From positions 1-62,372 of the forward strand of contig JALRBW010000049.1 in NCBI GenBank assembly GCA_023257625.1: a stretch of 62,372 nt of DNA, written 5' to 3'. Below the pieces are notes generated by a model. It did not search any database. It saw only the letters and a list, made by a program, of their open reading frames with translations, and had not been told where the DNA came from. Below, one piece after another: positions 1 to 62,372 of this stretch. The DNA is from Flavobacteriaceae bacterium (GTDB lineage Bacteria > Bacteroidota > Bacteroidia > Flavobacteriales > Flavobacteriaceae). The position numbers and the translations under genes were made by a program. The first letter of the stretch is position 1. Every line of letters begins with the position of its first letter.

Positions 1-2
1 AC

Positions 3-1166
3 TGGACCGGGTTAATAACGGAAATGGATAAAATAGGTATTCCTGTGGACGGGAAAGGCGAGGGATTTTATACCCATGAAGATTGGGGGAAACCTGATCA
101 GCCTAATTTATGGGGGTCTAATAATTATTCCCAAACCATAGATTTCCTTTTTGCAGAAAAAGATAGTGTTTGGGGAGCTGACGATGATACTGATATTGAG
201 TATATATATCAAGAGCTTTTTTATCAAAGCCCAACACTTGATATTACTGGGGAGCAAATTCGCGAAGCCTGGTTAGCTCATATAAACAAAGAAGAAGAAA
301 ATTATTTATGGGTTTCTAATCAACGTGCTTTTGATTTAATGCAAGAAGGGGTGGTTCCTCCACAAACAAGTGATCCTTCTCTAAACCCTTATTTTGAAAT
401 GATTGATGCCCAATTAACAACAGAAATTTTCGGATTTTATGCTCCATCACAACCTCAAGTTGCTCTTACTCTTGGCCATTTGGCAGTTCGAACTACTGCC
501 CAACAAAATGCTGCACTCATCGCTGAATTTAACATTATTGCCTACAGCCTAGCGGCTCAACCTACAGCCCACAATACAGTTAAGGAAAAAACCCAATGGA
601 TCGCCCATGAGGCCCGTAAGCATCTTCCCGATTCAACATATCCAGCAAAAATGTTTGACTTTGTTCAAAAACATTACCAATTGGGTTTGCCTTGGGAAAC
701 CGCCCGTGATGCCCTACATGAAAAATTTCAAATACGTCAAGAAGAAGGTTATGATTGGCCCACTAGAGACGAAAGTTGCCACGGTTGTTTTGCCGCAGGG
801 ATCAATTTTGGCGCGAGTATTGTCAGTTTGCTATACGGAGAAGGAGACCTTAAAGAAACCATTAAAATAGGGGTTTTGGCAGGATGGGATTCTGATAATC
901 CTACTGCTACATGGGGGGGAATGCTTGGGTTTATGTTGGGAAAAAAAGGAGTCGAGGCCGCCTTCGGAAAAGAATTGTCCTCTACCTTCAATATTCATCG
1001 TACGCGAAAAGGATTTTCAAACAATGGGATAGATAACTTCGAAAATATGGCCCAAAAAGGAGTGGCCATTGTGGACCGTGTAGTTGTTGAAAAAATGAAG
1101 GGTTGGGTTGAAGGGCCACATTGGATTATACCAATCGCAAACGAAAACGAATTGACTAGCCAATAA
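3..1166 (+). CDS. ADP-ribosylglycohydrolase family protein, 5' truncated by window edge
   Basis: The protein resembles DraG/ARH hydrolases, which remove ADP-ribose from proteins or small substrates using two metal ions. Two acidic signatures are visible: WGADDDTD about 50 residues after the first internal Met at position 24, and GWDSDNPTATWGG near residue 288, followed by the glycine-rich GMLGFMLG helix. The reading frame stays open through the first base triplets of the window (W-T-G-L-I-T-E before that Met) and the usual N-terminal GxxxGDALG helix is absent, so the gene begins upstream and Met 24 is probably internal. The next gene on the same strand starts 39 bp after the stop. The substrate cannot be inferred. 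Confidence 0.8.
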   Translation, partial: WTGLITEMDKIGIPVDGKGEGFYTHEDWGKPDQPNLWGSNNYSQTIDFLFAEKDSVWGADDDTDIEYIYQELFYQSPTLDITGEQIREAWLAHINKEEENYLWVSNQRAFDLMQEGVVPPQTSDPSLNPYFEMIDAQLTTEIFGFYAPSQPQVALTLGHLAVRTTAQQNAALIAEFNIIAYSLAAQPTAHNTVKEKTQWIAHEARKHLPDSTYPAKMFDFVQKHYQLGLPWETARDALHEKFQIRQEEGYDWPTRDESCHGCFAAGINFGASIVSLLYGEGDLKETIKIGVLAGWDSDNPTATWGGMLGFMLGKKGVEAAFGKELSSTFNIHRTRKGFSNNGIDNFENMAQKGVAIVDRVVVEKMKGWVEGPHWIIPIANENELTSQ

Positions 1167-1205
1167 TTTGGTTTACTAATCGTTTAAAAGAAAATACCGT
1201 TTATT

Positions 1206-1859
1206 ATGAACGTTTTTCTTAGGAATATTTTCTTTTTTATATTCTTTATTTTCATAGTTAAAAGTAACGCACAAGGTGGAGATTTGTTGATTCAACAATA
1301 CCGCAGAGGACCTGATCTAAATGCAAATTATCCTAAGTTAAGTGTATTTTTAGGCCCCCAGTCTAGTCGTATCAATACAGACTTAGGAACCACATCACCC
1401 ACCCTGACATTTGGTGGTGAATTGAATGTTGAATTTCGGGTTTCCAAATCAGTGGGATTGATTTCTGGCCTAGGATATTCACCTGTTGCTTATAAGTATC
1501 TGTCCGATGAGACCTCATCAAAAGACCAATTGATTTACTTAACACTACCCTTAATGATTCGATTGAAACCAACTGAAAGGGTGAGTATAAACATGGGAGG
1601 AATTTATTCAATTTACCAATCGGGAACACAAACTTTAGATTTTAATAGCAAACCTGAAAAGATTTCGTTTGAAAAAGGAATTTTTAAAAACAGTGTAGGA
1701 GGAATTGTACAAATGGGTTACCACTTTTTAGATCGATTTTATGGTTATGTTAATTACCGCTGGGTTAAAAGGTTCAGTCCTGCAACCCAGTCACAAACCA
1801 ATAATTTAGCTGGTTTCCAGACGGGTCTATCGATTGTCCTTTGGGAAAGTAAAAAATGA
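1206..1859 (+). CDS. Outer-membrane beta-barrel protein (PorT-like/OMP_b-brl type)
   Basis: A 217-residue protein with an N-terminal hydrophobic signal peptide ending near SNAQ (about residues 1-22). The rest alternates polar and hydrophobic residues with aromatic turns, as expected of an eight-stranded beta-barrel (for example VGLISGLGYSP, RFYGYVNYRWV), and ends in a hydrophobic strand LSIVLWESKK. It fits the small Bacteroidota outer-membrane barrels that share a fold with PorT, but I see nothing specific to the type IX secretion PorT itself. It is convergent with the following lipoprotein gene, with 2 bp between the stop codons. Confidence 0.65.
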   Translation: MNVFLRNIFFFIFFIFIVKSNAQGGDLLIQQYRRGPDLNANYPKLSVFLGPQSSRINTDLGTTSPTLTFGGELNVEFRVSKSVGLISGLGYSPVAYKYLSDETSSKDQLIYLTLPLMIRLKPTERVSINMGGIYSIYQSGTQTLDFNSKPEKISFEKGIFKNSVGGIVQMGYHFLDRFYGYVNYRWVKRFSPATQSQTNNLAGFQTGLSIVLWESKK

Positions 1860-1861
1860 AT

Positions 1862-2287
1862 TTATTTTTTGAGCATTATCTCAACCACTCCATTGCGTCC
1901 TTTTTCCCCGTATTGTTTTACTGCCTGTTCTCCTTTTAAAACATTGACTGATTCTATTGTGTTTGGATCTATAGAATTCATAAAGTCAATTTCTTCGTTT
2001 ATTTTACCTTCAATAATAAGTAAGGGTCTATTGTGAATAGAGTCTTGAGGGGTTTTACTTATGCCTTCAAAAAAGAATCCTTTAGGTTGTTCCTCTTTTC
2101 CAATAAAAAAAATTTCTCTAGGTTCATTTTCCTTTAGTACCAATACTTTACCCGAACCTATATACCTTTTTTGTTCGCCTACTTTTTCTGCATTATCATA
2201 ATTTGGTTTTGAACTATCATAAATTTTAACCACCAAGCAGGAAGTGAAAAGTAGTCCGGTAGTAAGTAGAATTAAAATGGATTTCAT
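1862..2287 (-). CDS. Small lipoprotein with a C-terminal TonB-receptor plug-like segment
   Basis: A 141-residue protein with a lipoprotein signal (LLFTSC, Cys at about residue 17). The C-terminal third reads PLLIIEGKIN ... IDPNTIESVNVLKGEQAV ... GRNGVVEIMLKK, which closely follows the plug-domain consensus of SusC/TonB-dependent receptors (IDPxxIESIxVLKGxxAxxxYGxxGxNGVIxI). No beta-barrel follows, so this is a stand-alone plug-like lipoprotein rather than a receptor. Similar segments occur in Bacteroidota carboxypeptidase-regulatory and BlaR/M56-associated proteins. It lies 3 bp downstream of the LpxR-like gene in the same direction. The function is unknown. Confidence 0.6.
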   Translation of the reverse strand: MKSILILLTTGLLFTSCLVVKIYDSSKPNYDNAEKVGEQKRYIGSGKVLVLKENEPREIFFIGKEEQPKGFFFEGISKTPQDSIHNRPLLIIEGKINEEIDFMNSIDPNTIESVNVLKGEQAVKQYGEKGRNGVVEIMLKK

Positions 2288-2290
2288 TTT

Positions 2291-3208
2291 TTATGGTAAG
2301 ATACGAATTATGGATAAGTTCAAGTAAGGGTGTCTCGGGTAGCGTTGAGAGGTTACATAATTAGAGCTAGAGTGAAATAAAAATTGTCCTTTCCATGGCT
2401 TTTTAAAAAACAATATTCCTACTTGAAATTCTTGACGAAGTGGATTGGCTTCAATATCAATTGGTAGATTGATAGATTTAAACTTTGTGGAAAGACTATA
2501 ATCATTGATATTATAAATAATCCTTGTTCCCAAAAATAATGATGATCCATCCGACAAAGCTTCTAATCGCTCACCAAAAAAAGGGAGTCCTGGTAATGAT
2601 CCCAATTGAATTCCTGCTCGAGTACTCAAAAAGGTTTTGTATGTCCCCACTTGGATTTGATGTTCTTGAACCCATTTCAAGGGGCCTTCAATTTCTTTGC
2701 CCCATTTTAAATTCACTCTAGAATTGAGGTGAAAAGCTTGAGGTATTGCCCAAGACCAGGTCAACGGATCTAAATTTAACACATTGATATGATAGGTGTT
2801 TTGCATCCATTTTGCAAAAGTCTCTTTAGCACCTGTTGTCCCCAATTGTACTGCCCACCCATATCCAAAATCAGGTTTTCTAAAGGTCTCCTCAAATCGT
2901 TCAATAAATAACCAACCATTATAAGGAAAGTCAATTTTTTTAGGGTCAGAAGTATAGCGTAATGAGGGAGTATTAATTTCTTGCCCTAATATCCAATGTC
3001 TAGATTTAAAATTCAAAGAGTTACTCTCTTTGTTTTTTGAAACTTTACCGCCATATTTTAAAAAAATACCACTACTATAATATCGATCAATTCCAAAATA
3101 AAGATCGTTATCCAGGCTGATACCCACATAGTGTTGCGCTTGGTTATATGATGAGCAAATTATATGTAATAATATAAATAGCCCACGATATGAATAGTTG
3201 AAAATCAA
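2291..3208 (-). CDS. LpxR-family lipid A deacylase (DUF2219-like)
   Basis: A 305-residue outer-membrane protein. After a signal-like N-terminus (about 25 residues, ending near YNQAQ) comes LDNDLYFGIDRYYSSGIFLKYG, matching the NDND..xGTDRYYTNG signature of LpxR, which removes the 3'-acyloxyacyl group from lipid A in the outer leaflet. The Asn, Asp and Arg-Tyr-Tyr residues of that motif are present. No ATG is available near the N-terminus. The likely start is TTG at 3208, overlapping the stop of the upstream stress-protein gene (TTGA). It ends in barrel-like strands with alternating aromatics. Assigned by motif; activity is inferred. Confidence 0.65.
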   Translation of the reverse strand: MIFNYSYRGLFILLHIICSSYNQAQHYVGISLDNDLYFGIDRYYSSGIFLKYGGKVSKNKESNSLNFKSRHWILGQEINTPSLRYTSDPKKIDFPYNGWLFIERFEETFRKPDFGYGWAVQLGTTGAKETFAKWMQNTYHINVLNLDPLTWSWAIPQAFHLNSRVNLKWGKEIEGPLKWVQEHQIQVGTYKTFLSTRAGIQLGSLPGLPFFGERLEALSDGSSLFLGTRIIYNINDYSLSTKFKSINLPIDIEANPLRQEFQVGILFFKKPWKGQFLFHSSSNYVTSQRYPRHPYLNLSIIRILP

Positions 3209-3999
3209 TCTTTATTTTTCAAGACTAATAGAGGTACTGTACAATAAAAATCTTTTTTATAGATTAAATCTGGCTCCCACAATTTCTCAAAAAATCCACG
3301 CTCTCTTTTAAAAACCACTAACATATCTGGCTGGTTTGCCTGAAAATGTTCCAAGACACCTTGATAGACTGTTGCGTTTTCTGAATATAAAAGTTGCTCT
3401 GCACGTTTTAAAACTTCATCACTTATTTGGTGGTTTCGGTTTGCAAAGCCTGGAACCTTAACTAAAAGTAAGCGCAAAATCGATTTAAATTGATCTTGAA
3501 TATCAACTAATGGATCTAATATACTAGACGATTTGATTTCTCCAGTTTTAAATGCCATAAGCATCTTTTTAGGTGGAATAAATGATTTTTCTAAAGGGGC
3601 AATTAGAACGGGTACTGTAGTTCGCTTAATCACACTGCCTGCAATTCTTCCTAAAAAAACTTCATCATTAATTTCATTATTTAGTGGTGCTGAAATAATT
3701 AAATCAAGACCTATAGTAGAATTGAGTTTTTTAATTGTTCCCACAAGGTCTCTTTCACTACTTACAATTTTTACATTATCAGATTTAGGCGCAATTTCCT
3801 TTACCATTTTTTTTATTCGAGCATGGTTTTCTTTTTCTAATTTGGCATTTACATTAGAAAGTGTAGCTAAACTAGAGTGTTGTGGATATGCATCTATTAC
3901 ATATACCGTGCTTTTAAAAATCTTAGCAAAGTCAAGGGCATAAGCCAAAGTTGATGGGGCAAAACGCGAAACACCAATGGGAACTAGAATATGTTGCAT
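3205..3999 (-). CDS. Universal stress protein family, tandem-domain
   Basis: A 264-residue cytoplasmic protein starting MQHILVPIGVSRFAPSTLAYALDFAK, typical of UspA domains. The first domain (about 1-140) ends with the nucleotide-binding pattern GRIAGSVIKRTTVPVLIAP. The second half (about 145-264) repeats the fold more loosely and lacks a clear GxxG...GS loop, a layout common in Bacteroidota tandem Usp proteins. The last four bases overlap the LpxR-like gene, implying one transcript. The start region faces a divergent lipoprotein gene. The role in stress adaptation is general family knowledge. Confidence 0.85.
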   Translation of the reverse strand: MQHILVPIGVSRFAPSTLAYALDFAKIFKSTVYVIDAYPQHSSLATLSNVNAKLEKENHARIKKMVKEIAPKSDNVKIVSSERDLVGTIKKLNSTIGLDLIISAPLNNEINDEVFLGRIAGSVIKRTTVPVLIAPLEKSFIPPKKMLMAFKTGEIKSSSILDPLVDIQDQFKSILRLLLVKVPGFANRNHQISDEVLKRAEQLLYSENATVYQGVLEHFQANQPDMLVVFKRERGFFEKLWEPDLIYKKDFYCTVPLLVLKNKD

Positions 4000-4063
4000 T
4001 CTAAAGGTTTTTACAAAAGTACTAAGTATCGGTTTTTTATTTTATAACTTTAAAGGAAAATTC

Positions 4064-4396
4064 ATGAAATATCTATGGATTCTATGCCTGTTGTATTTGT
4101 CTTGTTCAGATAACAAGAAAGAATACGAAGGGATTCCATCTGAATTTAAAAACATTAGTTATATTACTACAACTAATGAAAACACCAATGGTGGATTCCA
4201 ATTTGCTTATTTAAGCTCTGGTTTGCTTCAAGATGGTGTTGCTTATTGTTTTTGTTTGCCAGAATGTTCAAGATCTAGTAAAACCGTTTTTTCATTACAT
4301 TACAATGATGGTACAAACTTTTTGAGATACAAAGAAAGCCCTGATAATGATTTTACATATTACGACACATCAGATTGGTGTATCAAATATGATTAA
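4064..4396 (+). CDS. Small hypothetical lipoprotein
   Basis: The 110-residue protein starts at ATG 4064, just before MKYLWILCLLYLSCSDNKKEY, a short lipoprotein signal with Cys near residue 14. A longer open frame reaches 3977 but would run back into the divergent stress-protein gene, so it is unlikely. The mature part is acidic and contains a Cys cluster (YCFCLPECSRS) and a C-terminal SDWCIKYD. No family is recognised. A TAACTTTA box at 4045-4052 resembles a -7 element 12 nt before the start. Confidence 0.55.
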   Translation: MKYLWILCLLYLSCSDNKKEYEGIPSEFKNISYITTTNENTNGGFQFAYLSSGLLQDGVAYCFCLPECSRSSKTVFSLHYNDGTNFLRYKESPDNDFTYYDTSDWCIKYD

Positions 4397-4437
4397 TTGA
4401 ATAAAATCTGTCTCATTAATTTTATTTGACATAAAAA

Positions 4438-4947
4438 ATGATTCGGCTGGCCACAAATAATGACATCAAAAGAATCCTTGATATAACTAGGGCTTGTACG
4501 TTGGCCATGGATGTTGAAGGTGTTTTTCAGTGGAATTCTCATTATCCTTCAGAGGAAGTATTTTTAAAAGATGTTTCCATAGGAGCCTTATATGTTTTTC
4601 AAATCAAAAACGATATTTGTGGATGTATTATGTTTTCTGATGAAAAAGACGTCCCTTATGATTCGGTAAAGTGGCTCACTCCTGACAATCATAACCTTTA
4701 CATACACCGATTGGCAGTACATCCTAACTTTCAAAAACAAGGAATTGCAAGAAGTTTAATGGATTTTGCCGAAGCCTTTGCTATAAAACACCAATATTAT
4801 TCCGTTCGACTAGATACCTTTAGTCAAAATCCTAGAAATATTCGCTTTTACGAAGCCCGAAATTACAAACAAGTGGGTGATGTTTATTTCCCAAAACAAA
4901 GCACATTCCCTTTTCACTGTTATGAAAAAGTTTTCGATCCTCAATAG
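4438..4947 (+). CDS. GNAT family N-acetyltransferase
   Basis: A 169-residue protein with the acetyl-CoA binding core IHRLAVHPNFQKQGIARSLMDFAEAFA (motif A, Q/RxxGxG/A variant QKQGIA) at about residues 84-110, followed by RLDTFSQNPRNIRFYEARNYKQVGDVYF, the usual GNAT motif B with NxxxxxFYExxGF-like ending. It transfers an acetyl group from acetyl-CoA to an amine; the acceptor cannot be predicted. The next gene begins 18 bp downstream in the same direction. Confidence 0.85.
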   Translation: MIRLATNNDIKRILDITRACTLAMDVEGVFQWNSHYPSEEVFLKDVSIGALYVFQIKNDICGCIMFSDEKDVPYDSVKWLTPDNHNLYIHRLAVHPNFQKQGIARSLMDFAEAFAIKHQYYSVRLDTFSQNPRNIRFYEARNYKQVGDVYFPKQSTFPFHCYEKVFDPQ

Positions 4948-4965
4948 TTTACGTACTTTTATCAC

Positions 4966-5715
4966 GTGATAGATGCATTTGTAACTCATAGTATTAGGGA
5001 TGGCATTGGAACCCTTATTTTTGGACACCCCGCAGGGAACTCATTGCCTAGTTCGTTATTAAATCAAATAAACGAAGGGCTGCAAGCATTACAACAAGAT
5101 GATGCTGTACGGGTTATTGTAATTGAAAGTGAGGGCAAAAAAGCATTTTGTGGAGGAGCCTCATTGGCTGAATTGAAAACACTTAAAACTCTAGAAGATG
5201 CTACTTCTTTTTTTATGGGTTTTGCCACTGTAATCAATACCCTCAGACAAATAGACAAGTTTGTAGTTATTCGGGTTCAAGGGAAAGCTGTTGGTGGAGC
5301 CATAGGTCTAATTGCAGCGGCTGATTATGCCATTGCCAATGAAGAGGCTTCCATTAAGCTTTCTGAGCTATCAATTGGAATCGGTCCTTATGTTATTGAG
5401 CCGGCAGTTAGTCGAAAAATAGGAAAAACTGCTTTTGGACAATTGTCTTTAGCGGCACATGATTGGAAATCTGCCCATTGGGCATATCAAAAAGGTTTGT
5501 ATGCTGAAGTTTACCCTTCTACACTAGCGCTTGATAATGCTGTTCAATCCTTTGCACAGCGACTTTCTCAGTATGCCCCTGATGCAATGAAACAGTTGAA
5601 AAAATTACATTGGAAGGACACAAACCATTGGGATACTCTTCTTCCAGAAAATGCTAAAATCACAGGACAACTTGCAATTTCACAATTTACTAAAACGGTT
5701 CTTAATACATTGTAA
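4966..5715 (+). CDS. Enoyl-CoA hydratase/isomerase (crotonase) family protein
   Basis: A 249-residue crotonase-fold protein. The oxyanion-hole regions are visible: AFCGGASLAEL (about 61-71) and VQGKAVGGAIGLIAAADYAIA (about 103-123). The usual catalytic region around IGIGPYVIEPAVSRKIG is present, but the second general-acid Glu of classical hydratases is not obvious, so the reaction (hydratase, isomerase or another crotonase chemistry) is uncertain. The start is GTG inside a 10-bp palindrome (ATCACGTGAT, 4961-4970); no in-frame ATG lies near the N-terminus. queD follows after 5 bp, so the two are probably cotranscribed. Confidence 0.82.
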   Translation: MIDAFVTHSIRDGIGTLIFGHPAGNSLPSSLLNQINEGLQALQQDDAVRVIVIESEGKKAFCGGASLAELKTLKTLEDATSFFMGFATVINTLRQIDKFVVIRVQGKAVGGAIGLIAAADYAIANEEASIKLSELSIGIGPYVIEPAVSRKIGKTAFGQLSLAAHDWKSAHWAYQKGLYAEVYPSTLALDNAVQSFAQRLSQYAPDAMKQLKKLHWKDTNHWDTLLPENAKITGQLAISQFTKTVLNTL

Positions 5716-5720
5716 TAGCG

Positions 5721-6176
5721 ATGAGTACAAAAATTAGAATCACCAAAGAATTCAAATTTGAAACTGGACACGCCCTCTATGGATATGACGGATTATGTAA
5801 AAATGTTCATGGTCATAGTTATAAGTTAGCCGTTACTTTAATTGGAATCCCAATAGCTGATCAAAATCATGTAAAATTTGGTATGGTAATGGACTTCAGC
5901 GATTTAAAAAAAATTGTAACTGAAAATATAGTTTTTCCTTTTGATCATGCTACAGTTCTAAATGTAAATTCCCCTCATAAAGAACTAGCAGATAGTATGG
6001 AAAAAAGAGGGCATAAAATAGTACGTGTCGACTACCAGCCAACAAGTGAAATGATGATTATTGATTTTGCTGAAAGGATACAAGCAAAACTTCCACCGCA
6101 TCTTAAATTGGAACGTCTTATTCTTCGTGAAACCGAGACTTCTTTTGCAGAATGGTTTGCAAGCGATCAAAAATAG
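5721..6176 (+). CDS. queD: 6-carboxy-tetrahydropterin synthase (QueD/PTPS family)
   Basis: A 151-residue member of the 6-pyruvoyl-tetrahydropterin synthase fold. Zinc-ligand histidines lie in FETGHALYG and VHGHSYKL, and the catalytic Cys is in GLCKNVHGHSY, which favours QueD/PTPS-II over PTPS-III (where Glu replaces Cys). FDHATVLN and the C-terminal LRETETSFAEWF, with the conserved Glu that binds the pterin, are also present. QueD converts dihydroneopterin triphosphate to 6-carboxytetrahydropterin on the route to queuosine. It sits 5 bp after the crotonase gene and ends 2 bp from the convergent PBP1A gene. Confidence 0.87.
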   Translation: MSTKIRITKEFKFETGHALYGYDGLCKNVHGHSYKLAVTLIGIPIADQNHVKFGMVMDFSDLKKIVTENIVFPFDHATVLNVNSPHKELADSMEKRGHKIVRVDYQPTSEMMIIDFAERIQAKLPPHLKLERLILRETETSFAEWFASDQK

Positions 6177-6178
6177 GC

Positions 6179-8497
6179 TTAAAACCCTAAAGCATCTAAA
6201 TCTGCTTTCATTTTAGGTTTATCATTTTCATCTGGATCTGATACATCGTTACAATCAACTGAAATACTAAGATTTTCAGGTGCAATAAAGTCTTCTTTAG
6301 ATATTGCTAATTCAGGTTTAGCATATACCCCCTTCATGTAAAGAGCCCATATAGGAAGAGCCATAGTTGCCCCTTGACCAAATGCAATATCTTTAAAGTG
6401 TATAGAGCGGTCTTCACCACCTACCCATACACCAGTTGCTAAGTTGGGAACCATTCCCATAAACCATCCATCACTTTGGTTTTGTGTCGTTCCTGTTTTT
6501 CCAGCGATTGGGTTTTCAAAAACATATGGATATCCTGTAACGACTTTTTCGTAGATATAGTTAGTTTTTTCTAAACCTGAATGGCGTAATCGTGCCCCTG
6601 ATCCGTGTTGGGTTACCCCTTGCATTAAATTCACGGTTACATATGCCGCTTCTTCACCCAAAACGTCTCTAGTCTCAGGCATAACTTCATATAAGGCGCG
6701 GCCATTTTTATCTTCTATACGTGTAATCATGACAGGCTTAACATATATACCCTGATTAACAAAAGTGCTATAAGCTCCTACCATTTCGAATAAACTTATG
6801 TCTGGAGTGCCTAATGCTATTGAGGGGACGGGTGGTAATTCAGAGGTTATTCCCATTTTTCGAGCTAAATTTATAACCGGTCTTGGGCCCACCATATCCA
6901 TTAAACGAGCACTTATTGTATTCACGGAATTAGCTAAAGCGTTTTTAAGTGTCCTCGTTCTGCCATAGGTATCTCCTGAATTTTTTGGGCACCATGCTTC
7001 CATATTCCCGTGTTTTAAAGGCTCAATACAAAATAATGCATCAGGCAACAAATCACAAGGAGAGAGCTTTAATTGATCAATTGCAGTTGCATATAAAATA
7101 GGCTTAAAGGTAGAGCCAATTTGTCTACGCCCTTGTTTTACTTGATCGTATTGAAAATGTTTATAATTATACCCTCCTACCCAGGCTTTAACATGACCAG
7201 ACTGGGGTTCCATAGAAAACAAAGAGGCGCGTAAAAAATATTTATAGTAGCGAATCGAATCCATAGGTGTCATTAGAGTGTCGCGCTCACCTTTCCAACT
7301 AAAAACTTTCATGGGTACCTTTTCATAAAATGATGCCAATATCTTCTTTTCATCAATACCCGCTAATTTCATTTTTCGCCAACGCTCTGTTCGGTAAGCT
7401 GTCCGTGTCATTAAAGTGTCTATTTCACCATCTCTCAAATCAAAAAAGGGAGCTGTTGGATTTACTCTTCTACTATTTTGTCTGAAAAATTCACGTTGTA
7501 AATTTTTCATATGGTTACTAACGGCATCTTCAGCTAGGGCTTGCATTCGGGAATCTATTGTGGTAAAAATTCGAAGCCCATCGCGGTATAGATTATGGTT
7601 TGTACCGTCTGGTTTAGGATTTGACTCAATCCATTCATCCATAAATTCTTTTAGATAGGCTCTAAAATAGGTGGCTAATCCTTCTCTATGAGACTCTGGG
7701 GTATAGGTTATGGTTAATGGGAGTTGTGAAAGTGAGTCTAATACTTCTTTTGAAATTAGAGCATTGCGATACATTTGTTGAAAAACAATGTTGCGCCTCT
7801 CTTGAACTCGATCAGGCCGTCTTATTGGATTATAAAGAGAAGAGTTTTTTAGCATTCCTACAAGAGTTGCTGATTCTTCTATGCTGAGGGTTTCAGGTGT
7901 TTTTGCAAAAAATATTTTTGCGGCAGATCGCACTCCATCTGCTTGATAACCAAAGTCATATTTATTTAGATACATTGCCAAAATTTCTTTTTTGGTATAA
8001 CGGCGCTCTAATTGAACTGCTATCACCCATTCTTGTGCTTTTTGGAGTATTGCTTTAATTACGTTTCTAGATCGAACACCTACAAAAATTTGCCGTGCGA
8101 GCTGTTGTGTAATTGTACTAGCCCCACCTCGTTTACCTAAATAAACTACCGCACGAAGTGTTCCTTTCCAATCGATTCCTGAATGATCATAAAAACGTTC
8201 ATCTTCAGTGGCTATTAAGGCTGTAACCATACTTTCTGGTAATTCTTCAAAGGTGATGGGAGTTCGATTGTCATCAAAGTAATATTTACCCAAAATTTCA
8301 CCATCTGAAGAAATGATTTGTGAAGCCAAGTTTGTGTTTGGGTTTTCTAATTCTTGAAGATCTGGCATTGGGCCAAACAACTCTAAAGCAGCTCCTCCAA
8401 AAAGAAGTACAATTCCCACAATTCCTGAAATAAATAAAATCCAGAGCCCCCGTATCAGAGATTGAAAAGATGGTTTTTTAGTTTGTTTTTTTGCCAT
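6179..8497 (-). CDS. Class A penicillin-binding protein (PBP1A-like)
   Basis: A bifunctional peptidoglycan synthase of about 772 residues. An N-terminal membrane anchor (about 20-45) is followed by a GT51 glycosyltransferase domain with ALIATEDERFYDHSGIDWKG and GGASTITQQLARQI. The transpeptidase domain carries SxxK in GSTFKPILY, SxN in ANSVNTISA and KTGTTQNQ. The start is taken as ATG 8497 (MAKKQTKK), one base after the gldH stop; an upstream ATG at 8515 lies inside gldH. It is the last gene of the ricT-gldH-PBP operon and polymerises and cross-links the cell wall outside the inner membrane. Confidence 0.93.
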   Translation of the reverse strand: MAKKQTKKPSFQSLIRGLWILFISGIVGIVLLFGGAALELFGPMPDLQELENPNTNLASQIISSDGEILGKYYFDDNRTPITFEELPESMVTALIATEDERFYDHSGIDWKGTLRAVVYLGKRGGASTITQQLARQIFVGVRSRNVIKAILQKAQEWVIAVQLERRYTKKEILAMYLNKYDFGYQADGVRSAAKIFFAKTPETLSIEESATLVGMLKNSSLYNPIRRPDRVQERRNIVFQQMYRNALISKEVLDSLSQLPLTITYTPESHREGLATYFRAYLKEFMDEWIESNPKPDGTNHNLYRDGLRIFTTIDSRMQALAEDAVSNHMKNLQREFFRQNSRRVNPTAPFFDLRDGEIDTLMTRTAYRTERWRKMKLAGIDEKKILASFYEKVPMKVFSWKGERDTLMTPMDSIRYYKYFLRASLFSMEPQSGHVKAWVGGYNYKHFQYDQVKQGRRQIGSTFKPILYATAIDQLKLSPCDLLPDALFCIEPLKHGNMEAWCPKNSGDTYGRTRTLKNALANSVNTISARLMDMVGPRPVINLARKMGITSELPPVPSIALGTPDISLFEMVGAYSTFVNQGIYVKPVMITRIEDKNGRALYEVMPETRDVLGEEAAYVTVNLMQGVTQHGSGARLRHSGLEKTNYIYEKVVTGYPYVFENPIAGKTGTTQNQSDGWFMGMVPNLATGVWVGGEDRSIHFKDIAFGQGATMALPIWALYMKGVYAKPELAISKEDFIAPENLSISVDCNDVSDPDENDKPKMKADLDALGF

Positions 8498-8498
8498 T

Positions 8499-8987
8499 TT
8501 ACCTAAATTCTTCAATAGAAATTCCTACTGAAAGTATTCCCTTTAATGACGTAACGCCATTTGGATCGCCATTATTTCGCATTGCTTGAGCAATAGAGAG
8601 CTTTATGGGATTATCTTGAGGTAAAATCACCTCCTTTTTCCACCACAATTTACTTTCTTTTACTTCAGTAAAACCCTTACCAAGCCACTCCCCATTGGGG
8701 GAAGCCATAGCATATTCTAAAGTGTCTTTTGATATTACTAATTCGCCAGAGTGAATTTCAGCTATTAAAAAAATATTTGCGTAAGGGTAATTATTATCGT
8801 TTTGTAATCGAATAAAAATATTTTGAGGAGATCCGGTAATAACATCTTTTGGAAGAATAAAATCAATAGGTTTTGTTCCTAATCCTTGAGCAGCCATAAT
8901 TGAATATTCAGTATATCCACTTCTTTTACAAGCTGTTAGACTTAGAACAATAGCAAAAAAGAGCGTTTTAATCTTTAGACTTTTCAT
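8499..8987 (-). CDS. gldH: Gliding motility lipoprotein GldH
   Basis: A 162-residue lipoprotein starting at ATG 8987: MKSLKIKTLFFAIVLSLTAC, with the lipobox Cys near residue 20. Longer upstream frame lies inside ricT. The remainder (ending SLKGILSVGISIEEFR) fits GldH, a lipoprotein needed for gliding motility in flavobacteria. Its position between ricT and a PBP1A gene matches the arrangement usual in Flavobacteriia. The start overlaps the end of ricT by 20 bp. Assignment rests on this context plus overall sequence character. Confidence 0.82.
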   Translation of the reverse strand: MKSLKIKTLFFAIVLSLTACKRSGYTEYSIMAAQGLGTKPIDFILPKDVITGSPQNIFIRLQNDNNYPYANIFLIAEIHSGELVISKDTLEYAMASPNGEWLGKGFTEVKESKLWWKKEVILPQDNPIKLSIAQAMRNNGDPNGVTSLKGILSVGISIEEFR

Positions 8988-10131
8988 GACGCTTTTTTCT
9001 ATTATTTCGATTTTTACCTCTTTTAAAAAATTTCTTTTTTGGAACATCAAATCGGTTTAGACTGTCTTGACCAACGCTACTTTCAAAAAGTTTGACGTCA
9101 TTTTGTGGAAGTTCTTCTGCGTATTCTTCTAAACTTGTTACAGTTTCTTTTTCTTTATTTTTTTTTATAATAGATAGGACTGCCTCCAAGGGAAGTTTGT
9201 GCCAAGTAATCCACTCATCCTTATAACTGTACCATAACTCTTGTTTGAAAATATCCATTTTTTGAAATACAGCGATTCCTTTCTCTGTAATTAATTTTAT
9301 TTCAGGACGAGGAAAAGCCTTTATTGCTTTTCGATAGGCGTCTAGTTCATAATTTAGACAACATTTCAATCGACCACATTGCCCTGAGAGTTTTTGGGGA
9401 TTTAGTGATAACTGTTGGTAACGGGCAGCCCCAGAAGAGACCGACCTAAAGTCAGTAAGCCAAGTTGAACAACAAAGCTCTCTGCCGCATGATCCAATAC
9501 CCCCCAAACGTGAGGCCTCTTGACGAAGCCCAATTTGTTTCATTTCTATTCGAATTGAAAAAGCTTGTGCCATATCTTTTATCAATTGACGAAAATCTAC
9601 TCTGTCGTCGGCTGTATAGTAAAAAGTTGCTTTTTTACCATCTCCCTGAAACTCAACATCTGATATTTTCATTTCAAGTTTCAATGCTATAGCCAGTTCA
9701 CGAGCTCGTTTTTGAACCTCTGCTTCTTTTTCTCGTAATTGTTGCCATAGGATTATGTCTTCTGAATTAGCTAACCTCAATATATGGCCTATCTCTTCAC
9801 TGTCTTCTGCAACTTTTTTACGCTTCATTTGCACACCAACTAATGATCCTGCTAGGGTTACCGTCCCAACATCGTACCCATGAGAGGTTTCTGTTATAAC
9901 AACTTGCCCTGCGTGTGGTTTTATGGAATTAGGATAGTGGTAAAATTCTTTTCTGCTGTTTTTAAAACGTACCTCAACAATTGAAAGTGTCTTTTCTCCA
10001 TGGGGAGGTTCCATATTTTCAAGCCAATCAAAAACGGTAAGTTTATTACAACTATTGCTCCCACAGGTTCCATTGTTTTTACAACCTCTGGGTGATCCGC
10101 CTTTCCCATTACCGCAATTGGAACAACTCAT
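8968..10131 (-). CDS. ricT: PSP1/RicT family regulatory complex protein
   Basis: A 387-residue protein with the PSP1 signature: TSHGYDVGTV near residue 85, then GIGSCGRELCCSTWL and GQCGRLKCCLNYELDAY (about 215-265). In Bacillus the homologue RicT joins RicF and RicA in an Fe-S-bearing complex that controls RNA processing. Two lineage-type additions are visible: an N-terminal Cys-rich stretch (Cys at about 3, 6, 17, 23 and 28) and a Lys/Arg-rich tail (about 365-387). It is first in the ricT-gldH-PBP operon, and the tail region overlaps the gldH start. Confidence 0.88.
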   Translation of the reverse strand: MSCSNCGNGKGGSPRGCKNNGTCGSNSCNKLTVFDWLENMEPPHGEKTLSIVEVRFKNSRKEFYHYPNSIKPHAGQVVITETSHGYDVGTVTLAGSLVGVQMKRKKVAEDSEEIGHILRLANSEDIILWQQLREKEAEVQKRARELAIALKLEMKISDVEFQGDGKKATFYYTADDRVDFRQLIKDMAQAFSIRIEMKQIGLRQEASRLGGIGSCGRELCCSTWLTDFRSVSSGAARYQQLSLNPQKLSGQCGRLKCCLNYELDAYRKAIKAFPRPEIKLITEKGIAVFQKMDIFKQELWYSYKDEWITWHKLPLEAVLSIIKKNKEKETVTSLEEYAEELPQNDVKLFESSVGQDSLNRFDVPKKKFFKRGKNRNNRKKRHEKSKD

Positions 10132-10193
10132 ATGTTGAATTTGACTTTAAAGATACAGGGATTTCAATGAAGAGTGGAATTTAAAATCTTAAA

Positions 10194-11225
10194 TTAGTAT
10201 TTAAATTTTAAGACTTCTGAGCGCCCTTTTTTAAAAATTTTATTACTGTTGTGTGTTCCTTTTCTTCTTAACCTTTGTTCTTCCAATGGTAATTCAATGG
10301 TTTCTTTACATGCCTCTGAACAGCAATCATTCATTTTTTCTCGGCAAGCATCACATTGGATAAATAATAAATGACAGGCTTCGTTTAGGCAATTTACGTG
10401 GGTGTCAGCAGGGGCCCCACACTGATGGCATTTCGCTATCACATCAGAAGATACACGTTCAGATCTTCTTTCATCAAAAACGAAATTTTTTCCTACAAAT
10501 TGGTTTTCTAATGCCTTTGCTTTAACCTGACGGGCATATTCAATGATTCCTCCTTCAAGCTGAAAAACATTTTTAAATCCTTTGTGTTTAAAATAAGCAC
10601 TTGCCTTTTCACATCGTATACCCCCAGTACAATACATCAAAAGGTTTTTATCTTCCTTATGCTCTGATAAATCTTTTTCTATAATTGGTAATGAATCTCG
10701 AAAAGTATCAACATCAGGAGTTATAGCGCCTTTAAAATGACCTATTTCACTTTCATAATGATTCCTCATATCAACACAAATAGTATCGGGGTCAGCCAAG
10801 AGGGTGTTAAATTCTTCGGCATTTACATGAATTCCTTTTTGTGTAACATCGAACGTATCGTCATTAAGTCCATCTGCAACAATTTTATTTCGCACCTTGA
10901 TGGTAAGTTTTAAAAAAGATTTAATATCCTGTTCAATAGCAATGTTTAAGCGTACTCCTTTTAAAAAAGTAATTGTATCTAGTGTTTTTTTAAACATTTC
11001 AAATTGTTTTGCTGGAACAGAAAGTTGACCATTAATTCCTTCTTTAGCGACATAAATCCGCCCCAAAACTTCAATTGGGTTCCATTGAATAAAAAGATAG
11101 TCTCGGAAAATTAAAGGGTTTCCTATGTGAGCATATCTATAAAAGGAGAGCGTAAGCCGGTCTTCTCCAGCTTCTTCAAGTAATTGTGCGCGCTCTTTCG
11201 CACTTAATGTGTTGTACAGTTGCAT
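10194..11225 (-). CDS. trhO: Rhodanese-related tRNA uridine hydroxylase TrhO (YceA family)
   Basis: A 343-residue protein. An N-terminal acylphosphatase-like domain (KEGINGQLSVP near 80) is followed by a rhodanese domain with DMRNHYESEIGHFKGAI and active-site loop CTGGIRCEKA (about 198-207), then a Cys-rich C-terminal part (CHQCGAPADTHVNCLNEACHLLFIQCDAC) that likely binds zinc. The family makes 5-hydroxyuridine at the tRNA wobble position 34 with oxygen. The length is typical. It appears monocistronic, between ricT and the M24 peptidase gene. Confidence 0.9.
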   Translation of the reverse strand: MQLYNTLSAKERAQLLEEAGEDRLTLSFYRYAHIGNPLIFRDYLFIQWNPIEVLGRIYVAKEGINGQLSVPAKQFEMFKKTLDTITFLKGVRLNIAIEQDIKSFLKLTIKVRNKIVADGLNDDTFDVTQKGIHVNAEEFNTLLADPDTICVDMRNHYESEIGHFKGAITPDVDTFRDSLPIIEKDLSEHKEDKNLLMYCTGGIRCEKASAYFKHKGFKNVFQLEGGIIEYARQVKAKALENQFVGKNFVFDERRSERVSSDVIAKCHQCGAPADTHVNCLNEACHLLFIQCDACREKMNDCCSEACKETIELPLEEQRLRRKGTHNSNKIFKKGRSEVLKFKY

Positions 11226-11350
11226 GCTATAAACAGATTGAGTTCTAAGAGAGTGTAAAGATAGAAAAATTTGAATGTATATTTTTTTGAGTAAGAAGTC
11301 TCAAAACATGGCTCTTTTAGTAAATGGCCTCCATAATTTATTTCCTCTGC

Positions 11351-12670
11351 TTATTTTAGGTAATCTGATTTTGAACCAACTAGTATAAGGTCAGTTTGTC
11401 TTCCGTTTACATAGCGAAACCTATTAAGTCCAAAGTAACCTGGCTCTTCTAACATAATTCGAATATCTTTCTCCCATTCCGGAATAAATACAGTGGCGTT
11501 GAGTTCTATTGCATATACAGTGTTTTCATGTAGGGGGTGCTCACCAGATCCAGGAATACCTTCTTGTGCGTCCCACATTCCAAAAGTAGTTCCTGCGGCA
11601 TGTCCATACATTCCTAGAGGATGGGTGTAAATTTGTGGTCGTAAGCCCACGGCTTTGCTTTCTTGAAGTGCAATAGCTAAGATTTCATTACCTGTTTTCC
11701 CCTTCTTAAAATTATTAGTTAAAAAGTCTTGTACGGCATTCCCTTTTGATAAGGCTTCTTTTAAAAAATTAGGGGCTTCTATTTCTTCTGGTTTAAGTAC
11801 ATATGCCAACTCTTGACAATCCGTATTAAGGGTTAAATAGGTGATTCCAAAGTCACAATGAAGTAAATCTCCTGGTTGAATTATATCGAATTTAGATTGG
11901 CCATCAAAAGCATATAAATCGCTTTTCCCAGAACGTTGAACATCAACGGTAGGGTGAAACCATGTGGTTAATTGTAGTTCAGCAACTCGATTACGAAACC
12001 ACCAAACCACATCTTCAGTGGTAGTTGTTCCTGGAGTAATTACTGCTGTTGAAAAAGCCTCTTTAATTATAGCATGAGTAATTTCGGTAAGTTGACTTAA
12101 CAAGGTCATTTCAATTGGTGTTCTAGTTTCTAGCCAACGCACAGCTAACTTTTCTGCTGATACAACACGTTTTTGAAACTCTTTTGGTAACGCATTTATC
12201 ATTCCTTCAAAGTCAGTCTTAGAAAGCCCATCAGCAAGACCATAATGCTCTGAAGTGTTAATCCCAATTTTTTTTGGGTTTTGACTCACAATGTACGCTG
12301 CAAGCGCTTTCCACTGATCAGGTTGTAATTCTTTATTCCAAATTGATCGAATATTATTACCAAAATTATAACGAGTTATTGCTACTGCGTCAACCTCATC
12401 GCTTTTTTTTGAGAATACCAAAATAGTTCTCCTTCTTGCATTTAGCCAAGTTGGTGGAAGCAGGGTTTTAACTATGGGATCCTCATTGTATTCACGTGTA
12501 ATTAAAACCCACATATCAAGATCTGATTCCTTCATAAGTTCAGGCAAAAGTTTTTGAATACGTTCTTTTTGTATCAGATCAATTAGTTCAGCACGTTCTC
12601 TAAGGGGTAAAATATGTTGTCCAAACCCCAAAGTAGAAATAGTAAAAAATAGAAATAAAAAAGCTTTCAT
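11351..12670 (-). CDS. Secreted M24-family aminopeptidase-like protein (Xaa-Pro peptidase type)
   Basis: About 439 residues with a signal peptide (MKAFLFLFFTISTLGFGQ) when started at ATG 12670; the frame extends five codons further to a TTG at 12685. The N-terminal creatinase-like domain (about 20-180) precedes a pita-bread catalytic domain. The five metal ligands expected for M24 are visible: Asp in LLHCDFGITY, Asp in LNTDCQE, His in HPLGMYGH, Glu in VYAIELNA and Glu in IMLEEPG. Likely hydrolyses N-terminal Xaa-Pro-type bonds in the periplasm; the substrate is inferred from the family only. Confidence 0.83.
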   Translation of the reverse strand: MKAFLFLFFTISTLGFGQHILPLRERAELIDLIQKERIQKLLPELMKESDLDMWVLITREYNEDPIVKTLLPPTWLNARRRTILVFSKKSDEVDAVAITRYNFGNNIRSIWNKELQPDQWKALAAYIVSQNPKKIGINTSEHYGLADGLSKTDFEGMINALPKEFQKRVVSAEKLAVRWLETRTPIEMTLLSQLTEITHAIIKEAFSTAVITPGTTTTEDVVWWFRNRVAELQLTTWFHPTVDVQRSGKSDLYAFDGQSKFDIIQPGDLLHCDFGITYLTLNTDCQELAYVLKPEEIEAPNFLKEALSKGNAVQDFLTNNFKKGKTGNEILAIALQESKAVGLRPQIYTHPLGMYGHAAGTTFGMWDAQEGIPGSGEHPLHENTVYAIELNATVFIPEWEKDIRIMLEEPGYFGLNRFRYVNGRQTDLILVGSKSDYLK

Positions 12671-12733
12671 CAGTAAATTTTTCAATCGAGAGTGAAACTA
12701 CGAAAATTTGTTAATAATGCAGCTTCTTCATTC

Positions 12734-12764
12734 TTGTTCACCACCCCAATAAAATGTACATTAG
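12734..12764 (+). promoter_or_regulatory. Putative Bacteroidota-type promoter of recA
   Basis: TTG at 12734-12736 and a degenerate -7 box TACATTAG at 12757-12764 are separated by 20 nt. The box ends 15 nt before the recA ATG. No LexA-type or other palindromic operator is apparent to me. Confidence 0.45.
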
Positions 12765-12779
12765 CCAAAAAAGTGCGTT

Positions 12780-13787
12780 ATGGCGGATGATAAAAGTGCA
12801 AAGTTAAAAGCCCTCCAACTCACCCTTGATAAGTTGGATAAAACCTATGGTAAGGGCGCAGTTATGAAATTGGGTGATGAAGCTATTGAGGAAATTGAAG
12901 CCATTCCGTCAGGATCTATTGGGCTTGATATTGCTCTTGGAGTTGGGGGTTATCCTCGAGGAAGAATTGTAGAAATATATGGGCCTGAATCTTCAGGTAA
13001 AACCACCCTAACTTTACACGCGATAGCAGAATGCCAAAAACAAGGGGGTATTGCTGCGTTTATTGATGCTGAACATGCCTTTGACCGCTTTTATGCTGAA
13101 AAATTAGGTGTGGATGTAAGTGAATTAATCATCTCACAACCGGACCATGGTGAACAAGCATTAGAAATTACCGATAATTTAATTCGTTCTGGAGCAATTG
13201 ATGTAATTGTTATTGATTCGGTTGCCGCGCTAACCCCAAAAAGTGAAATTGAAGGTGAAATGGGTGATTCTAAAATGGGTCTTCATGCTCGCTTAATGTC
13301 ACAAGCCCTTAGAAAATTAACTGCTTCAATTAGCAAAACACATACTACAGTATTTTTTATTAATCAATTGAGAGATAAAATTGGGGTAATATTTGGTAAT
13401 CCAGAAACGACAACAGGGGGAAATGCATTAAAATTTTATGCCTCTGTACGATTAGATATCCGAAAGTCCACTCAAATTAAAGGTACAGAATCTGAAGTGT
13501 TAGGGAATAAAACCCGCGTAAAAGTGGTTAAAAACAAAGTTGCTCCTCCTTTTCGAACTACAGAATTTGATATTCTTTACGGTGAAGGAATTTCTAAAAT
13601 TGGAGAAATTATAGATTTAGGGGTTAACTATGATATAATCAAAAAAAGCGGCTCTTGGTTTAGCTATGGTGACACTAAAATTGGACAAGGCCGTGATGCA
13701 GTAAAAACGATGCTTTTAGACAATCCTGATTTAATGGAAGAGTTAGAGAAAAAAATCATGGAAACTTTAAAGGCAGTTACTCTCTAG
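12780..13787 (+). CDS. recA: Recombinase RecA
   Basis: A 335-residue protein with Walker A GPESSGKT (68-75), Walker B VIVIDS near 140, loop L1 [23 protein letters not shown] and loop L2 [27 protein letters not shown]. It catalyses homologous strand exchange and activates LexA self-cleavage where present. The C-terminal tail is short but ends within normal family length. The stop overlaps the stop of the convergent plsC-like gene in a shared CTAG. Confidence 0.98.
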
Positions 13788-14560
13788 TCTTTATAACGCA
13801 ATTTCCATAAATCAATTGCCTTAAGAGCACGCTGTTCCGGATCATTTAGAAGTTCATTCTGGATTCGAGAGTACACCTCTTCTTGAAAAGCGTTAATATC
13901 CTTTTCATTTAATTGATCTGTGGGGATAATATCTAAACCCTGTACACGTAAGGTCCCTGGATGCCCATAGGTTGTATACCATGGAAACTTTCTTTTACAA
14001 TCTAAAAATACCATTGGAAATAACGGCAATTTATGTTCAATTGCAAGTTTAAAGGCCCCTTGTTTAAACGGGTTTAATAATATAGTTTCATCCGTATATT
14101 CTTTCTCCGGAAAAATACAAACGCTATACCCTTTGGCAATTACTTTTTCAGCTCTACCATAAACACCAAATCGACTTTTTGAATTTGTACGATCCACCAT
14201 TATTGCTGCGCGCTTGAAAATTAAACCAAATAGAGGAATTTTGACGAGTTCTTTCTTGCCTACAAAAACAAAAGGAGTCTTTCGAATCCGTAACATCACC
14301 ATTACATCAATATAACTGGTATGATTTGCTACCAAAATTAAAGGCTGTCCTTCAGGCGGAAAATTCCCAATTTTTTTTATGTGAAATCCCATCCCATATA
14401 AAACCAGTGGAGACCAAATATTTCTAGCTACCCAGAATACATAACGGTATCCGTTTGGCATCAGCAATATTAATATTAATGGGAAAAAAAGAAAGATTAC
14501 AGGAACAGCAGCAAGTATGTAAAACCATATTCGCCAAAGAATTAATAATATTTTTTTCAC
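13784..14560 (-). CDS. 1-acyl-sn-glycerol-3-phosphate acyltransferase (PlsC family)
   Basis: A 258-residue membrane-associated acyltransferase. Two hydrophobic N-terminal segments (about 5-50) precede block [11 protein letters not shown] (HxxxxD variant NHTSYID), block II-like [18 protein letters not shown] and block [27 protein letters not shown]. It adds the second acyl chain to lysophosphatidate. The start appears to be GTG at 14560. Its stop codon is shared with recA within CTAG at 13784-13787. Confidence 0.88.
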
Positions 14561-14627
14561 TTTCTAAAGGTACAGCATTCCGTTTTACTTAAAATTTATA
14601 GATGTAATGAAAAAAAGCCTTGTGAAG

Positions 14628-14658
14628 TTGCTCCCCATGATGAGGAAAGTTAACTTTG
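14628..14658 (+). promoter_or_regulatory. Putative promoter of trpS
   Basis: TTG at 14628-14630 and a perfect TAnnTTTG box (TAACTTTG, 14651-14658) with a 20-nt spacer, as in the Bacteroidota sigma-ABfr consensus. The box ends 13 nt before the trpS ATG, implying a leader of only a few nucleotides. Confidence 0.6.
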
Positions 14659-14671
14659 CCAAAAAATAACA

Positions 14672-15640
14672 ATGGCAAGGATTTTAACCGGTGTACAATC
14701 TACCGGTACGCCACATTTAGGTAACTTATTAGGAGCTGTACTTCCAGCAATTGAAATGGCTAAAGCCACTACTGACGATTCCTTTTTGTTTATTGCCGAT
14801 TTACATTCTCTTACTCAAATTAAAAATGGAGATCAGTTGCGTGAAAATACATTTGCTACGGCAGCTACCTGGCTTGCTTGTGGATTAGATATTGAAAAAA
14901 CTCATTTTTACCGTCAAAGTGATGTAAGTGAGGTTACTGAATTAGCTTGGTATTTACATTGCTTTTTCCCTTATCAGCGTTTAACCTTAGCCCATTCCTT
15001 TAAAGATAAATCTGATCATCTTTCAGATATCAATGCGGGTCTTTTTTCATATCCTATGTTAATGGCTGCTGATATATTACTGTATGATGCGGAGATTGTT
15101 CCTGTAGGAAAAGACCAGCTACAGCATTTAGAAATTACCCGTGATGTTGCCTCGCGCTTTAACCATCAAATGGGTGAAACTTTCATATTGCCTAAAGCAC
15201 AAATTCAAGAAAATACTCAATATATTCCTGGTACTGATGGAGAGAAAATGAGTAAATCTAGAAATAATACAATTAATGTGTTTTTACCTGAAAAAGCATT
15301 GCGAAAACAAGTTATGGGCATTCAAACTGATAGTACAGGTCTTGAAGACCCTAAAGATCCTGAAACCTGTACCATTTTTTCATTGTATTCTTTGCTCGCT
15401 CCGGCATCATCAGTTCAAAACCTCAGAGAGCGATATTTGGCTGGCGGTATGGGTTATGGCCATGCAAAACAACTTCTTTTTGATTGTATATTAGATCGAT
15501 TCGAAAAAGAAAGAGCTCAATTTGATTATTACTACCAACATCCAGAAGAAGTACATATTGCCTTAGCAAAAGGGGCGGAAAAGGCAAGAAAAGTTGCACA
15601 TGAAGTTTTGCTCCGCGTACGTGATAAAATAGGGTACTAG
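14672..15640 (+). CDS. trpS: Tryptophanyl-tRNA synthetase
   Basis: A 322-residue class I aminoacyl-tRNA synthetase. The HIGH-like PHLGN motif is at 14-18, the Trp-site region DLHSLTQ at about 43-49, the TrpRS signature YPMLMAADILLY at 127-138 and KMSKS at 192-196. It charges tRNA-Trp in the cytoplasm. The length is normal. The stop overlaps dprA's stop in a second CTAG palindrome (15637-15640). Confidence 0.97.
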   Translation: MARILTGVQSTGTPHLGNLLGAVLPAIEMAKATTDDSFLFIADLHSLTQIKNGDQLRENTFATAATWLACGLDIEKTHFYRQSDVSEVTELAWYLHCFFPYQRLTLAHSFKDKSDHLSDINAGLFSYPMLMAADILLYDAEIVPVGKDQLQHLEITRDVASRFNHQMGETFILPKAQIQENTQYIPGTDGEKMSKSRNNTINVFLPEKALRKQVMGIQTDSTGLEDPKDPETCTIFSLYSLLAPASSVQNLRERYLAGGMGYGHAKQLLFDCILDRFEKERAQFDYYYQHPEEVHIALAKGAEKARKVAHEVLLRVRDKIGY

Positions 15641-16734
15641 ATACGCTCAAAATATTTTCCAGGTAAGGCCCGTATTGCCCCTTTCATTTCTAGTTGTAGC
15701 ATTAAACCAGAAAGGGGGCCTACTTTTTTTTCTAATTTAAGTGCTAATTCATCAAGGTGTAATTTAGGATGTGAATTAAAAAGGTTTATAATCTTTTGTT
15801 CTTCTGAAGTAAGCGAAATAAAAAGTTTTTGTTGAACAGGCAGTTGCTTTTCATTTGTATTCCAACCTAAAGTTTCAATAAGTTGGTATGGATCAGAAAG
15901 TAATTGTGCTTTTTGTTGAACAATCAATTCATGGCATCCCATACTTTTGATATCTGTAGTACGTCCAGGTACTGCAAAAAGTTCTCTACCATAGGAATGC
16001 GCTAGATTAGCGGTATTCATACTTCCCCCTTTTATTCCTGATTCAATTACTACCGTGGCGATAGCCATTCCTGCTATTAAACGATTTCGGCGTGGAAAAT
16101 TTCCTTTTAAAAAAACTGTTTGGGGTAAAAAATCTGTCACCAATAGACCCTGTTTCATTATTTTGTTTGCCTCTGTTCTATGCTCCGGAGGGTAGATTTG
16201 ATCTAGACCATGTGCAAGACAGGCAACTGTATCTAACCCTTGTTTTAATGTTTCTCGATGAGCTATAATATCTATCCCCCTTGCTAAACCAGAACAAATT
16301 ATGGGATCATAAGGAGCTACTGCTTTAATTAAAGATTCGCAAAATGATTTTCCATAGGGTGTATATTGCCTTGTCCCTATAAAACTTAAAATGGGACGGT
16401 TTTCAATAGCTAGTTTCCCTTTTGTAAATAAAACCAAAGGGGCATCAGCACAAAAAGTAAGAGGTTTAGGATAATTAACGCTTCCAAAAAAAAGAGGAGT
16501 AATACCATATTTCTTAATCAATTGGATTTGAATTTGAACTTTTGGAAAATATTGTTTCCATTGACTTAAAACGTTACAAACTACTAAACCCACTCCTTCT
16601 ACATGGTCCCATTCTTTTTTTGAATGTAAAAAAATAGCCTCTGGTGATCCAAAATGATCCGACATTTTAAGTGAACGTTGCCACCCCAATCCGGGAAGGC
16701 AATGTAACAATAAGCAAGCTTCAAGACGATTCAT
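15637..16734 (-). CDS. dprA: DNA-processing protein DprA/Smf
   Basis: A 365-residue protein that loads RecA on incoming single-stranded DNA during natural transformation. The Rossmann core is clear: LSFIGTRQYTPYGKSFCESLI, CSGLARGIDIIAHRETL, TVACLAHGLDQIYPPEH, RNRLIAGMAIATVVIESGIKGGSMNTA and GRELFAVPGR. A C-terminal winged-helix-like segment (about 300-365, LHLDELALKLEKKVGPLSGLMLQLEMKGAI) is present. The gene diverges from the HU/SPOR gene with 87 bp between starts. Confidence 0.95.
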   Translation of the reverse strand: MNRLEACLLLHCLPGLGWQRSLKMSDHFGSPEAIFLHSKKEWDHVEGVGLVVCNVLSQWKQYFPKVQIQIQLIKKYGITPLFFGSVNYPKPLTFCADAPLVLFTKGKLAIENRPILSFIGTRQYTPYGKSFCESLIKAVAPYDPIICSGLARGIDIIAHRETLKQGLDTVACLAHGLDQIYPPEHRTEANKIMKQGLLVTDFLPQTVFLKGNFPRRNRLIAGMAIATVVIESGIKGGSMNTANLAHSYGRELFAVPGRTTDIKSMGCHELIVQQKAQLLSDPYQLIETLGWNTNEKQLPVQQKLFISLTSEEQKIINLFNSHPKLHLDELALKLEKKVGPLSGLMLQLEMKGAIRALPGKYFERI

Positions 16735-16821
16735 GGAGAAAATGGGATTTACCTAAATTACAAAAACTCTCAGACTCTTTCTAAATAATTAGAATTACAC
16801 TATTTTAGTATTTTAAAACTC

Positions 16822-17787
16822 ATGCAGCTTACGCGATTCATCCAAGAACTTTTGTATCAACACGAATGTGTCACTATTCCTCAATTTGGTGCTTTTTTAA
16901 CTCGCCCTGCTCGTGTAAAAATTACCTCAGAAGGAATGTTTTATCCTCCAAGAAAAGAGGTGAATTTCAATCAGCTTTTAGTGGCCAACGATGGTGTACT
17001 GGCCCACTACTATGCTCATAAAGAAGGAATTACCTATGAAAATGCTTTACGCAAAATTGAAAAAGAAGTAAGTTCATGGAAAAAAAGACTTCAAACACAA
17101 ACCCTTCGGTTTCCTGGTATTGGAGAACTGCGTTTAAATACGGAAAAGAAAATTCAATTTAACCCCTGGGGGAAAGTCAACTTTGACCTACAAACCTTTG
17201 GCCTTGTCCCCTTTAAAAGAGCACCTCTAGAAAAAGAGGTTCTAAAACAAAAACATATATCCCCCATGGAAAATTCATCAAAAGACGACTTAATGTTTAC
17301 CCCAGAGAAAGAAAAGTCTGTTTCTGATAAACCTTTTTTGAGGTATGCGGCTATCGGTGTAATTGGTGTTGCCCTTTTAAGCGCCACCTATTATTTTGGC
17401 GATCAGTATTTTACTAATCAACGCCTTGAAGCACAGGTAAATGCACAACAGCAAATTGAAAAAAAGGTTCAAGAGGCTACTTTTGACATTGGTTCTTTCA
17501 CTACAGTAGAGGTTTCTGTAAAAGCTGAACCAGTTTCTGAAAAAGTAGTGCTTACTCAACCCATCTATAGTGTTATTGCTGGATCTTTTCGCTCTTTACG
17601 AAATGCTGAGAAAAAAAGAGAGCAATTAATTTCAGAAGGATATGAAGCTGCCTTAGCAGAATTAAATCCTGAAGGATTATACCGTGTGGCCTATGGGCGG
17701 TTCAAAACCAAAAAAGAAGCTATAAGCCTTTTATACTTTCTAAAATATACCCTTGAAGAAGAGGCTTGGTATCTAGTAGAAAAATAA
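16822..17787 (+). CDS. HU-CCDC81-like and SPOR domain membrane protein
   Basis: A 321-residue protein. The N-terminal half (about 1-125, VTIPQFGAFLTR ... RFPGIGELRLN) matches the tandem HU-like domains found in Bacteroidota proteins of the HU-CCDC81 type. A single transmembrane segment follows (about 172-192, YAAIGVIGVALLSATYYFG). The C-terminus (about 250-321, YSVIAGSFRSLRNAEKKREQL ... YRVAYGRFKTKKEA) is a SPOR domain that binds denuded septal peptidoglycan. The layout suggests a link between nucleoid or cytoplasmic partners and the division-site wall; that link is inference. It ends 1 bp from the convergent EnvC-like gene. Confidence 0.82.
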   Translation: MQLTRFIQELLYQHECVTIPQFGAFLTRPARVKITSEGMFYPPRKEVNFNQLLVANDGVLAHYYAHKEGITYENALRKIEKEVSSWKKRLQTQTLRFPGIGELRLNTEKKIQFNPWGKVNFDLQTFGLVPFKRAPLEKEVLKQKHISPMENSSKDDLMFTPEKEKSVSDKPFLRYAAIGVIGVALLSATYYFGDQYFTNQRLEAQVNAQQQIEKKVQEATFDIGSFTTVEVSVKAEPVSEKVVLTQPIYSVIAGSFRSLRNAEKKREQLISEGYEAALAELNPEGLYRVAYGRFKTKKEAISLLYFLKYTLEEEAWYLVEK

Positions 17788-17788
17788 T

Positions 17789-19000
17789 TTACATTTGGTA
17801 AATCCACCCCTTCGGATTTAAGGGTTTTACATTATTAAAAATGCTAAATTGAATTTGGGTTTTGCCATTTTGTTGGTTAGTAAAAGCAATACCTATTTCT
17901 TGTTTCGCCTTTACTTTATCTCCTTTTTTTACGTATAACTTTCCCAAGTTTTTATATACGGTTATATAATTTCCGTGTCGAATTAATACAGATGGATTAC
18001 TCCCTTTATATGTAATAACTGACATTACTTCCCCTTCAAAAACAGCTCGTACAGTTGCCCCCGTTTCTGTTGCTAAAGTTACTCCATTACTTTGAATAAA
18101 GGTGGTTTTAACCACCGGATGGGGTTGTCTTCCAAAATCTTGAACTACAATTCCTTTTTCAATAGGCCATGGTAAACGTCCTTTGTTTGCTTCAAAATTT
18201 GCAGCAATCAATTTTGCTTCAGGAGTTAATTCAAAGGAATTTCCTGACTTACCAGCCGCTTTATTTGAAGCTGCTATAGCTTCCCGTATAAGTCTGTCAA
18301 TTTCTTTATCAATCTCCCTTGCCTGTTGTTCTTTCTTAGCAATTTGAGCTGCTAAACTGCGTTCTGTTTTACGTAAAGTGGCAACTAAAGATTCTTGATT
18401 CTTTTGCTCTTTTTTTAACTCCGCTTGAACCTCTCTGTTTTCTGCAATTAATTCTTCTTTCTTTTTCTTTTCTTCTATCAAAGCACTATTTAGTTGTTGT
18501 AATAATTGTGTTTTTTCAACAATTGCAATTCCTTGCTTTTTCCTATATTGAGTGTACTGTTTTAGATATTGTAACCGTTTATAGGCTTGCAAAAAACTTT
18601 CAGAAGAAAATAAAAACATCAATCGATTTTGTAATGATTTGCTTATATACGAATGCTGAATTAAACGCGCATAGTCTTCCTTAAGAGTTTGAAGTTCTTT
18701 GCGTTGTTGAGTAATCTGGCGTTCGTTAACTTGAATCTGTCGGGTAAGTAAATTGGATTGATCGTTAGTTACTTTGATAAGAGCCTCTCGAACATTTAAT
18801 TTTATAGTTAAGTCCTCTACTTCCGTTAATATATCCTTCCTTTTTTTTGTGTTTGTAAAGAGTAGCGTATTGATTTGTTTTATTTCATTTTTTAAACGTA
18901 GGCGTTGAGATTCCAATTCTTGTTGTCTTTTACTAGGAGTTTGAGCGACTAGAGTTAACCCCCAAAACAAAATAATGAGGTATGCCCACCGAAAAGTCAT
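17789..19000 (-). CDS. EnvC-like coiled-coil protein with degenerate M23/LytM domain
   Basis: About 403 residues. A signal peptide (MTFRWAYLIILFWGLTLVAQ) is followed by a long coiled coil (about 22-260) and a C-terminal LytM fold (about 285-403). The zinc-binding HxxxD is replaced by SNGVTLATE and the usual final HxH by QIQFSIF, so it is probably catalytically dead and acts as an amidase activator, as EnvC does. The start is ATG 19000, overlapping the DUF4292 stop by one base (TGATG); the frame reaches one codon further to a TTG. It is last in the dut-NTase-DUF4292-EnvC operon. Confidence 0.88.
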   Translation of the reverse strand: MTFRWAYLIILFWGLTLVAQTPSKRQQELESQRLRLKNEIKQINTLLFTNTKKRKDILTEVEDLTIKLNVREALIKVTNDQSNLLTRQIQVNERQITQQRKELQTLKEDYARLIQHSYISKSLQNRLMFLFSSESFLQAYKRLQYLKQYTQYRKKQGIAIVEKTQLLQQLNSALIEEKKKKEELIAENREVQAELKKEQKNQESLVATLRKTERSLAAQIAKKEQQAREIDKEIDRLIREAIAASNKAAGKSGNSFELTPEAKLIAANFEANKGRLPWPIEKGIVVQDFGRQPHPVVKTTFIQSNGVTLATETGATVRAVFEGEVMSVITYKGSNPSVLIRHGNYITVYKNLGKLYVKKGDKVKAKQEIGIAFTNQQNGKTQIQFSIFNNVKPLNPKGWIYQM

Positions 19001-19779
19001 CAAAATTCTAGGGTTTTATATCCTTCTGGAATTTCAAAAGGGAAGGTAAGAGTGTCTGGAAAATCTATACGTGTAAACTCAAGTTCCAATTTTTGAATTT
19101 GGTCTCCATCTAGTATGGTGATTTCTACTTTTTGAGGTAAAGTTTCACCCTCAATTCGAGTATGATTAAGGTAACGAATGGATAAATTTCGATTTGTCCC
19201 CGGAATAAGCACACGTTGTTCGGTTAACAAAAATGTGACCGGATCAAAAAAAAGAGTTGGTTGAATTCCATTACGTTTCCCTTGGGGTAAAAGAATATAT
19301 TGATTAGGATTTGAAATTTGTTTCCAACGACCAGAACCAGGATCTAAAAAGGGAATTCCTAAAAGTAAATTTTCAACATCTTGATAAGTAAAAGAAAGCT
19401 CAAGCATTTTGTTGATTTCTTCTATCTTACCTTCGAAAGAATTTTTTTGAAATTTTTCATAAAAAAACACCTTTTCAGGGGTAATTAAAAGTTTCGCAAT
19501 AGGTACAATCATAGAGGCACTTAACCAAATATTTTTTTGTGATTCAAGACGAAGTTGAACTACTATTTGTTGTTGTCGACTACCATCATCATAGGTTACT
19601 CGAATTCTAGAACGCATTCGATTTACTTTCGGATAGCTACTTTTTATTTTTGCGGAAAGTGCTGAAACATCAACATTTTTAACAGGTGTTTTTGTTGGTA
19701 ATACAGCAACAGATTTGCAACTGCTAGTAATAATAAAAAGCCAGCCTATTAAACCTAAAACTAGAATTCTGTATTTCAT
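19000..19779 (-). CDS. DUF4292 lipoprotein
   Basis: A 259-residue lipoprotein (signal ending IITSSCKS, Cys near 21). The body has alternating beta-strand character resembling LolA/LolB-type half barrels (SRIRVTYDDGSRQQQIVVQLRLESQKNIWLSAS). DUF4292 proteins are found next to EnvC-like genes across Flavobacteriia, as here. An envelope or lipoprotein-trafficking role is plausible but unproven. It overlaps the nucleotidyltransferase gene by 4 bp (ATGA) and the EnvC-like gene by one base. Confidence 0.78.
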   Translation of the reverse strand: MKYRILVLGLIGWLFIITSSCKSVAVLPTKTPVKNVDVSALSAKIKSSYPKVNRMRSRIRVTYDDGSRQQQIVVQLRLESQKNIWLSASMIVPIAKLLITPEKVFFYEKFQKNSFEGKIEEINKMLELSFTYQDVENLLLGIPFLDPGSGRWKQISNPNQYILLPQGKRNGIQPTLFFDPVTFLLTEQRVLIPGTNRNLSIRYLNHTRIEGETLPQKVEITILDGDQIQKLELEFTRIDFPDTLTFPFEIPEGYKTLEF

Positions 19780-20792
19780 TGCAATTCTGAATAGTCCCCT
19801 AGACTTACAAAGGTAGGGTTTCCTTTATAACGAACATGATTACCAATCATTGCTTTTTCACTAATGAATTCTTCCAAATAGCAGTTTTTTTGAATTAAGC
19901 TATTTTTTATTGAGCTTTTAACTATTTGTGTTCCTTCGCCAATTGAAACCCCTGGCCCTATTAAACTATCCTTTATAATTACGTTTTTTCCCAAAAAACA
20001 TGGTGGAATTATTGTACTGTTTTCTATAATCGCTGATGGGTCAATTAAAGGCGCTTCTTCTTTTGCTAAAAGGGTAAGCATCTCACTGTTAGTTTGAAGT
20101 GTAGCTTTTGGATTTCCACAGTCCATCCAAGATTCAACATCTCCTGGTTTAATGACTGCACCGTCATACAAGAGCGCTAAAATCCCTTCATTAATTTGAT
20201 ATTCTGATCCAAGCGCTATATTTTTCTGCATTACTACCTCTAATTTATTTTTAAGTTGTTCAATAGCTTTGAAATAGTAAATGCCTATAACGGCTCGATC
20301 TGAAACATATTTTTTTGGTTTTTCTATTAAATTGATAATATTTCCTTTTTCATTTAATTCAACTACCCCAAATTCTTCAGGGTGTTGAACTTTTTTTACC
20401 CAAATTACTGCATCAGCTTCAGGGTCTAAAGATAAAGAAGCTCTAATTAATGTATCCGCATAGGCAATAACTGCTGGACCCTCTAAAAGCTCCTTAGCGC
20501 ACATAATAGCATGCCCTGTTCCAAGTGGTTCGAGTTGTCTAAATATGTGAGGCCTTGCCCCAATTGAAATCGCTAAATTTTGAAGATCTATTACTACTTG
20601 ATCTCCAAAAAAAGCAGAGTCTCCTAAAACAAAGCCAATATCTGTTATTCGACTTTTAACAACTTTTGCAATTTCATGAACTAATTGATGAACAATTGGA
20701 GTTCCTGCAACAGGTATAAGAGGTTTGGGTAAGGTTAAACTGTGCGGTCGCAAACGTGATCCACGGCCCGCCATTGGGACTATAATTTTCAT
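19776..20792 (-). CDS. Sugar-phosphate nucleotidyltransferase with hexapeptide tail
   Basis: A 338-residue protein. The N-terminal nucleotidyltransferase signature MKIIVPMAGRGSRLRPHSLTLPKPL is intact, followed by GTGHAIMCAKELL and VQHPEEFGVVEL. The C-terminal part (about 255-338) has left-handed beta-helix repeats (PSAIIENSTIIPPCFLGKNVIIKDSLIGPGVSIG). It activates a sugar phosphate with UTP, CTP or dTTP; the exact sugar cannot be read from sequence. It lies 3 bp downstream of dut and overlaps DUF4292. Confidence 0.85.
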   Translation of the reverse strand: MKIIVPMAGRGSRLRPHSLTLPKPLIPVAGTPIVHQLVHEIAKVVKSRITDIGFVLGDSAFFGDQVVIDLQNLAISIGARPHIFRQLEPLGTGHAIMCAKELLEGPAVIAYADTLIRASLSLDPEADAVIWVKKVQHPEEFGVVELNEKGNIINLIEKPKKYVSDRAVIGIYYFKAIEQLKNKLEVVMQKNIALGSEYQINEGILALLYDGAVIKPGDVESWMDCGNPKATLQTNSEMLTLLAKEEAPLIDPSAIIENSTIIPPCFLGKNVIIKDSLIGPGVSIGEGTQIVKSSIKNSLIQKNCYLEEFISEKAMIGNHVRYKGNPTFVSLGDYSELQ

Positions 20793-20795
20793 ATT

Positions 20796-21233
20796 TTACA
20801 TTTTACCCGTACTCCCAAAGCCACCTTCCCCGCGTTCTGAAGAGGGGAGTATTTCAACAACATCCCATTGAAATTGTTGGTATTTTGATAAGACCAATTG
20901 AGCAATGCGTTCACCAGGCTGAATTGTAAAATCATCATTAGAAAGATTGACTAAAATAACCCCTATTTCACCTCTATAATCTGCATCTATGGTTCCTGGG
21001 GCATTAAGCACAGTTATCCCATGTTTAGCGGCCAATCCACTACGAGGCCGTACTTGGGCTTCAAACCCTTTTGGTAATGCTATTTTTAATCCCGTCCCAA
21101 TAATTTTTCTCTCCAATGGCCCTATCTTAATTGGTTCTTCAATAACCGCTTTTAAGTCGACACCCGCAGAGGCAACTGTGGCATAATTGGGCAATTCATA
21201 AGGGCCGTCGTATTGAACTAAAACAGGTGTCAT
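20796..21233 (-). CDS. dut: dUTP diphosphatase
   Basis: A 145-residue trimeric-type dUTPase. All five motifs are visible: [40 protein letters not shown] and [10 protein letters not shown]. It hydrolyses dUTP to dUMP, keeping uracil out of DNA and feeding thymidylate synthesis. First gene of a four-gene operon with the nucleotidyltransferase, DUF4292 lipoprotein and EnvC-like factor. Confidence 0.96.
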
Positions 21234-21357
21234 AATTATTATTTGATTTAACTAAAAATACAAAATTGGGGTTGGGATATGGATTATAACTAAAGAATTT
21301 AGTTAACGGGTTGTCAACGAAATTACGGGGTATTAAAAATTAATATTTAGACGATTA

Positions 21358-21945
21358 TTAATTACAATTAAAATAACGAACACCATCCCAATTCCGTTTG
21401 AAAAAATTTTCTTTATCTTTTAAAAATTCGTCAAATGGAGTATTGCTTGGCATGACCGAAAGCCACATGATAGGAAGATCTTCGGGTACTGAGGTACATT
21501 CAAATGATTCACAGGGATGTCTGTATTTGTAGCGTGCATGTCCTGCTTCATGATAAAAAGTATATAGACGCTGTACAATAGAATAATCTTCCCAATAAGA
21601 TTTAATAATTTCAAAACTCACTGTTCCATCATCACAAATATTATATGCTCTACCTGCATGATCAGGAGTTACTCCTGAAGAAAAATCAGGTTCAGTTCCA
21701 TAAAAAACGCTTACAATCCGACCCTCTCCTGGATCAGGTTTACCAGACCGAATGGCGTCATTTACAAATATATTCCAATAGTCTTCTAGTGAACTATTTT
21801 CATTTAGAGATGCATAAAAAGGATCCGTAATTACATACGTTATCTCTTGTTGTTCTTCAATTTGATCTTCTTGTTCAATCTCTTTTTGACATGTCAAAAA
21901 AAGAATAAGAATACTAATAAGTGTTAACGCGTTTTTACTTATCAT
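21358..21945 (-). CDS. Putative zinc metallopeptidase-like lipoprotein (HEAGH motif)
   Basis: About 195 residues when started at ATG 21945 (an ATG at 21963 gives six more). The signal MISKNALTLISILILFLTCQ ends in a lipobox Cys. The mature part contains YTFYHEAGHARYKYRHPCE, an HExxH zinc-binding motif within a helix, and several Cys residues that could form disulfides (CDDG, PCESFEC, YFNCN). I cannot place it in a named peptidase family and the third zinc ligand is not obvious. It stands alone between dut and the atp operon. Confidence 0.6.
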   Translation of the reverse strand: MISKNALTLISILILFLTCQKEIEQEDQIEEQQEITYVITDPFYASLNENSSLEDYWNIFVNDAIRSGKPDPGEGRIVSVFYGTEPDFSSGVTPDHAGRAYNICDDGTVSFEIIKSYWEDYSIVQRLYTFYHEAGHARYKYRHPCESFECTSVPEDLPIMWLSVMPSNTPFDEFLKDKENFFKRNWDGVRYFNCN

Positions 21946-22058
21946 AATACATTTTTTTTGCATCTCACTTTTACAATCAATATTTTGTAAAAATACAAAT
22001 CCACTACAAATAGGTAAAGCTAAAAAAGAGAATGAAAAAAGCTTTAAATAAAAACATC

Positions 22059-22925
22059 TTAGCCATTTAAGGCTTCCGCCCCTCCAACAATTTCTAAGAT
22101 TTCATTCGTTATCGCTGCTTGACGTGCTTTGTTATATGTAAGTTTCAATTGGTTTCGAAGTTCAGTGGCATTATCAGTTGCTTTATGCATTGCTGTCATT
22201 CGAGCGCCATGTTCACTTGCCATTGAATCGCGAAGAGCTTTAAAAAGTTGCATTTTTAAGGATTTGGGAAGCAGTTGATTTACAATTTCAACTTTGCCTG
22301 GTTCAAAAATATAATCTGCTTGATTTACTAATTTATCATCTGCACTTTGAGATAGTATGGGTAAAAAAGGTTCCACTTCAACAATTTGAGTGGCAGCATT
22401 TTTAAATTGATTATAAATAAATACCACTTCATCTACTTCTTGTTGAGCAAATTGATTCATAATTGACTGAGCTAATTCTGCTGTATTTTCATAGGTCAAA
22501 TCATCTAAAAGTGCATCGTGTCTTGATTGTACTTTTCCAGTTTTTAAAAGAATTTCAGATCCCTTTTTACCTATAGTGATTAGAGAAACTGAAGATTGAG
22601 CATAAGTAGTTTCAATAAGCTGACGTGTTTTTTTTATAATATTTGCATTAAATGCTCCACAAAGCCCTCTGTTTGATGTAATCGCTACGAGAAGCACTTT
22701 TTTATTTTCACGAACTTGGGTGTAGGGGTTTTGAAAATCTCCCTCTAGGGCACTGCTTAGATTTTGTATTAATGAAGTAAGGGTATTTGCATAGGGGCGC
22801 ATTGCTGTGATAGCATCTTGGGCTTTTTTAAGTTTTGCCGCAGACACCATTTTCATAGCGCTTGTAATTTGCATCGTTGATGATACAGAAGAAATTCTAT
22901 TGCGTATTTCCTTTAAATTAGCCAT
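22059..22925 (-). CDS. atpG: ATP synthase F1 gamma subunit
   Basis: A 288-residue central-stalk subunit. It begins MANLKEIRNRISSVSSTMQITSAMKMVSAAKLKKA and ends with AMHKATDNATELRNQLKLTYNKARQAAITNEILEIVGGAEAL, the two conserved helices of the rotor; SNRGLCGAFN lies near 86. Its rotation couples proton flow to catalysis. Last gene of the operon, 3 bp after atpA. Confidence 0.97.
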   Translation of the reverse strand: MANLKEIRNRISSVSSTMQITSAMKMVSAAKLKKAQDAITAMRPYANTLTSLIQNLSSALEGDFQNPYTQVRENKKVLLVAITSNRGLCGAFNANIIKKTRQLIETTYAQSSVSLITIGKKGSEILLKTGKVQSRHDALLDDLTYENTAELAQSIMNQFAQQEVDEVVFIYNQFKNAATQIVEVEPFLPILSQSADDKLVNQADYIFEPGKVEIVNQLLPKSLKMQLFKALRDSMASEHGARMTAMHKATDNATELRNQLKLTYNKARQAAITNEILEIVGGAEALNG

Positions 22926-22928
22926 CGA

Positions 22929-24506
22929 TTAAGCAAATTGAGTTGCGGTTTCTTTTGCTACTGCATTTAATACGTCAATCACTTCATCTGTTAGTTTTCC
23001 AGCCTTTAGGTCTTTTAACGTGTCATTATGTTTTTTACGAAGAGTTTCAATAAATGAGCGTTCGTATATTTTAACTTTTTCAACGGGTACACTTCTTAAT
23101 AAATTTTTTGACCCCGCATAAATAATCGCAACTTGCTCTTCTACTTTAAAGGGATCGTTTTGTGCTTGTTTCAGTATTTCTACGTTACGACGCCCTTTTT
23201 CAATAACGTTTAAAGTTGCTGCATCTAAGTCTGATCCAAACTTAGCAAAAGCTTCTAATTCACGAAACTGAGCTTGGTCTAATTTTAAAGTCCCGGCCAC
23301 TTTTTTCATTGATTTAATCTGTGCTGAACCTCCAACACGTGAAACAGAGATTCCCACGTTTATCGCTGGACGAACACCCGAGTTAAATAAGTCTGATTCC
23401 AAAAATATCTGTCCATCTGTAATTGAAATTACATTCGTTGGAATATATGCAGATACATCTCCTGCTTGAGTTTCAATAATAGGAAGTGCTGTAAGTGACC
23501 CTCCTCCTTTTATTTTATCTTTTAAAGTATCGGGAAGGTCATTCATGCCTTTTGCAATTTCATCATCATTGATAATCTTTGCAGCACGCTCTAACAAACG
23601 AGAGTGAAGATAAAAAACGTCTCCTGGATAAGCTTCACGCCCAGGTGGACGGCGTAATAATAAAGAAACTTCTCGGTAAGCAACCGCTTGTTTTGAAAGA
23701 TCATCGTATATAATAAGCGCGGGTCTTCCTGTATCTCTAAAATATTCACCAATGGCAGCTCCTGCAAATGGAGCATATACTTGCATTGGTGCGGGATCTG
23801 ATGCGTTGGCTGCTACAATGGTTGTGTATGCCATTGCCCCTCGATCTTCAAGTGTTTTGGCTATTCCCGCTACTGTAGATGCTTTTTGGCCTATGGCAAC
23901 ATAAACACAATAAACAGGATCTCCAGCATCAAAAAACTCTTTTTGGTTTAATATTGTATCAATACATACCGTAGTTTTTCCTGTTTGCCGATCACCGATC
24001 ACAAGCTCACGCTGTCCTCTTCCTACAGGAATCATGGCGTCAATGGCTTTAATCCCTGTTTGAAGGGGTTCATTAACCGGTTGACGGAAAATAACACCTG
24101 GTGCCTTGCGTTCAAGTGGCATTTCAAAAAGATCTCCTTTAATTGGACCTTTACCATCTATGGGGTTTCCAAGGGTGTCAAGTACACGTCCTACAACTCC
24201 TTCGCCAACAAGAATAGAGGCAATTCGCTGTGTGCGTTTTACTACATCTCCTTCTTTTATTCCTTTGGAAGGCCCAAGTAAAACCACCCCTACATGGTCT
24301 TCTTCAAGGTTTAGTACCATTCCTTCTAATCCATTATCAAAGGTAACCAATTCTCCATACTGAGCGTTTGACAGCCCAAATACTCGGGCAATACCATCAC
24401 CAACTTCTAATACGGTCCCTACTTCATTTAATGCTGTTGAGGCACTGTATCCGGATAATTGTTTTTTTAAGATTGCTGAAACTTCAGCGGGATTTACTTC
24501 TGCCAT
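22929..24506 (-). CDS. atpA: ATP synthase F1 alpha subunit
   Basis: A 525-residue subunit with the Walker A GDRQTGKT (about 169-176), the alpha/beta signature [17 protein letters not shown] and the regulatory N-terminal barrel ([12 protein letters not shown]). It forms the non-catalytic nucleotide sites of the F1 hexamer. The catalytic beta partner AtpD is not encoded in this operon or elsewhere in the window. 3 bp separates it from atpG and 11 bp from atpH. Confidence 0.98.
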
Positions 24507-24517
24507 GATCGTTTTCT

Positions 24518-25063
24518 TTAGATCGAATTCGTTTTTGTTAAAATTGTTTTTAACGATTGCAATTGATATGATATGCTTGCATCATATTGAATGTCTCCAA
24601 TTTTCAAAATAAAACCTCCTAAAATGGATGGATCTATTTTATTTTCAAATTGAATTTTTAATTTAGTTAATGCTTTTGCCTTTTCACGGATAACCATTTC
24701 TAGTTCTGAAGTTAATGGTACTGCAGATGTGACATAGGCAGTTACCTCTCCTTGTTGTTTTGCATATAGATTCAAATATTGAATTCCTGTTTGAAACAAT
24801 AAGGCTAAGCGACTATTTTCTGCTAAAAGTGAAAAAATTTGACGTGTTTCTAAACACACCTCAGGAAAAATTGAAGTTAAAACAGATTCTTTTTGAACGG
24901 ATGGTAATAAGGGGTTCAAGAGCATCTCTTGCAACTCGGTATTTGAGCTTAGCAGGGCGGCTACAGACATAAAATCGTGGGCTACTCGTGAAGCGGCTTT
25001 GTTATCATTTGCATAAGCCAAGGCGGCTTTAGCATACCGAATTGCTGCGCGGGTTCCTCTCAT
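24518..25063 (-). CDS. atpH: ATP synthase F1 delta subunit
   Basis: A 181-residue OSCP/delta subunit. The N-terminal helical domain begins [16 protein letters not shown] and the C-terminal strand region has [29 protein letters not shown], the conserved GGFxxxxxDxxxDxSxxxxL pattern. It anchors F1 to the peripheral stalk. Its ATG directly follows the atpF stop. Confidence 0.93.
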
Positions 25064-25564
25064 TTATTTCAATTCCGTTTCTTTAAGTAATTGGTTTACA
25101 TAATTCAATTGCTTGTCTTTGTTTTCCAATTCTTTTTGAAGTACTTTCTCGGCTATATCCATAGCCAAAGTACTAACCTGATTTTTAAGCTCATTAATGG
25201 CTGCTCTTTTCTCATTTTGTATTGATTCTTGAGCTTGTGTCATTATTTTTTGAGCTTCGGTTTTTGCTTCCTCTTTTGCCGCTGTAATAATTTCATTCCG
25301 TGTAGCTTTGGCTTCTTTTAGAAGAGATTCCTTTTCTGCACGAGCTTCTTTTAAAATACGCTGGTTGTCTGATTGTAAGCTCTCCATTTCAAGGCGTGCT
25401 GCTTCTGCTGAAGCTAAAGCCTCTTTAATTGAAGTTTCGCGTTCATCAACCGCTGTTAAAATTGGCTTCCATGCATATTTACGCAATAGAAACAATAGCC
25501 CAACAAAAATGAGCAATTGCCAAAAAAAGAGACCAAAAGAAAATTCGCTAATTAATTTTTCCAT
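25064..25564 (-). CDS. atpF: ATP synthase Fo b subunit
   Basis: A 166-residue protein with one N-terminal membrane helix (FGLFFWQLLIFVGLLFLLRKYAWKP) and a long charged coiled coil (about 35-150, rich in E, A and K), typical of subunit b. It forms the peripheral stalk that holds F1 against rotation. Lies between atpE and atpH with short spacing. Confidence 0.95.
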   Translation of the reverse strand: MEKLISEFSFGLFFWQLLIFVGLLFLLRKYAWKPILTAVDERETSIKEALASAEAARLEMESLQSDNQRILKEARAEKESLLKEAKATRNEIITAAKEEAKTEAQKIMTQAQESIQNEKRAAINELKNQVSTLAMDIAEKVLQKELENKDKQLNYVNQLLKETELK

Positions 25565-25606
25565 GTTTTAAAACATTTCGGTTAAAATCAGTATTTACTG
25601 TTCTTG

Positions 25607-25798
25607 CTACACTGCAAAAAGAGCAGCAAATCCAATTCCCTCAACAAGGGCTGCAGCAATCAACATCGCTGTTTGGATTTTACCATAAGCATCTGGCTGA
25701 CGACCTATCGCCTCCATTGCAGAACCACCGATTCTACCGATACCCATTCCTACGCCGATTACTACTAATCCGGCTCCTACCATTACTGGAATTTCCAT
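25607..25798 (-). CDS. atpE: ATP synthase Fo c subunit
   Basis: A 63-residue hairpin of two membrane helices. Helix 1 is glycine-rich (GAGLVVIGVGMGIGRIGGSAMEAIG), the polar loop is RQPDAYGKIQ, and helix 2 carries the ion-binding Glu in AALVEGIGFAAL. The residues after that Glu do not show the ESxxIY-like pattern of sodium-binding c rings, so proton coupling is likely. Short, as is usual for flavobacterial c subunits. Confidence 0.95.
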   Translation of the reverse strand: MEIPVMVGAGLVVIGVGMGIGRIGGSAMEAIGRQPDAYGKIQTAMLIAAALVEGIGFAALFAV

Positions 25799-25837
25799 AG
25801 TTATAAATTTAAATTAAACACTTTTTATTCATTGTTG

Positions 25838-26938
25838 TTAATGGTGCTCATGCTCCTCTGCGGCAAAGCCAAAATAGAGGGCGGAAAGCATTGTAAATAT
25901 ATAAGCTTGTAAAAGGGCTACTAATAATTCTATGAGTGAAATGGCAAAGGCAAGTCCAAATGACAATGGACTTCCCAGCCAGCTTTTAAAAATAAACATT
26001 AATCCAATTAAACTCATCAAAACGATATGTCCGGCTTGCATGTTGGCATACAAACGAATAAGTAATGAAAAGGGCTTAATAAAGATCCCCAAAACCTCAA
26101 TGGGAATCAGGATAATATATAAAGGAACTTTGGCATACCATTTCATTGATCCACCTAAGGGGTCAAAAATGTGCAACCAATAATCTTTGGTTCCGGTTAG
26201 GTTGGTAATTAAAAATGTCAATAGGGCAAGTCCAAAAGTAATGGCAATATTTCCAGTAACATTAACCCCTAGCGGTGTCAAGCCTAATAAATTTAAAAAC
26301 CATATAAAAAAGAAAACGGTCAACAAAAAACTCATGTATTTGCCATACTTCTTTTCACCAATATTGGGGCGGGCTATATCGTCTCTGATGTAGAGTACTA
26401 TAGGTTCGAAAAAACGACCAATACCTGCGGGAACTCCCCCATTTGCTACATAGGATTGTCCCAGTTTTCGAAATAGCCAAAACATAAGTCCTGCTATCAA
26501 TAACATGCTGGCTACTCCTTTCGTTATTGAAAAATCTAGCGGAGCCTCATTCAGCGCATGATGTTCCTCGTCATATTCAATTACCCCTTCGGCATTTGTT
26601 TTATAAATTTTTCCGTGATCAATAGCGTAATAATTAGTGCCTACTTGGGCAACACTTTCGCCGTGTAGAAATTGAGATGAAGAAAATACCTTTAATCCGT
26701 TATCCCATAAAATTACAGGTAGGGGGAATCCTATATAAACGTGTTCCCCTGAAGCGTTGGTGTAGGAAAATAGACTAAAGTCATAGGCATCTTGCAAATG
26801 GTGTCCAATATATTCTTTAATTTCGGTCTTAAGATCTGAAGATGTTGCGTTTTCTTTAGCGACACCTAATCCGGGAACCGAAAAAAGGGCAATTGTGTAA
26901 CATAAAACAGCGTAAAAAGGGTGTGTCGCTGAAGGCAT
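25838..26938 (-). CDS. atpB: ATP synthase Fo a subunit
   Basis: A 366-residue protein with an unusually long N-terminal periplasmic domain, typical of Bacteroidota AtpB, behind a signal-like helix (about 1-25). The C-terminal membrane domain contains the essential Arg in SLLIRLYANMQAGHIVL and the helix SLIELLVALLQAYIFTMLSALY. It forms the proton half-channels with the c ring. The tail ends in a His-rich EEHEHH. First gene of atpBEFHAG. Confidence 0.95.
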   Translation of the reverse strand: MPSATHPFYAVLCYTIALFSVPGLGVAKENATSSDLKTEIKEYIGHHLQDAYDFSLFSYTNASGEHVYIGFPLPVILWDNGLKVFSSSQFLHGESVAQVGTNYYAIDHGKIYKTNAEGVIEYDEEHHALNEAPLDFSITKGVASMLLIAGLMFWLFRKLGQSYVANGGVPAGIGRFFEPIVLYIRDDIARPNIGEKKYGKYMSFLLTVFFFIWFLNLLGLTPLGVNVTGNIAITFGLALLTFLITNLTGTKDYWLHIFDPLGGSMKWYAKVPLYIILIPIEVLGIFIKPFSLLIRLYANMQAGHIVLMSLIGLMFIFKSWLGSPLSFGLAFAISLIELLVALLQAYIFTMLSALYFGFAAEEHEHH

Positions 26939-26971
26939 AAAGTGTAACTTCTATAGTCTTTTTTTGCGCTG

Positions 26972-27005
26972 CAAATGTAATGCTTTCAGATTAATAAAGA
27001 AACAA
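26972..27005 (-). promoter_or_regulatory. Putative promoter of the atpBEFHAG operon
   Basis: On the minus strand, TACATTTG (26979 down to 26972) fits TAnnTTTG and a TTG (27005-27003) lies 23 nt upstream. The box ends 33 nt before atpB. The 134-bp gap to the preceding gene supports a separate transcription start for the structural ATPase genes. Confidence 0.5.
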
Positions 27006-27072
27006 AACCAGGCTTTTTTAACTGGGCGAAACAATTGGTTGAAAAAGACTTTTAATTAAATGGGGTACAGGC

Positions 27073-27441
27073 TCAAAACTTGAAGCGAAATAAGATTACA
27101 ATTTCCGCTAAAAGTCCCAAAGCGTAGGGAATGAAAAAAATAAAAAATTCGGAACGGGTTAATTGTCCGTCAAGATAAAATTGGGGATGAAAAAAAAGGA
27201 AATATACCCCTAATTTTACTGCTACCGTTATCAAATAAAAGGAAGATAAATTTTCTTTTTTTTTAGTTAGACCCCAATATAGTAATAGTAATGAGAAAAG
27301 AGCAAGAATAAAATTTACGATGTAGCTCAGCATCAAAAAAGATGCCGCCTCAGGATAGCTTTGGAAATGTATCGGCCCTACAATTCCCATCAACAAAACA
27401 AAATAGAAAAGACGAAGTGAGTTTTTTAATCTTTCTCCCAT
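27073..27441 (-). CDS. Small four-helix membrane protein of the atp locus (DUF6168-like)
   Basis: A 122-residue protein with about four hydrophobic segments (roughly 10-25, 35-60, 68-85 and 100-120) and basic ends. It occupies the place where other bacteria encode AtpI, overlapping the AtpZ-like gene by 16 bp and preceding atpB by 134 bp. I associate it with the flavobacterial DUF6168 group by position and topology. A role in Fo assembly is inference. Confidence 0.55.
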   Translation of the reverse strand: MGERLKNSLRLFYFVLLMGIVGPIHFQSYPEAASFLMLSYIVNFILALFSLLLLYWGLTKKKENLSSFYLITVAVKLGVYFLFFHPQFYLDGQLTRSEFFIFFIPYALGLLAEIVILFRFKF

Positions 27442-27638
27442 AATTTTTTACTCTGTTTATAAATTAGCCACAATATTGCCAATAATCCCAGCCCCGAGGT
27501 GAGAAGAGTAAAGAGGCTTTTTTCAGGGTTTGATTGCGTGTCTAAATAGTGCCCTAATCGTACCATAACGTACATGATTATGGCGATTTGAAAGGCTAAA
27601 CTTGAAAAAATCAGCCACTTATTAGGCTGTTTTTTCAT
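27426..27638 (-). CDS. AtpZ/AtpI-like small membrane protein
   Basis: A 70-residue protein with two hydrophobic helices (about 8-25 and 40-60). The pattern SSLAFQIAIIMYVMVRLGHYLDTQ resembles AtpZ/AtpI family proteins (GxxxG-like small residues with LGxxLD), which assist ATP synthase assembly or ion transport. It overlaps the bactofilin gene by 17 bp and the next membrane gene by 16 bp. Confidence 0.68.
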   Translation of the reverse strand: MKKQPNKWLIFSSLAFQIAIIMYVMVRLGHYLDTQSNPEKSLFTLLTSGLGLLAILWLIYKQSKKLWEKD

Positions 27639-28005
27639 GGATTGTTTTTAATTTTTTAACCCCATCATCTGCAGAGTGCATCGAACAATTGGCATTAAAA
27701 ATGGCGCCAGATTCAACAATTAACTTTTGAATTTGAACTTCTCCCTCCACATTACTCCCTGTTTTTAAAGAAAGTATGCCAGAAACTGTTAGTTCCCCTT
27801 TAAATGTGCCTTCAATATCAGCATTTGCACAAAGTACTTTTCCAGTGACATTTGCCTCTTTACCTAAAATTACCTTACCAGAAGTGTTTACATCTCCATC
27901 TAATATACCGTCAATTCTTATATCTGTTTGGGCTTTTATACTTCCTTTGAGCACAGTATTTTTATCAATTTTACTGTATTGTCCACTTGTATCCGTTGCT
28001 TTCAT
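27622..28005 (-). CDS. Bactofilin-family polymer-forming cytoskeletal protein
   Basis: About 127 residues from ATG 28005, which overlaps the porW stop (ATGA). The frame also extends to a TTG at 28020. The core is a right-handed beta-helix with repeats KGSIKAQTDIRIDGILDGDVNTSGKVILGKEANVTGKVL, as in bactofilins, which polymerise without nucleotide and position wall-synthesis proteins. Placement between porW and the AtpZ-like gene suggests shared transcription. Confidence 0.88.
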   Translation of the reverse strand: MKATDTSGQYSKIDKNTVLKGSIKAQTDIRIDGILDGDVNTSGKVILGKEANVTGKVLCANADIEGTFKGELTVSGILSLKTGSNVEGEVQIQKLIVESGAIFNANCSMHSADDGVKKLKTIHEKTA

Positions 28006-30470
28006 TTTGTTGATTCCCAAGTTTTAGTTTTTAAATAGGTGCGATATTGGGACGTTAAAGCTACAAAATTCTCATTAGTTAGAAAGTTATGAGGGTTTGT
28101 TTTGTTTTCTTCAATCCACTGCTCTATTTCACTAGGATCGCGAATTCCATGTACAACAACAAATACTAATCGTTCGTTATAGGTATCAAAACTTATGTGC
28201 CATTGTACTCTTGTTTTCTTTATTTGATTTTGGAAGGATTTAAAGCTCGGTGACTCTAGGTTCAGCTGTTCCTTTTGAAAAACGAATACCCATTTATAGT
28301 TTTTATAAATTGGTCCTTGTTCTTGCAATTCTCCTGTAAATTCAATTTGTGAGAGTAGATGTTTTGCTGTTTTTCCTTCTTCATTTTCACTATACTTTTC
28401 AGCCAGTTCTTGAAGTTCCTTTTTCCAACTTTCAACACCATATAGTCTTCCTATTGTGTGGGCTTTTAATAATGCTAATTTTGGTTCTATAAGACTACCA
28501 CTGGTCAATACTTTTAAGGGCTCTATTTTTTCAAGTACCTCTGTAAATGAGTTATTTTTAAAAAGCAAAAGTATATTTTCATACAACCTTTCCGGGGTCA
28601 CTACGCCTGATATACTAAAATTTTGAGGATCAGATAAAAGTTGAGCAAAAGGAGATTGTGGGTATTTTTTGATAAGCTCGCTCTTATAATGGTCTGCTAT
28701 TTTTAACTTATTTTTTTCAGCCATACGAAAAAGATGATATAATGCCTGTGCTGCCAATTCGTCTGGTGGATCCTTTAATAAAAGTTGGGTTAGTTTTTGT
28801 TGTGCCAAATCCAAATTGTTAAATTTTTCTATATAAATAAGCCCCAACTGTAAATATGCATTTTGATTTAGTGTAAGAATGCTGTCTTTTTCTGATTTGG
28901 TTTTGGGTAATCTATCTATATATTCATCTGGGCTATTGTTATAGGTTTTTGTTAAAAATTGAATGTTTTCATTTTTCTCGTTATCAACAACTTGTATGTT
29001 TTGAAGTGCGCTAGTACTTCTCCAATTGTCAATATTTGGTCGATTTCCCCATTTAGATTGATACAATTGCCTGCCCTGGAGTAGTAAATTTGGATTGTAA
29101 AAATAAAATGCAGATTTCGACTTTGATGCTTGAAAATATCGTTTAGTTTCTATTTGTTTTTTTAAGTCTTCATTAGATTTTCTTTTCTGATCTTCAATAA
29201 AATCTTCAAAGAATTTACGCTGTTCAAAAGATGAGAGTTTTAACAGACTCAAAATACTGTCTGTATCTTTTGTTCTTTTTTCATATACTATTACATCTTC
29301 TAAATTATCCCTTTGCCTTTTTGTTTTTTTAAAGACAACGCTATTGTCATTAAATAATGGAAGAAGTTTGTCTAAATAATTTCCTGTTTTTATGTAATCT
29401 CCTTTAGAAAAATAATAGGTGGATAAAAAAGTATAATTATGAATTTCTGTATATATGTCTAAATATGGTGATTTGTTAGATAAATCAAAGAAAGAGAGAG
29501 CTAAGCTATCCTTTTCTTCTTTCATATAAAGTTCTCCTAAAGCACTATAAATTTGATGTTCATAAGGAATGTTTTCGTAATTATTCAACATCCTTTTAAG
29601 TTGGAGTTCTTTTGAATGTGAGCCTTCTGCAGAAGTTAAAAAGCTATTTTTGATTTTAGCTTGCACATAAAATTTTCTTGGTGCTTTCCGCTTTAAGCTT
29701 TCTATTTCTTGATATGCCCACCTTGCAGAATCATATTTTTGCTGTTGTTCAAAAAGTTGACCTGTTATAAATAAGTAGCGGGCTCTATTTTCTTTTTTGG
29801 TTTCTTTTAAAGCTGCCTTTTGGATGTAATAACGTGCTGAATCTATTGCTTCTAATTGTAAAAATGCATCTGCTAAGGTTGCATTAACCAATGGATAAAA
29901 TGGGTTGTTTGAAGGCAACGATTGAACTAATGGCCTTAAATTATCTATCGCTAATTCAAAGTTTTTTAATCGAATGTTTGTCTTTTCTCTCCAAATTTTT
30001 CCTTCCACAAAAACACTCCTTTTTGCCCCGCTTTTTAAAAGGTAATTAAATGCTTCTAGGGCAGGAAAAAACCTACGGTCAAAATATCGTGCTTTCCCTA
30101 AAAGTAAATAAGCTTGATCAATTTGATTATTGTATTGTATATCTTCAATTCGCATGGAATACTTTTGAATAGTTTTAACCGCTTTTTCTTCAGCAAGATT
30201 AAATCCAGGAACAAGTGTCGTCTCTTCAAAATTTTCTCCTCTTAAATTTAGTGGTTCGACAGGGAGAGTTTCGTAAAAATTGTCATCAAATGCTTGTAAT
30301 AAAATTGTTTCGCCAATAGATAGTGCTTCTTTTCCATTAAACAACACATTGTATTTTGCATTTATACTATTATATCCAATGTTTAAAATTCCTTTTTTAT
30401 TTGTAGAGCATGCTTGGATAAATAAAAGAAGTGCGAAAAATAGTGCTGTCAATGTAAACTTTCGAATCAT
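28002..30470 (-). CDS. porW: Type IX secretion/gliding TPR lipoprotein PorW (SprE)
   Basis: An 822-residue lipoprotein (FIQACSTNKKG lipobox near residue 21). It has many tetratricopeptide-like helical pairs (for example AYLLLGKARYFDRRFFPALEAFNYLLKSG and ALGELYMKEEKDSLALSFFDLS). Size, lipobox, repeat content and position immediately upstream of a bactofilin and the atp genes match PorW/SprE of flavobacteria, a component of the type IX secretion system needed for gliding. Presumed head of the porW-bactofilin-AtpZ transcript. Confidence 0.85.
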   Translation of the reverse strand: MIRKFTLTALFFALLLFIQACSTNKKGILNIGYNSINAKYNVLFNGKEALSIGETILLQAFDDNFYETLPVEPLNLRGENFEETTLVPGFNLAEEKAVKTIQKYSMRIEDIQYNNQIDQAYLLLGKARYFDRRFFPALEAFNYLLKSGAKRSVFVEGKIWREKTNIRLKNFELAIDNLRPLVQSLPSNNPFYPLVNATLADAFLQLEAIDSARYYIQKAALKETKKENRARYLFITGQLFEQQQKYDSARWAYQEIESLKRKAPRKFYVQAKIKNSFLTSAEGSHSKELQLKRMLNNYENIPYEHQIYSALGELYMKEEKDSLALSFFDLSNKSPYLDIYTEIHNYTFLSTYYFSKGDYIKTGNYLDKLLPLFNDNSVVFKKTKRQRDNLEDVIVYEKRTKDTDSILSLLKLSSFEQRKFFEDFIEDQKRKSNEDLKKQIETKRYFQASKSKSAFYFYNPNLLLQGRQLYQSKWGNRPNIDNWRSTSALQNIQVVDNEKNENIQFLTKTYNNSPDEYIDRLPKTKSEKDSILTLNQNAYLQLGLIYIEKFNNLDLAQQKLTQLLLKDPPDELAAQALYHLFRMAEKNKLKIADHYKSELIKKYPQSPFAQLLSDPQNFSISGVVTPERLYENILLLFKNNSFTEVLEKIEPLKVLTSGSLIEPKLALLKAHTIGRLYGVESWKKELQELAEKYSENEEGKTAKHLLSQIEFTGELQEQGPIYKNYKWVFVFQKEQLNLESPSFKSFQNQIKKTRVQWHISFDTYNERLVFVVVHGIRDPSEIEQWIEENKTNPHNFLTNENFVALTSQYRTYLKTKTWESTK

Positions 30471-30590
30471 TACAATATTTTACTGGATAATGTTATAACT
30501 TAGAAATCAACTGTTTCGTATTTATTAGGGCTAAAATCAATCCTTATTATTTGACAAAAATACTCAGTCTTATCAATTGAATCATTTTTT

Positions 30591-30598
30591 TACTTTTG
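30591..30598 (+). promoter_or_regulatory. -7 promoter box of the ferredoxin-reductase-like gene
   Basis: TACTTTTG is a perfect TAnnTTTG match ending 13 nt before the ATG. No TTG lies at the expected 17-23 nt spacing, so only the -7 element is supported. Confidence 0.45.
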
Positions 30599-30611
30599 CC
30601 AAAAAAATACT

Positions 30612-31652
30612 ATGTCAGAATTTCACTCGTTCCCTGTTTATCGTATTGAACGCTTAACGGATAGTGCTGTAGTCCTTACATTTATTGTTCCCGAACAACT
30701 TAAAGATAAATATCTCTCACTACCCGGGCAATATATCACATTGAAAACAACTCTTAATGAGGTTGAATTGCGAAGATCATACTCGCTCTGTTCTGCTCCA
30801 TGTCCTGGGATTCTTCGTATAGGAATTAAAGAGGTTGCTGGCGGTAAATTTTCAAGTTTTGTAAATCAAACCCTTCGTGAGGGTGATCAATTAGAGGTAG
30901 GAACGCCTGAGGGCCGTTTTGTTCTTACTGAAGAAGAATTTAATACACCTCTTATGGCAATTGCAGCTGGCAGTGGAATTACACCTATTATGTCAATTCT
31001 GGAAGCCGCTTTTGCCCAAGAAAATCCTGGACCATTTCTATTACTTTACAGCAATAAATCGCCTGAAAAAACACTTTTTAAATCAGCACTTGAATTATTA
31101 GAAGAAAAATATGCTCCATTATTAAAAATTCATTGGTTTTATACCGAACCTACAGATAGTAATATACCGAAAAATAGAATAGATTCTCAGAGTATTCATG
31201 AAGCTTTGACTTCATTTAAGTCCACGGTTAGAAAAATCTTTATTTGCGGCCCAGAAAGTTTAATCGCCTCATCTCAAGCACTTTTACTAAATTCTGGGTT
31301 TTCAAAAAAGGCTATTGCTTTTGAATTGTTTACACCTTTACAGGAAAAAATTGAAATTGAGTCTAAATCGAATAGTGGAACATTGATTTTAACTTGTGAT
31401 GGGGTGAAACATACTCTTGAAATACTGCCCGGAAAAACCATTCTTGATATAGCTTTGCAAGCAAAAATTGACATCCCATATTCTTGTCAAGGGGGAGTGT
31501 GCAGTAGCTGTATTGCCAAAATTACTCATGGTAAGGCAACAATGGAAACAAATCAAATTTTAACAGATGCTGAAGTTAATGAAGGATTAGTGCTTACTTG
31601 TCAAGCCATTCCAGAATCTTCAAAAATAGTGGTAGACTATGATGACGTCTGA
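30612..31652 (+). CDS. PaaE-like ferredoxin-NADP reductase family oxidoreductase
   Basis: A 346-residue flavoprotein. Domains in order: FAD-binding barrel with RRSYSLCS (about 54-61), NAD(P)-binding domain with AIAAGSGITPIMSILEAA (about 115-132) and FICGPESL, then a C-terminal plant-type 2Fe-2S domain (about 265-346) with CQGGVCSSC and a distal LTCQ. The order matches PaaE of the phenylacetyl-CoA epoxidase. No paaABCD genes are nearby, so a different oxygenase or desaturase may be the partner. It ends directly against the convergent DUF6427 gene. Confidence 0.85.
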   Translation: MSEFHSFPVYRIERLTDSAVVLTFIVPEQLKDKYLSLPGQYITLKTTLNEVELRRSYSLCSAPCPGILRIGIKEVAGGKFSSFVNQTLREGDQLEVGTPEGRFVLTEEEFNTPLMAIAAGSGITPIMSILEAAFAQENPGPFLLLYSNKSPEKTLFKSALELLEEKYAPLLKIHWFYTEPTDSNIPKNRIDSQSIHEALTSFKSTVRKIFICGPESLIASSQALLLNSGFSKKAIAFELFTPLQEKIEIESKSNSGTLILTCDGVKHTLEILPGKTILDIALQAKIDIPYSCQGGVCSSCIAKITHGKATMETNQILTDAEVNEGLVLTCQAIPESSKIVVDYDDV

Positions 31653-32555
31653 TTAAAACCAAATAAATGTTGCTGATTTTATCGCAATCATTAGTAAAGA
31701 AATGATGTTAATGCTGTTGTTTTTTGATTGTTCAAAAAAATTTCCCATCACATAACATATGGGTAAAATACTTAGTGTACTAAAATTTAATTTGTTATTA
31801 CTTAAATACAATTCAGAAAAGAGAGCTATTATAACTAAAAAAAACAAAAAGTAATTTGCAATTCCAAAGCCCATAAATCTTTCTTTTAATCGATTTGTGA
31901 ACTGCATAAAAAATGTAGCCCCTATTAATACAATCCATAGAATAACATCAATACTGAAAGTAGGCTCTGAAAAGCTAAATTTTTGTTGAGCTTCATCAAA
32001 AAAATTAGGGGAAATGAACTCTTTTATCGTAATTCCTAAAAATAAAAGGGTAGCGATTGGGAATAGAAATAAGAGCACATAACTAAAGGTTTGGAAGCGG
32101 GGAGAAATAAAGATTAACAATGAACATAAAAATAAGGGAAGGAAAATAGGATTTAACACGGTGATGGTTGAGAGTAAGAATTGAGTATTAAATAAGGCTC
32201 GTTTTGTATTTTTTGCCTCCTTAAGAAGAGCAAGATTATGAAATGTTAGTACTAATAAAAAAAGAATTAAAAGATCCATGAACTCTATTGTTTTTGAGGG
32301 TAGAAACATTACCACTAAGGGTAGGCTAAGTGAATGCAAAGAACGAATGCTAAAATGCCGATATTTATTCTCTAATAACAACAACAAAAACAATAGAAAT
32401 ATGAGTATCAAAGCATTTGTGGCGCTTGAAAGAAAAGTTTCAATACTAAAAAACTGACCCTTATTGAAGTGAGTACAGATAAATATTGAAAAACAAAATA
32501 GACCTCCTAAAAGAAGTGCCATAAAATTTGTTTTTCGAAAAATATTGGCTACCAT
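31653..32555 (-). CDS. DUF6427 multi-pass membrane protein
   Basis: A 300-residue integral membrane protein with roughly eight hydrophobic segments. Its divergent pairing with the 75-residue DUF6341 gene, close to purD, matches the usual Flavobacteriia neighbourhood for DUF6427. There is no motif to assign a function. The start codon lies inside the DUF6341 promoter (43 bp between the two starts). Confidence 0.68.
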   Translation of the reverse strand: MVANIFRKTNFMALLLGGLFCFSIFICTHFNKGQFFSIETFLSSATNALILIFLLFLLLLLENKYRHFSIRSLHSLSLPLVVMFLPSKTIEFMDLLILFLLVLTFHNLALLKEAKNTKRALFNTQFLLSTITVLNPIFLPLFLCSLLIFISPRFQTFSYVLLFLFPIATLLFLGITIKEFISPNFFDEAQQKFSFSEPTFSIDVILWIVLIGATFFMQFTNRLKERFMGFGIANYFLFFLVIIALFSELYLSNNKLNFSTLSILPICYVMGNFFEQSKNNSINIISLLMIAIKSATFIWF

Positions 32556-32575
32556 TTCAGATTGCGTTACCTTTG
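32545..32575 (+). promoter_or_regulatory. Putative promoter of the DUF6341 gene
   Basis: TTG (32545-32547) and TACCTTTG (32568-32575) with a 20-nt spacer match the Bacteroidota consensus. The upstream element overlaps the first codons of the divergent DUF6427 gene. Confidence 0.55.
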
Positions 32576-32598
32576 CAAGGTAAGTAAACCCTATATCG

Positions 32599-32826
32599 AT
32601 GAAAAACTTTTTCGAAGGAATTGCCTGGCTTTTTGAAGAAATATTTTTTATTCCTTATTCTCTTTTGCGCCAATTAGAACAAACACAATGGGCTTTAGCC
32701 AATACAGTTAATTGGCTGTTTTTAATAGTTGGTTTTGCAGCTTTAATCTATTGGATAATGCAACTCAATCTTTTTGATAAAAGAGGAGAAGAAGACAAAG
32801 ATCCTTCAGCACATTCATTCTTATAG
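32599..32826 (+). CDS. DUF6341 small membrane protein
   Basis: A 75-residue protein: amphipathic start MKNFFEGIAWLFEEIFFIPYSLLRQLE, one strong membrane helix (about 38-54, WLFLIVGFAALIYWIMQL) and a charged tail. It resembles the flavobacterial DUF6341 proteins, which have sometimes been mislabelled as uracil phosphoribosyltransferase. The last 6 bp overlap the convergent purD gene. The function is unknown. Confidence 0.72.
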   Translation: MKNFFEGIAWLFEEIFFIPYSLLRQLEQTQWALANTVNWLFLIVGFAALIYWIMQLNLFDKRGEEDKDPSAHSFL

Positions 32827-34086
32827 ATCGAATCCTATATCTTTTCGGTAGTACATCCCTTCAAAATGAATTTCACCTAGGATTTCATAACATTTGCTTA
32901 CTGCTTCAATATGGTTTTTGCCATAAGAAGTGGCGGCTAAAACTCGGCCCCCTGAAGTTTTAATTATTGCGTCTTGCATAGTTGTGCCAGCATGAAAAAC
33001 TAACTTGTTTCCATCTATTCCTTTTATTTCTTTGCCTTTTAAATACGATTCAGGATATCCGCCTGAAACGGCCATTACTGTTGCTGCTGTATCTTCATGA
33101 ATGTCAATTGACATTTCATGAAGACGTTCTTTATCTACAGCAAGAAATAACTCTAATAAATCTGATGTTATTCTTGGAATTACAACTTCTGTTTCAGGGT
33201 CGCCTAATCTAACGTTGTATTCAATTACTTTTGGATTATCGCCTACTTTAATAAGGCCAATAAAAATAAACCCTTTATAAGGTAGGCCGTCTTTTTTTAG
33301 TCCCTCAATAGTAGGTTTGACTATTTGGTTTTCTATTTTACTTCTAAACTCATCTGTTACAAATGGGACTGGTGAAATCGCACCCATACCACCCGTATTT
33401 AATCCCGTGTCCCCCTCACCAATTCGTTTATAATCTTTTGCCATGGGTAACGTTAAATAACTTTTACCGTCTGTTAAAACAAAACAAGAAAGCTCAATAC
33501 CAGAAAGAAACTCTTCGATAACTACCTTTTGTGAAGCCGCTCCAAATTTTTTATCCAGTAACATGGCCTTAAGTTCTTCTTTGGCTGTTTTTAAATCTTG
33601 TAGAATTAAAACTCCTTTCCCTGCTGCTAAACCATCTGCCTTTAAGACATAAGGAGGAATGCTTTCCTCTAAAAAAGCTTCTCCCTCGGCTAAGGTTTCT
33701 ACTGTAAATTCTGCATACTTTGCAGTAGGAATATGGTGACGATTCATAAAGGCTTTAGCAAAAGCTTTACTTCCTTCTAAGTTTGCTGCCGCTTTCTGTG
33801 GTCCTATTACCCCGACTGAAGAAAGCGCTGAGTCAGCTAAAAAATAATCATGTAGGCCACGAACTAGTGGCTCTTCAGGTCCAACTATAACTAAACTTAT
33901 ATTGTTGGCAAGAACTGCCTCTTTAATCCCTTCAAAATCTGTTACATCTAAAGGTAAGTTGATCGCGCATTTTGCCGTTCCTGCATTTCCTGGAGCAGCA
34001 TAAAGCTGAGTGCAGCCCTTACTTTGTTGTAATTTCCAACAAAGAGTATGTTCTCTTCCTCCGCTGCCTATAACCAGTACATTCAT
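32821..34086 (-). CDS. purD: Phosphoribosylamine-glycine ligase
   Basis: A 421-residue ATP-grasp enzyme of purine synthesis. It starts MNVLVIGSGGREHTLCWKL, with GPEEPLVRGLHDYF, YVLKADGLAAGKGVLI (ATP-grasp) and the signature LNTGGMGAISP ... EYNVRLGDPETEVV carrying the Mg-binding Glu and Asn. It makes GAR from phosphoribosylamine, glycine and ATP. Confidence 0.97.
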   Translation of the reverse strand: MNVLVIGSGGREHTLCWKLQQSKGCTQLYAAPGNAGTAKCAINLPLDVTDFEGIKEAVLANNISLVIVGPEEPLVRGLHDYFLADSALSSVGVIGPQKAAANLEGSKAFAKAFMNRHHIPTAKYAEFTVETLAEGEAFLEESIPPYVLKADGLAAGKGVLILQDLKTAKEELKAMLLDKKFGAASQKVVIEEFLSGIELSCFVLTDGKSYLTLPMAKDYKRIGEGDTGLNTGGMGAISPVPFVTDEFRSKIENQIVKPTIEGLKKDGLPYKGFIFIGLIKVGDNPKVIEYNVRLGDPETEVVIPRITSDLLELFLAVDKERLHEMSIDIHEDTAATVMAVSGGYPESYLKGKEIKGIDGNKLVFHAGTTMQDAIIKTSGGRVLAATSYGKNHIEAVSKCYEILGEIHFEGMYYRKDIGFDL

Positions 34087-34102
34087 TTTTATTGATTTTG
34101 CA

Positions 34103-34110
34103 CAAAGTTA
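34103..34110 (-). promoter_or_regulatory. -7 promoter box of purD
   Basis: Minus-strand TAACTTTG (34110 down to 34103) matches TAnnTTTG and ends 16 nt before the purD ATG. No TTG is found at the expected distance, so this is a partial promoter call. Confidence 0.4.
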
Positions 34111-34140
34111 AAGACTTTGGCCTTTTGGGATGGGTAGAGC

Positions 34141-35100
34141 TTAGCGAATCTTTAAAAAGTTTTTCTTTTCCCTTTCAAATTGTTCTAAATAGTTAACTAG
34201 TGTAGAACTGTTTTGGTTCTCTTTTCCAATCCATTGATTCAATTCACTCGCTTTTAAAATTGGGAAAAGAGATTCCATTCCCTCAAAGCGGCTTTTTTGA
34301 TTTGGGTGTTCTAACCCATCAGACAAAAAAAGAACTGGTGTGCCAAAAGCTACAGCTGGTAGTGCGCTGTGTATTCGAGAAGTAATGAGCAATGACGCTT
34401 TTGCGATAGCTTTTAGTTGTTTTTCTGCGGCTTTTTTACGCTCAAATTCTGTAGTTTGCTTTTTATCTATCAGTTGACTTTCCCATGTTACTTGCTCTGC
34501 TAACTGCATTAAATAATCCTTTAAATGATTCATTGCCTCATGGTAACGCTTTTGTTTTAAAGGCCTTTTTACTATTTCTATCAATTGTTGTAAAAAACTC
34601 TTTTTTTGATTTTCATAAAGAGAACCATTTGCCATCAATCGTTCAAAGGGACTAATAACTAATATACCTTGACGTATTGTCTCAGGTGATACAAAAGCCG
34701 ATCGATTTAAGGTAAGGGTCAGACAAGAAGAATAATAGGCTTGAATTCCTTTATTTTCTAAACGGGTTTTAGTGTATATATCCCTACATCCTATGGGTTC
34801 ATGTGCTTTTAAGTAAGCGACTCCTATATCTGATAATAATTTATTTTCTGCTGAAGGATTTAAATGGAATGAAATAAAAAAGGGGATTATCTGTGAGGAG
34901 GGAGGCCAATGAGATGGATTTTCCATAAACCAACCATTCATGAGTAGTTTTACTTTTGGGCCTTTGTATATATGCAATTCCTCTCTGTCTATTGATTCTA
35001 TTTTTTTGGTTCCAATCCATTGCTCCGCTGCAATTTTTTGTATGGGATCTCCTAGATTATTTGAATGAGGGTAAGAAAGTACTGCGGTAATTAATTCCAT
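34141..35100 (-). CDS. Polysaccharide pyruvyl transferase family protein
   Basis: A 319-residue protein with the family pattern: an N-terminal NLGDPIQ-type region, EPIGCRDIYTKTRLENKGIQAYYSSCLTLTL in the middle (GxRD followed by the CLTLT strand), and SLLITSRIHSALPAVAFGTPVLFL, the nucleotide-binding SRxHxxxxAxxxGxPV motif. Such enzymes add ketal-linked pyruvate to surface glycans, though some members do other sugar modifications. It lies 5 bp downstream of a glycosyltransferase gene. Confidence 0.8.
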   Translation of the reverse strand: MELITAVLSYPHSNNLGDPIQKIAAEQWIGTKKIESIDREELHIYKGPKVKLLMNGWFMENPSHWPPSSQIIPFFISFHLNPSAENKLLSDIGVAYLKAHEPIGCRDIYTKTRLENKGIQAYYSSCLTLTLNRSAFVSPETIRQGILVISPFERLMANGSLYENQKKSFLQQLIEIVKRPLKQKRYHEAMNHLKDYLMQLAEQVTWESQLIDKKQTTEFERKKAAEKQLKAIAKASLLITSRIHSALPAVAFGTPVLFLSDGLEHPNQKSRFEGMESLFPILKASELNQWIGKENQNSSTLVNYLEQFEREKKNFLKIR

Positions 35101-35105
35101 ATTTT

Positions 35106-36167
35106 TTAATAAAAAAGAAAAGAAGTAAATGCTTTTTGTCTGCGTTCTAAAGAATATAAATTTTGAATTCTTAGTCGTGCTTGTTTACCCAATTCTGTAT
35201 TTGCTGTGGTTAAAAAAGTACGATATAACTCAATATCAGTAGATGAATTGAAAATAAACCCTGTGTCACCAATGGCGTCAGGTATTCCAAATACATTTGA
35301 TCCTAACGGGATACACTCACAGAGCATTGCTTCACAGAGCACATTAGGTAATCCTTCAATTTTTGAGGCTTGTATGTAGAACAAATGTTTGCTATACAAT
35401 TCTTTTAGCTCATCTTGGTTTTGCTTACCGTAAATAGTTACATTTTTAGGAATTGTGAAATAAGTTTCTAAAGAAATTTGAACCCCAGCAATAGTAAAGG
35501 TGAATTCGGGAAGAGCTTCTGCTAATGAAAATATCTCGGAAATTCCTTTTCTTATACAAGTGCGTAGATCGGTAAAAGAGGCAACAGTAAGTATCCTCTT
35601 CTCTTTAATCTTACTTGTAGGCTTCCAAAAGCTGGGGTCATATGCTGTGGGTACTTCTTCAATTCGGTCATTTAAATTGGGTAACCATGTTAATAGTCCG
35701 GAAGTGGTTCCTGTTTCTTTTTTGGCAACTGGACATCCCTTGGCTAATGTTGAATGTACTACCCAAATTTTATCTGCTATAGAGTACGTCCACTGCGCTA
35801 ATTTTCGCCTTGTATTTTGTTTTAAAAAAAGGCCATAAAAAAGTTTTGGGCTGTTCACAGCATCATATCCTCCCACGATTATTAGTTTGGGTTTTTGAAA
35901 GCATTCCGCCCAAAAAAAGGGAATTGCTGTATGATAATCATTAAACCAACTTACAACCGCATCTGCCTTACGAATATAGAAAAAGCCAAGTAAAGCCTCT
36001 CGAAGCCTATTCCATGCAAATCGAATTGGATCTTTAAAAGGAGGTGAAGTAATTAATTTTACATGATGCCCTTGTTTTTCAAGAAGCGCTTTGTCTTTTA
36101 ATACAAATGTGTTTTGTACCGAGCACAATAAAACTATGCTTTTGTAATGTTTATTTTCACTTTTCAT
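35106..36167 (-). CDS. Glycosyltransferase family 4-like protein
   Basis: A 353-residue GT-B enzyme. The N-terminal Rossmann half contains GYDAVNSPKLFYG, and the C-terminal half has the donor-binding pattern ASKIEGLPNVLCEAMLCECIPLGSNVFGIPDAIGDTGFIF (ExxxxxxxE type). It probably transfers a sugar onto a surface glycan or lipid carrier. The start overlaps the GH3 gene by 11 bp, and the pyruvyl-transferase gene follows. Confidence 0.82.
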   Translation of the reverse strand: MKSENKHYKSIVLLCSVQNTFVLKDKALLEKQGHHVKLITSPPFKDPIRFAWNRLREALLGFFYIRKADAVVSWFNDYHTAIPFFWAECFQKPKLIIVGGYDAVNSPKLFYGLFLKQNTRRKLAQWTYSIADKIWVVHSTLAKGCPVAKKETGTTSGLLTWLPNLNDRIEEVPTAYDPSFWKPTSKIKEKRILTVASFTDLRTCIRKGISEIFSLAEALPEFTFTIAGVQISLETYFTIPKNVTIYGKQNQDELKELYSKHLFYIQASKIEGLPNVLCEAMLCECIPLGSNVFGIPDAIGDTGFIFNSSTDIELYRTFLTTANTELGKQARLRIQNLYSLERRQKAFTSFLFY

Positions 36168-37665
36168 CTGTAATTAAAAATTGATCCAGAACATCCGCTA
36201 TTTTTCGATTGTCTGAAACCCGAGGGACTTTATTTTGTCCCCCTAATTTTCCCTCTTGTTTCATGTAAGCATTAAAACCGTCCTTTTGAACTAAACGGAT
36301 TTTAAGGGGTTGCAAAACTTTACCTACAATTAAATCAGCATAATAAATATTTTTATTTTGCATGGCCTTGTCAACTTTTAAAGCGAAAGAATTCAAGTCT
36401 TTCGGGGAGGTGTCAAATTCAATATACCATTCATGAAAAGGGAGCCCCGTTGTTGGGTTAACTTGGGGGGCAACTGTAAATTCTCTAATTAAAACAGGTT
36501 CCGTTTCTGTTTCTACCGCTTGTTGAATGGCTTCTTCTACCTCACTTACTATTACGTGTTCACCAAAAGCTGAGATGAAATGCTTAATACGACCAGTCAC
36601 TCTAATTTTAAATGGCGCTTTAGAAGTAAATTGTATGGTGTCGCCAATATTGTAGCGCCACAGTCCTGCTGTACTAGAAATAATCATAACGTAATGTATT
36701 CCTAATTCTACCTCTTCAAGACTATGAATAGTGGGCGCTGAATCAAAAAAAGTATCTGCTTTTACAAATTCATAGAAAATGCCATGATCAAGAAGTAATA
36801 ATAGGCCAGGGTTATTTTGATCATTCTGATAGGCAAAAAAGCCTTCTGAGGCAGGATAAAATTCAATACTGTCTGGAGAACGTCCAATAAGTTTATTAAA
36901 AATAGCTCGATATGGTTCGAAATTTACCCCCCCATAAACAAATAAAGAAAAATTAGGGAAAAGTTTTCCAACTGGTTTTCCTGATGCTTTGTTTAATCGT
37001 TCAAAATACATTTGAACCCACGATGGAATTCCTCCAATTAAAGTCATGTTTTGATTGCGTGTTTCTTCAACAATTGCGTCTACTTTTGTTTCCCAGTCTT
37101 CAATACAATTGGTTTCCCAACTAGGTAATCTATTTTTTTGAAGGTATGAAGGCACATAATGGGCTACTATCCCTGAAAGCCTCCCTAAGGCAACTCCATT
37201 TTTATCTTCTAAAACTGGACTCCCTTGTAGAAAAATGTGTTTTCCGTTCAGCAAACTCGTGTTTTTTGTTGTATGAATGTAATTAAGTAATGCTTCTCTA
37301 GCTGCTCTTATATGCTGAGGCATGGAGTCTACAGTAATGGGTACATATTTTGCTCCAGAAGTTGTGCCACTTGACTTGGCATAGTATTTAGGCCTTCCGG
37401 GCCATAAAATATCTTTTTCTCCCTTCAGCACTCGGTCTAAATAGGGCCGCAATCCTTCATAATCACGAATGGGAATAGAGGCTTGAAAACTTTTCAAGTC
37501 AGTAATTTTATTGAAATTATGGTCTATCCCAAAAATGGTCTTTTGACCTTTATGAAGTAATTGTTCAAGGGTCTTATTCTGAGCTTTATAAGGTCTTTCA
37601 ATCCATTTTTTGTTGATCCTATGGACCCATGCGGCATAGAGTTTTGCCCCAAATGCTTTTATCAT
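36157..37665 (-). CDS. GH3 family acyl-adenylating protein
   Basis: A 502-residue protein of the GH3 (auxin-responsive promoter-like) family within the ANL superfamily. Visible are YYAKSSGTTSGAKYVPIT (P-loop-like ATP motif, about 110), the central SIEFYPASEGFFAYQ and WRYNIGDTIQFTSKAPFKIRVTGRIKHFISAFGEHV near the C-terminal domain. Plant GH3 enzymes join acyl acids to amino acids; the bacterial substrate is unknown. It overlaps both flanking genes (4 bp with the M23 gene, 11 bp with the glycosyltransferase), so it is in the same operon. Confidence 0.88.
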   Translation of the reverse strand: MIKAFGAKLYAAWVHRINKKWIERPYKAQNKTLEQLLHKGQKTIFGIDHNFNKITDLKSFQASIPIRDYEGLRPYLDRVLKGEKDILWPGRPKYYAKSSGTTSGAKYVPITVDSMPQHIRAAREALLNYIHTTKNTSLLNGKHIFLQGSPVLEDKNGVALGRLSGIVAHYVPSYLQKNRLPSWETNCIEDWETKVDAIVEETRNQNMTLIGGIPSWVQMYFERLNKASGKPVGKLFPNFSLFVYGGVNFEPYRAIFNKLIGRSPDSIEFYPASEGFFAYQNDQNNPGLLLLLDHGIFYEFVKADTFFDSAPTIHSLEEVELGIHYVMIISSTAGLWRYNIGDTIQFTSKAPFKIRVTGRIKHFISAFGEHVIVSEVEEAIQQAVETETEPVLIREFTVAPQVNPTTGLPFHEWYIEFDTSPKDLNSFALKVDKAMQNKNIYYADLIVGKVLQPLKIRLVQKDGFNAYMKQEGKLGGQNKVPRVSDNRKIADVLDQFLITDEK

Positions 37666-38537
37666 GGTTGGGTGAAATTAAAAAAGTTCTCGGGGTTCAT
37701 TGGGTAACCTTCTATCCAGAGTTCAAAATGAAGATGAAACCCTGTACTTAGCTCTCCTGTATTCCCCGCGCTTGCTATTACTTCTCCTGCCAAAACGGAT
37801 TCGCCTTGCGATTTAGTTAAGGATGCGTTGTGTTTATACACTGAAAGCACTCCAAAAGAATGTTCAATAATAATTACAAATCCTGTTTGTGCCGTCCATT
37901 CTGAAAAAATTACTGTCCCATCTGCAATAGATTTGATGGGTGTGTTTTGTTTTAGAACAATATCTACTGCAAAATGATTTTCTTCCGTATTAAAACCTTG
38001 TGAAATAGGGCCGAGGGCAGGGGGAAGCAAAAGATCATTTAATTCAAGCTCTGACGATATGTTTGGGTTGAATTTTTCTTGTTGTGCTACAAAAGCACGA
38101 AGAAGAGAGTCTTCAGGGACGATGGAAACGGGTTCATTATTATTTTGCTCGTTCTCGTTTAAACCTAAATCAGAGGTTTCAGGATCTTGATAGTCAATAT
38201 CTTCCGCAAAAACAGACCTAACTGCATTTAGGTATTGAAGGTTTTGATTGTAAATCTCAATTAATGAATCCGTTACAAATATGTTTTGTGTCGCTTTTTT
38301 CCGTAATTCATTAGAATCGTAGCCAGGAATGTACTCTTTCATTGGAGTATATGCAATAAGGGCAAATATACCTGCAGTCAGTGTTGCAAGAATAAAAATT
38401 GAAAGTAAAAATATTCCAATTCTTGAAATACGAAGTTGAATTTGTTCTTCAAAGGTATCTTCATTCACAATTACCATCCGGTAGGGATTGAAGAGAATTT
38501 TGTGTAGACTTTTTTTCTTTTTTTCTTGAGTTTCCAT
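37662..38537 (-). CDS. M23 family peptidoglycan endopeptidase
   Basis: A 291-residue protein with a cytoplasmic basic N-terminus, one membrane helix (about 38-62), a linker and a C-terminal LytM domain (about 170-291). Catalytic zinc ligands are intact: HFAVDIV (HxxxD) and HLHFELW (HxH). It should cut peptidoglycan cross-links in the periplasm, unlike the degenerate EnvC-like protein in this window. It diverges from tatA. Confidence 0.9.
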   Translation of the reverse strand: METQEKKKKSLHKILFNPYRMVIVNEDTFEEQIQLRISRIGIFLLSIFILATLTAGIFALIAYTPMKEYIPGYDSNELRKKATQNIFVTDSLIEIYNQNLQYLNAVRSVFAEDIDYQDPETSDLGLNENEQNNNEPVSIVPEDSLLRAFVAQQEKFNPNISSELELNDLLLPPALGPISQGFNTEENHFAVDIVLKQNTPIKSIADGTVIFSEWTAQTGFVIIIEHSFGVLSVYKHNASLTKSQGESVLAGEVIASAGNTGELSTGFHLHFELWIEGYPMNPENFFNFTQP

Positions 38538-38543
38538 GGCCTA

Positions 38544-38551
38544 CAAAGATA
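38544..38551 (-). promoter_or_regulatory. -7 box of the M23-GH3-glycosyltransferase operon
   Basis: Minus-strand TATCTTTG (38551 down to 38544) matches TAnnTTTG and ends only 6 nt before the ATG at 38537, so the message would be almost leaderless. Confidence 0.45.
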
Positions 38552-38615
38552 CGGATAAGTTTAGCGGACTAAAATACACTTTATTTTTTCCTATTAGCGA
38601 AACTAAATAATTCTG

Positions 38616-38623
38616 TACATTTG
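38616..38623 (+). promoter_or_regulatory. -7 box of tatA
   Basis: TACATTTG fits TAnnTTTG, ending 19 nt before the tatA ATG. No clear TTG at the right distance upstream. Confidence 0.4.
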
Positions 38624-38642
38624 TTATAAATAAGATAACATC

Positions 38643-38834
38643 ATGTTTACATTAATTTTTCTTGGTATGATAGGTGGCCCTCAAATAATATTAATAATTG
38701 CTGTTGTGCTTTTACTTTTTGGTGGACGAAAAATTCCTGAATTAATGAGAGGATTAGGAAGTGGGATAAAAGAATTTAAAAACGCAACCAAAGAGGATGC
38801 CCCTTCTGATAAAAAAGAAAAGCTAGAAAAATAA
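38643..38834 (+). CDS. tatA: Twin-arginine translocase subunit TatA/TatE
   Basis: A 63-residue protein: a membrane helix ([30 protein letters not shown]) followed by the amphipathic helix [13 protein letters not shown] and a charged tail. The FGxxKxPEL hinge is typical of TatA. It forms the pore that exports folded proteins with twin-arginine signals; tatC is not in the window. 3 bp separates it from the convergent DUF4837 gene. Confidence 0.93.
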
Positions 38835-38837
38835 GTA

Positions 38838-39809
38838 TCATAACTCTTGTTTGAGCGTACTAATAATTGTGTTTAGCTCAAACATATATTCTCTTTTACT
38901 TTCTGAGGGTGCGAAGGCAAAGCCTTCTATAACCATCCATTGATTTCTAATAGTGTCTTTTACCATGTAATTGACAAATGGCCCTGCCATAAAGTCATTT
39001 GCAACTTCCCAAGTCCCTTTAGTAAGATAGCTTGTTTTTCCATCCAGTTCTGTTTTATAATAGTATGGCAAAAAGGCTTTTTCTGTTATTAAATAACTCC
39101 CCTCCAAGCGGCCCGGAACATAAACTTTACCTATCGAATCTCTAATCTCGGGAATGCGTTGTGACAGATTTCCTTCCAATGCTCCTTCTGGCAACGTGTA
39201 GGCAATTATATTTAAATGCCCTTTCAAAATGGGTTTTTGAATCCAAACAAAATTGGTGGTGTCTTTTAAGGTATTATAAGCAGTAGGATAAGTTAAGGAA
39301 TATCCAAATCTTGTTTGAAGTGTAGTTTCGTTTGATAATGATTTATTGATTCGTCTTAGTTTTTCTTTCCGTTCATTTTCCGCAAATGTTTGCCGAACTA
39401 ATTTTTCATTTTCTTCAAAATAAAATGTTTGTATTTCCTCATCATTCCCTGATACTACTGCCAAAATCTGAGGTCTCGCAAATTGATTTTGTGCAAGTTG
39501 AAATTGAGCAATAGTGTCGTTTCTAAACCAAAGAATGTTTCTACTTTGTCTTGCAAATCCAGTAAAGGCTTTGGGTGGCATATAGATCAACGTATATTGA
39601 GGCTCATCTATTGGAAGCCCTTCATAAACTTGTTCAAGATTATTTCTAACTGTAGATCCTAAGGCTCCATTCCAGTCCTTTTCAGGCATAACAATTGTCA
39701 CGTGATTTAAATTTCCGCTTGATTCCGGAACAAAAGCATTGTTTTTTGAAATACTGTTTGAACAGGAGAATATAAGTATAGAGATAAGAGAAAGGAGTTT
39801 AGCTTTCAT
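38838..39809 (-). CDS. DUF4837 family lipoprotein
   Basis: A 323-residue protein with the lipoprotein signal SLISILIFSCSNS (Cys near 16). The body contains VTIVMPEKDWNGALGSTVRNNLEQVYEGLPIDEPQY and the YGYxL-like strand RFGYSLTYPTAYN, which fit DUF4837, a Bacteroidota envelope family of unknown role. It follows pgk by 2 bp on the same strand and is convergent with tatA. Confidence 0.78.
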   Translation of the reverse strand: MKAKLLSLISILIFSCSNSISKNNAFVPESSGNLNHVTIVMPEKDWNGALGSTVRNNLEQVYEGLPIDEPQYTLIYMPPKAFTGFARQSRNILWFRNDTIAQFQLAQNQFARPQILAVVSGNDEEIQTFYFEENEKLVRQTFAENERKEKLRRINKSLSNETTLQTRFGYSLTYPTAYNTLKDTTNFVWIQKPILKGHLNIIAYTLPEGALEGNLSQRIPEIRDSIGKVYVPGRLEGSYLITEKAFLPYYYKTELDGKTSYLTKGTWEVANDFMAGPFVNYMVKDTIRNQWMVIEGFAFAPSESKREYMFELNTIISTLKQEL

Positions 39810-39811
39810 TT

Positions 39812-40999
39812 TTATTCTTGTAAAGCTTCAATGCCTGGTAATGATTTCCCCTCAAGGCTTTCAAGCATTGCTCCGCCACCTGTACTAATGTAACTCATTT
39901 TAGGCGCCAAGCCGAATTGCTTAACCGCTGCAACAGAATCGCCTCCGCCAACAAGTGAAAAAGCGCCTTTTTTGGTTGCTTCACCTATAGACTCTCCAAT
40001 AGCAATGGTGCCTTGAGCAAAAGAAGGAAACTCAAATACCCCCAAAGGACCGTTCCATAAAATTGTTTTGCATTCTAAAACGAGATTGTGAAATTGTTTT
40101 ATGCTTTTTGGTCCTGCATCCATCGCTTCCCAGCCATCTGGAATTTTCATTACATTAAATACTTTTTGCTCTGCCTCATTACTAAAGGAATTGCCCGCAA
40201 CAACATCTGTGGGAAGGTGAATTTTTACTCCTTTTTTCTTTGCCTTTTCTAATAGAGACAATGCATAATCACAATACTCTGGCTCACAAATTGAATTTCC
40301 TACAGATCCTCCTAGTGCTTTGGTGAACGTATAAACCATTCCTCCACCGATAAGTAAGTGATTGACTTTTTCTAAAAGACTTTCTATAATTGTTATTTTT
40401 GTTGAAACTTTTGCCCCTCCAATGATTGCCAATATAGGGGTTGCTCCTGTTTTCATTACTTTTTCAATTGCTAAAACCTCTTTTTCAAGCAGTGCCCCAA
40501 AACATTTTTTTTCATTAAAAAATTGAGCCATAATTGTTGTGGAAGCATGTGCGCGGTGGGCTGTTCCAAAAGCATCATTTACGTATATTGTTCCTAGTTG
40601 TGCTAATTGTTTAGAAAAAAGCAGATCGCCTTCTGTTTCCTCCTCATGAAAGCGTAAGTTTTCCATTAGTAACACTTCGCCTGGATTTAAATTTGCAGCT
40701 TTTTTTTCAGCTGCTTGACCGACTGTTGTTGAGCAAAATTGAACTGGTGTTTTTAATGCGTCTGAAACTGTGGTTACAATTTTTTGTAGTGATTGACTAG
40801 GGTCAATACCCTTTGGACGTCCTAAATGAGATAATAAAACACAACTCCCTCCTTGAGCGCGGATATAATCGATAGTCGGTTTTGCAGCTTCAATACGGGT
40901 TCGGTCGGTAACTTCTCCTTTATCATTAAGAGGGACATTAAAATCAACGCGAATTACCGCACGTTGGTTGGCAAAAGAAATATCTTTAAGTGTGCGCAT
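39812..40999 (-). CDS. pgk: Phosphoglycerate kinase
   Basis: A 395-residue glycolytic enzyme with RVDFNVPLND at the N-terminus, LLSHLGRPKG, FHEEETEGD, AFGTAHRAHAST, ILAIIGGAKVSTKI, WNGPLGVFEF and the C-terminal GGGDSVAAVKQFG and STGGGAMLESLEG. It transfers phosphate from 1,3-bisphosphoglycerate to ADP. DUF4837 is probably cotranscribed. Confidence 0.98.
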   Translation of the reverse strand: MRTLKDISFANQRAVIRVDFNVPLNDKGEVTDRTRIEAAKPTIDYIRAQGGSCVLLSHLGRPKGIDPSQSLQKIVTTVSDALKTPVQFCSTTVGQAAEKKAANLNPGEVLLMENLRFHEEETEGDLLFSKQLAQLGTIYVNDAFGTAHRAHASTTIMAQFFNEKKCFGALLEKEVLAIEKVMKTGATPILAIIGGAKVSTKITIIESLLEKVNHLLIGGGMVYTFTKALGGSVGNSICEPEYCDYALSLLEKAKKKGVKIHLPTDVVAGNSFSNEAEQKVFNVMKIPDGWEAMDAGPKSIKQFHNLVLECKTILWNGPLGVFEFPSFAQGTIAIGESIGEATKKGAFSLVGGGDSVAAVKQFGLAPKMSYISTGGGAMLESLEGKSLPGIEALQE

Positions 41000-41015
41000 G
41001 TATGAAAAATTTTTT

Positions 41016-41045
41016 CAAAAATACGACAATGGTTGACCCTATCAA
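41016..41045 (-). promoter_or_regulatory. Putative promoter of pgk
   Basis: Minus-strand TTG (41045-41043), a 19-nt spacer and TATTTTTG (41023-41016) match the Bacteroidota consensus. The box ends 16 nt before the pgk ATG. Confidence 0.6.
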
Positions 41046-41075
41046 GGAAATTTTAAAAGAACTATTGTTCCCGTT

Positions 41076-41103
41076 TTGAGATATGAGAAGAACTGTATCT
41101 TTA
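41076..41103 (+). promoter_or_regulatory. Putative promoter of holB
   Basis: TTG (41076-41078), 17-nt spacer, TATCTTTA (41096-41103). The ATG begins 4 nt after the box, so transcription probably starts at or next to the start codon. Confidence 0.5.
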
Positions 41104-41107
41104 TACT

Positions 41108-42202
41108 ATGAATTGGGAAGGCATAATTGGGCAAAAGCAATTAATTGTACAGCTGGAAAAACTTATCCAAACAAACCAAGTTCCCCACGCACAACTTATA
41201 AGTGGTCCTTTTGGATATGGTATGCTTTCAATCGCCCTATCGTTTAGTAAAAATCTATTGTCCTTTGGAGCCCATGAAGCTCACCACTCATATTTAGCAG
41301 ATTTACATTTTATCTACCCTGTTGTAAAAAAAGGGACTGAAAAACATGCCTATTCAAGTGATTATGCCACCGAATGGGATTCTTTTATTAAGAAATCTCC
41401 ATATGGAAACTATACTGATTGGTTTGAGTCAATTGGTGCTGGAAATAAACAAGGGCTCATAGGGGTTGCAGAAATTGAGAAGTTACATCAAAAAATGCAA
41501 CTAAAGTCTTTTGATGGGAATGGAAAAGTATGTATCCTATGGGGTGCAGAAAAAATGAATTCTTCTGCAGCTAACTCCTTTTTAAAGCTTTTAGAAGAGC
41601 CCCCAAAAAACACCTTTTTTATTCTTTTAGTAGAAGATAATGAACAGGTTTTACCAACCGTTCATTCACGTTGCCAAACTTTTGCTTTAGGACCCATTGA
41701 ACATCAGGTTTTGCTAGAAAAAATCCCTCCCACTTTTGCAGGAAATAAAGATCAACTAGTATCCCTTGCAAATGGAGATTATGCAAGACTTCTCCGCTTA
41801 CTTTCTGAAGAGGGTGTTGGTGCTTATGAAGCATTATTGGTTGAAGGATTAAGAACTGCCTTTAAGGCTCGAGGAAATAAAAGGGTGGTCTTGTCTTTAA
41901 TGGAATGGGCTCAAAAAATATGTGTCCTCGGTCGTGAAGAACAAAAGGATTTTTTAGCCTTTTCTATTCAATTTTTTAGAGATGCTTTTTTAACAAATTA
42001 TGCTCTTGATAAAATCATCCATTTTAAAGCTGAAACAGATTTTGACCTTACAAAATTTTCTCCATATGTTAATACAAATAATATAAGACCCTTAGTTCAA
42101 TTATTTGAGGACGCGTATCGTTATATTCAAGGAAATGCAAATGCAAAAATGGTGTTCACTGATTTAAGTCTACAGATATCAAGACTTATCAATTCAAAAT
42201 GA
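41108..42202 (+). CDS. holB: DNA polymerase III delta' subunit (HolB-like)
   Basis: A 364-residue clamp-loader-type AAA+ protein: IIGQKQLIVQLEKLIQTNQVPHAQLISGPFGYGM at the start (Walker A degenerate, as usual for delta'), WGAEKMNSSAANSFLKLLEEPPKNTFFILLVED (sensor/SRC region) and VHSRCQTF. It helps load the beta clamp. The end overlaps the convergent methyltransferase gene by 9 bp. Confidence 0.9.
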   Translation: MNWEGIIGQKQLIVQLEKLIQTNQVPHAQLISGPFGYGMLSIALSFSKNLLSFGAHEAHHSYLADLHFIYPVVKKGTEKHAYSSDYATEWDSFIKKSPYGNYTDWFESIGAGNKQGLIGVAEIEKLHQKMQLKSFDGNGKVCILWGAEKMNSSAANSFLKLLEEPPKNTFFILLVEDNEQVLPTVHSRCQTFALGPIEHQVLLEKIPPTFAGNKDQLVSLANGDYARLLRLLSEEGVGAYEALLVEGLRTAFKARGNKRVVLSLMEWAQKICVLGREEQKDFLAFSIQFFRDAFLTNYALDKIIHFKAETDFDLTKFSPYVNTNNIRPLVQLFEDAYRYIQGNANAKMVFTDLSLQISRLINSK

Positions 42203-43030
42203 TTTTTTAAAAACAAAAATTAGAGATGAAAACTTCTTGTTATAAACAGATTTAAGCGTAAAATAAACACCTTTAATAAAACCAATAAGTACGGATAAAT
42301 TTGTCCCTTTTGCCCTTTCAGATAAATAACTAATATAAAATGCATCTAGCCAAAGCGGTTTTTGGGAAATACATTCAAAACCATGGATTTTTGCCAACTT
42401 TTTTAAACCATGGGGTGTAAAATGCCATAAGTGTCGTGGGACATCTAAAGCAGCCCAATCTGAAGCATAATGTCTTGCGTCATTACTTTCCCAATTGGGG
42501 ACTGCAATTATCAACTTTCCGGAAGTGTCTAAAAGTGTATTTAACGATTTAAAAACATAGTTAAGGTTGGGAAGGTGTTCTAAAACGTGCCAAAGGGTGA
42601 TTAGTGAATACTTTCTTTCTTTGGGCACGTTACTTATTGATTTATAATGTGTTATGTTGATTGTATGTTTTACTGCCTCATTATAAGGTTCAACAACCTC
42701 AATTTGAAAGCCTTTTTTTTTCATAAATTTTGCAAAGGTGCCTGTTCCGGCACCAATGTCTAATATTATTCCCGATGAGTAATATAAACGTATAAGCTTC
42801 CATTTCCTGAATAACATTATATGTTGAAAAACTCTATAAACTCTATCAATTAAAGTCTTATGATAAATTTTATGAGAATCATATTCTTTAGAATTGTAAT
42901 AAGACTCTAAGGGTAGATTTGAAGAAACATCTGTTTGGGCTAATCCTCTTTCTTCATCCCAATAAATTGAAAATTCTTTTTTTGAGACCAAATGGTCTTT
43001 AGCTTTGAAAACTAAAGTTTTTCCTTTCAT
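42194..43030 (-). CDS. Class I SAM-dependent methyltransferase
   Basis: A 278-residue protein with the SAM-binding GILDIGAGTGTFAKFMKKKG (about 89-108), an acidic VVEPYN, and the LWHVLEHLPN motif typical of the Methyltransf_23/11 group. An N-terminal extension (about 1-60) and C-terminal hydrophobic region differ from the minimal fold. Related proteins in flavobacteria act on glycans, lipids or quinones; the substrate is not predictable. A parS site lies directly upstream of its start. Confidence 0.8.
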   Translation of the reverse strand: MKGKTLVFKAKDHLVSKKEFSIYWDEERGLAQTDVSSNLPLESYYNSKEYDSHKIYHKTLIDRVYRVFQHIMLFRKWKLIRLYYSSGIILDIGAGTGTFAKFMKKKGFQIEVVEPYNEAVKHTINITHYKSISNVPKERKYSLITLWHVLEHLPNLNYVFKSLNTLLDTSGKLIIAVPNWESNDARHYASDWAALDVPRHLWHFTPHGLKKLAKIHGFECISQKPLWLDAFYISYLSERAKGTNLSVLIGFIKGVYFTLKSVYNKKFSSLIFVFKKSF

Positions 43031-43032
43031 AG

Positions 43033-43048
43033 TGTTCCACGTGAAACA
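43033..43048. other. parS site (ParB-binding centromere), copy 1
   Basis: TGTTCCACGTGAAACA is an exact match to the bacterial parS consensus TGTTNCACGTGAAACA bound by ParB/Spo0J. It sits in the 24-bp gap between the mnmG stop and the methyltransferase start. ParA and ParB are not encoded in this window. Confidence 0.88.
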
Positions 43049-43054
43049 ATTCTT

Positions 43055-44926
43055 TTAGCGTCCCATTGCAACTAACAAAACGCTAATATCACTAGGATTA
43101 ATTCCGCTAATTCTAGAAGCTTGAGCAAGAGTTGATGGACGTATCTGATCTAATTTTTCTTTAGCTTCATAGGATAAAGAAGCCAAACAATCAAAATTAA
43201 AACCTTTAGGAATTTTGATGTTTTCTAAACGTTTTAACTTGTCTGCGTTTTTGCGCTCTTTATCTATGTATCCCGCATATTTAATTTCAATTTCAGCTTG
43301 TTCAAAAGCTTCATCTGTTATGCTGTTATCTAACAAATACTGATGTAATTCATGCTGCATAAAAATATCAGATCGATTAATGCTAGGGCGAGCTAGTAAT
43401 TTAGAAAACTTGTCTGTTTGTTTTACGGTTTGTTCGTTTTTAGATAACAATAGAGCGTTGGTTTTCTCAAGGTTAAAACTTGTGTTTTGTAAAAACTGAA
43501 CTAAGTTGATTCTTTGTCTGTTTTTATTTTCCACTTGGCGAAGTCTTTCATCATCTGCTAAGCCTAATGTGTGTGAAATTGGTGTTAATCTTTCGTCTGC
43601 ATTGTCTTGTCGTAATAAGGTTCGATATTCTGCTCTTGACGTAAACATTCTGTATGGTTCTTTTGTGCCCTTTAAAATTAGATCGTCAATTAAAACGCCT
43701 ATATATGCTTCTTCTCTGCCTAAAACAAAAGGGGCTTTCTCTGTACATTTTAAATGAGCATTGATTCCCGCCATGATTCCTTGTGCTGCAGCTTCTTCAT
43801 AACCTGTTGTTCCATTTATTTGACCTGCAAAAAATAGGTTTTTGATTGACTTTGTCTCTAGGTTATGATACAATTGTGTGGGCGGAAAATAATCGTATTC
43901 TATGGCATATCCAGGCCTGAAGAATTTTACGTTTTCAAAACCCTTAACCTTTTTAAGAGCGCGGTATTGAATATCGTCTGGAAGAGAAGTAGAAAATCCA
44001 TTTACATATACTTCAACCGTATTCCAACCCTCAGGTTCTACAAAAATTTGATGTTGTGATTTATCGCTAAAACGATTGATTTTATCTTCAATAGAGGGGC
44101 AATACCTTGGTCCTGTGCTTTGAATTGAACCATTAAACATTGGGGAACGATCAAATCCGGATCGTAATATATCATGTACTTCATCACTTGTGTGGGTAAT
44201 GTGGCAGCTTCTTTGTTTCTTTAAAGGTAATGTATGAGAGGAGTATGAAAATTTACTTGGGCTTTCGTCTCCGGGCTGCTCTTCCATTTTAGTGTAATCT
44301 AATGACCGGCCATCAACACGAGGCGGTGTTCCTGTTTTCATTCGGCCAGACTCAAAGCCATGGTTCAATAAAGATTGTGTTAACCCTATGGCTGCTTTTT
44401 CACCTGCTCTTCCTCCTCCAAAATTCTTTTCGCCAATATGGATTAAGCCATTTAAAAAAGTTCCATTAGTCAATATTACTGTTTTACTATAAATTTTTAA
44501 ACCTAATGATGTTACAACACCAACTATTGTTTGCTTTTCTACAAGAACATCAACAATCATTTCTTGATAAAAATCAAGGTTTTGTGTTTCTTCTAACATC
44601 TGCCGCCACTCAAGAGTAAAAAGGCTCCTGTCAGATTGCACTCTGGGGCTCCACATCGCGGGACCCTTTGATTTGTTTAGCATTTTAAATTGAATTGCCG
44701 AACGGTCAGAAACTATGCCGCTATATCCTCCCAAGGCATCTATCTCTCGTATAATTTGTCCCTTGGCAATTCCCCCCATAGCTGGATTACACGACATTTG
44801 TGCCACGTTTTGTAAATTCATTGTGACTAAAAGTGTTTTAGACCCCATGTTGGCGGCGGCAGCGGCGGCTTCACAGCCTGCGTGACCCGCTCCTACAACA
44901 ATTACATCGTATTTTGATTCAAACAT
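43055..44926 (-). CDS. mnmG: tRNA uridine-5-carboxymethylaminomethyl modification enzyme MnmG
   Basis: A 623-residue FAD protein with the dinucleotide-binding VVGAGHAGCEAAAAAANMG at 10-28, signatures GGIAKGQIIREIDALGG and GRAGEKAAIGLTQSL, RMKTGTPPR, and the C-terminal helical domain that binds MnmE (KIPKGFNFDCLASLSYEAKEKLDQIRPSTLAQASRISGINPSDISVLLV). With MnmE it modifies the wobble uridine of several tRNAs. The start overlaps ybeY by 8 bp. Its two ends are flanked by parS sites. Confidence 0.98.
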   Translation of the reverse strand: MFESKYDVIVVGAGHAGCEAAAAAANMGSKTLLVTMNLQNVAQMSCNPAMGGIAKGQIIREIDALGGYSGIVSDRSAIQFKMLNKSKGPAMWSPRVQSDRSLFTLEWRQMLEETQNLDFYQEMIVDVLVEKQTIVGVVTSLGLKIYSKTVILTNGTFLNGLIHIGEKNFGGGRAGEKAAIGLTQSLLNHGFESGRMKTGTPPRVDGRSLDYTKMEEQPGDESPSKFSYSSHTLPLKKQRSCHITHTSDEVHDILRSGFDRSPMFNGSIQSTGPRYCPSIEDKINRFSDKSQHQIFVEPEGWNTVEVYVNGFSTSLPDDIQYRALKKVKGFENVKFFRPGYAIEYDYFPPTQLYHNLETKSIKNLFFAGQINGTTGYEEAAAQGIMAGINAHLKCTEKAPFVLGREEAYIGVLIDDLILKGTKEPYRMFTSRAEYRTLLRQDNADERLTPISHTLGLADDERLRQVENKNRQRINLVQFLQNTSFNLEKTNALLLSKNEQTVKQTDKFSKLLARPSINRSDIFMQHELHQYLLDNSITDEAFEQAEIEIKYAGYIDKERKNADKLKRLENIKIPKGFNFDCLASLSYEAKEKLDQIRPSTLAQASRISGINPSDISVLLVAMGR

Positions 44927-45362
44927 TTGAAATTTGTTTCACGTGGAACATTTTAATAAAAGCGTTTTCTTTTTTTCTCATCTCAATTTTTTGTTTATCC
45001 GTTTTGTCATTCCACCCCATGCAATGCAAAGGCCCATGCGAAATTATCCTAAGCGTCTCATTTTCAACACTTTCGCCGGTTTCTTTAGCTGAGTTTTGAA
45101 TCGCCCAATAGGAGATGTAAAATTCTGCTTCTAATTCTTGCTCTTTAGAATAATCAAAAGTGATGATATCTGTATGAGTATCGTGATTTAAATACTTTTT
45201 ATTCATTTCCAAAAGAGATTCTTTAGAGACAAAATTATATTGAAGCCGTTTGTATTGATAGCCTTGTTCATGAATAAAATCATGAAGAGTGGCTATTAGT
45301 CTTAATAGCTCTATACATTTCGGTAAATCAACAAAAGTTATTATCGCTTTTATTTTTTGCAA
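44919..45362 (-). CDS. ybeY: Endoribonuclease YbeY (rRNA maturation factor)
   Basis: A zinc endoribonuclease of 16S rRNA maturation. The core is clear: NKKYLNHDTHTDIITFDY and the zinc-binding RIISHGPLHCMGWNDKT (HGxLHxxGxD variant). No ATG lies near the expected N-terminus. The frame runs back to a GTG at 45449 inside gltX; TTG 45362 is the nearest conventional start and gives 147 residues. Homologues usually begin MI-x-F, which would align with an ATA codon at 45344. The C-terminal residues FHVKQ are encoded by a parS site. Confidence 0.85.
   Translation of the reverse strand: MQKIKAIITFVDLPKCIELLRLIATLHDFIHEQGYQYKRLQYNFVSKESLLEMNKKYLNHDTHTDIITFDYSKEQELEAEFYISYWAIQNSAKETGESVENETLRIISHGPLHCMGWNDKTDKQKIEMRKKENAFIKMFHVKQISNV
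44935..44950. other. parS site (ParB-binding centromere), copy 2, inside ybeY
   Basis: On the plus strand TGTTTCACGTGGAACA, whose reverse complement is the exact consensus TGTTCCACGTGAAACA. It lies 8 bp upstream of the mnmG start and is read in frame as part of the YbeY C-terminus (M-F-H-V-K-Q). It is inverted relative to the copy at 43033, about 1.9 kb away. Confidence 0.88.
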
Positions 45363-45390
45363 ATATAACGGTTTTGAAACCTGAATTATA

Positions 45391-45418
45391 TTGATTCGCC
45401 AAGAAGCGCTTATCTTTG
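45391..45418 (+). promoter_or_regulatory. Putative promoter of gltX
   Basis: TTG (45391-45393), a 17-nt spacer and TATCTTTG (45411-45418) match the Bacteroidota consensus. The ATG at 45428 follows 9 nt after the box. This placement also argues against the TTG at 45416 as the gltX start. Confidence 0.62.
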
Positions 45419-45427
45419 ACGAAAAAA

Positions 45428-46912
45428 ATGGAGCGCGTACGATTTGCACCTAGCCCCACAGGGCCTTTACATATTGGAGGTTTACGAACTGCCATATTCA
45501 ACTATCTATATGCGCGCAAACATAAAGGGGCGTTTATTTTAAGAGTAGAAGATACGGATCTAAATCGTTATGTAGAAGGAAGCGAAAGATACATTCAAGA
45601 GTCCCTGGAATGGTGTGGAATGGTTCCTGATGAAGGTCCTTTCAACGGTGGATCTCTAGGACCATATCGTCAAAGTGAGAGAAAATCTATCTACCTTGAA
45701 TATATTCAAATTTTGTTAGCTAAAGGAAAAGCATATTACGCGTTTGATTCTACAGATGAATTATCTGCGGCTAGAAGTCTTGCGGAACTTCAAGGAGAAA
45801 CTTTTCGTTATGGTGCGCACAACCGTGCAAACTTTGTGAACAGTCTAACTTTAAATGAGAATGAAATTGAAGAAAGAAAAAAGGGGGATTACGTTATACG
45901 TTTGAAGGTTGATCCTGGAGCTATAATTTCTGTTTTTGATGAAGTTAGAGGAACAGTTTCTGTAGCAACTGATGAATTGGATGATAAGGTCTTGATGAAA
46001 AGTGATGGAATGCCTACTTATCACTTTGCTAATGTAGTAGATGATTATTTGATGAAAATAACGTGTGTTATTCGAGGAGAGGAGTGGTTACCTTCATTGC
46101 CCCACCATCAATTATTATATAACGCTTTTGATTGGAAGTCTCCAAAATTTATGCATCTTCCTTTAATTTTAAAGCCTAATGGAAAAGGGAAATTGTCTAA
46201 AAGAGATGGTGATAAAGATGGGTTTCCAGTATTTCCTTTACAATGGAAAGACAATGTTGGTTTTAAAGAAAAAGGATTCCTTCCTGAAAGTATGGTAAAT
46301 TATTTGGTATTATTGGGTTGGAATAGTGGCAAAGAGGATGAATTCTTTACTCTTTCCGAGCTAGAGGGGCTGTTTTCGGTATCAGGTGTTCAAAAGGGTG
46401 GGGCGCGTTTTGATTATGAAAAAGCGCGGTGGATAAATCATCAACACCTGCTTAAAAAAACACCTCAAGAACTTTTAACGTTAGAGGCTTTTAAATTGGC
46501 TTTAAATAATTTTTCGTTCGATCAAAAGTTTAAAATAGCCACTATTATCAAAGATCGACTTTACACTTTAGATGATATTCAAGAGGAAGTTAAAATATTC
46601 AATACGCCATATCCTTTTGATAATGATGCTATTGAAAAATTACTGCCAAAAAATCCTCTACAAGTGTTACAAAAAGCTGAAAGTATTTTAAACTCTGGGG
46701 AGCATACAGTTGCTTTAAAAGAGACTCTTTTGGATTGGGCAAAAAAGCAATCTATAAGTGTTGGCGTGTTGATGCAGTCTCTACGAATTGCTTTGGTGGG
46801 TAAGCTCACTGGGCCTGATTTATTTGACATTATTGAAATCTTGGGAAATTCGGTATCTTTATTAAGAATTAAAAACGCAATTTCTTACATTAACCTTAAA
46901 CAAAAATCATGA
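45428..46912 (+). CDS. gltX: Glutamyl-tRNA synthetase
   Basis: A 494-residue class I synthetase starting MERVRFAPSPTGPLHIGGLRTAIFNYL (HIGH-like motif 15-18). It has RVEDTDLNRYVEGS, the tRNA-contact core VIRGEEWLPSLPHHQLLY and the KMSKS variant KGKLSKRDGD. No separate glutamyl-queuosine features are seen. It overlaps the SPFH gene (ATGA at 46909-46912). An in-frame TTG four codons earlier lies within the promoter box and is unlikely to be the start. Confidence 0.96.
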   Translation: MERVRFAPSPTGPLHIGGLRTAIFNYLYARKHKGAFILRVEDTDLNRYVEGSERYIQESLEWCGMVPDEGPFNGGSLGPYRQSERKSIYLEYIQILLAKGKAYYAFDSTDELSAARSLAELQGETFRYGAHNRANFVNSLTLNENEIEERKKGDYVIRLKVDPGAIISVFDEVRGTVSVATDELDDKVLMKSDGMPTYHFANVVDDYLMKITCVIRGEEWLPSLPHHQLLYNAFDWKSPKFMHLPLILKPNGKGKLSKRDGDKDGFPVFPLQWKDNVGFKEKGFLPESMVNYLVLLGWNSGKEDEFFTLSELEGLFSVSGVQKGGARFDYEKARWINHQHLLKKTPQELLTLEAFKLALNNFSFDQKFKIATIIKDRLYTLDDIQEEVKIFNTPYPFDNDAIEKLLPKNPLQVLQKAESILNSGEHTVALKETLLDWAKKQSISVGVLMQSLRIALVGKLTGPDLFDIIEILGNSVSLLRIKNAISYINLKQKS

Positions 46913-47871
46913 GTATACTCCCCTATTTCTTGTTTGGACTCACTGTCTTTTTAATCCTTTCGGGTTTATTTATTGTTAAACAACAAACGGCCGCTATTAT
47001 TGAACGGTTTGGTAAGTTTATTGCAATTCGGCAATCGGGCTTGCATTTAAAAATCCCCTTGATTGATAAAATCGCAGGGCGAATCAGTTTGCGTATTCTT
47101 CAACTAGATGTAATCGTTGAAACAAAAACGAAAGATGATGTTTTTGTCAAATTAAAAGTTTCTGTTCAATATAAAGTAGTTCAAGAAAAGGTATATGATG
47201 CCTTCTATAAACTTGATTATCCTCAAGATCAGATAACATCCTACGTTTTTGATGTTGTAAGGGCGGTTGTTCCAAAAATGAAATTAGACGATGTATTCGA
47301 AAAAAAGGATGATATAGCAAACGCTGTTAAAGGAGAGTTAAATGATGCGATGATTAATTACGGATATGATATTATTAAAGCATTAGTTACTGATATTGAT
47401 CCTGATGCAGAAGTTAAAGCTGCAATGAACCGTATTAATGCGGCAGAAAGAAAAAAAGTTGCTGCACAATATGATGGAGATGCTGAGCGCATTTTTATCG
47501 TCGAAAAAGCAAAAGCAGAAGCAGAAAGTAAACGCTTACAAGGACAAGGTATAGCAGATCAAAGAAGGGAAATTGCTAGAGGGCTTGAAGATTCGGTTGA
47601 TGTGTTAAACAATGTTGGAATTAATTCACAAGAGGCATCTGCATTAATTGTAGTAACACAACATTACGATACGCTACAATCAATTGGTGAGTCAACAAAC
47701 AGTAATTTGATTTTACTGCCTAATTCGCCACAAGCTGGGAGTGACATGTTAAACAATATGGTTGCTTCTTTTACGGCAAGTAATCAAATTGGTGAAGCAA
47801 TGAAAGCCCAAAATCAAAAATTAAAGGGCGCTGTTACCAAAAAGCAAGCTAAAAAAGGAACTACTGATTAA
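46909..47871 (+). CDS. SPFH/band 7 (stomatin-like) membrane protein
   Basis: A 320-residue protein with one N-terminal membrane helix (about 4-24) and an SPFH domain beginning QQTAAIIERFGKFIAIRQSGLHLKIPLIDKI, followed by a helical, Ala/Glu-rich coiled coil (about 175-235, INAAERKKVAAQYDGDAERIF). It oligomerises on membranes and is often linked to quality control or raft-like domains. Cotranslated with gltX by a 4-bp overlap; the stop is shared with glnS in TTAA. Confidence 0.88.
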   Translation: MSILPYFLFGLTVFLILSGLFIVKQQTAAIIERFGKFIAIRQSGLHLKIPLIDKIAGRISLRILQLDVIVETKTKDDVFVKLKVSVQYKVVQEKVYDAFYKLDYPQDQITSYVFDVVRAVVPKMKLDDVFEKKDDIANAVKGELNDAMINYGYDIIKALVTDIDPDAEVKAAMNRINAAERKKVAAQYDGDAERIFIVEKAKAEAESKRLQGQGIADQRREIARGLEDSVDVLNNVGINSQEASALIVVTQHYDTLQSIGESTNSNLILLPNSPQAGSDMLNNMVASFTASNQIGEAMKAQNQKLKGAVTKKQAKKGTTD

Positions 47872-49538
47872 GGGTTTTGCTTAGCCCATGTGTCTTTAAG
47901 GCCAACGGTTTTATTAAATATCATCTTTTCAGCTGAAGAATCTGTGTCAACAGCAAAATAGCCTATTCGCTGAAATTGGTATCGGTCTCCTGGGGATGCT
48001 TTTTTAACGCTTGGTTCTGCGAATCCGGTTATTATTTTTAAAGAATTTGGATTTAAATACGATTTGAAATCTACCGCTTTGTCCTGATCGGGCGCTTCTT
48101 CTTGAAAAAGCCTGTCATATAAACGAACCTCTATGGGTAGGGCTTCTTTTTGATTAACCCAATGAAGCGTCCCTTTTACTTTGCGTTTACTTTCTTCTGT
48201 TCCACTTCCGCTTCGACTATCTGGGTCATAGGAACATAAAATTTCAATAATATTTCCTTGTTCATCCTTAACTACAGACTCCGCTTTGATAATGTAAGCG
48301 TTTTTTAAACGAACCTCATTCCCAATAGATAATCTAAAAAATTTTCTGTTGGCCTCTTCTTTAAAATCCTCTCTTTCAATATAAAGATATTTAGAGAATT
48401 GTAGCGAACGGTTTCCAAGCTGAGGCTGTTCTGGATTAATTTCTCCCTCTAGCGTCTCTGTATAATCATTTGGATAGTTTGTAAGGGTCAATTTAACTGG
48501 ATCTAATACAGCCATTATTCGAGGGGCTGAAAAATTTAAATCTTCTCTGACACAATGTTCAAGTAAAGAAAGGTCAATTACGTTATCTCTTTTAGCTACT
48601 CCGGCTGTTTCTACAAAAGTGCGTAATGCTTTTGGAGTATACCCTCTCCGCCGTAACCCTGCAATTGTTGGCATTCTAGGGTCGTCCCATCCATTTACAT
48701 GTCCACCATCTATTAATTCCATTAATTTTCTTTTGCTAGTAACGGTATAGGAAAGGTTCATTCTAGCAAATTCTCGTTGTTTTGGACGTAACGTTTCTAA
48801 GGGACTTAGTGCATCTAAAAACCAATCGTAAAGATCGCGATGGGGTTTGAACTCTAACGAACATAGTGAATGTGAAATGTGTTCTAAAAAATCTGATTGC
48901 CCATGTGTCCAATCATAAAGCGGGTAAATACACCATTGGTTACCAGTTCTGTGGTGAGATTTATATAGAATTCTATACATCACTGGGTCGCGAAGTAACA
49001 TATTGGAAGCTGTCATGTCAATTTTTGCACGTAATACATGAGTTCCTTCTGGGTGCTTCCCATCGCGCATTTCAATAAATAAGTTTTTGTTCTCTAATAT
49101 CGATCGATTTCTAAACGGACTGTTGATGCCAGGCGATGTGGGGGTTCCTTTTTGATTTGCAATGTCTTCTGATGATTGTGAATCAACATAAGCAAGTCCT
49201 TTATCGATTAATAAATGAGCCCATTTATATAGTTGTTCAAAATAATCTGAGGCATAACATTCATTATCCCAATGGTAGCCAAGCCAAGTAATGTTTTCTT
49301 TTATAGCGTCTACATACTGTTGTTCTTCTTTAGCGGGATTAGTGTCGTCAAATCGCAGGTTTACAGGTGCTTTGTACCGCTGCCCAAGGTTAAAATTGAT
49401 ACAAATCGCTTTAACATGACCAATATGAAGGTATCCGTTGGGTTCGGGGGGAAAGCGAAATCGTAATTGTTGGGGAGAAAAACCATGTTTTATTTCTTCT
49501 TCAATAAGATGCTCAATAAAATGCAAAGGGCGATCCAT
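47868..49538 (-). CDS. glnS: Glutaminyl-tRNA synthetase
   Basis: A 556-residue class I enzyme: RFPPEPNGYLHIGHVKAICINF (HIGH at 38-41), RFDDTNPAKEEQQYVDAI, the GlnRS-type YPLYDWTHGQSDFLEHISHSLCSLEF and the KMSKS-like VTSKRKL. Anticodon-binding beta-barrels follow (about 340-556). Its presence suggests direct charging of tRNA-Gln rather than the Gat amidotransferase route. Convergent with the SPFH gene. Confidence 0.95.
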   Translation of the reverse strand: MDRPLHFIEHLIEEEIKHGFSPQQLRFRFPPEPNGYLHIGHVKAICINFNLGQRYKAPVNLRFDDTNPAKEEQQYVDAIKENITWLGYHWDNECYASDYFEQLYKWAHLLIDKGLAYVDSQSSEDIANQKGTPTSPGINSPFRNRSILENKNLFIEMRDGKHPEGTHVLRAKIDMTASNMLLRDPVMYRILYKSHHRTGNQWCIYPLYDWTHGQSDFLEHISHSLCSLEFKPHRDLYDWFLDALSPLETLRPKQREFARMNLSYTVTSKRKLMELIDGGHVNGWDDPRMPTIAGLRRRGYTPKALRTFVETAGVAKRDNVIDLSLLEHCVREDLNFSAPRIMAVLDPVKLTLTNYPNDYTETLEGEINPEQPQLGNRSLQFSKYLYIEREDFKEEANRKFFRLSIGNEVRLKNAYIIKAESVVKDEQGNIIEILCSYDPDSRSGSGTEESKRKVKGTLHWVNQKEALPIEVRLYDRLFQEEAPDQDKAVDFKSYLNPNSLKIITGFAEPSVKKASPGDRYQFQRIGYFAVDTDSSAEKMIFNKTVGLKDTWAKQNP

Positions 49539-49621
49539 AGCGCTTTTTTAATTTGTGTAAAGATAAGCATTGAGAATGATGAACCGAAAGAAGAAAACAG
49601 TGATTATATTTACGCATAATT

Positions 49622-49996
49622 ATGGGAAAAATTTTTTTAAAAAATATTCGTCTTTATGCCTATCATGGATGCATGGATGAAGAGGAAAAAATAGGGAGTG
49701 ATTACATCATTAATCTATCGGTATCAACTGATTTAGATCCGTCGTCTAAAAGTGATAGGTTATTGGATACGGTAGATTATGTAGCATTACACAACATTGT
49801 AAAAGATGAAATGAAAGTACGCTCAAAACTTTTAGAGCACGTTGCACAACGTATATTATTACGTGTTATTAAAGAACATCGCGCTGTAAAAAAAGCCGAT
49901 GTAATGGTTTCTAAGTGCAATCCGCCTATTGGTGGAAACGTAGAGGAGGTGGTTGTAAAAAGAGCCTTAAAAAGATCTGCTTTAGATTTAGATTAA
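49622..49996 (+). CDS. folB: Dihydroneopterin aldolase
   Basis: A 124-residue protein: FLKNIRLYAYHGCMDEEEKIGSDYIINLSVSTD (active-site Glu and Tyr region), DTVDYVALHNIVKDEM, LLEHVAQRILLRVI and a terminal KCNPPIGGNVEEVVV that supplies the conserved Lys. It cleaves dihydroneopterin to 6-hydroxymethyldihydropterin in folate synthesis. A TATATTTA -7-like box lies at 49605-49612. tRNA-Cys follows after 19 bp. Confidence 0.93.
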   Translation: MGKIFLKNIRLYAYHGCMDEEEKIGSDYIINLSVSTDLDPSSKSDRLLDTVDYVALHNIVKDEMKVRSKLLEHVAQRILLRVIKEHRAVKKADVMVSKCNPPIGGNVEEVVVKRALKRSALDLD

Positions 49997-50001
49997 AGTC
50001 G

Positions 50002-50009
50002 TATTTTTG
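50002..50009 (+). promoter_or_regulatory. -7 promoter box of tRNA-Cys
   Basis: TATTTTTG matches TAnnTTTG and ends 6 nt before the mature tRNA 5' end, just after the folB stop. This gives the tRNA its own start, although readthrough from folB is possible. Confidence 0.5.
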
Positions 50010-50015
50010 ACGCAT

Positions 50016-50086
50016 GGCATCGTGGCCGAGTGGCTAGGCAGAGCTCTGCAAAAGCTTGTACAGCGGTTCGAATCCGCTCGATGCCT
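50016..50086 (+). tRNA. tRNA-Cys (GCA)
   Basis: A full cloverleaf can be folded: acceptor GGCATCG/CGATGCC (50016-50022 with 50079-50085) plus discriminator T, D arm GCC/GGC, anticodon arm GAGCT-CTGCAAA-AGCTT giving anticodon GCA, and T arm GCGG-TTCGAAT-CCGC. CCA is not encoded. It ends exactly where the convergent GIN-domain gene ends. It is the only tRNA gene I find in the window. Confidence 0.95.
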
Positions 50087-50776
50087 CTATTTTTTTTCGT
50101 AATAAATTTTTCCTCCCAAGCTTTTTTGTGTTGTTTTAATCTCTGGATTAGAATATATACGTAGCACACTTCCTCCAAGAACAAGAGCATCAATTCTACT
50201 TTCTGGCGAAACGTAAGCGTATCCTCCGCCTATTAAATGGATTTTAGCTTGAGGTAAAATCATTTCTTCTAGTTCGCAACTTGATCCTGTTGTTCCTTTA
50301 AGAAAAAGAGTGCTTGTGGTCCCTTCTAACACTATTCGCCCGCCTAAAGAAGCATACAAATCTATATGATCTGTTTGTAAAGAAAGGTTAATTTGGCTAT
50401 TGTTTTTTGCAACTAGGGAAGTTGTTGTCTGTCTTAATATTTGTGGTGAGGAAATGCGCGCACCTTGAAGCGCTTCAATCCTCTTTAGTGTTCTTGTAAA
50501 ATACAAATCTATTTTAGTTTTCCCAGGATTTAATATATTTTCAGATTCAAGTTTAATTCGCAAAGTATTATTTTTCATTGATAAAATAACCGCATCTTTA
50601 TTTTCGCCAGTAATTATCGCCTTGTTGCTTTCTGAAGGAATAAGGTTTAATTCAATTTTTGAAAACACTTTTATTCCCTCAAATGGTCCTGTGGTTAAAG
50701 TCCTCTTATCTGAATCTTGCCCTTGCAGTATATAAAATGTAAATAACAAGAAATAAAGACTTTTATAATTCTTCAT
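50087..50776 (-). CDS. Head GIN domain (DUF2807) putative auto-transporter adhesin-like protein
   Basis: About 229 residues from ATG 50776 (MKNYKSLYFLLFTFYILQG, a signal peptide). An upstream frame to 50812 lies inside rnr. The body is made of short beta-repeats (GPFEGIKVFSKIELNLIPSE ... GARISSPQ ... ASLGGRIVLEGTTSTLFLKGTTGSSCELEEM) typical of the DUF2807 beta-helix. These are surface or periplasmic proteins of unknown function. It starts 13 bp after the rnr stop, so it is probably in the rnr transcript. Confidence 0.78.
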   Translation of the reverse strand: MKNYKSLYFLLFTFYILQGQDSDKRTLTTGPFEGIKVFSKIELNLIPSESNKAIITGENKDAVILSMKNNTLRIKLESENILNPGKTKIDLYFTRTLKRIEALQGARISSPQILRQTTTSLVAKNNSQINLSLQTDHIDLYASLGGRIVLEGTTSTLFLKGTTGSSCELEEMILPQAKIHLIGGGYAYVSPESRIDALVLGGSVLRIYSNPEIKTTQKSLGGKIYYEKK

Positions 50777-50789
50777 AGCCCACACAAAA

Positions 50790-52940
50790 TTAATCAAGCG
50801 GAATAAAATCAAGAAACCTTTTTGCTACACTCACTTTTTTTACTTTTATTTTAATAGGGTCACCTAATTGATACACTTTTTGTGTTTTTTTCCCTATATA
50901 AGCATGGTGATCTATATCATAAATATAATAATCATCTAAGAGGTCAACTGTTCTAATCATTCCCTCACATTTGTTTTCAGTAATCTCAACGTACAAGCCA
51001 CGATCAGTTACTCCTGAAATAATTCCTTCGAAAACTTGCCCAATTTTATCTTGCATAAAAACCATTTGCATGAATTTAATTGAGTCTCTTTCTGCTTTTG
51101 TGGCAAGTTGTTCTCTTTGAGAAGAATGAATACAAGCCTCATTGAGATAAGATTCACTTTGTCCCGCTTTATTGTTAAGAAATTTTTCTAGAGCACGATG
51201 TACTAATATATCAGGATATCTTCTTATTGGTGATGTAAAATGAGTATAAAAATCAAATGAAAGGCCATAATGACCTATATTATTGGTACTATATTCTGCT
51301 TTTGACATGCTTCTTAAGGCAAGCGTATCAATTAAGTTTTGTTCTCTTTTGCCCTGACTCTGTTTCAGGAGTGTATTTATCTCTTTATGAACATTTTTCC
51401 CTTTTGGATTAAAACGGTAACCAAAACCAGAAACTAATTTTTTTAAGTTAAAAAGTTTCTGAGGATCTGGTTCGTCATGAACCCTATAAACAAAGGGAAT
51501 TTTATTTTCTTTAAAAAGCGTAGCAACCCTTTTATTAGCTAATAACATAAACTCTTCTATCAGTTTATTTGAATCTTTAGCACTTTTAAAGAATACTGAT
51601 TCTGGTTTTTGTTCTTGGTTTAATTGAAAAGCAACTTCTTGACGATCAAAAGATATTGCTCCATTTATCATCCTTTTATTTCTTAACCTTTTTGCAATTG
51701 CATTAAGGGTATCTATAGAAATTTTTACCTCTTGTGGTAAGATATAAGATTTAGACGTGAGTGATACAGATGCATCAACTTCATTTATATTTTTATCAAT
51801 TACATATTGAACCTCTTCATATGAAAAACGATAATCTGAATGAATTACTGTTCTTCCAAACCATTCATTTTTTATTTCTCCTTTATCGTCAAGCAGAAAA
51901 ATTGCTGAAAAGGTAAGTTTATCTTCATTAGGCCGTAAAGAACATAAAGTGTTGGATAGTATTTCTGGAAGCATTGGTACAACTCGATCTACTAAATAAA
52001 CAGAGGTTGCCCTATTATATGCTTCTTGATCTAGTATTGAATTTGGTGTTACATAATGAGATACGTCAGCTATATGAATTCCTACTTCAAAAAGGACGTC
52101 ATTAAGTTTTTCAAAAGAGAGAGCATCATCAAAATCCTTTGCGTTTATAGGATCTATAGTAAAAGTTAGTTTTTGTCTACAATCTTTTCTTCTTTTAATT
52201 TCATTTTCATCAATTTTAGCAGGAAGTAAAACCGCTTCTTTTTCAACTTCATCTGGGAAAGTATACGGAAGGCCGTACTCATGAAGAATCGCGTGTATTT
52301 CTGTTTCTGATGTTCCTGGTACGCCTAATGATTTAATAATTTTTCCGTCAGGGCAGTCATTAAATGGTTTCCAACCATTAAAAATCACAACAACCTTGTC
52401 TCCGTTTTTATATTGTTCTAAATACTGCTTATCTACAAAAAAATCTGTATATACATTACTCCCTTTACAAACAACAAAAGCAAAATCTTTTTGTTTTTCT
52501 AGAATACCAACATATTCTTTAGTGCTTCTTTCAACTATACTTTCTATAATACCAACGAAATTATTCTTTTCATGATGAACACTTACTTCTACAAGATCTC
52601 CATGGAGGGCTTTATTAAGATTTTTTTTTGGAATAATTATTTCTTCATCATAACTCTCTAAATTAACTTTCCCTTTTCCGGTTGGTAAAATACTTAATGT
52701 TGTTTCAAAGGTTTTGGTGAGATTTTGGATATAATGATATTGCCCTTTTTTTTGCTCTCCTATTTTGTTCTTTTTACTAAGAATTGCTAAGGTTTTTATA
52801 ATTGTATTTCTTCCTTTAGTATCATTAATTTCAAGGGCTGAAGCTATTTGTTTATAATTTACAATCGCTTTAGGTTTTGACTTTAAGTAAATGAGAATTT
52901 TTTCTTCTATTCTTTTTCGTTCCTTTTTTTTATTTGACAT
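50790..52940 (-). CDS. rnr: Ribonuclease R
   Basis: A 716-residue 3'-5' exoribonuclease. It has an N-terminal winged helix and cold-shock domains (about 1-220), a catalytic RNB domain with TIDPINAKDFDDALSFE (metal-binding Asp cluster) and GIHIADVSHYV, then HFTSPIRRYPDILVHRAL, and a C-terminal S1 domain (GQVFEGIISGVTDRGLYVEI). It degrades structured RNA. The promoter lies in the AT-rich gap upstream. Confidence 0.96.
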   Translation of the reverse strand: MSNKKKERKRIEEKILIYLKSKPKAIVNYKQIASALEINDTKGRNTIIKTLAILSKKNKIGEQKKGQYHYIQNLTKTFETTLSILPTGKGKVNLESYDEEIIIPKKNLNKALHGDLVEVSVHHEKNNFVGIIESIVERSTKEYVGILEKQKDFAFVVCKGSNVYTDFFVDKQYLEQYKNGDKVVVIFNGWKPFNDCPDGKIIKSLGVPGTSETEIHAILHEYGLPYTFPDEVEKEAVLLPAKIDENEIKRRKDCRQKLTFTIDPINAKDFDDALSFEKLNDVLFEVGIHIADVSHYVTPNSILDQEAYNRATSVYLVDRVVPMLPEILSNTLCSLRPNEDKLTFSAIFLLDDKGEIKNEWFGRTVIHSDYRFSYEEVQYVIDKNINEVDASVSLTSKSYILPQEVKISIDTLNAIAKRLRNKRMINGAISFDRQEVAFQLNQEQKPESVFFKSAKDSNKLIEEFMLLANKRVATLFKENKIPFVYRVHDEPDPQKLFNLKKLVSGFGYRFNPKGKNVHKEINTLLKQSQGKREQNLIDTLALRSMSKAEYSTNNIGHYGLSFDFYTHFTSPIRRYPDILVHRALEKFLNNKAGQSESYLNEACIHSSQREQLATKAERDSIKFMQMVFMQDKIGQVFEGIISGVTDRGLYVEITENKCEGMIRTVDLLDDYYIYDIDHHAYIGKKTQKVYQLGDPIKIKVKKVSVAKRFLDFIPLD

Positions 52941-52957
52941 ATAAATTTTTAACTCAA

Positions 52958-52965
52958 CAAAGGTA
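52958..52965 (-). promoter_or_regulatory. -7 promoter box of rnr
   Basis: Minus-strand TACCTTTG (52965 down to 52958) matches TAnnTTTG, 17 nt from the rnr ATG. It shows that most of the AT-rich gap lies outside the core promoters. Confidence 0.5.
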
Positions 52966-53162
52966 CAACATTACCAATGCTTGTTTATTAACATTATATA
53001 CACCATTATTTATAATCTTTTAAAAAATCTAAAAAATTATGTTTATTATGATAGGCAGTTAATTGTAAGTATAATTTTTGTTTAAAGTTTTTGTTTTCTT
53101 TAAATCTTGTTTTTTATTTTTTAATATATCATGATTATAAACAACATAAAATGTTTATTATC

Positions 53163-53182
53163 AATTATTTATATAAATAATT
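53163..53182. repeat. Perfect 20-bp AT-only palindrome
   Basis: A self-complementary stretch made of AATTATTTAT followed by its reverse complement, entirely A/T, at the middle of the AT-rich gap. It could be a cruciform or unwinding element, or a dimeric-regulator operator. It is not placed as a terminator because it has no GC stem. Confidence 0.7.
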
Positions 53183-53253
53183 AAAGTATGTTAATATATG
53201 TTTTTGTTTATAAAAAAACCAAAAAAAAAAGTGAAAAATGTTTATTTCCTCCA

Positions 53254-53399
53254 AAAACGTGTTTATAAAAAAGCAACAAAAAAAGATTAAATAAGGAAGC
53301 TTTTCATTTAAAATTAATAATCAGTTTTTAAATTATAAAAAACAATAATTATTTATATTTTTTATTCACACATAATTACTATAACTATAAACACGTTTT
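53254..53399. repeat. Inverted 14-bp repeat in the rnr-rpiB gap
   Basis: AAAACGTGTTTATA at 53254-53267 recurs as its exact reverse complement at 53386-53399, about 118 bp apart. Each arm includes one of the TGTTTAT motifs extended by ACG. The DnaA-box match TTATTCACA lies between the arms. Confidence 0.75.
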
Positions 53400-53418
53400 A
53401 CACAAAAGCAAGAATATG

Positions 53419-53426
53419 TACATTTA
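53419..53426 (+). promoter_or_regulatory. -7-like box of rpiB
   Basis: TACATTTA is one base from TAnnTTTG and ends 15 nt before the rpiB ATG, the same layout as at other starts in the window. Confidence 0.35.
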
Positions 53427-53441
53427 CAAAAAAACAATACA

Positions 53442-53873
53442 ATGACAATAAGTATCGGAAACGATCATGCGGGACCGGAATATAAAAAAGGAATTGTTAG
53501 CTTTTTAAAAAAAGCTGGGCATACAATAATCAATCATGGAACAGAAACATCAGAAAGTGTGGATTATGCAGATTTTATACATCCTGTAGCGAAAGATGTT
53601 TCAGAAGGAAAAGCATCTTTTGGTATAATAATATGTGGTAGCGGAAATGGTGCAGCAATGACAGCAAATAAACATCAAAAAATAAGAGCTGCTCTATGTT
53701 GGAGTGATGAAATTGTACATTTAGCTAGGGAACATAATGATGCAAATATTTTAAGTCTACCTGCTCGTTTCATTTCTTTACCACAAGCAATAAAAATGGT
53801 TGAAACTTTTTTAAACACCTCTTTTGAAGGAGGTAGGCATCAAAAAAGAATTAATAAGATTCCTTGCACTTAA
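53442..53873 (+). CDS. rpiB: Ribose-5-phosphate isomerase B
   Basis: A 143-residue protein of the RpiB/LacAB family: ISIGNDHAGPEYKKGIVSFLKKAGH, DYADFIHPVAKDVSEGKASFGIIICGSGNGAAMTANKHQKIRAALCWSDEIVHLAREHNDANILSLPARF. The active-site Cys lies in IICGSGNG and the conserved HxxxR-like loop is present. It interconverts ribose 5-phosphate and ribulose 5-phosphate. The stop overlaps the next start (TAATG). Confidence 0.94.
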   Translation: MTISIGNDHAGPEYKKGIVSFLKKAGHTIINHGTETSESVDYADFIHPVAKDVSEGKASFGIIICGSGNGAAMTANKHQKIRAALCWSDEIVHLAREHNDANILSLPARFISLPQAIKMVETFLNTSFEGGRHQKRINKIPCT

Positions 53874-54325
53874 TGCAATTTTTAATTAAAAAATTTTTTG
53901 AATTACACTCAGAAGAGCTTTATGATATTCTAGCGCTTAGATCAGAAATTTTTGTTTTAGAACAAAAATGTATATACCAAGATATAGATTATCGTGACAA
54001 AGATGCAATTCATATAATTGGGTATGAAAATAAAGAGATTATTTGTTATGCTCGGATATTATCACCAGGCACAGTATATCCAAAACATACGGCTATTGGA
54101 AGAGTTTTGGTACGTGAACAATATAGAAAAAGGCAAAATGGTAATACTTTGATGAAAAAAGCAATATTTGTATGTCAAAAAGAGCATTTATCATATCCAA
54201 TTAAAATTTCAGCTCAATCTCACTTAGACAAGTTTTATTCTGAATTAAACTTTAAATCGACAGGGAAACAATATATAGAGGACGGAATACCCCATCAAGA
54301 AATGATTTATATTTCTTCTTTATGA
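53873..54325 (+). CDS. ElaA-like GNAT acetyltransferase
   Basis: About 150 residues from ATG 53873, which shares its A with the rpiB stop; a TTG three codons earlier is less likely. It contains LHSEELYDILALRSEIFVLEQKCIYQDIDYRDKDAIH, the ElaA signature start, then AIGRVLVREQYRKRQNGNTLMKKAI (acetyl-CoA loop, with a variant RxxxNGxxL) and a C-terminal YIEDGIPHQEMIY. The substrate is unknown. It overlaps the convergent rnpA by 19 bp. Confidence 0.85.
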   Translation: MQFLIKKFFELHSEELYDILALRSEIFVLEQKCIYQDIDYRDKDAIHIIGYENKEIICYARILSPGTVYPKHTAIGRVLVREQYRKRQNGNTLMKKAIFVCQKEHLSYPIKISAQSHLDKFYSELNFKSTGKQYIEDGIPHQEMIYISSL

Positions 54326-54642
54326 TTTATTTTTTTAAAAAGAGTTTTACAATCAGCGTCTAGTTTTTGAAAATAAGGAAGCGAATTACCCGAAAAAATT
54401 AACATTCCAACACCTAAAAAAAAAGAGTCTTTATTTACTTTACTTAGTGCAGCACGGAGCTGTCTTTTGATTCGATTACGATCAACAGCCCGTCGAAATT
54501 TTGTTTTTGAAACAGCAACACCAACAAAAAAATCCGTGTGCGTTTCCTTTATAAAATAACGCAGCACAAGATCTCCGCTTTTTTGAGTAAAACCAGATTC
54601 AAAAAGAGAATCAATTTCTTTTTTGCTCTTTAATTGTTGCAC
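54307..54642 (-). CDS. rnpA: Ribonuclease P protein component
   Basis: A 111-residue protein with the family core FFVGVAVSKTKFRRAVDRNRIKRQLRAALS (RNR motif: DRNRIKR). It supports RNase P RNA in tRNA 5' maturation. The start appears to be GTG at 54642. The classical rpmH neighbour is absent; instead it lies 5 bp downstream of an M1 aminopeptidase gene. Confidence 0.93.
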   Translation of the reverse strand: MQQLKSKKEIDSLFESGFTQKSGDLVLRYFIKETHTDFFVGVAVSKTKFRRAVDRNRIKRQLRAALSKVNKDSFFLGVGMLIFSGNSLPYFQKLDADCKTLFKKINHKEEI

Positions 54643-54647
54643 TTTTA

Positions 54648-56468
54648 TTATTGTTTTTGCGCGCTAAAATAATTATCACTTTTATCTACATCGGCCATTA
54701 AATTACTTGGGTCAATTACAATTGTTTCAATTTGTTCTTTAGGATAATTTAAAACCAAAGAATACATAGGATTGCCCCAAACCCAGTCTTTATGAACCTT
54801 CCAATTCATAGTATAAGGATTAACTTTTTCGCCTCGCATTAAATTAAACGGTATATAATGAAGTTCGCTAGTACCATTTTTGTAAACAACCAATATTTCA
54901 AGGGGCATTGGCATTAATTCCTTTCTAATTAGAGAAACCACAGAAGAATTAGCGTCGCCCACAATTGAAGCGATACCATAATCAATTTTGTTCGTTGTTT
55001 GTGTCCAATCGGTTAAAAACCACTGTAGTTGAAGTCCAGACACACGCTCAGCAATACGACGTAAATCATTCGGTTGAGGGTGTTTAAATTTCCATTCTGA
55101 ATAATAAGTTCGCAAAATATCAAAAAGAACATCGTTGCCGACTAAATAACCCAACTGACCTAAAAAAACAGCTCCTTTATTGTATGCGGTACTTTCATAA
55201 GCAAAGTTATGCGAATAGCGGTTAGCATTAGTGCTCTGAGGCATTTCAACACCAGATGCCGCTAAATTATAATACCCTCTGTAAGATCCCTCTAATGGAA
55301 AATCGCGGTTTTGTTTTAAGATGTCATTTGAAGCTAAAGATGAAATAAAAGAAGTAAACCCTTCGTCCATCCATTCATGTTTTGTCTCATTAGTGGCTAA
55401 AACATGTTGAAACCAAGAATGTGCTAACTCATGGGCAGTAACACCAAACAAAGAGCCGTAATTTCGACCCCCTGTAATAAGAGTTAACATTGCATATTCC
55501 ATTCCACCATCACCCCCTTGTACAACACTATATTGCTTGTAAGGGTAGTCACCAATTTTTTCATTGTAATAAGTCATTAATTCTGCTGTGTGTGGCTGAA
55601 GTTTTTTCCAATTGTCAATAATTTCTGGGTCATTTTTATAAAAGAAATGCAACGTTACTCCGTTTGGCCCCGGATAGGTATCATGTATATAATTATCATC
55701 TGCTGCCCACGTAAAATCATGGACCTGAGGCGCAATAAAATGCCATGTTACTTTTCCTTGTTTTGATTTTGGTTTTTCTCTTAAAGAATACCCTTTTCCA
55801 ATATCCTCTGCATTTTGTAAGTATCCGCTTGCTGCAACGGTATAGTCTTTATCAATTGTAATTTTTACATCAAAATCACCCCAAACCCCATGAAATTCTC
55901 GCCCTGTGTAGGGATCTGTATTCCACCCTTCAAGGTCGTATTCGGCCATCTTAGGGTACCATTGTGCCATTGAAAAAGCAACTCCTTCTTTCGAGTTTTT
56001 TCCAGCTCTTCGAATAACATCAGGAACATGACCATTGAAATTTAATGCAAATGTAGCTTCTTGTCCGGGACCGATTGGCTCATTTAATTCAACCTCTAAG
56101 ATAGTTTCAGAAAAAACAGTTTTGACCGGCACACCGTTTTGCGTTATATCGCTTACTTTTAAATAACCCTGTTGATCTTGTTGTAGAGAATCTAGATCAA
56201 TGTCAAATCGGCGATTTTTGTCGGCCGCATTTTTTAAACGAATTGCCATTTCACTTCCAGGCTGAAAGGCATTAAAGTAAAGGTGATAAAATACTTTGTG
56301 TAATGTCTCAGGAGAATTATTGGTATAACGAAGAATTTGAGTGCCTGAGTAATTTGCAGACTCTACGTCAAGCGCAACCTCCATAGTATAATTAACAGCT
56401 TGTTGCCAATATTGAGAATATGACGATAGGACTAATAAAGAAAAAAAGAAGGACAAAACAGTTTTCAT
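54648..56468 (-). CDS. Secreted M1 family metallopeptidase
   Basis: About 606 residues from ATG 56468 (MKTVLSFFFSLLVLSSYSQ signal; a longer frame reaches 56495). The gluzincin core is intact: GGDGGMEYAMLTLI (GxMEN-like, with an unusual residue order), HELAHSWFQHVL and downstream WMDEGFTSF supplying the third zinc ligand. The N-terminal beta-domain (about 30-220) and C-terminal region match the family. It removes N-terminal residues from peptides in the periplasm. It probably shares a transcript with rnpA. Confidence 0.9.
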   Translation of the reverse strand: MKTVLSFFFSLLVLSSYSQYWQQAVNYTMEVALDVESANYSGTQILRYTNNSPETLHKVFYHLYFNAFQPGSEMAIRLKNAADKNRRFDIDLDSLQQDQQGYLKVSDITQNGVPVKTVFSETILEVELNEPIGPGQEATFALNFNGHVPDVIRRAGKNSKEGVAFSMAQWYPKMAEYDLEGWNTDPYTGREFHGVWGDFDVKITIDKDYTVAASGYLQNAEDIGKGYSLREKPKSKQGKVTWHFIAPQVHDFTWAADDNYIHDTYPGPNGVTLHFFYKNDPEIIDNWKKLQPHTAELMTYYNEKIGDYPYKQYSVVQGGDGGMEYAMLTLITGGRNYGSLFGVTAHELAHSWFQHVLATNETKHEWMDEGFTSFISSLASNDILKQNRDFPLEGSYRGYYNLAASGVEMPQSTNANRYSHNFAYESTAYNKGAVFLGQLGYLVGNDVLFDILRTYYSEWKFKHPQPNDLRRIAERVSGLQLQWFLTDWTQTTNKIDYGIASIVGDANSSVVSLIRKELMPMPLEILVVYKNGTSELHYIPFNLMRGEKVNPYTMNWKVHKDWVWGNPMYSLVLNYPKEQIETIVIDPSNLMADVDKSDNYFSAQKQ

Positions 56469-56509
56469 ATAAAAAGGGTTAGTTTTCGTAAACAAATATA
56501 CACTTTACC

Positions 56510-57367
56510 CTAAGAACCAAAACTTGAAAATAGTGTTGTGTGTGACTTCATACGCACTCCTTTTTCTGTTTGACACAATGACACTAACTCATGATATGGG
56601 TCGTGCTCTAAAAACAACAAGATGTTTTTTTCTTCAGCATCATTTAAAATAAGTTTTTTTTCTTGTAAAGTTAACAGAGGGCGAGTATCATATCCCATTA
56701 CATAAGGAATGGGAAGATGTCCAACAGTTGGAATTAAATCAGCAGCATACAAAATCTTTTCTCCTCGATAATTTAAAAGAGGTAACATTTGCTTATCAGT
56801 ATGGCCATCAACAATTATTATTGAAAAAGGAAAAGAAGCATCATCAATATAAGGCCCCGCTCCTTTAACAAATTGTAATTGACCGCTTTCTTCAATAGGC
56901 AGTATATTTTCAGGCAAAAAAGAGGCTTTTTCTCGGTCGTTGGGTTTTGTTGCCCACTCCCAATGGTTTTCATGCACCCAGTAAGTAGCATTTTTAAAAG
57001 CGGGAACTAAAAGACCATCAGGCCTACGCACAATTGCGCCACCGCAATGATCAAAATGAAGATGCGTAAAAAAAACATCCGTAATCTCGTCTTGATGAAA
57101 TCCCGCCTTTTTCAATGAATGAGCCAAAGAATGAGGCCCCAGCAAACCATAATGACCAAAAAACGTATCGCCTTGTTTATTGCCCATACCCGTGTCAATC
57201 AAAATTAATTGGTTTCCCTCTTCAATAAGCATTAATCGCGAAGCCATATCTATTCTATTTTGAGCGTCAGCGGGATTTGTTTTCTGCCAAAGTACTTTTG
57301 GTACTACACCAAACATAGCACCGCCATCAAGCTTAAAATTTCCGGCTTCTATAGCATAAAGTGTCAT
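56510..57367 (-). CDS. MBL-fold metallo-hydrolase (lactonase-like)
   Basis: A 285-residue protein with LILIDTGMGNK, the zinc motif THLHFDHCGG (HxHxDH), VDGHTDKQMLPLL and ILYAADLIPTVGH. The layout resembles N-acyl homoserine lactonases and related MBL hydrolases, but the substrate is not determined. It starts 4 bp inside the SMP-30-like gene (ATGA overlap), suggesting related substrates or at least cotranscription. Confidence 0.83.
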   Translation of the reverse strand: MTLYAIEAGNFKLDGGAMFGVVPKVLWQKTNPADAQNRIDMASRLMLIEEGNQLILIDTGMGNKQGDTFFGHYGLLGPHSLAHSLKKAGFHQDEITDVFFTHLHFDHCGGAIVRRPDGLLVPAFKNATYWVHENHWEWATKPNDREKASFLPENILPIEESGQLQFVKGAGPYIDDASFPFSIIIVDGHTDKQMLPLLNYRGEKILYAADLIPTVGHLPIPYVMGYDTRPLLTLQEKKLILNDAEEKNILLFLEHDPYHELVSLCQTEKGVRMKSHTTLFSSFGS

Positions 57368-58356
57368 GGCTTTAAGATTTTGATTCGCGCTAAAACATCG
57401 GTAGAAGTAAGGTATAAATATTCTTCATTTGCATCAAAACCACAATTGGCAGTAGCTTTTCCTACACGAATGGTGCCCCAATGCTCACCATTAGGCGAAA
57501 TTACCAAAACACCACCCACAGGTCCAGTAGCAAATACCGCACCAGAAGAATGTACTCTTAAACCGTCAAACAAGCCTGCCCCAGAACGGTTAATTTGTTT
57601 TGCATCAAAAAAAATCCGCTCGTTTGATACCTCATCTCCGTTCCAATCAAAGGCAACGATATAGGATTTTTGACGATCAGAATTGGCAACATAGATAGTC
57701 TTTTCATCCTTAGACAAGGCAATTCCGTTGGGACGCGTTAAGGACCTTGACAGAAGCTTAACCTCCCCTTTTTTTGACCAAAGGTACACACCATTATAGG
57801 GCAATTCTTTGATAGGATCATTGTCTTGTTCTTTTAACCCGTATGGAGGATCCGTAAAGAGCAGATCGCCATTATCTAATACAACAATATCATTTGGGCT
57901 GTTAAAACGTGCGTCATTATTGAATTCAACAATCGTTTTGTATTGAGGAGTCTCAAAAAAAGGGCTGTTTAAAAGAGCAACCCTTCGGTCCCCATGTTGA
58001 CACAACAGCAGACGACCATCTTTATTTAAAGCGAGTCCATTTGCCCCTTCATTTGTGCTGTGTGGCGCATGACCCGTCATACCACTTGGTGACAAAAACA
58101 AACGAAGGCCTTTTTCCTCTGTCCAGAGATACACTTTATTTTCAGGAACATCAGAAAACAAGACCCCATTTAGATCAGGAACCCAAACAGGTCCCTCTGC
58201 CCAACGAAAGCCTGAAGCAAGAATTTCAATGGAAGCATTAGGGGAAACAAATTGATTGAATTGTGGATTTAAAAGTTCAACCGACCCAATAGTGTTTTGC
58301 CCTATTAAAGAAGAATAAATAAACGATAGCAATAAAAAGTATTTGTACTTATGCAC
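57364..58356 (-). CDS. SMP-30/gluconolactonase family protein
   Basis: A 330-residue beta-propeller with a signal peptide (MHKYKYFLLLSFIYSSLIGQ, GTG start). Visible are GFRWAEGPVWVPDLNGVLFSDVPENKVYLW, FNSPNDIVVLDNGDLLFTDPPYGL, RPNGIALSKDEKTIYVANSD and a C-terminal GLRVHSSG pattern, which carry the metal-binding Glu, Asn and Asp of SMP-30 enzymes. It likely hydrolyses a sugar lactone outside the cytoplasm. Upstream of, and overlapping, the MBL gene. Confidence 0.83.
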   Translation of the reverse strand: MHKYKYFLLLSFIYSSLIGQNTIGSVELLNPQFNQFVSPNASIEILASGFRWAEGPVWVPDLNGVLFSDVPENKVYLWTEEKGLRLFLSPSGMTGHAPHSTNEGANGLALNKDGRLLLCQHGDRRVALLNSPFFETPQYKTIVEFNNDARFNSPNDIVVLDNGDLLFTDPPYGLKEQDNDPIKELPYNGVYLWSKKGEVKLLSRSLTRPNGIALSKDEKTIYVANSDRQKSYIVAFDWNGDEVSNERIFFDAKQINRSGAGLFDGLRVHSSGAVFATGPVGGVLVISPNGEHWGTIRVGKATANCGFDANEEYLYLTSTDVLARIKILKP

Positions 58357-58405
58357 TTATTTTTCTTTACAAATTACAAATTTCATTTGAGGATATGAGA
58401 AAGTG

Positions 58406-60607
58406 TTATCCTTTTTCAATTAGGGCACATAAGTCTTGGGCAAATGTGAGCATAATCTTTATTTCGTGTAAACCAGACAAACGGTCTTTTCCTTTAATCA
58501 TTAAACGCTCACCATTGGATTCAATGTGAAAAATAGGATGGCTTTCGAAAAAATAAATCAACTCGGGCGTAAATACTTTTCGGATTTCATTTTCATTGTT
58601 TCCACTTAAATGAAAACGTCTAGAAAAATCGGGCTGATTTATAAAATTGATATCACCAAAACCCGCCCATTGATACATCGTTGTTTTAAAATCTTCTTTA
58701 TCTAAGACAAAAACAGGAAGTGATTTTGGACTGTCAAAAAGCAAAAAGGTAGCCTTAAGGTCTTCTTTAGCAATAAAAGCCCCCTCAGAAAAAGATAAAT
58801 CAAAAAGCTGAAAAGTTTGTTTGGGATGAACCAATGTGTTGAGGCTGTAATTACTAATTTTTGTCTCAAAGAATAAAAAAGAAGAAAGTATTTTAGGGGC
58901 ACTTAAAAGGTCGGGGCTGTAGGACCATCCAATTTGATGGGCAAAATCAGCAAGGTTTTTTTGTCGGTATGTTAAGCTATTTTTAAATCCAATTAAGGCC
59001 GGTATGGGAAGGCTTTTTCTAACAGAAAAAGGATGCTGTGTCTCAGCGGAATGAATATCTAATCCAATAATTTCAAACATACCATTTTTACGCTCAAAAG
59101 CTCTTTGGTAATCAAAAATTCCTTCCATAACAGTATGATCCACAAATTCACATAGAGAAAAATCAACAATGGCATGTTGAGATTCAGGAATTTGATCAAG
59201 TTTCTTTTTGAGGCGGAAAAAATTTAAAAAACTGCAAAAGTTTTTCACACTTACATAATAATTTCCACTCTGCTCTTCTAAATACATCAGCACATTGGGC
59301 TTAAAAATATTTAACGAAAATAAAAGCACACTTTTACTGAGCAATAAATGGATTATAAATGTAAAAAGAACACCCACTCCAATTCCTGTGATTAAATTTG
59401 TAAGTAGAGTGGTCATCAAAGTGACGACATAAATAAGCGCCTGTTCAGGACCAATTTTATAAATTCTTATTAGATTATCTGGTGATGCTAAACGATAGCC
59501 CGTAAACACAAGTATAGCCGCTAAAACAGTAAGTGGAATTCTTTGAATTTGGTCGCCCAACACCACCACAAACAACACTAGAAACATGGCATGGAAAAAA
59601 TTGGAAGATCGGTTGCTTCCACCATTATTCACATTAACAGAGCTTCGTGCAATGACCGTAACAACGTTTAAACCTCCCAAAAAACCACTAACAACACTGG
59701 CAATGCCTAAAGCACGCAAATCTTTATTTACATTGGAACGCCTTTTTTTAGGATCTAACTTATCAACCGCTTTAATGCTTAATAAAGACTCAATGCTTGC
59801 AATTAATGTAATGGAAATAACAACCCCAATAAAGTCCCACTCCCAAATTTTATCAAACAATGGCTTGGGGAAAATCAAAAAAAGCCGCTCAGGAATTTTA
59901 ATTAATAATTCAGGATCGATAGGTATTGGTAGGCCTAATACTAAAGTATAATAATATCCAACACTGATTGACCCCATGACTACCCACATCGGCGCAGGAA
60001 TCAAGTGAAAATATGGATTACGGATACGATTGTAAAGGAATAAAAAAACAAAACCAAAAAAACCTAAAAGCCCCGAGAAGGGATGAATTGCTAGGAAGGT
60101 GAGAAAAGAATCAGGAATAGAAAACAGCTGATCAAGGGTATCCCCTTTAACTGTTAGAATACCTAACATCACATGAAATTGTTTTGCCAAAATCCCAATT
60201 CCAATTGCTGCTAACATACCTTGTAAAGCGCTAGCAGGAAAAAATTCACTCATAAAACCCAGCCGGAAAAGACCAAATAGAAAAAGTAGCACACCAGAAA
60301 ATATTATGGCTGCTAAAGTATATAGATAACCCGTGTAGATATCGCCTTCACCCAAAACTGTTATTGCCCCCAATAATACAATCACCAATCCATTACCTGG
60401 CCCCGTTATAGTAACATAAGACCCTCCAAAAATAGAAACTACAACACCCCCAGCAACGGCAGCTATTATACCTGACAAAGGAGGCGCTTCTGAAGCCATA
60501 GCTAAACCCAAGCCTAAAGGCAAAGCAATAAGCGATACAACAAAACCTGAAAAAATATTTTTTGGTAAAGATGATAAAAACGAAATTACATCTGCCCGTC
60601 TACCCAT
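58406..60607 (-). CDS. SulP-family inorganic anion transporter with extended C-terminus
   Basis: A 733-residue protein. The membrane part (about 15-430) begins NIFSGFVVSLIALPLGLGLAMASEAPPLSGIIAAVAGGVVVSIFGGSYVTITGPGNGLV and has the SulP helix pattern. A STAS domain follows (about 440-530, AIVDFSLCEFVDHTVMEGIFDYQ). About 200 further residues include FHLSGNNENEIRKVFTPELIYFFESH, an extra domain not found in minimal SulP proteins. Related marine flavobacterial proteins are proposed bicarbonate or sulfate carriers. The start overlaps the stress-protein gene by 8 bp. Confidence 0.83.
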   Translation of the reverse strand: MGRRADVISFLSSLPKNIFSGFVVSLIALPLGLGLAMASEAPPLSGIIAAVAGGVVVSIFGGSYVTITGPGNGLVIVLLGAITVLGEGDIYTGYLYTLAAIIFSGVLLFLFGLFRLGFMSEFFPASALQGMLAAIGIGILAKQFHVMLGILTVKGDTLDQLFSIPDSFLTFLAIHPFSGLLGFFGFVFLFLYNRIRNPYFHLIPAPMWVVMGSISVGYYYTLVLGLPIPIDPELLIKIPERLFLIFPKPLFDKIWEWDFIGVVISITLIASIESLLSIKAVDKLDPKKRRSNVNKDLRALGIASVVSGFLGGLNVVTVIARSSVNVNNGGSNRSSNFFHAMFLVLFVVVLGDQIQRIPLTVLAAILVFTGYRLASPDNLIRIYKIGPEQALIYVVTLMTTLLTNLITGIGVGVLFTFIIHLLLSKSVLLFSLNIFKPNVLMYLEEQSGNYYVSVKNFCSFLNFFRLKKKLDQIPESQHAIVDFSLCEFVDHTVMEGIFDYQRAFERKNGMFEIIGLDIHSAETQHPFSVRKSLPIPALIGFKNSLTYRQKNLADFAHQIGWSYSPDLLSAPKILSSFLFFETKISNYSLNTLVHPKQTFQLFDLSFSEGAFIAKEDLKATFLLFDSPKSLPVFVLDKEDFKTTMYQWAGFGDINFINQPDFSRRFHLSGNNENEIRKVFTPELIYFFESHPIFHIESNGERLMIKGKDRLSGLHEIKIMLTFAQDLCALIEKG

Positions 60608-61463
60608 TAGAGTTTGTTTTAACGATTAAGACATCAGTGGGTAATTCAGCAAGAATATGTTCCAAGTCTTTAGGGAAAAAACGACCGAAAAAAGAACTTT
60701 CTTCTTGAGCATTCATAATTAATAAATCTGCTCGAACAACACGTGCATAATGTCCAATAGAATACCCCCTTCTACCAAAAATACTCTGGGTGCCCCAACT
60801 AACATTACCTATTTGTTCTGAGGAAAAAGAGCGAACAATATCATGTACCCTGTTTTTTTCTACCCTATTAATACGCTCTTTCTTTATTGTAGCTTTTCTT
60901 AAGCTTCGATCATCATCAACCGTTATTGCAACAAGAGATTCACTAATTTCTTCAACAATGGTAATTTTTTCTGTCCCTAAAGAAAGACTAACATAAAAAG
61001 AGGCCTCTAAAGTTTCACGTGTTTGAAGGCTATCAAACCCATTCACAACGATATGTTTACATGGACGTCTTTCTTCAGAGGGTTTTAACATAAGCAACAC
61101 TGAACAAGGCGCCTTTCGAGTTAGCTTTCGAGCAATAGAGCCTAAATAAAACTTGACCATATTTTCTCTCTTTAAAGCACCAAGCAACAACAAATCAACA
61201 TTAAACTCATCACAAGCTTTTAAAATTGTAGCTACAGGCTCACCAGATCGCCAATGTACTTCTATCGAAGCGGGTTTTTCAGGGCATCCATTTATAAGCG
61301 CTTCAAATTGTTGCTCTTTGGAACTGTTTTTTTCTCCCACATGAATAAGAAGAAGTGTAGCCTTGAAAAAAGAGGCTAAGCGAATAACTTCAAACACATT
61401 GGCACGAAGGGATGGAGAAAAAGCAAAGCCAAACAAAAATGTTTTAAACGGTTGAAAACCCAT
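60600..61463 (-). CDS. Universal stress protein family, tandem-domain
   Basis: A 287-residue protein related to the one at 3205-3999. It has LLIHVGEKN, LLLGALKRENMVKFYLGSIARKLTRKAPCSVLLML (Usp nucleotide loop) and a second domain (about 145-287) with VVRADLLIMNAQEESSFFGRF. The 8-bp overlap with the SulP gene suggests it regulates or accompanies the transporter, a pairing also seen in other bacteria; the mechanism is inferred. Confidence 0.8.
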   Translation of the reverse strand: MGFQPFKTFLFGFAFSPSLRANVFEVIRLASFFKATLLLIHVGEKNSSKEQQFEALINGCPEKPASIEVHWRSGEPVATILKACDEFNVDLLLLGALKRENMVKFYLGSIARKLTRKAPCSVLLMLKPSEERRPCKHIVVNGFDSLQTRETLEASFYVSLSLGTEKITIVEEISESLVAITVDDDRSLRKATIKKERINRVEKNRVHDIVRSFSSEQIGNVSWGTQSIFGRRGYSIGHYARVVRADLLIMNAQEESSFFGRFFPKDLEHILAELPTDVLIVKTNSNG

Positions 61464-61531
61464 CGTGAATGATCAAGTATCAAGATAAAATGAAAAATGT
61501 ATTTTCTCAAATATAATAAAAATGAAAAAAC

Positions 61532-61764
61532 TCATAGGGCATCATGAACAGCGATCCATTTTTGTCTCGATGTTGCTCCCTTTTTTATTTCGATTTGCTT
61601 CTTTTTGATCTTAAGGTGATGGGAAAGAATTTCAGTTAGCGCAACATTAGCTTTTCCACCCTCTGCGGTAGCATTTATCCAAACTTTAAACCCAACATTA
61701 ACAGGCACTATTTTTTGATTTTAGCATTTGGCGAAACAGTAACAGTATAAATTGCTGTAGCCAT
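61532..61764 (-). pseudogene. Frameshifted DUF167 (YggU) family gene
   Basis: Reading from ATG 61764 gives MATAIYTVTVSPNAKIKK then TAG (61710-61708). After a run of six T on the plus strand (A6 in the coding strand, 61711-61716), the adjacent frame continues KIVPVNVGFKVWINATAEGGKANVALTEILSHH ... GATSRQKWIAV and stops at 61532. Joined, this is a complete DUF167 protein of 77 residues with its GGKAN and SRxK-like motifs. One extra A, or a -1 slip on the A-run, restores the frame. It could be a sequencing error, a recent pseudogene or genuine recoding. Confidence 0.75.
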
Positions 61765-61774
61765 TAAAGAAAGG

Positions 61775-62372
61775 TTAAAGAGATAAGCACTCTCCTATTT
61801 TTGGAAGCAAGAGTGATTTTTTATTATTAGCAAAATACTGTTGTACATCATTAGGCAGAATGGATATAGGGGGGAAAGTATTGTAATGACAACCAACAAT
61901 TGTTTGGCACTCAATAAAATCAGACGCCATAAGCGCCTCCTCTTTCCCCATAGTAAAATTATCACCAATTGGTAAAACAGCAACTTTCAAAGGAGGACAT
62001 AAGGCCGGAATTAATTTCATATCATATGTTAGCGCAGTGTCCCCTGAAACGTAAAAACAATCGTCATTATTCCAAATCACAAATCCCCCAGGATTTCCCC
62101 CATAGGTTCCGTCTGAAAGTACAGAAGAATGTATAGCAGACACATATTTAACAGTTCCAAAATCAAAAATACGTTTTCCGCCATGATTTAAAGAGTGGCC
62201 AATAAGCCCCTTCTCATTAAACCAATTTATGATTTCAAAGTTTGAAACAAGTACCGCCCCAGTATTTTTTGCTATAGCTTCTACATCAAGCACATGGTCC
62301 TGATGACCATGGGTAATCAAAATATAATCAGCCTCAATGGCCATTATGTCTATTGTATTCGCTAAAGGGTTT
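61775..62372 (-). CDS. UPF0173 metal-dependent hydrolase, 5' truncated by window edge
   Basis: The visible 198 residues match the UPF0173 group of MBL-fold hydrolases: ADYILITHGHQDHVLDVEAIAKNTGA (HGHxDH), YGGNPGGFVIW, FYVSGDTALTYDMKLIPAL, AVLPIGDNFTMG and TIVGCHYNTFPPI. The frame stays open through NPLANTIDIMA to the right edge, so the true start with the MKITYYGHSC-type beginning lies outside. The internal Met at 62344 is not the start. It is 10 bp upstream of the DUF167 gene. Confidence 0.88.
   Translation of the reverse strand, partial: NPLANTIDIMAIEADYILITHGHQDHVLDVEAIAKNTGAVLVSNFEIINWFNEKGLIGHSLNHGGKRIFDFGTVKYVSAIHSSVLSDGTYGGNPGGFVIWNNDDCFYVSGDTALTYDMKLIPALCPPLKVAVLPIGDNFTMGKEEALMASDFIECQTIVGCHYNTFPPISILPNDVQQYFANNKKSLLLPKIGECLSL

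Follow-up and report, generated by a model that had tools for sequence, protein, structure and literature searches.

Predicted chromosomal parS sites bracket mnmG in the origin region of a Flavobacteriaceae bacterium, with dnaA and parAB far away in complete relatives

Chromosomal ParABS systems with parS sites are well known from Bacillus (Spo0J/parS) and Caulobacter (ParB/parS), and a survey of parS sites was reportedly made by Livny et al. in 2007. A close neighborhood of parAB with parS and the origin is a common layout, but not an essential one. The locus described here shares with these systems the 16-bp consensus, a three-domain ParB, a ParA encoded directly upstream of ParB and a location of the sites in the origin region. 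It differs in that parAB and dnaA are distant from parS and origin, in that often just one pair of sites brackets mnmG, and in the behavior of the condensin profile SMC_prok_B, which remained below its cut-off in all genomes that were tested.

In Bacteroidetes, oriC is commonly distant from dnaA, according to passages of PMC4755523. In parts of two further reports, Ori-Finder 2022 together with GC skew led to an oriC assignment at mnmG, namely in Mariniflexile litorale (PMC11278836) and Algorimicrobium (PMC12843772); in the former, dnaA does not fit the skew and a figure legend swaps the labels. A Hi-C study in gut bacteria including Bacteroides caecimuris (PMC10197239) describes, in the passages available, parS clusters at the ori domain that do not always coincide with dnaA, and two Bacteroidetes without a known condensin homologue. 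All three points resemble our observations; however, the ori calls of that study use parS themselves, and its passages contain neither a link between parS and mnmG nor a survey of the class. Among the matches listed in a search of open-access literature, no paper stated that parS is located at mnmG across the class while parAB and dnaA lie in other places. Since this search covers open papers only, it is no proof of novelty. The element is of a known kind in a less familiar layout, and for two flavobacteria an oriC next to mnmG has been published before.

Two palindromic sites on either side of mnmG

The window, i.e., the whole stretch of 62,372 nucleotides analyzed here, carries on its minus strand, in this order, ybeY, mnmG and a methyltransferase gene. 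The rRNA maturation RNase gene ybeY (44919..45395; TIGR00043, 75.7 bits, and PF02130) has an approximate start codon, for which the ORF lister gives 45449. It is followed by mnmG (gidA), encoding a tRNA modification enzyme (43055..44926; TIGR00136, 840.9 bits), and by the methyltransferase gene (42194..43030; Methyltransf_23, PF13489, 95.1 bits). Site 1, TGTTCCACGTGAAACA, at 43033..43048, takes up the greater part of the 24-bp spacer that separates mnmG from the methyltransferase gene; the start codon of the latter follows after 2 bp. Site 2, TGTTTCACGTGGAACA, at 44935..44950, is located within the final ybeY codons (reading F-H-V-K-Q), with 8 bp separating it from the mnmG start codon downstream. 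The two sites, to which no strand is assigned, are mutual reverse complements, and both match the parS consensus TGTTNCACGTGNAACA with 0 mismatches, forming the 16-bp palindrome TGTTYCACGTGRAACA. With both sites occupied, a bound protein would contact the beginnings of both mnmG and the methyltransferase gene.

The initial annotation had regarded the sites as exact parS matches and two such matches by chance as very unlikely. Both statements hold, the first by the comparison above and the second by 100 dinucleotide shuffles of the window, which gave 0 matches to the consensus. The pair furthermore represents the sole perfect matches in the whole genome (1,929,534 bases in 75 contigs, 90.9% complete), and a back-to-front control pattern had 0 perfect matches across the same 1,929,534 bases. 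When up to 2 mismatches were allowed, 10 sites were found genome-wide compared to 9 for the reversed control. Therefore, beyond the perfect pair only the lone 1-mismatch site elsewhere in this genome, TGTTTCACGTAAAACA (contig C1, 1022-1037), merits attention.

Conservation of the sites in relatives and across the class

Conservation of the flanking pair in relatives had been proposed as a check in the initial annotation. We used the best 80 mnmG loci from one search, mostly from Flavobacteriaceae, and scored a flank as occupied when it contained a site with at most 1 mismatch, on the upstream side within 600 bp; 77 loci had more than 150 bp of flank. An upstream site was present in 69/77 loci (perfect in 54/77) and a downstream site in 66/80 (perfect in 37). 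Both flanks were occupied in 61/77 loci, and the pair is thus conserved. Within 1.3 kb of mnmG we counted 180 sites in 349,406 bases, compared to 10 in the remaining 1,202,389 bases of the 80 loci, a 62-fold higher density. Five of the 10 distant sites are one coding motif. A 1-mismatch site 4.5-5.6 kb downstream of mnmG in five loci, TCTTCCACGTGAAACA, was considered as a third parS and rejected, since it encodes LPRETAGY in a long ORF in all five, so that coding conservation explains it. Positions 5 and 12, which were unconstrained in the search, are C/T and A/G, respectively, in 172 of 172 flank sites. The information content inside the 16-mer is high but partly circular, because the sites were found by that very pattern; our conclusions therefore draw on site density, on location and on the unconstrained positions 5 and 12 rather than on it.

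A whole-genome scan of 50 of the 80 source genomes, hand-picked and mostly on longer contigs, revealed perfect sites in 41, with 74 sites in total and 0 for the control pattern. The number of perfect sites per genome equals the number at the mnmG locus in all genomes but G044, whose two perfect sites lie on another contig than mnmG, and hence 72 of the 74 are located at mnmG. Many copies scattered over the genome, named in the initial annotation as an argument against its own reading, were accordingly not encountered, neither here, where both perfect sites lie at mnmG, nor in these relatives. Nine genomes lack a perfect site; in eight of them a perfect 14-bp core remains at mnmG, and G049 shows no more than a degenerate copy upstream of the gene. 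These counts also bear on the simplest alternative, namely that the palindromes are functionless products of chance. We found no point in its support; the shuffles and the control pattern in the 50 relatives yielded nothing, and the placing is conserved across families. Chance is refuted by this conservation, and we assign it a negligible probability.

In some Flavobacterium-type genomes, mnmG is accompanied by an array of 5-11 parS-like sites (at most 1 mismatch) rather than by one pair (L011, L014, L017, L022; G406, contig C1, 1001668-1004183). The records of L017 and L055 are titled Limnohabitans and Chitinophaga pinensis, while their mnmG loci are Flavobacterium-like (68-69% mnmG identity, parS arrays); our guess is that these records are probably mislabelled bins.

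Palindromes within a ybeY-mnmG-methyltransferase transcript might also function as RNA hairpins, either as terminators or as mRNA elements. In line with this idea, the palindrome is longer by at least 4 bp per side in 13 of 172 flank sites, and in one locus (L009) a long terminator-like hairpin surrounds a 2-mismatch copy. However, the palindrome is not extended by a single base pair in 66 of the 103 upstream and in 41 of the 69 downstream sites. Among 161 core-intact sites, 58 have bases at positions 5 and 12 that do not allow Watson-Crick pairing (the two positions being only weakly associated, Fisher p = 0.051), and in 37 of 68 loci the ybeY frame runs into the upstream site. A role as RNA hairpins is hence very improbable. 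As a separate observation, some parS or parS-like copies in L042, L043, L078, L017, L024 and L009 lie inside longer palindromes that add as many as 13 bp on each side, which gives the impression of a second use as hairpin or terminator.

We extended the analysis to the class Bacteroidia with a sample of 396 genomes, from which 43 were taken from the best-scoring mnmG positions listed, one per family, and scanned for the core GTTNCACGTGNAAC. The core was present in 40 of these 43 genomes from 43 families, and in 34 of 43 it was found within 5 kb of mnmG (26 among the matches listed plus 8 from separately inspected stretches). The three genomes without the core are G122, G160 and G119. G119 has its mnmG close to the end of a contig. 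The other two carry CACATG-centred parS-like sites next to mnmG or the methyltransferase gene (8817-8832 in L267, from G122; 10396-10512 in L269, from G160). One further genome, G282, has no site at up to 1 mismatch, although ParB is present.

The close contact of both sites with start codons, together with their usual position at mnmG, would also fit operators of a transcription factor, or of a ParB acting only as repressor, that control mnmG and its neighbor without any centromere function. The class-wide survey speaks against such operators, since 6 of the 40 core-bearing genomes have no core within 5 kb of mnmG. This is clear in three of them, where core and mnmG are separated on one contig by 26 kb (G206), 21 kb (G241) and 43 kb (G075). 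It is less clear in G327 (sites by ybeY on another contig, masked run near mnmG), G161 (15 kb around mnmG without a core site) and G104 (where mnmG and a site, each close to the end of a contig, may be adjacent). In G206 a perfect site is found at a distance of some 5.6 kb from rnr, and mnmG, ybeY and a methyltransferase gene form a group of their own that has no sites; the site thus tracks none of them there. The same arrangement is seen in G346, a complete genome of the same family from the other genome set, with a perfect site about 5 kb from rnr and mnmG 25 kb away without a site. Hence, in G206, G241, G075 and G346 the site clearly fails to follow the displaced mnmG. In addition, perfect sites occur at no other gene of the genome studied here. 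Because the sites stay apart from a relocated mnmG, a chromosomal site is favored over an mnmG operator, and we consider the operator explanation improbable.

Position of the replication origin

The initial annotation had also placed the window in an origin-proximal region. We therefore turned to complete relatives, in which dnaA proved to be far from parS: it starts at base 125 with parS at 1.376 Mb in G335, and at base 25 with parS at 1.853 Mb in G262. In five sampled complete genomes (G335, G364, G286, G262 and G406) both dnaA and parB are at least 0.6 Mb away from the region of the skew origin and parS, and dnaA was rejected as an origin landmark in the complete genomes examined. The third-codon GC skew, plotted separately for genes on the plus and minus strand over 20 stretches of each genome and judged by eye, switches from negative to positive near parS at 1.03-1.37 Mb in G335, 1.58-1.64 in G364, 1.84-2.05 in G262 and 0.97-1.02 in G406, the latter plot being noisy; the switch of G286 lies 0.1-0.3 Mb beyond its parS. 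A replichore model, with gene strand and replichore as terms on 4-fold sites, the origin scanned in 0.1 Mb steps and the terminus set opposite, gave origin and parS positions (in Mb) of 1.3 and 1.38 for G335, 1.6 and 1.59 for G364, 2.9 and 2.76 for G286, 1.9 and 1.85 for G262, and 1.0 and 1.00 for G406. The model origin is thus no more than 0.14 Mb from parS in five of five sampled complete genomes. With parS taken as the origin, the likelihood ratios were 66 (G335), 62 (G364), 29 (G286), 439 (G262) and 145 (G406). The origin-proximal placing is supported by these relatives, while the skew within the window itself is mixed.

On a finer scale, the GC change point of G262 is located at 1,860.5 kb (LR 177), 8 kb from a perfect parS and 1.5 kb from an AT-rich gap upstream of rpiB. 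The fine change points of G335 (1,359 kb, LR 16) and G364 (1,603 kb, LR 14) coincide with neither parS nor the gap. Within the stretches inspected around parS, the AT-richest 400 bp correspond to the gap upstream of rpiB in G335, G364 and G262, at 32, 39 and 9 kb from the nearest parS, respectively.

The corresponding gap of the window, at 52941..53441, is our candidate oriC. These 501 bp with 17% GC separate the divergent genes rnr (ribonuclease R, minus strand, 50790..52940; TIGR02063, 709.4 bits) on the left and rpiB (ribose-5-phosphate isomerase B, plus strand, 53442..53873; TIGR01120, 143.7 bits) on the right. The gap contains the most AT-rich 500 bp of the window, lies about 8 kb from parS and harbors clustered DnaA-box-like repeats of the forms TGTTTAT and T[TA]ATAAACA, with 8 copies of TGTTTAT where 0.77 are expected; the strict TTATNCACA occurs once only. 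The T-A skew of the window has its change point inside the gap, between 52971 and 53391 (LR 75.4). Three syntenic loci (L004, L005 and L016) show a T-A shift of the same sign at the same gap (LR 30, 20 and 32) with flat GC skew, and in L058 and L059, which extend one gene beyond the gap, the T-A shift is absent. Among the complete genomes, G262 and G406 share the T-A sign of the window, G335 has the opposite one, and no such skew is seen in G364 or G286. When the origin was set at the gap, the GC skew of the window shifted weakly in the wrong direction (LR 12, side -0.218), in a test that beyond the gap comprises 9 genes; the plain GC skew of the window is too noisy. Because the T-A sign varies among species and the weak GC shift is opposite, we put the assignment of oriC to this gap no higher than likely. 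Compared to parts of PMC11278836 and PMC12843772, which place oriC at mnmG, it is here the AT-rich gap by rpiB, 8-40 kb from parS, that is proposed as the origin itself.

As a general mark of oriC, the TGTTTAT repeats were rejected, since they are absent in 7 of 14 rnr/rpiB gaps (L004, L016, L036, L068, L075, L078 and L083). The looser TTATNNACA is more frequent than expected in all of 10 hand-chosen gaps or segments, though barely in L036 (1 vs 0.54). In four Chryseobacterium-type loci rnr and rpiB are not divergent. Three Tenacibaculum loci have AT-rich rnr/rpiB gaps of about 2 kb (L054, 17990-19981; L056, 17960-19917; L057, 18020-19973), each with three copies of TTATCAACA and 7-8 of TTAT[CTA][CA]ACA (fewer than 0.8 expected). 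These gaps are good oriC candidates in a cultured genus. At about 54307-54663 of the window (minus strand), 1 kb from the candidate oriC, we noticed a small unlisted ORF that resembles rnpA, the gene of the RNase P protein, by its RNRIKRQLR motif. In many bacteria rnpA is a gene of the origin region.

ParA, ParB and the predicted role of the sites

ParA and ParB are encoded next to each other on contig C55 of the same genome. The ParA ATPase (L003, 620-1384; AAA_31, 226.5 bits) lies directly upstream of ParB (L003, 1381-2277), which has an N-terminal, a helix-turn-helix and a dimerisation domain (ParB_N, PF02195; HTH_ParB, PF17762; ParB_C, PF23552). Its nearest solved relatives in the PDB, by sequence, are ParB and Spo0J proteins. 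ParB scored above the family cut-off in 60 of 61 genomes checked, the exception being G012, a 1.0 Mb record that is probably incomplete. A genome lacking ParB, which the initial annotation had listed as an objection to its reading, is therefore not what we found. Proximity of parAB to parS and origin was not observed: parB is on another contig in this genome, and in the 9 complete genomes with both located it is 0.80-1.29 Mb away from parS (16-31% of the chromosome, with the contig treated as a circle). In total, parB was located in 11 single-contig genomes, 9 of which have a site at up to 1 mismatch. The SMC_prok_B profile reached its cut-off in none of 10 Bacteroidia genomes tested, and weak matches below the cut-off were seen in all 10. 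This result agrees with the condensin absence described in passages of PMC10197239.

Some relatives (Tenacibaculum, Polaribacter, Kordia and L080) have relaxed, CACATG or CTCGTG forms of the site. A switch in ParB specificity was rejected as their cause, because the helix-turn-helix region has no corresponding change among the Flavobacteriaceae-type members of 50 aligned ParBs and one GTTYCACGTGRAAC core is kept at mnmG in each variant genome. In G122, with its CACATG-type site by mnmG, ParB reads TEGQARPLL where most others read SMGHGRA or SMGHARA. In this one case site and ParB possibly changed together.

The two 16-bp palindromes are the only copies of an exact parS consensus in a genome that encodes ParA and ParB, their place is conserved and the skew origins of relatives agree with it. 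For these reasons we predict with high confidence that they are chromosomal parS sites of a ParABS system in the origin region. They almost certainly form a bacterial centromere at which ParB docks, and such sites have been kept in the origin region in many Bacteroidia families, with parAB and dnaA far away. As known from the ParABS family, ParB would load onto both sites, close as a CTP-dependent clamp and spread across mnmG and its neighbors, and ParA would move ParB so that freshly copied origin regions separate. More speculatively, in Bacteroidia, for which no standard SMC condensin was found here, ParB could load mainly at this pair, and the arrangement on both sides of mnmG could be important in its own right. 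Clamps entering from both ends might cover or silence the 1.9-kb mnmG segment, tie tRNA modification to origin segregation and recruit another condensin-like machine, a scenario that we regard as rather unlikely.

For a large and little-studied class, these data name a probable grip point of the chromosome for segregation and, within tens of kb, a probable start of replication. They identify dnaA as the wrong origin landmark in the complete genomes examined. The sites at mnmG offer a ready target for ParB ChIP-seq and for the question how Bacteroidetes align their chromosome arms without known condensins, which is raised in parts of PMC10197239. Finally, parS at mnmG is a simple reference point when genomes are to be rotated or growth is to be estimated from coverage.
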